Positions 1 through 39,543 of a DNA stretch of 39,543 nt are shown here, one piece after another. The stretch lies in contig CACZOU010000082.1 of NCBI GenBank assembly GCA_902782945.1, positions 1-39,543 on the forward strand. The letters run 5' to 3'. The notes under the pieces were generated by a model that saw only the letters and a program-made list of their open reading frames with translations, searched no databases and was not told the DNA's origin. The DNA is from an uncultured Methanobacteriaceae archaeon (GTDB lineage: Archaea > Methanobacteriota > Methanobacteria > Methanobacteriales > Methanobacteriaceae). Numbering within the stretch: position 1 is the stretch's first letter; the number at the start of each line of letters is the position of its first letter. A program made the translations under genes and the position numbers.

Positions 1-101
1 ATATATATAAATTTATGTAAAATTATTATTTATTTTATTATATAATGAAAATTATAAAAAACAAGAAAAAAGAAATCATAAAAGTGTTAGAAGTAAATGA
101 T

Positions 102-470
102 TTATAATCCACCTAGAAAAGAAAGAAGAGTAACAGACTGAACAATAACACCCGTCACGCAGAGAATTAACTGTATATAACCATGCTTTCTAACACTAGG
201 ATCATCAGCTCTAATTAAATCAAATGGGAAAATTAAACCAAAGAATCCCATGAACAATAATGAATTATTAATAGTTGATAGCAATGATAAAATAACACCA
301 CCCCAACCAAATAATATAGCTAAAATATATCCTACAACAACAGAACGATTTTGAAGATAAGACACGTCAAAATGATAATTACTACCATCAACCATTAATT
401 GACAACCACAGGCCTTACAGTATTGAGCATCATCATCATTAATACAATCACATACAGGACATACTTTCAT
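102..470 (-). CDS. zinc-ribbon membrane protein, function unknown
   Basis: A 122-residue protein. The N-terminus has two cysteine pairs, CPVC (residues 4-7) and CKAC (18-21), forming a probable zinc ribbon. The rest is hydrophobic, with about three membrane segments between residues 43 and 120. This zinc-ribbon plus membrane layout is common in archaeal and bacterial proteins of unknown role. The start is supported by a GGTGAT ribosome binding site that lies just after the stop codon of the upstream glycosyltransferase gene, 17 bases away, so the two are probably co-transcribed. I do not recognise a specific function. Confidence 0.75.
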   Translation of the reverse strand: MKVCPVCDCINDDDAQYCKACGCQLMVDGSNYHFDVSYLQNRSVVVGYILAILFGWGGVILSLLSTINNSLLFMGFFGLIFPFDLIRADDPSVRKHGYIQLILCVTGVIVQSVTLLSFLGGL

Positions 471-487
471 AAATTAATCACCGAATA

Positions 488-2941
488 CTATTCCCTTTCT
501 TTATTATCTTCCAATATCTCCCTGATTTCAGGAAACATCTCTAATAATTTATCTAACTGTTCGTCATTATGTTCCTGATTATAGCACCATAATGTATCCT
601 TATTAAATACAATATCTCTAGCAGGATTAACATAGGTAATTCTATGAATATTATTTCCCACAACGTGGATTTTTGTTTTATTTAAAACAGTCATAGCCCA
701 AAACCACAAGTCATCAGCAAATGGACAAATAGCTTCAGCTAATTCCATATTCATTATCCTTGAATCAAGAGAATTAGGTGGGAATAAAACACCACCCCCC
801 GATGTGAAGAAATTAAAGTAACTGCTCTCTTCTTCCTGTTTAATAAGAGGCCATTCCTCATATTTACTAATTATTCCATCTTCACAAATAATTTTTCTAG
901 CCCTGTGTGTCATAACATCCCTTGGATATTTTTTATGACTAAAATATAATGATTCTAGCCACTCTGGAGGATAATATATATCATCATCAGCAGTAACTAT
1001 AATATCATCAGAATATTCTCTAAGTGCTGGAATCAATTTCTTGTATGACTTGATATCTTCACAAAATTTAATTGTTACCCCATTTTGTCTAAACTTTAAC
1101 ACCTTATCAGGAACACTTGGAATACCTTCTGAATATGCTTTTTCAGATAACCATAATACAATCTTATCAGGCTTTAAATTTTGATTTAAAAGAGAGTATA
1201 ATGTATAACATACATCATCCATCCTCTTTGGATATGAGGTTAATGAGACAATGATTCTCATATCTCTTTTATTATCTTCCTCAATTCCGATGCCATTAAA
1301 ATTCATAACTGTATCTCTAAGTTCAATACGATTAATAGCTGATGGTTGCCATAATGTATCATTTATTTTAATAATACCCTCCTTTGTACCAATTAATTCA
1401 AAGTATACTAGTGGATTAAGCTTGGACTTCCTAGCATTCTTATTAACTAATTGATAGAAATCAGCGTCGAACTCTGCTCCTGGATCTTTACCCTCCAGGT
1501 AACCTATGTATATGTAATGTAGTAATGGAGGAATATCTAAGTTATAATTATAGACTGTTCTATAATATTCTTCATCAAATAAGCCATGCTTTAAAATACT
1601 ATAATATCCTTTGATATTAACATCGGATTCAATTACATCATCAATCATGGTTTTATATACTACATTCTCATATTTTAGTTTAGATTCATCATCCATAATA
1701 GCCAAGTCATAAACATTTCTTTTAACTAATTGTGAAAGAGATGCATTATAAGATTGATCTATATTATTATAATAATTTCTAAACCATTTCTCACTAATTA
1801 AATCAAGTAATTCATCATAATTTAAATTATCTTCAGTGAAAGTATTGAATATACCTGACAGAATATCATTTTCATATATAACCTGTTTTTCATCGAATAC
1901 AGAACTATTAAATGATAATTTAGAAATAAGATATTTCAATGTATTCTTAAATGAGTGGGTTACTAATTTTAGATTATATCTACTTAGTGTATCTGATGAG
2001 TATACATCTTTATAAAAGATTATATTACTTGAAGGTAATTGGTCTAAGTCTTCATCTGATAGATTCATTTCTACGAATTCATCATGTATTCTGTTAAATA
2101 AGTCTTCCTTAATAGTTTCATCAATATATGAATAGATGTTCTCTAACTCTGTAATCTTAAATTGTATGAAATTAATACGTAATGTTTCTGTAATGTTTTG
2201 TTCTTCTAGCAGATTAGCTATCTCATCGAATAAATTAAATATCATGAAGCTTGCTTCTGTGTTTCTTGAATGTACTTGCCTGGATTTATTATATTCTCTT
2301 CTATAATGATATAGACACTCTGGTAAATAAGATATTCTCTGTGCAACTATCATGGATTTTATGTGAAAGAAAACATCCTCAAAATAGCCTTTATCCGTGA
2401 ATTTAAGATTATTTTCAACTATAAAACTATGTTTATGTAATTTAGTACATACTATCAGATAACTATTCATAACTAATTTTTTATTATATTTGTAATTGAA
2501 TGAAAAGTCAGAATAATCAATATCCTCATCATCTGATACAGGATATATTCTTTCATTGTTTTTATTAGGAAAATGTTCTATAGCATTAAATAACACCATG
2601 TCCGAATCATTTTTAATACTCTGATTATATAGTTTTTCTAATGCATTTAAATCCAGCCAGTCATCAGCATCAACAAAGGCAATGTAATCTCCTTTTGCTT
2701 TTTCTATTCCCTTATTTCTAGCAGCACCTGGCCCCTTATTTGCCTGTGAATAGTAACTAATTCTATCATCTTTATCAGAATAGTCCTCTAGTATACTTAG
2801 AGAATTATCACTAGAACCATCATTAATACAGATTATTTCTATATCTTTTAAGCTCTGATTAATAAGAGATTCCAGACAATTACTTAGGTATAATTCATCA
2901 TTATACACTGGGACAATAACAGATACTTTATACTCATTCAT
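488..2941 (-). CDS. two-domain glycosyltransferase (GT2 plus second GT-A-like domain)
   Basis: An 817-residue protein. Residues about 5-230 are a classic family 2 glycosyltransferase: VSVIVPVYN near the start, NDGSSD at 40-45 and the metal/nucleotide-sugar motif DADD at 91-94. Residues about 440-530 resemble the FD..YY..NP..HY modules often found beside polysaccharide glycosyltransferases. From residue 561 a second domain begins with IIVSLTSYPKR and has its own ADDD motif at 651-654, so it is probably another GT-A fold transferase. No membrane segment is evident, so it likely acts at the cytoplasmic face on cell-surface glycans or glycoproteins. GTGAT lies upstream of the ATG. The acceptor and sugar cannot be read from sequence. 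Confidence 0.85.
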   Translation of the reverse strand: MNEYKVSVIVPVYNDELYLSNCLESLINQSLKDIEIICINDGSSDNSLSILEDYSDKDDRISYYSQANKGPGAARNKGIEKAKGDYIAFVDADDWLDLNALEKLYNQSIKNDSDMVLFNAIEHFPNKNNERIYPVSDDEDIDYSDFSFNYKYNKKLVMNSYLIVCTKLHKHSFIVENNLKFTDKGYFEDVFFHIKSMIVAQRISYLPECLYHYRREYNKSRQVHSRNTEASFMIFNLFDEIANLLEEQNITETLRINFIQFKITELENIYSYIDETIKEDLFNRIHDEFVEMNLSDEDLDQLPSSNIIFYKDVYSSDTLSRYNLKLVTHSFKNTLKYLISKLSFNSSVFDEKQVIYENDILSGIFNTFTEDNLNYDELLDLISEKWFRNYYNNIDQSYNASLSQLVKRNVYDLAIMDDESKLKYENVVYKTMIDDVIESDVNIKGYYSILKHGLFDEEYYRTVYNYNLDIPPLLHYIYIGYLEGKDPGAEFDADFYQLVNKNARKSKLNPLVYFELIGTKEGIIKINDTLWQPSAINRIELRDTVMNFNGIGIEEDNKRDMRIIVSLTSYPKRMDDVCYTLYSLLNQNLKPDKIVLWLSEKAYSEGIPSVPDKVLKFRQNGVTIKFCEDIKSYKKLIPALREYSDDIIVTADDDIYYPPEWLESLYFSHKKYPRDVMTHRARKIICEDGIISKYEEWPLIKQEEESSYFNFFTSGGGVLFPPNSLDSRIMNMELAEAICPFADDLWFWAMTVLNKTKIHVVGNNIHRITYVNPARDIVFNKDTLWCYNQEHNDEQLDKLLEMFPEIREILEDNKERE

Positions 2942-3208
2942 GTAACATCACTTATCAAAAAATATGGTTTATATCCATACTACTTATATTGACTAAACTA
3001 TTCCTGCACCATTTTTCTAATATAATTATTTATGATTTAATTAGATTAAAATATTTACTAAAACATGAAAAATGAAAATTGAGTTAAAATTAAATATGTA
3101 CTAAAATTTATTTATTATAAAAAAAATAATTTAAATTACTAAACTGAATAATTATTAATCGATTAATAGATATCAAAAAAATTAATTATAAAAAACAGAG
3201 TGATCCAA

Positions 3209-4234
3209 ATGAATGATACAGTGGGAATGATTCTATGTGGTGGATTCGGTAAGAGACTAAGACCTGTAACCGAAACCATACCAAAACCATTAGTAGAATT
3301 AAAAGAAAACTACACCATCCTAGACAAACAGATATTTGACTTTAAAAGCGCAGGCGTGAAAAAAGTAATATTATTAACAGGATTCCTTGGAGAAAAAATA
3401 GAGGAACGATATGGCGACGAATACATGGGTGTAGAAATAGAATATGTTAAAGAAGAACAACCTCTCGGAACCCTTAATGCTATAAGATTAGGTATGGAAC
3501 ATATAGATGATGATACTCAATGTGTAATCAGAAATGGAGATGTTGTTGCAGATTTAAGTATTAAGAAAATGATAGAAGACGGTGAAAAATCACCATATGA
3601 CTTTACAATATTTGTAACACAGATGACCTCACCTTATGGTATTGTAGAACTCAGTGGAGACAAAATTGTATCCTTTAAAGAAAAACCATTACTAGACTAC
3701 TATATTAATGGAGGAATATACTTCTCTAAAGGTAAATTAGATTTCGGATCTTATAAAAGTGGAGATATCGAAAAAACAATATTCCCTGAATTAGCTAAAG
3801 ATAAAAAACTAGGATATTACAAAGAAAATGGCCTATTTTGGATGGCTGTTGACACAAGCAAAGAATTACAACAAGTACAAAAAGAATATTCCAATAGAAT
3901 AGATAAACCATGGGGATATGAAAAAGTACTTATCTATACTGAAAAATATCTTACAAAAGAATTATTCATAAAAGAAGGTTATCAGACCAGTTTCCATTAT
4001 CATCCAAATAAGGACGAAACAATGTATATTGTAAGTGGAAAAGGATACATAGAATTTGAAGATAAAAAAGAATACTTTGGAGCTAAGGATACTGTAAGAA
4101 TTGAACCTAAAACACCACACACAATAGTGGCAATAGAAAACACGGTATTACATGAAGTATCAACACCAGATCTTGATGATACTATTAGAATCAAAGATTT
4201 TTATGATTCAAGAACACCAACAGGTACAAGATAA
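3209..4234 (+). CDS. sugar-phosphate nucleotidyltransferase fused to a cupin domain
   Basis: A 341-residue fusion. The N-terminal part (to about residue 225) is a nucleotidyltransferase with the signature GGFGKRLRP (11-19) followed by PKPLVEL. It should make an NDP-sugar from NTP and a sugar 1-phosphate. The C-terminal part (about 235-341) is a cupin with metal-binding-type residues in FHYHPNKDE and a later PHT motif, similar to type II mannose-6-phosphate isomerases. A GTG at 3200 is also in frame, but GTGATCC at 3200-3206 matches the 16S 3' end and is better read as the ribosome binding site of the ATG at 3209. The sugar is unknown; mannose 1-phosphate is one guess from the domain pair. Confidence 0.82.
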
Positions 4235-4267
4235 TATCTTATAGATTCTAATCCTAAAAAAATTAAC

Positions 4268-4296
4268 CCCCTTCCTAGGGGAATAAACTTTTTTTT
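4268..4296 (+). terminator. hairpin plus T-run after the nucleotidyltransferase gene
   Basis: A five-pair stem CCCCT/AGGGG (4268-4272 with 4277-4281) with a four-base loop is followed by eight T residues (4289-4296). It lies 33 bases after the nucleotidyltransferase stop and just before hisH, so it probably ends the upstream transcript. The GC-only stem stands out against the AT-rich background. Confidence 0.5.
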
Positions 4297-4316
4297 CTAA
4301 ATTTATTTAATATGGA

Positions 4317-4949
4317 GTGTGTATTATTATTAGTAATATAACAATTATAGATTATGGTAGTGGAAATATCAGAAGTATTTATAACGGTTTTAAGCATATA
4401 GGCGTTAAGGTAAATGTTTCAGCTGATAAGAATGATTTAAAAAATTCAGATGCTATCATATTACCAGGAGTAGGCGCATTCGGAGCTGTGATGGATAACT
4501 TATCCAAATATGAAGATATTATCTATTCACATATTGATGAGGGTAAACCATTATTAGGAATTTGTCTTGGATTACATATGTTATTCTCTAATAGTGAGGA
4601 AAGTCCTGAAGCACAGGGTTTAAACATATTTAAAGGAACAGTTAAACGATTTGATTTACCAAAAGGTTATAAGATACCACACATGGGCTGGAATAGAATT
4701 AGAGTAAATGATACTGCTAATAATAATACTAGTTTATTATCTGATGCTGATAATGAATACATGTATTTTGTACACTCTTATTACATAGACCCTGAAGATA
4801 AAGATATTATAACAGCTTATACAGATTACGGTGGTAAGATTCCAGTGGCAATTGGTAAAGATAATGTATTCGCATTACAATTCCACCCCGAGAAAAGTGG
4901 TCCTAGTGGACTTAACATTTTACAGAAATTCGTGAATCAGATTGAATAA
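4317..4949 (+). CDS. hisH: imidazole glycerol phosphate synthase, glutamine amidotransferase subunit
   Basis: A 210-residue class I glutamine amidotransferase. It releases ammonia from glutamine and channels it to HisF, which makes imidazole glycerol phosphate and AICAR in histidine synthesis. The catalytic triad is visible: Cys83 in GICLGLH, and His190 and Glu192 in FHPEKSG. ITIIDYGSGNIRS near the start and GVGAFG at 51-56 are typical of HisH. No other his gene lies in the window, so hisF must be elsewhere. The start is uncertain: the only usual start codon is GTG at 4317, but GGAG (4314-4317) overlaps it, leaving the site poorly spaced. Confidence 0.92.
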   Translation: MCIIISNITIIDYGSGNIRSIYNGFKHIGVKVNVSADKNDLKNSDAIILPGVGAFGAVMDNLSKYEDIIYSHIDEGKPLLGICLGLHMLFSNSEESPEAQGLNIFKGTVKRFDLPKGYKIPHMGWNRIRVNDTANNNTSLLSDADNEYMYFVHSYYIDPEDKDIITAYTDYGGKIPVAIGKDNVFALQFHPEKSGPSGLNILQKFVNQIE

Positions 4950-5103
4950 TTCTATTAATATTTTCACCAACCTATCCAAACATTTTCTTTTTCTATTTTT
5001 TGATATAGTATTAAAAATATAATATGATAATAGGTATGTATAAGTTATCACAAAAATAATTATCATATTAATTTATTAAAAAGTAATAATTTTAGTGATT
5101 ATA

Positions 5104-6459
5104 ATGGACATAGAAGAATACACAAAAACAAGTCTGAGAAATAAAAAAGACAAAAAAGAAACAATAGAAAAACTTTCAAAGATAATACAATACTACAAAG
5201 ACATAACTCCTCAACAAGCAGAAAAATTAAGTAAAACAATATATGATGAAGTGAATACAACAGAACAATTAAACCAAGATGCACTAGGTGATTTACTACA
5301 ATATCCTAAAACAAACATTGGAATGGGCGAATTTGGAGTAGGATCACGGGGACAAGGAGACTTCTATGTACATAGTAAAATAGCAGAAATAATAAAAAAC
5401 ACTGAAACTGAATCAATAGTAAATCCAACAGCACAGGATGACGGTGGCGTTGTAAAAGTAGATGACACATATTATATAACAACAGCTATTGATGGAATAC
5501 ATTCCAGATTAAGTGATTACCCCTTCTTAGCAGGTTTTCACACAGCAAGAGCTACATTAAGAGACGTATGTGTAATGGGAGCAACTCCTGTAGCACTGAT
5601 TAGTGACATACACCTAGCAGATGATGGTGATATAGGTAAAATATTTGATTATACTGCAGGAATATGTGCAGTAAGTGAACTTACTGGTGTACCATTAGTA
5701 TCCGGAAGTACCCTACGTGTTGGTGGAGATATGGTTTTAGGAAATAGATTAGTAGGAGCAGTAGGAGCAGTAGGTTCATCAAATAATATACCTAAGGCGA
5801 GAAGTGAAGCCCATGAAGGAGATGTTATTTTAATGACAGAGGGTTCCGGTGGAGGAACCATTACCACAACATCTATCTATAACAATTATCCTGAAGTAAT
5901 AAAAGAAACATTGAATGTACAATTTGTTAAAGCATCCAAATTATTAAATAATTATGATAAACAGGAAGATATTCATGCAATGACCGATATTACAAATGGT
6001 GGTATAAATGGAGATTCAAATGAGATAAACAAAACCACAGGCTTAGGAATTCATTTATATCGTGAGAAAATAAATGAGTTAATAAATCCGAAGGTATATT
6101 CTATGCTTAACGACTTAGATATTGACCCTTTAGGTGTATCTATTGATTCATTGATGATAATTGTATCACCAAAATGCGTATCTAGTATAACACAGCTATT
6201 AGAAGAGACTAATATTAGAGTAGGAATTATCGGAGAAGTTACTGGTACTGGTAAAACATATATTGAAGATTCTAATGGCGAGGTTGAATTACTCACGCCT
6301 AAGTTTAGAGAAGCAGCTTATACTCCTATTAAAAAGATTATTGAAACGATTAATGAAACAGACCTTGAAGAAAACAGAAAAATTATTGATAAATCTGCAA
6401 AAGAGGCTATTGATAAAAAAAATAGGCTTGTAAAATATATTGAAGATAAATATGAATGA
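5104..6459 (+). CDS. AIR synthase-related (PurM-fold) protein
   Basis: A 451-residue protein of the PurM/SelD/HypE/ThiL ATP-binding superfamily. An extra helical region (about residues 1-85) precedes the PurM-like core, which has DDGGV, TTAIDGIH, RDVCVMGA and the glycine-rich EGSGGGTITT that begins the C-terminal AIR synthase domain. Length and the N-terminal extension argue against PurM, PurL or HypE themselves. It resembles the selenophosphate synthetase-related group seen in methanogens, whose substrate is unknown to me. There is no SelD-type catalytic Cys/Sec near the N-terminus. GTGAT at 5095-5099 is read as the ribosome binding site of ATG 5104, although a GTG start at 5095 is in frame. 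The next gene overlaps its 3' end. Confidence 0.78.
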   Translation: MDIEEYTKTSLRNKKDKKETIEKLSKIIQYYKDITPQQAEKLSKTIYDEVNTTEQLNQDALGDLLQYPKTNIGMGEFGVGSRGQGDFYVHSKIAEIIKNTETESIVNPTAQDDGGVVKVDDTYYITTAIDGIHSRLSDYPFLAGFHTARATLRDVCVMGATPVALISDIHLADDGDIGKIFDYTAGICAVSELTGVPLVSGSTLRVGGDMVLGNRLVGAVGAVGSSNNIPKARSEAHEGDVILMTEGSGGGTITTTSIYNNYPEVIKETLNVQFVKASKLLNNYDKQEDIHAMTDITNGGINGDSNEINKTTGLGIHLYREKINELINPKVYSMLNDLDIDPLGVSIDSLMIIVSPKCVSSITQLLEETNIRVGIIGEVTGTGKTYIEDSNGEVELLTPKFREAAYTPIKKIIETINETDLEENRKIIDKSAKEAIDKKNRLVKYIEDKYE

Positions 6460-6865
6460 AAGTGGTCAATTATTAATTTATGATTTAATTTTTGGTGTAA
6501 TAATTCTCTTAATGATTATTATATTAAGTATGTATATTTTTGAAGAAAATAGCCATTATTATATGAATATGCAGGATTCTGAAAAACCTTTAGATATTCT
6601 TAACACATTATCAGATACTCCTTATGAAGATGGCTATTTGTTAGAAATATTATCTAGAGAGTTAGATAATAATAATACAAATAATGATACATTACATTTT
6701 GTAAATGAAATTATCTCCTCAAATACCCATTATGAGTACACATTCTCTGATGACAGTAGTGAAGTTATTCTTATTGATACTCGTTCAAGTCATTATAGAG
6801 AAGTATTTTCAGGGAGAAAAATCATTAATAAACATGTGTTTGTGTTAAAATATTATGAGAAATAA
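6452..6865 (+). CDS. pilin-like (class III signal peptide-like) membrane protein
   Basis: A 137-residue protein when started at ATG 6452. It begins with a very short hydrophilic leader, then SGQLLIYDLIFG and a long hydrophobic stretch, followed by an Asn/Asp/Ser-rich exterior domain. This resembles archaeal type IV pilin-like proteins that are cut before a Gln by an EppA/PibD-type peptidase, although the usual acidic residue is Asp one place later than in classical sites. The ATG lies within the last codons of the PurM-fold gene (8-base overlap), implying co-translation. A TTG at 6440 would lengthen it by four residues. Function is inferred only from the N-terminus. Confidence 0.68.
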   Translation: MNESGQLLIYDLIFGVIILLMIIILSMYIFEENSHYYMNMQDSEKPLDILNTLSDTPYEDGYLLEILSRELDNNNTNNDTLHFVNEIISSNTHYEYTFSDDSSEVILIDTRSSHYREVFSGRKIINKHVFVLKYYEK

Positions 6866-6927
6866 CTCTCTTATTATTTTTTCAAAAAAAATAAATATCA
6901 CCAAAAACAAATATATTATTAATTAAA

Positions 6928-6981
6928 AGGTGATGAGGTTCCACCTATTTAACCGCCAGTGATTACTGGATGATGACTTCT
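6928..6981 (+). promoter_or_regulatory. fluoride riboswitch (crcB motif) aptamer
   Basis: All parts of the fluoride aptamer can be paired by eye. P1 is AGGUG (6928-6932) with CACCU (6942-6946). The second hairpin is CCAGU (6956-6960) with ACUGG (6965-6969). The pseudoknot pairs GAGGU (6935-6939) in the first loop with ACUUC (6976-6980), with one G-U pair. The conserved GAUGAGG and AUGAUG segments match the known Thermotoga petrophila aptamer layout. It sits about 156 bases upstream of a cation/proton antiporter gene, one of the gene classes known to follow this riboswitch. Just downstream a T6 run (6983-6988) and a TTTATT/AATAAA hairpin with AAAGGT in its loop (6986-7003) may be the expression platform. 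Confidence 0.93.
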
Positions 6982-7033
6982 ATTTTTTATTAAAGGTAAT
7001 AAATTGTATTTTGCCTATGATCATCTATTAATC

Positions 7034-7144
7034 ATGGAAAAAAAGGAATCACAATATTTTTTTTATTTGATTTATTTTGTATGCATACTACTTTTATTAT
7101 TCTTTAATTATTTATTAAATAAAAGGAGATTTTTAATTGATTAG
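7034..7144 (+). CDS. possible small membrane leader peptide between riboswitch and antiporter
   Basis: An ORF of 36 codons from ATG 7034, or 46 codons from TTG 7004, encodes a short charged start, one hydrophobic segment of about 20 residues (SQYFFYLIYFVCILLLLFF) and a basic KRR end. Its stop overlaps the TTG start of the antiporter by eight bases. AAAGGT at 6992-6997 lies in front of TTG 7004 in the loop of a small hairpin directly after the fluoride aptamer, so this ORF may be what the riboswitch controls first. No homology is recognised, and AT-rich DNA easily gives hydrophobic ORFs by chance, so confidence is low. Confidence 0.35.
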   Translation: MEKKESQYFFYLIYFVCILLLLFFNYLLNKRRFLID

Positions 7145-8270
7145 TGATATTTATCCTGTAGTACTAGCAGTCCTTATTGTTTTAGCTAGTGTCATTTCAA
7201 TTAAGTGGAGTATTTCCATATCTATTGTTGAAATTATACTTGGTATTATTGCAGGAAATTTAGGATTGTTAGAACCTGAAAGTTGGATGATTTATGTTGC
7301 TAGTATTGGAGGTATGGTATTAACATTCCTTGCTGGTACAGAAGTTAATCCAAAGTTAATGAAAGATAATTTAAAAGAATGTTTAATGATTGGTGTTGCA
7401 TCATTTCTAATATCATTTGTACTCGTATTTATTGTATGTGAATATATGTTATTATGGCCTCTTACATCATCATTACTAGTTGCTACTGCATTATCAGAGA
7501 CTTCTATTGCAATTGTTTATTCCATTATTCTTGATAAAGAGTTATCTGGTAAAAAGATAGGAACAATACTCATGGGATCTACATTTGTTACAAACATTTG
7601 TACGGCATTTGCATTAAGTGCTTTATTCATGAAACCTACCATAGAAACATTAGTATTTGTAATAGCATCTGTAATTATACTTGTATTCTCATATAAATAC
7701 TCAGATATTTTATTTGAAAGTCAAACATTTAGTATGACAAGTAACCAGTTAGAACTTAAATACATATTCCTATTACTTGTATTATTAATATTCTTTGCAA
7801 CTCTTGGTGGTGGACAGGCATTACTTCCAGTATTCATACTAGGAGCTATACTTTCTAAACCATTCAGCCATACCAACAAAAATAATATGCTTAAAAGATT
7901 ACAGACAGTAGCATTTACTGTTATTACACCAATATTTTTCATAGTTAATGGATCAAAAGTATCAATTCCAGTTATACTTGGAGCATTAGGTGTGTTCTTA
8001 TTAATATTTGTAGTACGTCAAATAGGAAAATTTATTGGAGTATATACAATTGTTAAAACAAGTTTAAGTAAGTATCATATGTATATTACAATGGTTATGA
8101 GTACGGGGTTAACCTTTGGATTAGTAGCAGCATCCTATGGACTTAATAATAATATAATTTCATCTCATGTTTATAGTATTCTAACAGGAGTGCTAGTTTT
8201 AAGTGCTATAATTCCAAGTATTATTGGTAATAAATATTTTGCTCCTACTGAAGAAGATTTAAAAGAATAA
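7137..8270 (+). CDS. CPA2-type cation/proton antiporter (Na+/H+ exchanger family)
   Basis: A 377-residue integral membrane protein with about 11-13 helices. It matches the monovalent cation:proton antiporter-2 (KefB/NapA-like) family: EIILGIIAGNLGL near the N-terminus, the helix LTFLAGTEVNPKLMK, and later ALSETSIAIVYSI in place of the usual SPxxA motif. It lacks the C-terminal TrkA-N domain of KefB. It starts at TTG 7137 with a strong site, AAGGAGAT, six or seven bases upstream. The upstream fluoride riboswitch implies that fluoride induces it. Antiporters are known members of the fluoride resistance regulon, but whether this one moves fluoride itself or restores ion balance is unknown. A T-rich stretch follows, facing the convergent PHP gene. 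Confidence 0.88.
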   Translation: MISDIYPVVLAVLIVLASVISIKWSISISIVEIILGIIAGNLGLLEPESWMIYVASIGGMVLTFLAGTEVNPKLMKDNLKECLMIGVASFLISFVLVFIVCEYMLLWPLTSSLLVATALSETSIAIVYSIILDKELSGKKIGTILMGSTFVTNICTAFALSALFMKPTIETLVFVIASVIILVFSYKYSDILFESQTFSMTSNQLELKYIFLLLVLLIFFATLGGGQALLPVFILGAILSKPFSHTNKNNMLKRLQTVAFTVITPIFFIVNGSKVSIPVILGALGVFLLIFVVRQIGKFIGVYTIVKTSLSKYHMYITMVMSTGLTFGLVAASYGLNNNIISSHVYSILTGVLVLSAIIPSIIGNKYFAPTEEDLKE

Positions 8271-8292
8271 ATTTTCTTTTTATAACTTTTTT

Positions 8293-8949
8293 TTATTCTG
8301 TTTTTGGTTTGGTTCTATGACCTTTTTTTCTAATTACTTCTTTAATTATAAGATTCATTGGTGTTCTTTCACCATGAGCCGTGGATTTTCCTTTTTTTAT
8401 GTATTTTAATATTGTATCTACATCATCTGCTTCTGGTATTTCCGTGTAGCATCGGCCTATTCCTTTAATAAAATGTGCATCACTTGCTCCAATTGGTGGA
8501 ACGTTATTTTTTTCAGAAACTTTCTTACTTAAATAATTAGATACTCCAAATATGAATCTTGAATTCTTTGTTTCCATTGCATCGATATCTAATGATTGTA
8601 CTATGTCCCCAAGACCACTTCTATAATAACAGTAGGGATGTGCTGCTATTGCTATTCCTGCATTATCATGAATCTGGTCTATTGTTTCTGCTGGAGTCTG
8701 TAGTGGTTTTATATAATCTGTTATTCCTAATGCTACAATATGTCCCTTAGTACTACTAACTTCTTCTCCAGGAATTAGTAGTAATCCTTCATGTTCTAGT
8801 TTTCTTACTGCCCATGTACCTTCTATTTCATCATGATCTGTTATTGCTATTGCATTTAAACCTATTTTCTGACTATACTTGATTATGTCTTCTAAAGGCG
8901 TGATTGAATCCTTAGAGTATTTACTGTGAATGTGTGTATCAATTTTCAT
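8293..8949 (-). CDS. PHP-domain metal-dependent phosphoesterase
   Basis: A 218-residue PHP domain protein of the polymerase and histidinol phosphatase superfamily. The metal-binding motifs are all visible: DTHIHSKYS at the start, ITDHDEIEGT near residue 36, the glutamate in GEEVSS, AAHPYCYY in the middle and GASDAHF near the C-terminus. This composition fits the stand-alone YciV/RNase AM-like PHP group, which hydrolyses phosphoester bonds in nucleotides or oligonucleotides; the exact substrate is unknown. GGTGAG precedes the ATG. The gene converges on the antiporter with a 22-base gap and is divergent from fae-hps. Confidence 0.88.
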   Translation of the reverse strand: MKIDTHIHSKYSKDSITPLEDIIKYSQKIGLNAIAITDHDEIEGTWAVRKLEHEGLLLIPGEEVSSTKGHIVALGITDYIKPLQTPAETIDQIHDNAGIAIAAHPYCYYRSGLGDIVQSLDIDAMETKNSRFIFGVSNYLSKKVSEKNNVPPIGASDAHFIKGIGRCYTEIPEADDVDTILKYIKKGKSTAHGERTPMNLIIKEVIRKKGHRTKPKTE

Positions 8950-9181
8950 TATTTCTCACCTTCATTTAGGATTTAATTATAGTTAATACTCTTATTATAG
9001 TTAAGTAAATATTTAATTGATATATTTATTTAAATAATATTAGTATTAGTAATCGTATAATATAATAATTAATTAAAACAGAAATATTATTATAATAGAA
9101 AATCTATAAGACTGTTTTTGAATCCAACATCTTAAAAGATAAAAGGATTAATAATCAAAAATATAAACGGAGAAATAATTA

Positions 9182-10393
9182 ATGTATGAAATAGGAGAAG
9201 CTTTAATCGGAGACGGACCTGAATTAGCACATATCGACCTTATTGTAGGTGATAAGAAAGGTCCAGTAGGAACTGCTTACGCAACAAACATGGCAAGTAT
9301 GTCTGTAGGACACACACCATTATTAGCTGTTATAAGACCAAACTTACCAGTAAAACCTGCAACACTTATTGTACCTAAAGTAACAATACAAAACTTAGAA
9401 GATGCAAATAAAATATTTGGTCCTGCACAAACAGCAGTAGGACGTGCAGTTGCTGATGCTGTAGAAGAAGAAATAATACCTAAAAACATGGTAGAAGATA
9501 TTGTTATAATGGTAAATGTATTCATTGATCCTTCAGCTAAGGATTATCGTAAAATTTACCAATACAACTATGGTGCTACCAAATTAGCAATTAAACGTGC
9601 ATTTGATAAATATCCATCAATAGACAAAGTATTAGCAGAAAAAGATAGAGGAACACATCCAATTATGGGATTCAAAGCAATGAAATTATGGAATCCACCA
9701 TATCTACAAGTAGCATTAGATTTAGATAATGAAGATAAAATGCGTAGCATAATTAGAGATTTACCAAAACGTGAAAGAATTCTTATTGAAGCAGGTACAC
9801 CTCTTGTTAAAAAATTCGGTGTAGAGATTATTAGTAAAATAAGAGAAGAACGTCCTGGTGCTTTCATTATTGCTGATCTAAAAACTTTAGATGTTGGAAG
9901 AGTAGAAGTTAAAATGGCAGCAGATGAAACAGCTGATGCTGTAGCTATCTCTGGTCTTGGAACAAATGAATCTATAGAAAAAGCTATACATGAATGTTCA
10001 AAACAAGGAATTTACTCCATACTTGATATGATGAATGTACAGGATATTCCTGCTAAACTTGAACAACTTGAATTAAAACCTAACATAGTTTTATTACATA
10101 GAAATATTGACTCTGAAACAATGAATGATAATGATAATGAACAACAATCCGAATGGGGAAACATTAAAGAAATTAAAGCTAAACTTGGTAAACGCGGTTT
10201 AATTGCTGTTGCTGGTGGTGTAACACCTGAGAAAGTTAACACAGCTCTAGATAATGGTGCTAATATTATAATTGCAGGTAGATACATTATTGGTTCTTCT
10301 GATGTAAGAAGAGCAGCAGAAGATTTCCTCAGATATATGCCACAAGACTCTGACACAATGAGAGTAGCATTAGATGAAGATGAAGAAATATAA
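9182..10393 (+). CDS. fae-hps: bifunctional formaldehyde-activating enzyme / 3-hexulose-6-phosphate synthase
   Basis: A 403-residue fusion. Residues 1 to about 165 are Fae, which condenses formaldehyde with tetrahydromethanopterin to methylene-H4MPT; the catalytic His17 is in ELAHIDL. Residues about 173-403 are Hps, with ALDLDN, EAGTPL and IIADLKTLD, an orotidine-decarboxylase-like barrel. In methanogens lacking the oxidative pentose phosphate route, Hps runs in reverse with Phi to supply ribulose 5-phosphate, and Fae traps the formaldehyde released. No phi gene is in the window. A 232-base AT-rich region separates it from the divergent PHP gene, and CGGAGA lies about eight bases before the ATG. 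A candidate TATA element is near 9087-9100. Confidence 0.96.
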
Positions 10394-10554
10394 TTTTATG
10401 AATTATATTCTTAATAACCTCCTTTAAGTTTTCTTTTTGTTTTGAAAAATTTTTCTGTGAAAATCAGTTCCTACTATAATACTAATTATATGTTATATCT
10501 TATTAACTTATAACTTAAAAGTTATAACTTATAATAAAATTAATTAAAAAAAAA

Positions 10555-11151
10555 TTATAAGGAGGGAATACTTAAATCCTCAGAAGGAAAACGATACTTT
10601 TTCTGCACAACATCCTTCTCAAACTGAACTCCCTCATTTTCTAATATTAATCGCTTATATAATCCATCATTCATACCTACATACCCACCAATAGTCCAAT
10701 CAGAACGAACTGTTCTGTGACAAGGAATAACTATCGGAAATGGATTTGAAGATAAAACATTAGCAACTGGTCTTGCACTTTTAGGTTTATCTATTAACTC
10801 AGCTAATTTCTTATAACTAGTTACCCTTCCATGTGGGATATCCTTTTGTTTTAACAAAACAATTCTCTGAAAATCCGTGAGAATAGAAAAATCCAAATGA
10901 CTATAATCAAAATGAATATCCTTGCCCATAATAATTTCCTTAACATCAGACATGACTTCCATGATATAATCATCAGGATCTGTTTCAGATAATACTCCAT
11001 GATAATCTATTTTACCATAATTAAATTTCCCAGTGTTAACATCGGGAAGAATAATCTGTTTAAGAAGTTTATCTTTATTATTCCATACAATAGCTATTTC
11101 GCCTATTAAAGAATTGAAAACAATATATTTTAATGAAGTTAAATTAGACAC
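10555..11151 (-). CDS. ogt: methylated-DNA--protein-cysteine methyltransferase
   Basis: A 198-residue O6-alkylguanine-DNA alkyltransferase. It moves an alkyl group from O6-alkylguanine to its own cysteine, in a single-use repair reaction. The active site IPCHRTV is present, preceded by VTSYKKLAELI, which contributes the DNA-binding helix, and SARPVANVLSSNP with the Arg finger and Asn hinge. The C-terminal part GGYVGMNDGLYKRLILENEG is typical. The N-terminal about 90 residues are the variable domain. The start is GTG 11151 with AGGG directly against it, so it is not well supported; no better in-frame start is seen nearby. It converges with fae-hps. Confidence 0.93.
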   Translation of the reverse strand: MSNLTSLKYIVFNSLIGEIAIVWNNKDKLLKQIILPDVNTGKFNYGKIDYHGVLSETDPDDYIMEVMSDVKEIIMGKDIHFDYSHLDFSILTDFQRIVLLKQKDIPHGRVTSYKKLAELIDKPKSARPVANVLSSNPFPIVIPCHRTVRSDWTIGGYVGMNDGLYKRLILENEGVQFEKDVVQKKYRFPSEDLSIPSL

Positions 11152-11605
11152 CCCTATTTTTTTTATTAAATCTTAATTATTCATAGTTATATTAAAAGTA
11201 GAATATAAGAATATTGATTTACTAAATATAACAATGAAATAATTAATTTAGGTTCACGAAAATTCATATTATTTCCGATAATTAGCTAAATCCATAAAAT
11301 ATTATAAAAATAAGTATTTTACGTTTTTAATTATTCTTATTGTTAAATTTATGAGTTAACATTTGTCTATCCTACGGAATTTTTTTAGTAAACTGTCACT
11401 ATTCACATAATTTTAGATAGGATAATAAGTATACTAATTTAAAATAGACAATTATTGGTTAATTGATGAATTCCAGTTATTAATTAATTTTAACAAATCT
11501 TTAATTTTTTCTATGAAAAAAAATTTATTATAAAAATAGGGATATTCTATATAATTATTTAAATAAAATAATAAGAAAAGAATAATAAGGAGGTATTGAT
11601 AACCC
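11152..11605. other. 454-base intergenic region, no gene recognised
   Basis: A strongly AT-rich divergent intergenic region between ogt and the BofA-family gene. It holds stop codons in all frames at short spacing. The only structure I see is a seven-base inverted repeat, TATCCTA (11368-11374) with TAGGATA (11418-11424), and A/T runs that could serve as TATA elements for the plus-strand gene. No tRNA, box C/D or riboswitch pattern was found by eye. Confidence 0.5.
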
Positions 11606-11851
11606 ATGATAATAGAAATGATAACATTAATCCTATTAATCCTTATTGCAATACCAGTACTATATGCATTACTTAAAATAGGAAGCATATTAATTAAGAT
11701 TATATTCCACCTATTTATGGGATGGATTTTATTAATTTTAGTTAATTTCATACCTGGAATTAGTATCCCAATAACTTTACTAACAATACTAGTATCGGGA
11801 TTCGGAGGTATCTTTGGAACAATACTACTAGTAATATTATACTTGATATAG
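11606..11851 (+). CDS. BofA-family small membrane protein
   Basis: An 81-residue, almost entirely hydrophobic protein with two to three membrane helices. The second half, LVNFIPGISIPITLLTILVSGFGGIFGTILLV, has the Asn, Gly/Pro and Thr pattern of the pro-sigma-K processing inhibitor BofA family. In Bacillus, BofA restrains the intramembrane protease SpoIVFB; archaea do not sporulate, so the role here must be different and is unknown. Support for translation is strong: AAGGAGGT at 11587-11594, 11 bases before the ATG, is among the best ribosome binding sites in the window. The opposite-strand frame over the same bases looks like a shadow. Confidence 0.75.
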   Translation: MIIEMITLILLILIAIPVLYALLKIGSILIKIIFHLFMGWILLILVNFIPGISIPITLLTILVSGFGGIFGTILLVILYLI

Positions 11852-11866
11852 TGTTATATTAAATCA

Positions 11867-13330
11867 CTATATTAATTTTAAAATATCATTAGATGAATAA
11901 TTAAATCCATAATTATCAAGTGCTTTATCACCTGCAACTCCTAGTATAAAACAGGCTATATAAGCTGCCTCAAATAAACTATTTTTTGTAGATATTGCGG
12001 TTGTTAAGCCAGCAAGAATATCACCTGTTCCACCAACAGTCATACCCTGATTACCAGTACGATTCAATTTATAATCATCAGGAGAAGCGATAATATCAAC
12101 AACACCCTTCAAAAGAATAATTGTATTATATTCTTTTGCTAACTTACAAACCATGTCAATCCTATCATCAAATTTATCTGGTAATTCACAGTCGAAAAAT
12201 TTTTTAAACTCAAAAGCATGGGGTGTTACAATAACATTTCCTTTTTTAATATTTTCACGATCAACTAATTTTAATGCATCTGCATCAATGATAACTGGCT
12301 TATCAGTTTTACATAATATATGATTAAATAATTCACGAGTCTTATCATCTAATCCAGCACCTGAACCAATTAATATAGAATCAACTTTACTAATTAATGG
12401 TTCTATAACCTCATATCCATTCATTGATAACACGTTTCCAGGAACACTTCTAACAATGAATTCTGGATTATATTGTTTAATCAGATTAGCAGAGGACTCT
12501 GGAGCCACAATATATATAAGATCTATTGATTGGGAAGTACAAGCTTGTGCTGCAAAAATTACAGCTCCAATGTAATCAGGGTTAGATCCAATAATTAGTA
12601 CGGACCCATTCTCACCTTTATGTGAATTAACCCTGGGAGTACTTAATTTTAATAAATCACCTTCACCAACATATTCCTCTGAAACTCTTGGTATACCGAT
12701 ATCTAATACTTCAACATGACCCACATACTTCTCCTCTGCAGATAATAATCCTGTCTTAGCTTTATGTAAGGTTAATGTTTCATGTGCTATAACTGATTTA
12801 TCATGTACATCTCCTGTTTCAGGGTCAAGTCCAGATGGTACATCAACTGATATTCTTATAGCTGGAGAATAATTAATAGTATCAATAGCCTTTGCCGTTG
12901 GCTGTCTAATTTTACCATTAACTCCGGTTCCTAGAATCGCATCAATTATTATATCAGAATTATCTGGTTTTAACTGTGTTGAATCAGTTATTTTATAAAC
13001 CTTTAAATTCTTATTGGTTTCTGATATTATTTTTATTGATTCCCAGTTAATCTTTGAATCATTGTTATTTATGTTTTCAGGTCTTGTTAATAGATATAAG
13101 TGAATATGATATCCATAATTTAGGAGATGTCTTGCTATTACAAATCCATCACCGCCATTACCACCTTTTCCAGAGTAGATTGATATTTTTTTCTTATCAG
13201 GATATTTATTTACTATATAATGAGCTATACTTGCACCAGCATTCTCCATTAATACCAATGTAGGTATATTATTGTATTCAGTATTTTTATCAACTGCTCT
13301 CATTTCTAATGGTGTTAATACTTCCTTCAT
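11867..13330 (-). CDS. nnr: bifunctional NAD(P)H-hydrate epimerase / ADP-dependent dehydratase
   Basis: A 487-residue fusion for repair of damaged NAD(P)H. The N-terminal YjeF_N domain (about 1-205) epimerises NAD(P)HX; SGKGGNGGDGFVIARHL is its hallmark, with DAILGTGVNG and VDVPSGLDPETG following. The C-terminal ribokinase-like domain (about 220-487) dehydrates S-NAD(P)HX using ADP; DADALKLV, VTPHAFEF and GNQGMTVGGTGDILAG are the expected motifs. ATG 13342 is also in frame, but the bases just after it spell GGTGAT, the usual ribosome binding site, so ATG 13330 is preferred. It lies 43 bases downstream of the end of... the neighbouring ftr gene on the same strand is transcribed ahead of it, so the two may be co-transcribed. 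Confidence 0.93.
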   Translation of the reverse strand: MKEVLTPLEMRAVDKNTEYNNIPTLVLMENAGASIAHYIVNKYPDKKKISIYSGKGGNGGDGFVIARHLLNYGYHIHLYLLTRPENINNNDSKINWESIKIISETNKNLKVYKITDSTQLKPDNSDIIIDAILGTGVNGKIRQPTAKAIDTINYSPAIRISVDVPSGLDPETGDVHDKSVIAHETLTLHKAKTGLLSAEEKYVGHVEVLDIGIPRVSEEYVGEGDLLKLSTPRVNSHKGENGSVLIIGSNPDYIGAVIFAAQACTSQSIDLIYIVAPESSANLIKQYNPEFIVRSVPGNVLSMNGYEVIEPLISKVDSILIGSGAGLDDKTRELFNHILCKTDKPVIIDADALKLVDRENIKKGNVIVTPHAFEFKKFFDCELPDKFDDRIDMVCKLAKEYNTIILLKGVVDIIASPDDYKLNRTGNQGMTVGGTGDILAGLTTAISTKNSLFEAAYIACFILGVAGDKALDNYGFNYSSNDILKLI

Positions 13331-13373
13331 TTTATCACCCATCCTATTATTTTGTAAAGTATCTTTGACTAGT

Positions 13374-14255
13374 CTATTCTAATAGATTTATTTTATATTT
13401 TCCAAGATTTCCACCATAGTTACCTGCAGATATTTTCTGAACATCAGGTATTGTTTTTATTGCATTTACAGCAGCTTTTGTTGCTTTAATTACATTTTCT
13501 TCTGTTAAACCATCAAATACTAATTCATACACACCATTTGTATCTTCAGGTAGTTTGGAATCTTCTATTTTATCTTTAAGTGTTGGACAATATTGTTCGT
13601 TTGTAGTAGCATTCATAAATTTATATTTTTTAGATCCTACTTTAGAACCTGATGCTACGATACCTCCAGGAAATGGTGTTATTACTCCAGATATTTCACG
13701 TATTGCATTTACAGCAGCTTCTGCAGCAATTAATGCTGATTGTTGTGTTTTTGCCATGATAAATAGGTTTCCTCCTGCAACAGCATCTACTATTCCGAAG
13801 TTTTCTTCTATTAAGAAATCTCCAGACATTACTGGAATTTTATACATGTCTTTTCCGTATTTTGTTATTTTTTCCTGGTATCCATCTGCAAAGAATGCTA
13901 GCTTAAATCCTAGATTTGTTTGTTTTTCAGCTTCTGGTAATAGGTTAAACACTGCTGTTGTTGCTGCTGTTAGTACACATTGTCCCACTCTTTCTAGTAA
14001 TTGTTCTTCTACTTTTTCTGTCTTGTTTTGACATATGATTATAGAGTATCCAGGTCTGTTATCTGGCGTTTTTTCTGGTGGAACGTATTGATCTATTCCT
14101 GCTTCTGCAGGACATCCAATGAATGATGTTGCAAAACCAGTTGCTTCTACTGCAGCACGATATGCTAATTTTCTTGTTGCTGCTGTTATTAATAAATATG
14201 ATGCTTTTGTTTTAAATGCTTCTGCATATGTATCTTCAATTATTGGTGAATTCAT
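13374..14255 (-). CDS. ftr: formylmethanofuran:tetrahydromethanopterin formyltransferase
   Basis: A 293-residue cytoplasmic enzyme that passes the formyl group between formylmethanofuran and H4MPT in the C1 pathway of methanogens. Characteristic segments are EDTYAEAF (7-14), ATGFATSFIGCPAEAGI, EEQLLERVGQCVLTAATTA, FPGGIVASGSK and the C-terminal SAGNYGGNLGKYK. Length is close to the usual 296-297 residues. Several positions differ from the well-known Methanothermobacter Ftr as I remember it (FIGCPAEAG against VIMCPAEAG, for instance), so it could be the Ftr2 paralog rather than the main enzyme. AGAGGATTGAT precedes the ATG. The nnr gene follows on the same strand. Confidence 0.93.
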   Translation of the reverse strand: MNSPIIEDTYAEAFKTKASYLLITAATRKLAYRAAVEATGFATSFIGCPAEAGIDQYVPPEKTPDNRPGYSIIICQNKTEKVEEQLLERVGQCVLTAATTAVFNLLPEAEKQTNLGFKLAFFADGYQEKITKYGKDMYKIPVMSGDFLIEENFGIVDAVAGGNLFIMAKTQQSALIAAEAAVNAIREISGVITPFPGGIVASGSKVGSKKYKFMNATTNEQYCPTLKDKIEDSKLPEDTNGVYELVFDGLTEENVIKATKAAVNAIKTIPDVQKISAGNYGGNLGKYKINLLE

Positions 14256-14305
14256 AATTAATCAATCCTCTAAAATGTTAATAAAAATAGTTTAAATAAA
14301 ATTAT

Positions 14306-14335
14306 AGACTAGATATCCTTATTAATATCTAGTCT
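14306..14335 (-). terminator. perfect 11-bp hairpin between the UPF0104 gene and ftr
   Basis: AGACTAGATAT (14306-14316) and ATATCTAGTCT (14325-14335) are exact inverted repeats with an eight-base loop. On the minus strand the hairpin begins ten bases after the UPF0104 stop codon and is followed by ATAATTTTATTT, so it probably ends that transcript. It also lies 50 bases ahead of the ftr start, so a role in the ftr 5' region is possible. Confidence 0.6.
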
Positions 14336-14344
14336 GGGGGAATA

Positions 14345-15364
14345 TTATTCGTCCAAGTCTACTTTGTCTAATACTCCTGTTCCAAAGTATGGAAGTACTA
14401 GTAATCCTAGTCCTGATACCATCCAGTATGAGATTAGTCTTTCTACTAGTGTTACTGCTGTGGATATGGATGATGGTACTCCCGCCATAGAATATACTAG
14501 AATCATTATACCATCAACTGCTCCTATACCTCCAGGTAATGCTGGAATCATACCAACTAATGTTGAAAGTAGGAATACTGAGGCAATCATACCAAATGAT
14601 ACTTGGACTCCAAATGCTAAAAATACAACATAAACACGTAATATCTCCAAAATCCATACAATAAATGCTATGATTAGTGCTTGGAAGAAGACTTTACGAT
14701 CTTTCATAAGGTATTTTAAACTAGTCTGGAATCCTCTCATTGCAGATTTTGATTTTGATTCATATTTTGTTAAATCACGAGACATGAACCTGTTTAATTG
14801 CCTAAAAATCCATACTACAGTTCTAAGACCTAATTCTTCATTAAAGCATATGTACAGTATAAATCCTAGTAATATTACAAAGAGAATTATAACAGCAATT
14901 AATGTAATAACCATTGTTTGGCTTAAATGTAGCGTGAATATTAAGTAAATCATTGCAATAATAGCCAATGTTAAAAATGGAAATGTATCAAATAATTTAT
15001 CACTCATTACCGTGGCGAATGTCTTTCTAAAACCAGCACCAGAACTCTTACTTAATAAATAAGCTCTAACTGGTTCTCCACCACCCCGACCACTAGGTGT
15101 TAAATTGTTCACTGCTAATCCTACAAGTAACATTGCAAACAATGGTAGTTTTTTATAGGATATATCCAATCCAGATACTATGATACCCCATTTTACATTC
15201 CACAGAGTCATTATAATGAATTGAATTATTATAGCTAGTAATACATATTTCATATCAGCTGTTTGCAAAGCATTTAATACTTCACCTGGACCAATGAAAA
15301 GAATCATTGCAACTAATATTACAATACCAACTGACAATAATCCAAAGACTTTTTTATAATCCAT
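14345..15364 (-). CDS. UPF0104 / flippase-like integral membrane protein
   Basis: A 339-residue protein with about eight membrane helices. It belongs to the lysylphosphatidylglycerol synthase transmembrane-region (UPF0104) family: NNLTPSGRGGGEPVRAYLL in the first third and PALPGGIGAVDGIMILVY near the end are the family's conserved loops. Archaeal members include AglD-like proteins linked to N-glycosylation, and others are thought to act on lipid-linked substrates; no catalytic domain is present here. An in-frame ATG 51 bases further upstream is rejected because AAAAGGAGAT lies directly before ATG 15364. It ends at the strong hairpin 14306-14335. Confidence 0.85.
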   Translation of the reverse strand: MDYKKVFGLLSVGIVILVAMILFIGPGEVLNALQTADMKYVLLAIIIQFIIMTLWNVKWGIIVSGLDISYKKLPLFAMLLVGLAVNNLTPSGRGGGEPVRAYLLSKSSGAGFRKTFATVMSDKLFDTFPFLTLAIIAMIYLIFTLHLSQTMVITLIAVIILFVILLGFILYICFNEELGLRTVVWIFRQLNRFMSRDLTKYESKSKSAMRGFQTSLKYLMKDRKVFFQALIIAFIVWILEILRVYVVFLAFGVQVSFGMIASVFLLSTLVGMIPALPGGIGAVDGIMILVYSMAGVPSSISTAVTLVERLISYWMVSGLGLLVLPYFGTGVLDKVDLDE

Positions 15365-15545
15365 ACTATCTCCTTTTATAAATTCCCCATATAAATTATT
15401 ATCAAAATAAAACAATTACATAGAGAATAAGTATTTTAATATATTATATATTTCTAATATTTAATAAAATTATAAGAATTATTTAAGTATATCAAAATAT
15501 AAAAGGATATCTATACAATATTTGATATAAATAGAGAGGGACTAC

Positions 15546-16220
15546 ATGGCAGATAATATTATTATTGTTGGAGGAAAAAGGGTATGCATACGCCTAATTG
15601 GACTACTAAAAAGAAAAGCCCGATATAATATTACTGTAATAGAAAATAATAGAAAAATATTGAAAGATATAGAAGACAAATATGATGATGTAAATATAAT
15701 TAAGGGTGATGCCACTAACAAAGCAGTACTAGAACAGGCAGGAATAGCTGATGCAGATATAATAGTAGCAGCAACAAGTATAGATGAAGTTAACCTGCTT
15801 ATAGGTATTTTATCTCAGAATTATAATCTTAAAAAAATTATTGCAAGAACTGCAAATCCTTCTCATATTAAAATGTTTAAAAAATTAGGATTAAATGAAG
15901 TAGTAAGCCCTGAATTAACAGCGTGTATTGATATTCAGAAACACATTGTAGAACCAAAATCACAGACAATAAATAATGGTGGAAAAGAACAATATGAGAT
16001 AATAAAGGTTCCAGTAAAATCAAATAAAGCTATTGGAAAAGAGATTGGAGCAATTAGTCCTGCTGATGATTATATTATAATGTTATGTACTAAGGGTGAT
16101 AGAGAACTAATAGCTCAAAATAATATTATCTTAGAAAAGGGTGATATTCTTACAATACTAGCAAATTCTAAAAAGGTTAAAAAAGTAAATAAATTCTTTA
16201 CAAAAGATAGATTAATTTAA
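15546..16220 (+). CDS. TrkA-like NAD-binding protein (RCK_N and RCK_C domains)
   Basis: A 224-residue cytoplasmic protein of the TrkA/KTN family that gates or regulates potassium uptake channels. An RCK_N Rossmann domain (about 1-130) contains IIIVGG, VIENN (the adenosine-ribose acidic residue), GDAT and ARTANP; an RCK_C domain follows (about 140-215). The nucleotide loop is unusual: where the family has GxGxxG, here residues 9-14 read GGKRVC, so two of three glycines are replaced. Binding of NAD may be altered. No TrkH/Ktr channel gene adjoins it. GAGAGGGA lies upstream of the ATG. Confidence 0.88.
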   Translation: MADNIIIVGGKRVCIRLIGLLKRKARYNITVIENNRKILKDIEDKYDDVNIIKGDATNKAVLEQAGIADADIIVAATSIDEVNLLIGILSQNYNLKKIIARTANPSHIKMFKKLGLNEVVSPELTACIDIQKHIVEPKSQTINNGGKEQYEIIKVPVKSNKAIGKEIGAISPADDYIIMLCTKGDRELIAQNNIILEKGDILTILANSKKVKKVNKFFTKDRLI

Positions 16221-16248
16221 AAAAAAAGATAAATAAAAGTAATTAACT

Positions 16249-18570
16249 TTAGTTATCACTTAATCTCCATCCAACAATGGCACATTGACCCATTGAAACA
16301 CTACCATCTCCAGCACATGTTTTTTCGTGTTGAACGAAGGTTAATCCTTCATCTTCTACTTTTTTCTTAACAACTTCAGATATGAACTCATTATAGAAGA
16401 CACCACCTGTACCTCCTATAACATTGACTTTTTTATCTCTTGCTGTTATTATTGCTATATCTGCTAGTGCTTCTGCAAGTGCTCTTTCAGATGCACATGC
16501 TATTTCATCAATACCCACGCCACCTTTTATTAGATGTACAACATCAAGTAGTAGTTTACTTGTATCAATTACTAATCTATTATTTTCTAGGGTTGGTTCT
16601 AATTCCATTACAAGTAAATCAAACCCCTCTCTTGCAACAGATTCTAATTTCATAGAACATTCACCTTCATAGCCTCTATTTTTACTAATACCTAATAGTA
16701 CACTTATACTATCAAGTACACGGCCCATACTACTAGTACGTGATGTGTTAAAGTCATTGTCTAATTGTTTTAGAACCATGTCTACTTCTTTATCACCATA
16801 TTTAAAGTATTCTGAGTATTCATTCTTCATCAGGTCACGTAATTCTTCTTTATCCATTATTGTGTATAGTATCCCCATGGCCATTCTTATAGGATATTTT
16901 GTACTTAAATCTCCTCCAGGCATTGGCTGTGTTTTTAAGCCACCTACATTTTTATAATGTCCGGTATTATTAAGATATAATACTTCACCACCCCATATTG
17001 TACCATCTTCACTATAACCTACACCATCTGCTGCTATTACAACCATTTCATCTAGATTATGCTCGGCCATTAAGCTAGATGCATGTGCATGATGATGTTG
17101 TACTTGTACTAGTTCTGCATCATATTCTTCACTTAGTTGTCTTGCTAGTTTTGTTGTGTTAAACTCTGGATGCATATCTGCAACTACATAATCAATATTA
17201 TCTGTTCTTGTAAGTTTTATTAAATGTTTTATTGCATCTTGCATGAATTCTATTGTTTTTATTTTAGATGTGTTTCCAATATGCTGTGATGGATAACATT
17301 TACCTTCCTTTAGTATGGAGAATGTTACATCTAGTTCCGGTCCTACTGCTAATATATTATGGGTTGTATTTATATTTGAGAAGTCAAATGGCTTAGGCAC
17401 ATATCCTCTTGATCTTCTGATAAATCCAGGACGATTATTTCTGAATCTTACTACACTATCATCACAACGATTTAATATTTTCCTATCATGTAGTAAATAG
17501 TAGTCGGCTATTTCATCTAATTTTTCTATTATTTCCTTATTATTTATTAACATAGGATTTCCAGGCATGTTTGCAGATGTCATGACATATGCCGGCTCTA
17601 ATGTATATTTGAATAATAGATGATGTAATCCTGTATATGGTAACATTACTCCCTGATTATGTAATCCTGGGGAAAGAGCTTCGGATAGCTCATAATCACG
17701 TGATTTATTTAATATGACTATTGGTCTTGCTACGGATTCTAGTACTTCTTTTTCTTTATCATTAAATTCTACAAATAATGATGCTGTCTTTGTATCTGGC
17801 GTCATACATGCAAATGGTTGTGTTTTTCGGCCTAATCTTTCCCTTAAATTTAGTATTGCCTCATCAGTTGATGTTTTACATACAAGATGAGTTCCACCTA
17901 TACCTTTTATTGCAAGTATTTTTCCCTCATCAATTAATCTACTTGCATCTCTTATAGGGTCTTTAGATTGTATTACCCCATCCTTGTATAGAAATACTTG
18001 GGGTCCGCATTCTGGGCAACATGTAGCTTCTGCATGATATCGTCTGTCAAGGGGATTAGTATATTCTTCTTCACAATGAGTACATAATGGAAAATCATCC
18101 ATTGTAGTATTTTTTCTGTCATAGGGTACTTTATCTATTACAGTAAATCTTGGTCCACAATTAGTACAAGCTGTGAATGGATAGTAATAATGCCTATTAT
18201 TTATGTCTAGTATTTCATTTAAGCATTCATCACATATACTAATGTCTGGTGGAATAACTGCAGATCCTGATATTTTATCACTACTCTCTTTTATTGTGAA
18301 ATCATCATATTTTGTTTCAGGTGTTACTTCTCCTTTTATTTCTACATCTATATTGTTTATCTCAGAACGTACAGGTTTATATTCTTGTAGTTCGTCAACA
18401 AATAATTTAATGTCGTCATAGGTTCCTTGTATAATTATTTCAACAATATTTCCCATGTTTCGAACATGACCCGTTAAATTCATTAATTTAGCAAGTCTAT
18501 ATACTGTAGGTCTGAATCCTACTCCTTGTACTATTCCATCAACCAATAAATATGCAGTATATTCTTTCAT
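16249..18570 (-). CDS. hypF: carbamoyltransferase HypF, [NiFe] hydrogenase maturation
   Basis: A 773-residue enzyme that uses carbamoyl phosphate and ATP to transfer a carbamoyl group to HypE, the source of the cyanide ligands of the [NiFe] centre. Domains in order: acylphosphatase (about 1-90; GIVQGVGFRPTVYRLA), two zinc fingers (CDEC...CTNC and CTHC...CPEC, about 108-185), a YrdC-like ATP-binding domain (about 200-385) and a Kae1-like domain (about 400-773) with the metal motif VQHHHAHAS and the late GDGSVSMGQ. Full length for the family. GGGAT precedes the ATG. It is divergent from larB, another nickel-linked gene. Confidence 0.96.
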   Translation of the reverse strand: MKEYTAYLLVDGIVQGVGFRPTVYRLAKLMNLTGHVRNMGNIVEIIIQGTYDDIKLFVDELQEYKPVRSEINNIDVEIKGEVTPETKYDDFTIKESSDKISGSAVIPPDISICDECLNEILDINNRHYYYPFTACTNCGPRFTVIDKVPYDRKNTTMDDFPLCTHCEEEYTNPLDRRYHAEATCCPECGPQVFLYKDGVIQSKDPIRDASRLIDEGKILAIKGIGGTHLVCKTSTDEAILNLRERLGRKTQPFACMTPDTKTASLFVEFNDKEKEVLESVARPIVILNKSRDYELSEALSPGLHNQGVMLPYTGLHHLLFKYTLEPAYVMTSANMPGNPMLINNKEIIEKLDEIADYYLLHDRKILNRCDDSVVRFRNNRPGFIRRSRGYVPKPFDFSNINTTHNILAVGPELDVTFSILKEGKCYPSQHIGNTSKIKTIEFMQDAIKHLIKLTRTDNIDYVVADMHPEFNTTKLARQLSEEYDAELVQVQHHHAHASSLMAEHNLDEMVVIAADGVGYSEDGTIWGGEVLYLNNTGHYKNVGGLKTQPMPGGDLSTKYPIRMAMGILYTIMDKEELRDLMKNEYSEYFKYGDKEVDMVLKQLDNDFNTSRTSSMGRVLDSISVLLGISKNRGYEGECSMKLESVAREGFDLLVMELEPTLENNRLVIDTSKLLLDVVHLIKGGVGIDEIACASERALAEALADIAIITARDKKVNVIGGTGGVFYNEFISEVVKKKVEDEGLTFVQHEKTCAGDGSVSMGQCAIVGWRLSDN

Positions 18571-18713
18571 GTTTTTATCCCACTTATAAACTATACTAAT
18601 ATTTTTAAATTATTTAATATTTAGTATTTATATAGATTATAATTTAATTTTAATATTAAAGATTGTAAATATTTAAATAGAAGGATAGATAATTAAATAT
18701 AAAGGGATGGAAT

Positions 18714-19493
18714 ATGAGAGATATTTTAAATAAATTACTAAATGGTGAGCTTTCCATTGATGAAGCAGAAGAACAGCTTAGAATTATGCGAACACAGGAA
18801 GTTGGAGAGAATATTAAATTTGATATTATGAGAGAAGAACGTGTTGGCGTTCCAGAAGCTGTTTACTCCCAAGGAAAAACAGATGCAGACCTTGTAAATA
18901 TAATCAATAATGTTCAATTCTCAAAACAGCTAATGATAACAAGACTACCTAAAGACCGATTTAATCGAATAAAAAGTCAATTAAATAAAGATATTCTAGA
19001 AAAAGGAACATATTATGAAGAAGCATCTATATTAACTATCAACAAAGTAGAACCAAAACATCATCCGGGAAAAATAGGAATAATAACAGCAGGAACTGCA
19101 GATGTACCCGTAGCAGAAGAAGCAAGAATCACATTAAAACAGGCAGGATATGATGTGGTAAGAACATACGACGTAGGAGTAGCTGGAATACATAGATTAA
19201 TTGATAAAATAACATTACTTCTGGAAGAAAAAGTTGATGTAATCATAACTGTAGCAGGCATGGAAGGTGCATTACCATCTGTAGTAGCAGGACTTGTAAA
19301 TATACCAATTATAGCAGTGCCAACATCAACAGGTTATGGTGTTGGAGAAAAAGGATTTTTAGCATTATTTTCAATGTTACAATCATGTGCCCCTGGAATA
19401 GCAACAATGAATATTGATAATGGATATGGTGCAGGTATATATGCAATAACTATAATGAAACAGATTGAAAAACACGTGAATGAAAAATATTAA
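18714..19493 (+). CDS. larB: LarB-family nickel-pincer nucleotide biosynthesis protein
   Basis: A 259-residue protein. The C-terminal two-thirds is homologous to AIR carboxylase (PurE): HPGKIGIITAGTADVPVAEEA, DVGVAGIHRL, AGMEGALPSVVAGL and VPTSTGYG are LarB hallmarks. LarB carboxylates the pyridinium ring of nicotinic acid adenine dinucleotide as the first step to the nickel-pincer cofactor. larC and larE are not in the window. In methanogens the acceptor enzyme, possibly a LarA-type racemase, is not established. GGGATGG lies upstream of the ATG. Its divergent partner is hypF. Confidence 0.9.
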   Translation: MRDILNKLLNGELSIDEAEEQLRIMRTQEVGENIKFDIMREERVGVPEAVYSQGKTDADLVNIINNVQFSKQLMITRLPKDRFNRIKSQLNKDILEKGTYYEEASILTINKVEPKHHPGKIGIITAGTADVPVAEEARITLKQAGYDVVRTYDVGVAGIHRLIDKITLLLEEKVDVIITVAGMEGALPSVVAGLVNIPIIAVPTSTGYGVGEKGFLALFSMLQSCAPGIATMNIDNGYGAGIYAITIMKQIEKHVNEKY

Positions 19494-19601
19494 TTAAACT
19501 CCCTAAATAATCCACTTTTTTAGATAAAATTAGCATGTAATAAATTAGATAATGAATAATTAATCATTGTAAAAAAATAGTCTATTTTGATAAAATTATA
19601 A

Positions 19602-19744
<143 letters not shown>

Positions 19745-19886
19745 ACTTATGTGTATTTATAGTGCTAAGTTTTTAACGAAATTTAGGAATAATATTATTT
19801 ATTTAAAAACTAGTATATAAACTTTTATATTAATAGTTGAGAATTAGATATAAAATAATTAAATAAAAAAAAAGAGGATAAGAATA

Positions 19887-20273
19887 TTACTTTTTATTCT
19901 TAATGACAATTCTCTCAGCAGTAATCTGTGGTGGAATAGTATTTGTTGCATCACCAATAGTATATACATCAATCTTACAACCATTAGTAATGTTATCCAT
20001 CTTACATTCTACCTGTTTATTGTCCTTTGTTTCCTTATAGATTTTAGTATTATTTGTTATTACAACTGACATGTTAGATGTATTGTTATTTTCATCATGT
20101 ATATATACTGAACCTACTATTGTTTGATTAGCTGTATCAGCAACAGAAGTAGTGTTACCTACAACAGTACCTGATAAATCAGGTAGCTGATCCATAGTAG
20201 CTGAGTAGGTACCATAAGCTACTCCTATTAAAATTACTATTAAAACTAACATTTGAAGTGGACTAAGTTTCAT
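19887..20273 (-). CDS. membrane-anchored exported protein, unknown function
   Basis: A 128-residue protein. One N-terminal hydrophobic segment (about residues 6-24) serves as a signal anchor. The remaining roughly 100 residues are hydrophilic and Asn/Thr-rich with several N-X-S/T sites, compatible with an extracellular beta-rich domain. Two cysteines (in VECKM and NGCKI) could form a disulfide. AGGT lies about nine bases before the ATG. It is downstream of polB1 on the same strand with a 71-base gap. I do not recognise a family. Confidence 0.7.
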   Translation of the reverse strand: MKLSPLQMLVLIVILIGVAYGTYSATMDQLPDLSGTVVGNTTSVADTANQTIVGSVYIHDENNNTSNMSVVITNNTKIYKETKDNKQVECKMDNITNGCKIDVYTIGDATNTIPPQITAERIVIKNKK

Positions 20274-20344
20274 AAAATAATACCTATTATCTTTATTATG
20301 TTTATTTTTGTATTTTTTAATTTATAATGTTTTATAACAATAAA

Positions 20345-22147
20345 TTATTCCTCATTTAAGTCACCAATATATGTGGCATAGAATCCATCGGTATCTGCAT
20401 ATATTGGTTTAAAATCATATTCTTCAGCTTTTTTCATAGCATTTCTAATATACTCTCTCCCCCATGCTGTAATTGCTGCTGCACACTCTATTTTATACCA
20501 TCTGAACCTTGAGTAACCATATGCACCAAACATGGAGTTAGCTAATCTTTTAAGACCTTGTTGTTCAAAGTCATATGCCCTTTTTTGTTCAGGAACCTTT
20601 TCCTCTTTCATTAATTTTTTAATCCTTTGTCTTTCATCGAGAATATAACCAATAATTGAAGGAATAAATCCTTTAGGTTCTTTTAAAAATTTATAACCAT
20701 TCTCAGGACATGTGTAATATTCTGATTCATCCATATTCTCACCATCTGTGATTGTATCAGGGGATATGTTCTGAGCTATGATTATGGAAGGATATAGACT
20801 TTTGAAATCAAGGTACGCAATATGCTCAAATAAACCCTTCTCAGGCTCTTTTACATAACCTCCAATAACCTTATTTGATTTTCTTCTCTGAGAATACTCG
20901 TCCGTATCTGGCTTATTAGGAATAATATTATTCTTCTCATATGCCTTTAGCATTAAATACCATTCCACCATTTGTCCTGTAGTCATACGTGCTATGTCAA
21001 ATAAAGGTTGTCCTACTAGACGTGTTTGTGCAACAGTAAGCGGTGTTAGTTTATCTCCAATCATGGTTGTTGTAACAGCATCATCCATTGAGTAGTCAAA
21101 TAATTCTTCTAATCGTTCATCATCTGAATCCCAGTACTGGTATATCTGGTCACCTGGAACATCAATCTTTTTCTCATCAAATAGTTCCTCATAAACACGT
21201 TCTAGAGTATATCTTTCAAGACGCATGTTACGTCTAACAAGAAGATATAAATCTACATGTACTCTTCCCTTTATCACTCCTGCATTGTTAAATCCACGTT
21301 TCATGAATTTTATCCCACTGCCATCTACACCTAAATCTAATTTTATATTTAATTTTTCTGCTCTCTTTTTTATGTAAGGTAAGTCAAAGTTATCTGAATT
21401 ATATCCTACTAGCATGTCGGGATTTTCTTCTTTAATGATTTCTACAAATCTTTTAAGCATGTCTTTTTCGGAAGATAATGTTTCAACAAAGCTTTTATCT
21501 GACTTTTTAGTGGATAATACTTTTTTAAGACCATTATTTCCACATAAACTCATCATGATGATAGGGTCATTTTCTGCAGTTGGCATTCCTTCGGCATTAT
21601 ATACTTCTATGTCAAAGCTTAAAATTTTGTTACGTTTATTTGTTTTGTGTGTATCTATTGGATTTTCCATCATTTTAAATAAAGTAACGTCTTCATCTAT
21701 TTTTAGTTCTTCACTATATAATATTGAGTCTATTGTTTCTCCATGTAGTTCTATTATATTTGTTGGTGTTATTTGTTTATCTATGAGGTATCTTCTGTAG
21801 AATGGAATGTCATATTCTCTTATTTGTTTTACAGATGGTAAATCTCGTATTGAATCTCTTAGTTTTGGAACTTCCTGTGGATGGGTAAGTATTACTTTTA
21901 TGAATTCGCGCTCTGTTCCTATGTCTATCTTTGTTTCTACTTCTAAATCATCAAGGCCCATTTCTCTTAAATCTTCTAGGCATATGTCAAAGTCATATGG
22001 TAATACATAGAGATATGGCTTGAATGTAGTGTCCACTGCAATGACATTTTCTTCTGTTTCTGGATTTATACCAAATAATCGTATTATTGGCTTGTCATTA
22101 CGTGTTACATAATCAATATCATTTAGAACTATTTTTATTGTTTCCAT
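20345..22147 (-). CDS. polB1: DNA polymerase B, large fragment of a split enzyme
   Basis: A 600-residue family B DNA polymerase. Exonuclease motifs are present: SFDIEVYN, VGYNSDNFDLPYI and YSMDDAVTT. Polymerase motif A is DFKSLYPSII, motif B is LANSMFGAYGY and motif C is YADTDGF. The protein stops about ten residues after motif C, so the rest of the palm and the thumb are missing. In Methanothermobacter the same enzyme is known to be encoded as two polypeptides, PolB1 and PolB2, and this fits PolB1. No continuation is encoded in the following DNA, so it is a natural split and not a local frameshift. No clear ribosome binding site precedes the ATG. Confidence 0.94.
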   Translation of the reverse strand: METIKIVLNDIDYVTRNDKPIIRLFGINPETEENVIAVDTTFKPYLYVLPYDFDICLEDLREMGLDDLEVETKIDIGTEREFIKVILTHPQEVPKLRDSIRDLPSVKQIREYDIPFYRRYLIDKQITPTNIIELHGETIDSILYSEELKIDEDVTLFKMMENPIDTHKTNKRNKILSFDIEVYNAEGMPTAENDPIIMMSLCGNNGLKKVLSTKKSDKSFVETLSSEKDMLKRFVEIIKEENPDMLVGYNSDNFDLPYIKKRAEKLNIKLDLGVDGSGIKFMKRGFNNAGVIKGRVHVDLYLLVRRNMRLERYTLERVYEELFDEKKIDVPGDQIYQYWDSDDERLEELFDYSMDDAVTTTMIGDKLTPLTVAQTRLVGQPLFDIARMTTGQMVEWYLMLKAYEKNNIIPNKPDTDEYSQRRKSNKVIGGYVKEPEKGLFEHIAYLDFKSLYPSIIIAQNISPDTITDGENMDESEYYTCPENGYKFLKEPKGFIPSIIGYILDERQRIKKLMKEEKVPEQKRAYDFEQQGLKRLANSMFGAYGYSRFRWYKIECAAAITAWGREYIRNAMKKAEEYDFKPIYADTDGFYATYIGDLNEE

Positions 22148-22232
22148 AGATTTAATATATATAAAACAGACTATTAAAAATTTTATAATAATAATTTGAT
22201 TAAGAAAATTAGTAAAGTTATTTAATGTAATT

Positions 22233-22546
22233 ATATGGCATGCTGAGAGTAACCCACCTCATGTTTTATTGCAGTATTTATCTTAGCAAGATACCTTTGT
22301 CTTCTTTAACAGAAATGACAATATTTACTTTTGCACTCCATGGATTGATCGTTTCATCGATTATCTATCTTAGGCATCATCAACGTAATTGTATCATCTT
22401 TCAAAGCCTGGTTTAGACGTATCGTATCGTTTCTATTTCAGTGTCACACTTCTCAGCGTATGTTAATTAAATACATCATGGTTTTCTGTAGTGGATGGAG
22501 TTTCCTCAGTGAAATTCACCGTTAACTGCACTTCAGCTTACCATAT
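22233..22546 (-). ncRNA. rnpB: RNase P RNA
   Basis: A 314-base archaeal RNase P RNA, the catalytic subunit that trims tRNA 5' ends. The terminal helix P1 is made by AUAUGGUA and GCUGA at the 5' end with UCAGC and GCCAUAU at the 3' end. The conserved region GAGGAAACUCC lies near the 5' end (plus-strand 22496-22506 region), and the conserved 3' segment GAGGUGGGUUACUC lies just before the closing helix. It lies 47 bases downstream of the initiator tRNA gene on the same strand. End positions come from the P1 pairing and may be off by a few bases. Confidence 0.92.
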
Positions 22547-22593
22547 AAATTGATTAAATTAATAAAAATAAGTTTATTTTGAAAATTATATGA

Positions 22594-22668
<75 letters not shown>

Positions 22669-22784
22669 TTCTATAAAATTACGTCTCTATTAAGAGCTAT
22701 TATATATTTAAATAAAAAGTAATATATAAAGGTTACTATTTTTTTTACTAAAAAAATAAGATATGATTGAAATAATAAGAATAA

Positions 22785-23252
22785 TTATTCCATGTCATTA
22801 AGTTTTTCATCAATATCATTAAGTCTTTGTTCTAATTCATCAACACGTTTATTGTTAGAATCTTTATAATCATTAAGATCTTTTTCAAGATTATCATATT
22901 TCTCCAGAACTATATCAATATCTTTATGTGTTGCTAAATCCCAGTCTGCAATGACTTGTTCACTCTGTTCATCTATAAACTGATTTATCTTATTTGTCAT
23001 CATATCTGTCTTAGATATAGTCTCCTCAGTCTCATCCACTTTAACTCTATCTTTAAATTTTCCACCAAAATCATTAACTTTATCTGATAAGTCAATTACG
23101 TATGGCTCTTGTACTACTCTGCTAGAAATGTTTGAAGCTTGACTATGTATATTTTGATAAAGTGGATTGTTTGTACTCTGTAAATAATAATAAATTAGTA
23201 TTAGAACTGCTATTAATAATATTATTATAGCCAGAATTGATGCAGCTTCCAT
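22785..23252 (-). CDS. membrane-anchored coiled-coil protein
   Basis: A 155-residue protein with one N-terminal membrane helix (about residues 4-24), a polar middle, and a C-terminal coiled coil (about 110-155) rich in Lys, Asp, Glu and Leu in heptad spacing (VDELEQRLNDIDEKL). It is the second gene of a pair: the upstream gene ends 13 bases before it, and GGGTGAT precedes its ATG. No catalytic motif is visible. It may be a structural or scaffolding partner of its neighbour; function unknown. Confidence 0.72.
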   Translation of the reverse strand: MEAASILAIIILLIAVLILIYYYLQSTNNPLYQNIHSQASNISSRVVQEPYVIDLSDKVNDFGGKFKDRVKVDETEETISKTDMMTNKINQFIDEQSEQVIADWDLATHKDIDIVLEKYDNLEKDLNDYKDSNNKRVDELEQRLNDIDEKLNDME

Positions 23253-23265
23253 ATAATCACCCTAA

Positions 23266-23676
23266 TTATTTTTTAAGAGATTTTTCAAGTTCTGCTTCTT
23301 TTTTATCTAATTTATCCATAAGTTTTTGAAGTTTAACTAATTCACTAGTTGCCTCTAAACGTTCAACTCTTTCATTTACTTCAGTACTTAATAATCCTAC
23401 TTGACCCATTATCTCAGATGTATTTAATCTTATTTGTCTGAGTTTTTCTTGATCTTCCTGAGATAAATCAGACATGTCTTCTTTTCTACGTTTACTTTCC
23501 ATATCTTTCTCTACTAATTCTATTTTCTTAAGTTCTGTTTGTTTTTCTAGTAAAAGTACCTTATTTTTTGATACTGCACTTTTACGCCATTCTATAACAA
23601 TAAAAATGATTGCTATTAAAATAATTACAGCTATTATGAGAAAAAAGATTTGGTCCTGTGTAAATGCTATATTCAT
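23266..23676 (-). CDS. membrane-anchored coiled-coil protein, partner of the next gene
   Basis: A 136-residue protein with one N-terminal helix (about residues 10-30), a basic stop-transfer WRKSAVSKNK, and then coiled coil to the end, dominated by Lys/Glu with Leu/Ile heptads. The overall plan is the same as that of the following gene, though the sequences differ. GAGATGGTG lies upstream of the ATG. The two form a short operon on the strand opposite to map, with a 150-base divergent gap. Function unknown. Confidence 0.72.
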   Translation of the reverse strand: MNIAFTQDQIFFLIIAVIILIAIIFIVIEWRKSAVSKNKVLLLEKQTELKKIELVEKDMESKRRKEDMSDLSQEDQEKLRQIRLNTSEIMGQVGLLSTEVNERVERLEATSELVKLQKLMDKLDKKEAELEKSLKK

Positions 23677-23826
23677 TGCACACCATCTCTCGTTAATTAA
23701 TTGTATTAATTTTTAATAATAATACAATGTTATATATTTTATTATATATAATTAATAGGATTTATAATACTATATATTAAAATTAATAAATAGATTAAAT
23801 ATTAACAAATTATTTTAGTGATATAC

Positions 23827-24804
23827 ATGTTAGAAGAATATGAAAAAGCAGGAAAAATAGCAGCAAAAGTCAGAAAAGAAGCAGCTAAAAAAGCAACTGC
23901 TGGAATGAAAGTAAGTGACCTAGTTAACTGGGTAGAATCTGAAATAAAAAGTACAGGTGCTGGACTTTCTTTTCCATGTAACGTTTCAATAAACCAGATA
24001 GCAGCACATTATACATCACCTCCAACCGATGATACCTTATTCTGTAATGGTGACATTGTTAAAATAGATTTAGGAGCAGAAATTGATGGATACATATCAG
24101 ATACTGCAGTAACTGTAATTATTGAAGGAGATAACAAAGAACCAGTGGATGAAGAAGGAAATCCTCTTAAAATGCCTGGAAGACTTGATGATGGAAATCC
24201 AGTCGTTACTGAAGATGAGATTGAGGAAAGAAGACGAATAATAGATGCATCCAGTTCTGCACTAGAGAATGCTATTAGTATTATTAAAGATGGTGTTACA
24301 CTAAATGAAATTGGAGCAGAAGTAGAAAAGACAATGCATGATAAAGGATATACACCTATAGTAAATCTTACAGGTCATAGTTTAGAGAAAAACAATTTAC
24401 ATGCTGGTCTTAGTATTCCAAACTTCCCTGATGGCAGTGATCATCAACTAAAAGAAGGTGACCATATAGCAGTAGAACCATTTGCTACTAATGGAGTCGG
24501 ACTAGTTAGTGATATACCACAACACTACATATACTCATATTTAAGAAATAGACCGCTACGTCAACCAGATGCTAAAAGATTATTAAAATACATTAGTACA
24601 GACTTTTCTCATTTCCCATTTGCTAAAAGACATTTCCTTGACAAATATGATGAACATAAATTAAATAGAGCAATGCAACCATTAATTAGGTCACGAGCTA
24701 TTTACCCATATAATGCATTGAAAGAAAAAACAGATGCTATGGTAGCTCAAACAGAACATACCATTATAGTTGAGAAAGATGGTTGTAAAGTTACAACTTT
24801 ATAA
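23827..24804 (+). CDS. map: methionine aminopeptidase, type II
   Basis: A 325-residue enzyme that removes the initiator methionine. Metal ligands of the family are all visible: Asp81 and Asp92 in IDLGAEIDGYISDT, His184 in LTGHSL, Glu217 in EPFATNG and Glu310 in TEHTI; His61 and His192 are the substrate-side histidines. An acidic, Pro/Gly-containing segment of about 30 residues (roughly 101-132) interrupts the core after the second Asp and makes the protein longer than the usual archaeal enzyme. GTGAT at 23818-23822 is read as the ribosome binding site for ATG 23827, although GTG 23818 is in frame. Confidence 0.95.
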   Translation: MLEEYEKAGKIAAKVRKEAAKKATAGMKVSDLVNWVESEIKSTGAGLSFPCNVSINQIAAHYTSPPTDDTLFCNGDIVKIDLGAEIDGYISDTAVTVIIEGDNKEPVDEEGNPLKMPGRLDDGNPVVTEDEIEERRRIIDASSSALENAISIIKDGVTLNEIGAEVEKTMHDKGYTPIVNLTGHSLEKNNLHAGLSIPNFPDGSDHQLKEGDHIAVEPFATNGVGLVSDIPQHYIYSYLRNRPLRQPDAKRLLKYISTDFSHFPFAKRHFLDKYDEHKLNRAMQPLIRSRAIYPYNALKEKTDAMVAQTEHTIIVEKDGCKVTTL

Positions 24805-24842
24805 TAAAAGAGGATTATTGTCTTTTATTATTCTTTTTTTTT
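24801..24842 (+). terminator. 11-bp hairpin and T9 after map
   Basis: ATAATAAAAGA (24801-24811) and TCTTTTATTAT (24821-24831) form a perfect stem with a nine-base loop, followed by nine T residues (24834-24842). The 5' arm overlaps the map stop codon, so it is a very compact intrinsic-type terminator. Confidence 0.75.
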
Positions 24843-25077
24843 ACTTTATTTTACTTTTTATACATAATATTCTTATTTTACTGTAGTATTTATCTATTTT
24901 TAACGCCTTATTTTTTGATAATATAAAATTATTAATATTTTGATTTAAAGATAATAACATATACATATTTTTTTAAAATAAAACAAATAAGCTTGATATG
25001 TTCCTATACATACTTATTTATTTTGTTCACACCTCATGGAAAATATGTATATTCAACAAAGTAATAGGATGGAAAAA

Positions 25078-28000
25078 ATGTTTAATAATAAGACAAAATT
25101 TTTTCTTATATGTTCCTTATTATTAATAACACTAGTTGGAATATCAGCAATATCAGCTGCTGATACAGATAATACAACAAGTGATACATCACAAAGCAGT
25201 ATAAGTGATACATCACCTGTATTATCCGACCAGCCAGCAACAATTAATAATGTTGATCATAATAAGATAAAAGAAAAACAATCTGTTCAAACAACACAGA
25301 AATCAGTGAAAAAAACCCATAAATCACTGAAACAGGAGGGTACATCTGGAAATTTCGCTGAACTAAATAGCACAGTGAATACAGCAACTGAAAATGTAAC
25401 CTTAGCTAAAGATTATCAGAAAAATAATGATGAACAGCCTGTAATAATAGATAAAACCGTTACAATTGATGGTAAAGGTCATACTATAACCTCAAATAAT
25501 GGTTCATTTACTATTACAAAAGGTAATACAGTTACATTTAAAAACATAATTTTCACAGGTAATTTATATAAAAACTCTGTTATAACTGCTGAAGGTAATG
25601 TAACCTTTGATAATGTAACATTTATTAATAATACTGTCTCAGGTTATGTTGGAGCTGCATTAGAAACTTCTTCAGATACAGTTATTATTATGAAAAATGT
25701 AACCGGAATAAAAAACGATGGAGTATATGGTTCATTTAACTTTGGAAGATCACAGGTCACAGTTATTGACTCATCATTCTATAATAGTAGTACTAATAAC
25801 GGAGTACTTACATCCAGTAATCGTCAAGTTAGTATAACTGTAATTAACTCAACCTTCGAAAACAATATCGCTGTAAATTATGGTGGTGGAATTAATTCAA
25901 GAGGAAAAATCTACATATATACTTCTACATTCATAAACAATACAGCAAACTCCAAAGGTGGAGCTGTAGCAGGAAGAGGATCCTATCTAGAAATACAAAA
26001 CTCTAAATTCATTTCAAACAGAGTTACTGGAACCGGTTCTTCAAAACAAGGTGGAGCAATATATATAGATTGTGACGCATTACTAGCAAATAATACTATG
26101 TCAAAAAACACTGCATACAATGGTTCAGCAATCTTCCAAAGATCAAGTGATTTATCAAGTGTAAATGTTACTGTTAATAATATTACTGTAGTTGAAGGAG
26201 CAAACTTTGATTTGACTGTTTTCGTAACAGATGACATGAATAACTCAATCTCAGGTTGCGATGTAACTATAACATTTGACAATACAAATTACACCGTGGA
26301 TGTAGTGGAGGGAATTGCCACACTTCCAGTTACTAATGATCTTAATGCAGGAAATTATACTGTAACAGCAGTATATAATAATGCAGTAATAGAAAATCAA
26401 ACAGTTGTTCCTGGTGTAGTAACAATAATTGAATCACCAGAATTAAGATATAAAACTGTACAGAACCAAATAAATAATATTACAGCTGGTTCAACCATAA
26501 CATTACCCGACAATATAAAAAGAAGACAAGCAGAAGATAACATAACAGTTAATAAAACCGTTACAATAGATGGAAATGGAAATAAAATAAACGCAAATCA
26601 AGGCCATATATTCATTGTAAATAACGGTGCAACATTAACTCTTAAAAATATGATTATCTATAATGCAAATGGCATAGAAGGCGCTATAGCAAATATAACA
26701 AAGGGTAAATTAATTCTTGAAAATGTAACAATAGCTAATAACACTGTAAAAAATAGTGGATTAAATACAGCAGGAAATCTTATACTACTAGCTGAGGATT
26801 CTACTTTAACTATAAATAACAGTGCAATTTACAATAACACTGCAGCTATCATAAAAGCAGATGGAAATACTACTATAAATAATACAAGAATATACAATAA
26901 CACCGTACCTAATGATAGTAACAGTCAGGGATGGATAAACTTAGGTGGAAAATTATCCATATACAATTCAGTAATCAGTAATAATACTGGAAGATTAGCT
27001 GGTATTTATGGATTAACACAGAAATATCCTATGATTGTAGATAATTCAAGCTTCATTAACAATAAAGCAACAATAGGTAATGGTGGAGCAATACAAACAC
27101 ATGAAGATACTACTATAACTAACAGTACATTCATAGGAAACAAAGTAACTAATACTATAGGAAGAGATGGTGGAGCCATAATGAATTATGGTGGATTTTT
27201 AACCATTATACAATCAACATTCATAAACAACACCGCAACAGGTGAAGGATCTATAGTTGATAATTATTATGGTGGCGGATTTAATATAACCAATTCAGTA
27301 TTAATACCATCAGGAACACGGTCTGCATTATACAATGAAGATGAAACAGGAAGCGCAGTTACAGCTAACAATAACTGGTGGGGAACAAACACAAAACCTA
27401 CAAGCTACATAAAATCAGGCCAATATTATGATGATTACGAAGAGGATTATTTAGACTGCAACCCAATTGTAGTAAATAATTGGGTAATAATGAATTCAAC
27501 AATAACCCCTGATTCAAACATAAGCTACCTTAACAATATAACAATAAAAACAGTATTTAACAAGGTAACTGATGCAACAGGAGCGATATCAACACTTGAA
27601 GGTGGATTACCAGAAGGATTAACTGTAACATACACCTCTGACAGAGATGAATTCTCTTCACCAACAACCACAGTTGAAAATCTAGAAACAACAAACAACT
27701 ACACATTATACCAAAGCACATACCTAATCAAGGTTACACAGGCAAATCAGACAATTACCTTAACAGGTAATGTAACAATGCCAGAACCTAAAAAAATAAT
27801 ACTCACGGATGATACATACGACCAATACTTTGACAGCGAAGGAAAACTAATACTAAGCATGGTACCACCAAACTCTGAATTACAATTCTCAGGAACATTC
27901 AAAAACAGAAACATGACAATAAGTCTTCCAATAAACATGACAACAGCAACCGACCAGGCAATACTTAATAATTGTACAATCACATTAACCTCAGAAGGAC

Positions 28001-30867
28001 AGCACACAAACATAACAAACATAATAATGAATAACAGCAATTATTCCACAGAATTAATCTACATTGACAACACAACAGATATATTAATCAAAAACTGTAC
28101 ACTCACACAATTTAACAATAACGGCGGAACAACCGCAATAAACCTAACAAACGCAAACAACATAAAAATCATATCAAACAATATAAACGTGACAGGACCA
28201 TCTGATAACATATACTATGATGATAACTACGTAGGCCACACTATAACAACATCAATAACAGGATACAACTCATCCAACAACACTATAGAAAATAACATAA
28301 TAGTAACAAATGTTACTGGTGAATCTGAAGCCTTTGGAACAATAACAGGAATTTCATTTATAGGAGACCCAATGAACTTCGACGAAGACATAGAAAGTAA
28401 CTATAACACTATTAACAATAACACAATAATAACAGTTTCTAAAGCATATGGATACGGTGTATCCTTCAATGGTAAAGTAAACAATAACAATATAACCAAC
28501 AACATAATAAGAACAACTAGTGACCAGTACGCAAACGGTGTTCAACTAACAGGACCAGCATCATACAACACAATATCAAACAATGATATAAATGTACAAG
28601 CTGATGATGTAACATATGGATTATATATTTCAACTAACACCATGGGTGCAGTCACATACAACACAATCACATACAACAACATAACAGGTAACTCAAGCTC
28701 CGTATATCTCATGGAAATTTGGAGCATAAATTATAACAACATATCCTATAACAAACTTAGCGGAAGCAACAACTACGTATTAGGTATAGGAGGATATCGT
28801 TCCCGTTATAACAATATAACATATAACAATATCACAGTTACAGGTGACATGAAAAATAGTCCTGTAGAAAATGATAATATACAAGTAGAAAACTCAGGAA
28901 TTAAATTAATAGGCAGTTCAAACAGTAACACTATTCAATTTAACAATATAAATGTTACAACTCCTGATAACAGTACAAACACTATAAACTTAACCGGAAG
29001 TTATTCTAACACTGTAACAAACAACACATTATACTCAACATTAAACATAGGTTCAGGTTCTGTATTAACCGAAAGTTACAACACAGTAGAAAACAACACC
29101 CCTTCAAATGAAGTTACATTAACATCTGAAAATGTTAAAACAACAGCATTAAAACCAGGAGTTATAGTAGTAACAGTGACAGATTCACTTGGAAATCCAG
29201 TGAACATAGGTACTGTAACCTTCACAATGGGAAACGAAACTGTAACAGCAGATGTTGTAAATAGTACAGCAAAAGCAAACTTTACAAATGCTATTGGTAC
29301 ATACACAGTAAATATAAAATATAATGGTAACACTGTCTTCAATGAAAATGAAACTAATGTAACATTAACCATTGAAAAAGTAGATACAACAGTTGATTTA
29401 ACTGGAAACTTATCATTATATCAAAATAATACAATAACTGTAACACTAAAAGATGCTGATGGTAACTCAATTAACTCTAGCAGAGTATTTGTTACAATAG
29501 GCGATGTTACACGTGTAGTAACCATTACTGATGGTGTAGGAACATTCACATATCAACCTACAAGCATGGATGACATTACATTCACAACAGTATATGAAGG
29601 AAATGAAATATACAACAACGCATCAAACACAAACACAATTAGTGTAACAGATGACAGATATTCCTCAAACATTAAATTAAATTACAATAACTATGTAATG
29701 CTTGTAAACAATAACTTAAATATCAATGGAGTATTCAAAGTAAATAATGCTAAGACTAATATTAATGGATTAGTTGTAACAGTTGATGGTGAATCCATTA
29801 GTTTAATAAACATTAAAAACAATGGCAAATTCACATATGTTTACACTCCAACCACTCCAGGTACACATACCATAATGATTAGTTACGCTGGAAATGAAAC
29901 ATGCAAACCATCAAACGCAACATTAACCATTAAAACAATGGCATTAGTAACAATAAACAGCAACATACCAAGAACAGTGATAATTAATAATACCACCGAC
30001 TTAACAGCAAATATCACAGATGAACAAGGAAATCCTATAACTGGAACAATCACAATGAAAGTAAATAATAGAGTTATTAACTCATTAAGTGATGTTTCAT
30101 CCATTAATACAAAATATGTATTTGACACATTAGGTGATAAAGTAATAACAATCACATACACTGATCCTAATGGAATATATGCTGATAATACTAAAATGGT
30201 AGTTCTCACAGTCGAACCAATACCTGTAACAATGAAGACAACACCAATAAATGGAGTTGTTAGAGAAGAATTACCAGTTACAGTTACAGTAGTTGATGCA
30301 GAAGATAATAATGTCAATGACGGAATAGTTAAATTTGTCACAGACAATGGCACAGTACTAGGCTATGCACAGGTAGATAAAGGATTAGCAACAGTAAACA
30401 TTACACCAGATGCATCCTTGAATACTAAAGTAGAAGCAAAATACCTTGGAACAGACACATATAACATAGCAAAAGCAACAACAACATTAGTAGTAAGTAA
30501 CGAAAAAACAACTACCACAACCACATCTAACACAACAAAAACATTAAAAACAACACAGGATAACAAGAAAACTGCAACAGTTACAGTAAACAAAGTTAGT
30601 GTTAAAGCTGGCCAAAAAACAAAATTCACAGCACCCATAAAATCAAATGATGGAAAAACTGTTAACAGAGGAAATGTAGTATTTAAAATAAATGGTGTAA
30701 CCCTAAAAGATAATGCAGGAAAAGTAATATCTGCAAAAGTAGTTAATGGTAAAGCAACTGTTAACTATAAAATCCCAGCTTCTATAAAAGCAAGGAATTA
30801 TGTACTTACCTGTATCTATAATGAAAACTTCTATGGAAAAACATCAGATAATGCTACATTCTGTTAA
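25078..30867 (+). CDS. giant adhesin-like surface protein with beta-helix and Ig-like repeats
   Basis: About 1,929 residues. A signal peptide (NKTKFFLICSLLLITLVG...) is followed by a Ser/Thr/Lys-rich linker. Two parallel beta-helix regions begin with the same VTIDG.G motif and carry many GGA/NNTA-type repeats (about 85-350 and 470-770). A further Asn-rich NosD-like helix with NNIT and YNNI repeats covers about 970-1330. Ig-like/Big repeats follow to about 1750, then a Thr-rich linker and a final Ig-like domain. N-X-S/T sites are dense. No C-terminal membrane helix is visible, and the last residue is Cys. ATG 25078 is chosen because AGGATGG is five bases ahead; ATG 25069 and 25036 are in frame. 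Likely exported and involved in surface contact. Confidence 0.88.
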   Translation: MFNNKTKFFLICSLLLITLVGISAISAADTDNTTSDTSQSSISDTSPVLSDQPATINNVDHNKIKEKQSVQTTQKSVKKTHKSLKQEGTSGNFAELNSTVNTATENVTLAKDYQKNNDEQPVIIDKTVTIDGKGHTITSNNGSFTITKGNTVTFKNIIFTGNLYKNSVITAEGNVTFDNVTFINNTVSGYVGAALETSSDTVIIMKNVTGIKNDGVYGSFNFGRSQVTVIDSSFYNSSTNNGVLTSSNRQVSITVINSTFENNIAVNYGGGINSRGKIYIYTSTFINNTANSKGGAVAGRGSYLEIQNSKFISNRVTGTGSSKQGGAIYIDCDALLANNTMSKNTAYNGSAIFQRSSDLSSVNVTVNNITVVEGANFDLTVFVTDDMNNSISGCDVTITFDNTNYTVDVVEGIATLPVTNDLNAGNYTVTAVYNNAVIENQTVVPGVVTIIESPELRYKTVQNQINNITAGSTITLPDNIKRRQAEDNITVNKTVTIDGNGNKINANQGHIFIVNNGATLTLKNMIIYNANGIEGAIANITKGKLILENVTIANNTVKNSGLNTAGNLILLAEDSTLTINNSAIYNNTAAIIKADGNTTINNTRIYNNTVPNDSNSQGWINLGGKLSIYNSVISNNTGRLAGIYGLTQKYPMIVDNSSFINNKATIGNGGAIQTHEDTTITNSTFIGNKVTNTIGRDGGAIMNYGGFLTIIQSTFINNTATGEGSIVDNYYGGGFNITNSVLIPSGTRSALYNEDETGSAVTANNNWWGTNTKPTSYIKSGQYYDDYEEDYLDCNPIVVNNWVIMNSTITPDSNISYLNNITIKTVFNKVTDATGAISTLEGGLPEGLTVTYTSDRDEFSSPTTTVENLETTNNYTLYQSTYLIKVTQANQTITLTGNVTMPEPKKIILTDDTYDQYFDSEGKLILSMVPPNSELQFSGTFKNRNMTISLPINMTTATDQAILNNCTITLTSEGQHTNITNIIMNNSNYSTELIYIDNTTDILIKNCTLTQFNNNGGTTAINLTNANNIKIISNNINVTGPSDNIYYDDNYVGHTITTSITGYNSSNNTIENNIIVTNVTGESEAFGTITGISFIGDPMNFDEDIESNYNTINNNTIITVSKAYGYGVSFNGKVNNNNITNNIIRTTSDQYANGVQLTGPASYNTISNNDINVQADDVTYGLYISTNTMGAVTYNTITYNNITGNSSSVYLMEIWSINYNNISYNKLSGSNNYVLGIGGYRSRYNNITYNNITVTGDMKNSPVENDNIQVENSGIKLIGSSNSNTIQFNNINVTTPDNSTNTINLTGSYSNTVTNNTLYSTLNIGSGSVLTESYNTVENNTPSNEVTLTSENVKTTALKPGVIVVTVTDSLGNPVNIGTVTFTMGNETVTADVVNSTAKANFTNAIGTYTVNIKYNGNTVFNENETNVTLTIEKVDTTVDLTGNLSLYQNNTITVTLKDADGNSINSSRVFVTIGDVTRVVTITDGVGTFTYQPTSMDDITFTTVYEGNEIYNNASNTNTISVTDDRYSSNIKLNYNNYVMLVNNNLNINGVFKVNNAKTNINGLVVTVDGESISLINIKNNGKFTYVYTPTTPGTHTIMISYAGNETCKPSNATLTIKTMALVTINSNIPRTVIINNTTDLTANITDEQGNPITGTITMKVNNRVINSLSDVSSINTKYVFDTLGDKVITITYTDPNGIYADNTKMVVLTVEPIPVTMKTTPINGVVREELPVTVTVVDAEDNNVNDGIVKFVTDNGTVLGYAQVDKGLATVNITPDASLNTKVEAKYLGTDTYNIAKATTTLVVSNEKTTTTTTSNTTKTLKTTQDNKKTATVTVNKVSVKAGQKTKFTAPIKSNDGKTVNRGNVVFKINGVTLKDNAGKVISAKVVNGKATVNYKIPASIKARNYVLTCIYNENFYGKTSDNATFC

Positions 30868-30889
30868 AAAATAGATAATATTATGTTTT

Positions 30890-30932
30890 GTAGTTGGAAA
30901 CATTTGATTTCCACTACACTACTTATTTTTTT
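30890..30932 (+). terminator. hairpin and T7 after the surface protein gene
   Basis: GTAGT and GGAAA (30890-30900, with one bulged T) pair with TTTCC and ACTAC (30908-30917), giving ten pairs with a seven-base loop. Seven T residues follow at 30926-30932. It lies 22 bases after the stop codon. Confidence 0.65.
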
Positions 30933-31048
30933 AATGAATTTCCCTTTTTTTAATAATAAAAATTTATATTCTTGTTTTAATTAATTTAGATTTTAAAAAA
31001 TAGAAAATATTAGGGTGGTGATGTATAATTTATTTTAGTTATTATTAT

Positions 31049-31684
31049 TTACAGTCTTGAAGCTAGCATTACTGCTAAAGATATTTGTTCTGTTACTGCA
31101 GATATTGCATATGGTCCGTGTCCTGGGAATATCTGTACTGCATCAAGGTCTGCTATTTTTAGTATTGATTCTCTCATCTGTGCTCTATCACCTGTTGGAA
31201 GGTCTGTTCTTCCAAAGTTTCCGCCTGAGAATAATGTATCTCCACTTATTAAGCTTTTTCCATTAAATAAGGATATTCCACCACGTGTATGTCCTGGTGT
31301 GTGTAGTACTTCATAGTCTCCTAGTTTATCTTTCTCATTTAATGGTTTCATATCTAAATCTGGTACTTCCATGTCAAATGATGTTGCTACTGTTGCATTT
31401 TCATCTTTTTCTTCTACTGTCTGTATATCTAAGGGATGCATGTATATATCATATCCATAGTTATCCTGGAAGTACTTGTCAGCTCCCATATGATCAAAGT
31501 GACAATGAGTATTTACTATTTTATTTATATCATCCATTGACTTTCCTGCTTCTTTTATGGATTCAATTACATAATCAGTGTATTGTCCAGACCCTGGGTC
31601 TATCATCATGTCATCAATTATATAACAGTTTGAATCTCTTTCTTTTCCTAGTATTATTATTATATCATCTACTTTTTCCATCAT
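31049..31684 (-). CDS. MBL-fold metallohydrolase (glyoxalase II-like)
   Basis: A 211-residue protein of the metallo-beta-lactamase fold. Motifs appear in order: THCHFDH (HxHxDH), TPGHTRGG, ISGDTLF and FPGHGP, all the ligands for a dinuclear metal site. It resembles the hydroxyacylglutathione hydrolase-like group; methanogens lack glutathione, so the substrate is probably another thioester or an unknown compound. An in-frame TTG lies four codons upstream, but GAAGGGAT directly precedes the ATG pair, so ATG 31684 is preferred. It is followed upstream by the GNAT gene on the same strand. Confidence 0.87.
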   Translation of the reverse strand: MMEKVDDIIIILGKERDSNCYIIDDMMIDPGSGQYTDYVIESIKEAGKSMDDINKIVNTHCHFDHMGADKYFQDNYGYDIYMHPLDIQTVEEKDENATVATSFDMEVPDLDMKPLNEKDKLGDYEVLHTPGHTRGGISLFNGKSLISGDTLFSGGNFGRTDLPTGDRAQMRESILKIADLDAVQIFPGHGPYAISAVTEQISLAVMLASRL

Positions 31685-31721
31685 ATATCCCTTCAAAAAT
31701 ATTTTTTTATTAAAATAAACG

Positions 31722-32333
31722 CTAGTCTAATTTACATTTTAAACCATAACATCCATAAGTTTTTCCGAATATTCTATGATAATTTTTACTACTTTTCTTA
31801 AATCCTAGCTTTGCATAGAAATCAAGTAGGTATGGCTTAGTATACTCTACATCAAGTAGTATTTGTTTACAGTTTGATTGTCTTGCTAGTTGTTTACATT
31901 TTTCAACTAGTTTACTTCCGTTTCCATTTTTCCTGTACTCTGGATTTACATATAGATTTCCAAGATAGTAGTCATTATCCCGTATATGTGATGCAAATAG
32001 CCTACTATTAACTGAATATTGTAATATCAAAGGTAAACTAGTACATGATGTATCACGCATTGCCTTTATTGTTTGTTCTACAGATATATCTGAACCTCTA
32101 AATGATACAGCTACTCCTTCAATAATATCAGGATTTTCATCATATATTACGGTGATATAGTCTCGGTGATATGGGTTTGAATAATTACTTGTTATTAACC
32201 TTTCTATTCCTGTAATTGCTCTTATCTTATCATTGAAGAATAGTGGATTAAATAGAAATGTGTCTGTTGAGTAAATCCATGCAGCTATTGTTTCTATATC
32301 GTCATTTTCATTTAATTTTCTAAAGTTTGTCAT
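31722..32333 (-). CDS. GNAT-family N-acetyltransferase
   Basis: A 203-residue protein. The second half is a GNAT fold: LGNLYVNPEYRKNGNGSKLVEKCKQLA carries the acetyl-CoA pyrophosphate-binding R/Q-x-x-G-x-G/A segment, followed by LDVEYTKPYLLDFYAKLGF, the typical C-terminal motif. The N-terminal part starts with a standard acetyltransferase strand and has an insertion of about 40 residues. The acceptor is unknown. A GTG start five codons upstream (32348) is possible. It lies between the FrhD-like and MBL genes, all on the same strand, with short gaps. Confidence 0.82.
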   Translation of the reverse strand: MTNFRKLNENDDIETIAAWIYSTDTFLFNPLFFNDKIRAITGIERLITSNYSNPYHRDYITVIYDENPDIIEGVAVSFRGSDISVEQTIKAMRDTSCTSLPLILQYSVNSRLFASHIRDNDYYLGNLYVNPEYRKNGNGSKLVEKCKQLARQSNCKQILLDVEYTKPYLLDFYAKLGFKKSSKNYHRIFGKTYGCYGLKCKLD

Positions 32334-32400
32334 GGTAATCGCTCTCACATTGACTTAAAAAAAAGAATAAGTAGTTTTAGTAATTATAGATAGTAGTAAT

Positions 32401-32868
32401 TTATAATTTTACTTGCTCATATACTATGTCAATTGCTTTTGGTATTGCATCTTTTACACTATCAGATAATCCTACTTCTACAAATGGTGATGATACTTTT
32501 TCTGGTTGACATGCTATGATTACAATCTCTACTTCATCTAAATCATCTAAAGGATCTGCTACTGATAATGAATGTGGATCCTGATATTTTCCTTCAGGTA
32601 CATCATCTTTTGATAGAATTTTTACATCCCCTGGTTTTCCACCAAAGTCTGATATATCTAATATGATAATTTTTTTCCACATAGGATTTGGTAGAGAGAA
32701 TACATAGTATGGCGCACTTGTTCCCCCATCTATAGTAATTACATTATCTGGTAATGGTCTTTCATCTAAATGTTCTTCTAATTCTTTTATTGCTGTAGGT
32801 CCAAATCCATCGTCCTTGAATAGAACGTTTCCACATCCTACAACTAATACTTCTGCATCGTATGTCAA
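32401..32868 (-). CDS. frhD: hydrogenase maturation protease, FrhD-like
   Basis: A 155-residue member of the HycI/HyaD peptidase family, which cleaves the C-terminal extension of the large subunit after nickel insertion. VGCGNVLFKDDGFGP carries the G-N-x-L-x-x-D-D-G motif with the nickel-sensing Asp; the second conserved Asp is in ILDISDFGGKPGDV. The wording of these motifs and the length fit the F420-reducing hydrogenase protease FrhD better than other members, from memory of the family. The start is TTG 32868 with GGAGAA about eight bases ahead. The frhA, B and G genes are not adjacent. Confidence 0.82.
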   Translation of the reverse strand: MTYDAEVLVVGCGNVLFKDDGFGPTAIKELEEHLDERPLPDNVITIDGGTSAPYYVFSLPNPMWKKIIILDISDFGGKPGDVKILSKDDVPEGKYQDPHSLSVADPLDDLDEVEIVIIACQPEKVSSPFVEVGLSDSVKDAIPKAIDIVYEQVKL

Positions 32869-32967
32869 ATTAATTTTCTCCAGTAATAATTTTATTTATT
32901 TTATTTTATCTTTTTGTTATATTATTTATATCTATACTCTTTATTATTTGATAGTTTGTATTAAATA

Positions 32968-33366
32968 CTAATACATGATATCAGGTACATAACAAGTTAT
33001 CCTCTTTCTTTCTTCTTCTTTATTTAACGGTTCATTAAGTAACCTGTTATACCAGGACAATTCAATTTTATTAGTAACCGAATTCATATAAAATGCATAT
33101 CCCTCATTTTCATCCTTCATGAATAATATCCATCTATCTGTACCATGCATAGTTTTATATATTTTAGTATAAAACCTATGTCTATCCTCATCACAACTAA
33201 AATACATGTAAACACCATGTACCACTTTTGAGGTCATAGGCTCTAAATCTCCTACATCACTCACATAATGCTCTAATAAATTCATAACCTGCAGAAAAGA
33301 TAAATGAGAATAAAACTTGTTATTTATAGAAATATCTAATAAAACATCATCTTCCTTAATTATCAT
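32968..33366 (-). CDS. conserved-looking protein of unknown function
   Basis: A 132-residue soluble protein. No signal, membrane segment or catalytic motif is seen. It is rich in aromatic residues (several Tyr, Phe and Trp, for example DRWILFMKDENEGYAFYMN), suggesting a compact folded domain and not a spurious frame. A TTG two codons upstream is also open; ATG 33366 is preferred. It sits 99 bases upstream of the FrhD-like gene on the same strand and 146 bases downstream of dnaJ. I do not recognise it. Confidence 0.65.
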   Translation of the reverse strand: MIIKEDDVLLDISINNKFYSHLSFLQVMNLLEHYVSDVGDLEPMTSKVVHGVYMYFSCDEDRHRFYTKIYKTMHGTDRWILFMKDENEGYAFYMNSVTNKIELSWYNRLLNEPLNKEEERKRITCYVPDIMY

Positions 33367-33512
33367 ATCCAATCAATCCCCACGGATAATTTATAGATAT
33401 TAATGTATTATATAAGAAAATGCAATTAAATATAATGCTTAAAAAAAATAGAATTTATAAAAAAAAATTTTAGGAAAAGAAAAAGTGTGGAGGTTAATAA
33501 ATTAATACATGT

Positions 33513-34658
33513 TTAATTATTTAATGTTTCTCTAACCTTATCAAAGAATCCTTGTTTAACGTGAGATATCTCCTCACCACTCACATCAGCAAAGTCTTTG
33601 AGAATATCTTTCTGTTTATCAGATAATTTCTTAGGAACTACAACATGAACTTTAACGTAGAGATTACCTTTACCAGACCAGTTAATATCCTTTATACCTT
33701 CACCTTTAATTTTAAAGGTGCTTTCGCTCTGAGTTCCTGCTGGTATTTTAAGTGAAACTTCACCATCAATTGTTGGAACATCTACTTTGTCACCAAGACA
33801 TGCTTGAACATAACTTATTGGTAACTCATAGTAAAGGTTGCGGCCATCACGTTTGAATAAGTCGTGTTTTTTAACTTTGATGGTTACATATAAATCTCCT
33901 GATGGAGCTCCTTTTATACCATCGTCACCTTCACCTGCAACGCGTAGTCTTGTACCGGTTTCTACTCCTGCAGGGATGTTGATTGATAGTTTATTAGTAG
34001 TTTGTTTAAGTCCTGTACCATGACATTCAGTACATGGATGTTCTATTATCTGACCTTCACCCTTACACTGTGGACATGGGGATACTGTTGCAAACTGTCC
34101 TAGAGGTGTATTTTGAACCTGTCTTACTTGTCCGGTACCATTACAATTAGAACAAGTATTTACTGATGAACCTGGCTCAGCACGTGATCCATTACATTTA
34201 GGACATGTCTTTTTATGAGTAACCTTTATATCCTTAGATACTCCTGTTGCTACTTCTTCAAGTGTTAATTCAACAGTTTGTCCTATATCAGCACCTCTGC
34301 CGGACTGTGTATTTGATCCGCCGCCGAATCCGAATAAATCAAAAATACTTCCGAATCCACCATTAGACCCTCCGAAACCACTGAATATATCTTCAAAGTT
34401 TATGTTGTTGAATATATCTTCCTGTGTGAATCCATCCATTCCAGCATGACCATATTTATCATATCTAGCTCTTTTTTCATCATCAGATAAAACACCATAA
34501 GCCTCACTTAGCTCTTTAAATTTATCCTCTGCACCTTCCTCTTTGTTAACATCAGGATGGTATTTCATTGCTAATTTACGGTACGCTTTTTTAATAGTTT
34601 TTTTATCTGCATTACGGTCTACACCTAATACATCATAGTAATCTCTCTTTTCTGCCAT
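33513..34658 (-). CDS. dnaJ: chaperone protein DnaJ
   Basis: A 381-residue full-length type I J-protein that delivers clients to DnaK and stimulates its ATPase. Domains: J domain (1-70) with HPD at 34-36; Gly/Phe-rich linker (about 75-125); zinc region with four cysteine repeats (CPKC, CSNC, CPQC, CTEC; about 155-225), the first having CNGSR where CxGxG is usual; and the C-terminal substrate and dimer domain. AGAGGTGTAT lies ahead of the ATG, and a TATA-like TTTATATAATAA lies near 34722-34735 on the minus strand, suggesting its own promoter besides read-through from dnaK. Confidence 0.97.
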
Positions 34659-34735
34659 GAATATACACCTCTCTTTTCCTTTTCTTTGTAATGAATAATT
34701 ATTTAATGATAATTATGTTTTTGAGTTTATTATAT

Positions 34736-34781
34736 AAAAAAAATAGTATGGGAATTATGATTAATACTCATATGCCCATAC
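34736..34781 (-). terminator. hairpin and T-run between the two J-protein genes
   Basis: On the minus strand GTATGGG (34781-34775) pairs with CCCATAC (34752-34746), and a T-rich run with eight consecutive T follows (to about 34736). It would end the transcript of the small J-domain gene. The run overlaps the TATA-like element of dnaJ. Confidence 0.45.
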
Positions 34782-35042
34782 CTACAATTATTATTTCCCT
34801 TTTCCTACTTCCGATTATGGGGAAATGTATTTTTAGTTATTTTTTTCCATAACTTTCCAATTTTCCCTTATCACATGTTTTTATAGCTATTTAATTTATA
34901 TGAATGTGGAAAAGTTATGTACTAATACATTAAATTGGAGTTTACTTTACCACTTGGGATATATTTATATTTTATATACTGATTTGTATTCTCTAATGAA
35001 TCCAAAACATTATTTATTCTAAACTATACTAATACAATACTT
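34782..35042 (-). other. intergenic region with nested inverted repeats
   Basis: The remainder of the 384-base gap between the small J-domain gene and dnaJ. Besides the terminator-like hairpin it holds ATTTCCC (34793-34799) with GGGAAAT (34820-34826), and CATAACTTTCC (34848-34858) with GGAAAAGTTATG (34908-34919, one bulged base). These could form a structured 3' untranslated RNA. No known RNA family is recognised and no convincing ORF is present. Confidence 0.4.
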
Positions 35043-35474
35043 CTAGAATGGTCCTCTGTGTCTACGGCCATGTCTATTTCTGAAAGATCGTAATGGATGA
35101 TTTTTCATTCTTGATAGCTTGTTTTTCCTACGTGCTCCTAGTCCAACATCTATAAGATTAGATACTAAATTATAATTCCTTTCTAAATCAGCTATGTATT
35201 TCACACCATTAAATATAGTATCAGGATGGATTCTTCTAGTTGCATTTTGGAATTTGATGACTCTATGATAATAATCATACTCTCTTCTTTTTGTAGAATC
35301 AGATAATACTGAATAAGCCTCGGTTATTTGCTTAAAATATTCCTCTGATTTTTTTGATGAGTTTATGTCTGGATGGTATTGTTTAGCTAGTTTACGATAT
35401 GCTTTTTTAATAGTTTTTTCATCTGCATTAGGTTTTACTCCTAATATCCTGTAATAATCCTTTCCATAATCCAT
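35043..35474 (-). CDS. small J-domain protein with basic tail
   Basis: A 143-residue protein: a J domain (1-70) with HPD at 34-36, closely resembling the DnaJ of the same cluster over its first 36 residues, then a middle segment and a strongly basic C-terminus ([17 protein letters not shown]). It has no Gly/Phe linker, zinc region or client-binding domain, so it is a J-domain-only co-chaperone that could direct DnaK to a nucleic acid or membrane surface. AAGGTG precedes the ATG. It lies between dnaK and dnaJ. A TATA-like TTTATATAA (about 35536-35548, minus) suggests its own promoter. Confidence 0.88.
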
Positions 35475-35563
35475 AACTACACCTTATTTGATTGATTGTT
35501 TTCTTCACTTTTAGTTATATAATCTATTTAATGATTATTATATAAAAAAGGATTATGTTAAGA

Positions 35564-35580
35564 AATTAGTAATACTAATT
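35564..35580. promoter_or_regulatory. perfect 17-base palindrome upstream of the small J-domain gene
   Basis: AATTAGTA-A-TACTAATT is an exact 8-1-8 inverted repeat. It lies about 90 bases ahead of the J-domain gene start and 64 bases after dnaK. Its TTAGTAA core is shared with sites in the grpE/arsR promoter region, so it may be an operator. An alternative is a weak dnaK terminator. Confidence 0.35.
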
Positions 35581-35644
35581 CCTAATGCATATCATGTCTG
35601 TTCGCCTTTTTAATAGGATGATTTACGATTTATTATTAACTTGT

Positions 35645-37516
35645 CTATTTTTTCTCGAAGTCAGCATCGATTGTGTCATCGTCGTTATTGGATTGTGATG
35701 CGTTAGCATTCTGTCCTTGTGCTTGTTGTTGTGCTTGTTGCTGTGCTGCTTGCTCTTGAGCTGCTTGTTGATAAATTTCTGCTCCTACTTCTTGAATAGT
35801 TTTTTCAAGTACATCTGATTTTTCTTTGATTAAATCAATGTCATCTTTTTCAATTGCATCTTTAAGGTCTTTTTGTTGATCTTCAATTGTTTTCTTCTTG
35901 TCATCAGATAGTTGATCTTTAAGTTCTTCTAATGTTTTATCAGATGTGTATACTAATGAATCAGCATTGTTTCTGATTTCAATTTCTTCTTGACGTTTTT
36001 TATCCTCTTCAGCGTGTGCTTCTGCATCTTTGATTTTTTGTTCAATTTCTTCATCAGATAATTTATTTGAAGAGGTGATTGTTATTTTTTGTTCTTTTCC
36101 TGTACCTTTATCCTGTGCAGATACATTGATTATACCGTTTGCATCTATATCAAATGTTACTTCAATTTGAGGTGTTCCTCTTGGTGCTGCTGGTATACCT
36201 ACTAATTGGAATCTTCCTAGTGTAGTGTTATCGTTTGCCATTGGTCTTTCACCTTGTACAACGTGGATATCTACACTTGTCTGGTTATCAGCTGCTGTTG
36301 TGAAGATTTGGCTCTTCTTGGTAGGAATTGTGGTGTTACGGTCGATGAGTTTTGTTGCTACTCCACCCATTGTTTCAATACCTAATGATAATGGTGTTAC
36401 ATCAAGTAATACTAAATCATCAATTTCACCTGCAAGTACTCCACCTTGAACTGCTGCTCCAGATGCTACACATTCCATTGGGTCAATTCCTCTTTCTACT
36501 TTTCTACCTATGTAGTTTTCAACGTATTTCTGGATACATGGCATTCTTGTTGGTCCACCTACAAGAATAATTTTATCGATTTCATTTGTATTCATTTTTG
36601 CATCGCTGATTGCTTGTTTGATTGGAGCTCCACATTTTTCTACAATTGGGTCTACAATTTCTTCAAGTTTTGCTCTTGATAAAGTCATGTTTAAGTGTAA
36701 TGGACCAGCCTGTGTTGCTGTAATGAAAGGTAAGTTGATGTCTGTTGTAAGTGTTGTGGATAATTCAATTTTTGCTTTTTCTGCTGCTTCTCTTAAACGT
36801 TGTGCTGCTTGGTCATCATTTAATAAATCTACACCGTTTTCTTTCTTGAATTCTTCTGCGATGTATTTCATGATTGCTGTATCCATATCTGTACCACCAA
36901 GGTTGGTGTCACCACTTGTGGATTTTACTTCGAAGATTCCTTCTCCGAATTCCATGATTGTTACATCAAGTGTACCTCCACCAAGGTCGAATACTAATAT
37001 GTTAACATCGTCTTCATCGGTCTTATCTAATCCGTATGCTAAACTTGCTGCTGTAGGTTCATTTACTAATCTTAATACTTCAAGTCCTGCAATTTTACCT
37101 GCATCTTTGGTAGCTGTTCTTTGGTTATCATCAAAGTATGCTGGTACTGTAATTACTGCTTTTTTTACTGGTTCTCCTAAAAATGATTCTGCATCTTTTT
37201 TAATTTTTTGTAGAATTAATGCTGAGATATCTTGTGGTGTGTAATCTTTTCCTTTGATGTTTACAGTGTAATCTGATCCCATGTGTCTTTTAATTGCACT
37301 TATAGTGTTTTCTGGGTTTGTTACTGCTTGTCTTTTTGCTGGTTCTCCTACAAGTATTTCTCCATTATCTGTGAATGCTACATAACTTGGGAATGATTTA
37401 CCATATTGTGTTGCTCCTTCTGCACTTGGTATGATTGTTGGTTTTCCACCTACTAGTGCAGCTGCTGCTGAGTTACTTGTTCCTAAGTCTATTCCTATTA
37501 CTTTTTCTTCTGCCAT
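35645..37516 (-). CDS. dnaK: chaperone protein DnaK (Hsp70)
   Basis: A 623-residue Hsp70. The ATPase domain (about 1-380) has [32 protein letters not shown] and [12 protein letters not shown]; the substrate-binding domain follows from [17 protein letters not shown]; the lid ends with a Gln/Ala-rich linker and [11 protein letters not shown], like bacterial DnaK. The absence of the insertion-rich eukaryotic form and the grpE-dnaK-dnaJ order match the accepted view that archaeal DnaK systems came from bacteria. AAGGTGAT lies upstream of the ATG, a near-perfect site. It is 82 bases downstream of grpE, and the two are probably co-transcribed. Confidence 0.98.
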
Positions 37517-37598
37517 GTTATCACCTTATTGCTTGTTTTATATTTTAATCGTGTTTTTTGAATAATTTAAATAATAATAATTTAGTTATCTTTTATGA

Positions 37599-38126
37599 TT
37601 ATTTTTTACAAACTTTAACTTTTGAATATCTTATAACTTTTGAGTTTAGGGTGTATCCTTTTTGTAAGTCTTCTATGATTTCATTGTTTTCGTAGTTATC
37701 ATTGTTTTCTGTTAATAGTGCTTCATGTTTGTATGGGTCAAATTTCTGATGTTCTGTGTTTATTGGTTCTACTCCTTCATCTTTGAGGATTTTTGTTAGT
37801 TTCTTATAGATGAGTTCTACTCCTTCTCTTAAATCTTTGTCTTCTTTAACTTGTAGAGCTCGTTCTAAGTCTTCATATGCCTCCAGTATTTTTAATATTA
37901 AGCCTTCATTGGCGTATTTGACGAAACTTTGTTTTTCTTGTTCTGACCGTTTTTTGAAGTTTTCGAAGTCTGCTCGTGATCTTTGTAGTTTATTTTTGTA
38001 TAGTTCTACTTCTTCTTGTAGCTGTGTAATTGTTTCTTCTGGTGATGGTTCTTGTTCTTCTTGTTCTTCTTCTTGTTGTTTTTCTGTGTTTTGTGCTTCT
38101 TTTTTGGTTTTTTCTTCTTCTGTCAT
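37599..38126 (-). CDS. grpE: nucleotide exchange factor GrpE
   Basis: A 175-residue GrpE, which releases ADP from DnaK. A Glu/Gln-rich disordered start (residues 1-35) is followed by a long coiled coil (about 35-110; [20 protein letters not shown]) and the C-terminal beta domain with [11 protein letters not shown] and the final [16 protein letters not shown] lies ahead of the ATG. It is the first gene of the grpE-dnaK cluster; the divergent region upstream contains TATA-like elements and repeated GTAAC/GTTAC sites shared with the ArsR-family regulator gene. Confidence 0.96.
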
Positions 38127-38220
38127 GTATTACACCCTTCTTTTTTTTATTATATGATTTTTTATAATAACTCTACAGTCATGATAATTTTTTTCTTTTT
38201 TATTTGTTAATTATAATTTA

Positions 38221-38360
38221 GTTACTTTTTGTTATATATAAGTTATGTTATTTTAGTAACCATTAGTTACAAAAGTAATTTTTCTTAATATTAAGTTGCA
38301 TTGTCATAGTATATAAACGTTTTGGTCTTTTAGTAACCAAAGGTAATATTTATATATAAT
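38221..38360. promoter_or_regulatory. divergent promoter region with GTAAC/GTTAC operator-like repeats
   Basis: In the 313-base gap between grpE and the ArsR-family gene. GTAAC-CATTA-GTTAC (38256-38270) is a perfect inverted repeat with a five-base spacer. A second, weaker site, AGTAACCAAAGGTAAT (38332-38347), directly abuts the TATA box TTTATATATAA (38349-38359) of the regulator. A further GTTAC is at 38221-38225. On the grpE side TTATATATAA (about 38232-38241) is a TATA candidate 14 bases from the first site. GTATATAAAC (38309-38318) is another. The arrangement suggests a shared repressor acting on both promoters. Confidence 0.6.
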
Positions 38361-38439
38361 TTGAAAATATAATATATAAATAGGAAACGACGAAAAGAAA
38401 ATAAACATATTAAATAAAAAAAATAAAGAAGATGATTAT

Positions 38440-38946
38440 ATGGATTTAGAAGCAGTACTCGATGTAATTGGCTGCAAAACAAGAAGGGACATACTTGCAT
38501 TACTAACTGAAGAACCAAGATTTGTAAGTCAACTCTCACAACAACTAAACGTTGGACAAAAAGCAATAATAGGTCACCTTAAAGCAATGGAAGAACTAGG
38601 ACTAATCAATCCAACATACCAAAAAATAGAAAGAGGAAGACCAAGAAAATACTATGAAATAGCACAGGACATCGAAATAAAAATATTCATAAAACCGGAC
38701 ACAATAAACATGCACATGATGGGAGAAGAATTCACAGAACTATACAACATAGAAGAAAGACTATACCGAGGAGACCCCGAAGCAATAAGTGACCTGAAAA
38801 CAATAATACAAAAATACAAAAACGCACTAAATTACGCAGAAAATCTATTAAGCCAAGTAGAAAACCCTAAAAAACGAACAACGAAAACAATAATAACCGA
38901 CATATCAAAAACAAAAGCAATACCCGAATATAATATAAAAGATTAA
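38440..38946 (+). CDS. ArsR-family transcriptional regulator, probably heat-shock
   Basis: A 168-residue protein. Residues 1 to about 80 form a winged helix-turn-helix: IGCKTRRDILALLTEEPRF, then the recognition region LSQQLNVGQKAIIGHLKAMEELGLI, and a wing RGRPRKYYE. The rest has predicted helices (about 105-145) for dimerisation and a basic tail. No metal-binding cysteine pair is seen, so it is not a metal sensor. Its position divergent to grpE-dnaK, with inverted repeats in between, suggests control of that cluster and of itself, like the archaeal heat-shock regulators Phr and HSR1, which are also ArsR-like. GATGAT lies before the ATG. Confidence 0.86.
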   Translation: MDLEAVLDVIGCKTRRDILALLTEEPRFVSQLSQQLNVGQKAIIGHLKAMEELGLINPTYQKIERGRPRKYYEIAQDIEIKIFIKPDTINMHMMGEEFTELYNIEERLYRGDPEAISDLKTIIQKYKNALNYAENLLSQVENPKKRTTKTIITDISKTKAIPEYNIKD

Positions 38947-39036
38947 ATACTAAAAATATGAGAAATAATCATATAAAAATATTATTTAATAATAATATAC
39001 AATGAAACAAGAAAAATATTCGATTTAGGTGAAAAA

Positions 39037-39543
39037 ATGGTGGATAAAAAAATCATATTATCCGTCTTAATAGTAGTCTTAATAGGAATAATAGCAGCAA
39101 CATACCAGATAAATTTGGGTGATGATGTACTCAACCCATTATCCAGTGTACAGACAGAGAACTCACCGATAACAGACACATTAGCAGCACCAAGTGCAGG
39201 TGATTCAGCAAATACAGCAAATGAAAACCAGCAAAATCCATCAGATAAACAATCAGCAGATGCATCAGGTAGTCAATCAACAGGCTCATCAAACAATCAA
39301 GCAACAGACTCAGCAAATTCACAAGGTTCAGGCAGTGGATCAAACCAGGGATCAGGAGCATTAATTAATGCAAACAATCCAGTAAATACTGGAACTGGTA
39401 GTAGTGGAAGTGGTTCTACTAACGGTGGAAGTTCCAGTAACAATGGAGGCTCAACTAATGGAGGAGGCTCAACCAATGGAGGAGGCTCAACCAATGGAGG
39501 AGGCTCAACCAATGGAGGAGGCTCAACCAATGGAGGAGGCTCA
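39037..39543 (+). CDS. membrane-anchored or secreted repeat protein, cut by the window end
   Basis: At least 169 codons, open to the last base. ATG 39037 follows AGGTGA (39027-39032) by four bases. The start has one hydrophobic helix (residues about 5-22, IILSVLIVVLIGIIAAT), after which the chain is low in charge and rich in Ser, Asn, Gln, Ala and Gly (for example SGSQSTGSSNN). From residue about 139 it becomes a repeat of STNGGG. This looks like an extracellular stalk or linker leading to a domain beyond the window. The family cannot be told from this part. Confidence 0.8.
   Translation, partial: MVDKKIILSVLIVVLIGIIAATYQINLGDDVLNPLSSVQTENSPITDTLAAPSAGDSANTANENQQNPSDKQSADASGSQSTGSSNNQATDSANSQGSGSGSNQGSGALINANNPVNTGTGSSGSGSTNGGSSSNNGGSTNGGGSTNGGGSTNGGGSTNGGGSTNGGGS
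39451..39543 (+). repeat. 18-bp tandem repeat encoding STNGGG
   Basis: Five complete units of 18 bases (39451-39540) plus the first codon of a sixth. Each reads TCAACCAATGGAGGAGGC; only the first unit differs, with ACT for ACC. The near-identity at DNA level implies recent expansion and a length that may vary among strains. The array runs off the window. Confidence 0.95.

Follow-up and report, generated by a model that had tools for sequence, protein, structure and literature searches.

The crcB motif of fluoride riboswitches has been known in archaea since 2010 (PMC2864571), and Na+/H+ antiporters are, after the fluoride exporters, the next commonest class of genes associated with it (PMC11139923). 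In bacteria, the fluoride riboswitches of Pseudomonas syringae and Burkholderia pseudomallei are translational and non-terminating (PMC13273304). That archaeal fluoride switches are much less studied, as the original prediction had it, is a fair statement: one source (PMC8241225) describes one archaeal case, the switch of Thermococcus kodakarensis (Speed et al. 2018), which was experimentally determined and is presumably translational. The locus analysed here is likewise archaeal, fluoride-linked and presumably translational, and differs in lying in a methanogen and in the 148 nt that separate its aptamer from the antiporter gene. With the two bacterial switches it shares the non-terminating class, and is likened to them by class rather than by platform sequence. 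Compared with riboswitches of Rfam family RF01734, it has the same consensus, P1, P3, pseudoknot and site upstream of a fluoride-associated gene class, but it carries a long A+T-rich leader and a candidate anti-aptamer strand and has no bacterial-type terminator, as no G+C-rich hairpin followed by a T-run was found in the leader folds.

The window, that is, the whole stretch of 39,543 nt (39.5 kb) analysed here, is part of a 1.7-Mb genome of a Methanobacteriaceae archaeon. We take the genus set used below to represent Methanosphaera; a second species of this genus, G016 (locus L003), shares the long leader. The region upstream of the antiporter contains a genuine fluoride riboswitch aptamer (Table 1); its family and its gene context are both already known, and it is present as a single copy in the genome. 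The covariance-model search that the original prediction had proposed as a check placed it above the Rfam gathering threshold; P1, P3 and the pseudoknot are present, and a gene of a class associated with fluoride resistance follows on the same strand. The prediction that a methanogen carries a complete fluoride riboswitch ahead of an antiporter gene was thus borne out, as was the pairing of both hairpins and the pseudoknot, which is confirmed in the letters and covaries among relatives. In an alignment of 24 related fluoride aptamers, standard pairs occupied 98.6% of cells (91.8% with shuffled partners), reaching 99.1% in P1, and 5 of 12 pairs had changed on both sides; two of these five belong to the pseudoknot, and pairs 1 and 2 of P3 had changed in this way too. 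The pseudoknot of the window, GAGGU/ACUUC, contains one G-U, and the relatives also use GGAGU/ACUCC, GAAGU/ACUUC, GAUGU/ACAUC and GAGGU/ACCUC. Between the window and the second species, 56 of 57 aptamer columns are identical, as against 44% of the remaining leader. Fluoride aptamers occur in 28 of the 152 genomes of the class, and fluoride binding by this one is expected from its sequence.

Table 1 Features of the riboswitch–antiporter region, in window positions
Feature	Positions	Strand	Basis or remark
Fluoride riboswitch aptamer, Rfam RF01734	6920-6989	+	cmscan 51.7 bits, gathering threshold 34, E 1.2e-11
P1 hairpin, AGGUG 6928-6932 / CACCU 6942-6946	6928-6946	+	sequence
Pseudoknot 5′ strand GAGGU	6935-6939	+	partner 6976-6980
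P3 hairpin, CCAGU 6956-6960 / ACUGG 6965-6969	6956-6969	+	sequence
Pseudoknot 3′ strand ACUUC	6976-6980	+	complementary to Shine-Dalgarno-like sequence
T6 run 6983-6988 and hairpin TTTATT 6986-6991 / AATAAA 6998-7003	6983-7003	+	chance-level
Hairpin H1, AGGUAA 6994-6999 with 7011-7016 (UUUGCCU)	6994-7016	+	common to both species
Open leader frame, TTG 7004, inner ATG 7034, stop TAG 7142-7144	7004-7144	+	candidate leader peptide
Candidate anti-aptamer strand Q, AUCAUCUAUUAAUCAUGG	7020-7037	+	pairs with 6956-6975
Antiporter Shine-Dalgarno sequence AGGAG	7124-7128	+	sequence, 8 nt ahead of TTG 7137
Cation/proton antiporter, 377 aa, TTG start	7137-8270	+	Pfam PF00999, E 2.1e-33

The downstream gene encodes a cation/proton antiporter that scores 116.1 bits against PF00999 (cut-off 26.2). 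Its best NCBIfam match is the CPA2 family TIGR00932 (E 1.3e-18), at 67.5 bits, below the curated cut-off of 238.3. A stop codon immediately precedes the TTG start, and relatives have a matching N-terminus. Among 80 antiporter relatives, taken from species genomes on protein sequence alone, about 49 are associated with a match (E ≤ 0.001) to a model made from methanogen aptamers; the aptamer lies 19–278 nt upstream of the antiporter start in the 46 relatives measured, within 60 nt in 29. The bearers include Nitrospinota, Elusimicrobia, Methanoperedens, Methanoregula and many further groups of bacteria and archaea. Since aptamers stand upstream of most of these relatives, the antiporter clade is tied to fluoride generally. 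Pfam detected neither CrcB nor CLC in the genome of the window, and neither was found in a conspecific genome that is 99% complete; the antiporter is therefore a believable fluoride defence gene. Across the 20 genomes of the genus, the antiporter or aptamer is present in 6 and CrcB in 9, with no genome holding CrcB together with either (P = 0.012); at the species level the counts are 5 and 9 of 19 (P = 0.022).

Two other Methanosphaera species hold an orthologous antiporter without any aptamer, and no residual aptamer above about 10 bits was found in them. In these loci (L026, around 1494; L027, minus strand, around 1491), GGGAGG is present but no in-frame ATG, GTG or TTG occurs before the conserved start of the antiporter, and an AUU start codon seems likely from the sequence. 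In another locus (L016, 1619-2346, genome G033), the antiporter behind a tandem aptamer is disrupted by frameshifts close to its start, which may reflect assembly error or decay.

Shine-Dalgarno (SD) accessibility was also compared across the family. In all 19 representative loci, the SD sequence was predicted to be as open or more open once the aptamer strand was removed from competition, and the effect was strong in several short leaders (8.3, 9.7, 8.8 and 4.5 kcal/mol). In most short-leader relatives the antiporter starts 24–41 nt behind the aptamer, and the 3′ pseudoknot strand, which resembles an anti-SD sequence, can pair with the SD region; in many of them, taking this strand away makes the SD more open by several kcal/mol. 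When the aptamer 3′ strands of short leaders were swapped among SD regions, 555 of 5,040 permutations were as good as the native pairing. Because this test is not significant, SD sequestering is supported locus by locus and not as a uniform rule, and we rejected pairing between the aptamer 3′ strand and the SD as a universal mechanism of the family. From the modelled folds, the majority of the related switches appear to act by turning translation on. In Methanothermobacter-like loci (L110-L117), a four-strand relay, ACUCCU / AGGAGGA / UCCUCC / GGAGG, precedes the antiporter start; its strands are, in turn, the aptamer strand, a complement, an anti-SD and the SD. In two further loci (L014 and L017), AGUCAUCAG downstream of the aptamer is pairable with either the aptamer 3′ strand CUGAUGACU or a downstream GAUGACUUUUUUCUU; when not so paired, this latter strand is able to cover the SD GGAGGAG.

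For the window, the original prediction had placed a candidate expression platform directly behind the aptamer, in the T6 run and a TTTATT/AATAAA hairpin whose loop presents AAAGGT (6992-6997). The letters are as described, but the role as a platform is unsupported, because the hairpin has a weak folding energy of −1.4 kcal/mol, is of a kind that chance would produce (about one-third of composition-matched random 30-mers contain such a stem) and is unconserved, being absent from the second species, L003. That species keeps the SD-like AAAGGUA. T6 runs occur 71 times on the plus strand of the 39.5 kb. The original prediction also held that ligand-dependent folding could alter access to a ribosome-binding site or the fate of the transcript; AAAGGT, however, is not the ribosome-binding site of the antiporter, which lies about 130 nt further downstream.

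A better, though unproven, candidate platform in the modelled folds is formed by hairpin H1 and strand Q. H1 uses the AGGUAA strand of the same hairpin region with a different partner; it reads AGGUAAA/UUUACCU in L003, and its folding energies in the two species are −4.9 and −6.1 kcal/mol. In both, H1 is followed by Q (AUCAUC..UAAUCA), the complement of P3 and of the core next to it, so that a possible pairing mutually exclusive with the aptamer is retained in the second species. The predicted duplex has an energy of −18.0 kcal/mol here (P = 0.010, dinucleotide shuffles) and −17.4 kcal/mol in L003 (P = 0.014), two tests that are not independent because the species are related. Pairing of this strength is reached by 1–2% of A+T-rich stretches in the window, and survived random mutation to comparable divergence in 1–5% of trials (P of about 0.02). 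The strand is carried by these two species only, and conservation in its columns (57%) is little above that elsewhere in the leader (44%). In both species, a calculation that leaves out pseudoknot and ligand energy favours the fold with Q over that of the aptamer by about 7 kcal/mol, for an RNA whose composition, 83% A+T, makes folding predictions unreliable. We read Q as a candidate invading strand that fluoride would have to outcompete during transcription.

We therefore suggest, with about even confidence, that the fluoride riboswitch raises expression of a fluoride-stress antiporter, most likely through translation, with Q competing against the aptamer. Without fluoride, Q would invade the aptamer by base-pairing to P3 and the core beside it, and the transcript would be held in a fold that lacks the aptamer and leaves the start region of the antiporter somewhat less open. 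With fluoride, bound as a Mg-fluoride complex, the pseudoknot would close first and block this invasion. We infer the ON direction and translational output from the family-wide folds. Against this reading, the gain at the antiporter SD of the window is predicted to be only 0.2–0.4 kcal/mol, or 0.7–1.3 kcal/mol for the stretch from the SD through the start codon, and the SD-like AAAGGU (6992-6997) is predicted to become less open in the bound state. The signal would then have to cross the 148-nt leader, possibly via the leader frame, whose end falls on the start codon of the antiporter.

This frame, of 46 or 36 codons depending on the start, overlaps the antiporter start at its end, and open frames ending at the antiporter start are found in five of seven long leaders. 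The open-run test, which was devised after the frames had been seen, gave P values of 0.0085 (the window), 0.03, 0.0135, 0.0045 and 0.0185 across these five; their Fisher combination is about 1e-3 to 2e-5, and about 1e-3 when each lineage contributes a single value. By their sequence, the leader frames suggest, as a hypothesis, translational coupling. The aptamer would gate the start of the leader frame, either at TTG 7004 with the SD-like AAAGGU 6992-6997 (SD1) or at ATG 7034 inside the Q helix, and ribosomes finishing at TAG 7142-7144 would restart at TTG 7137. One of the five frames, that of L007, agrees with this in having an SD and an ATG 18 nt behind the aptamer. Two of the seven long leaders lack the frame, however, and that of L006 has no standard start codon. 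A conserved leader peptide was rejected, as the Methanosphaera frames differ and indels shift the frame between the two species. For the window, we regard such gating and restart as a tentative alternative that is on balance doubtful, and we give no greater credence to the broader form, in which the aptamer, rather than acting at the start of the antiporter itself, gates a leader frame coupled to the antiporter in several Methanobacteriaceae lineages and the anti-aptamer strand sets the gate in Methanosphaera.

T-tracts act as terminators in archaea, and both the T6 run and a T8 stretch lie within the leader, so that polymerase might stop at either one without fluoride unless the folded aptamer prevents it. 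Bacterial fluoride switches often work by termination (PMC13273304, PMC2864571). The second species, however, has a T5 only and lacks the T8 stretch, most family members have no T-tract at this place, and T6 runs are frequent in the genome; we consider such attenuation unlikely. Long-range pairing of ACUUCU and the adjoining U-run with the antiporter SD UUAAAUAAAAGGAG in the absence of fluoride would reproduce the layout used by short-leader relatives, and ACUUCUAUUUUUUAUU is able to form a duplex of −5.9 kcal/mol with the SD region. Yet 17 of 18 swapped SD regions pair with the window aptamer as well or better, and the 130-nt spacing makes direct sequestration improbable; we think it quite unlikely to be the mechanism here. 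Finally, the two Methanosphaera species with an orthologous antiporter and no aptamer would be consistent with an aptamer that has decayed and lost its function, but the one in the window has an intact consensus, all its pairs formed and near-identity to the second species within a divergent leader, and decay is accordingly very improbable. The preferred reading remains competition between Q and the aptamer with a translational output.

Other elements were found alongside the main locus. In one related genus, four genomes have an additional fluoride aptamer without the antiporter directly behind it (L013, 1501-1780; L019, 1290-1577, minus strand; L020, 1290-1578, minus strand; L022, 1501-1965). 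Behind this aptamer, three of the four have a conserved SD and ATG-ATC/GTC-TAA mini-frame. An element of about 80 nt, GATTAATGCATGAAAA...AATTTCATGAAACATTAA, is conserved in all four loci; it occurs once per genome in exactly those 4 of 139 genomes and has no Rfam match. By sequence, the additional aptamer and this element may form a fluoride-switched small RNA. Elsewhere in the window, a tRNA match at 19602-19744 on the minus strand is interrupted by 74 inserted nt within its anticodon region and was missed by ARAGORN; it is therefore probably an intron-containing tRNA.

Together, these results place the aptamer, as would be expected, within an established class. The value of the locus lies in providing a concrete and testable model of an archaeal fluoride switch, of which few have been examined, and its antiporter clade, never found alongside CrcB within the genus, shows signs of replacing the usual fluoride exporters.
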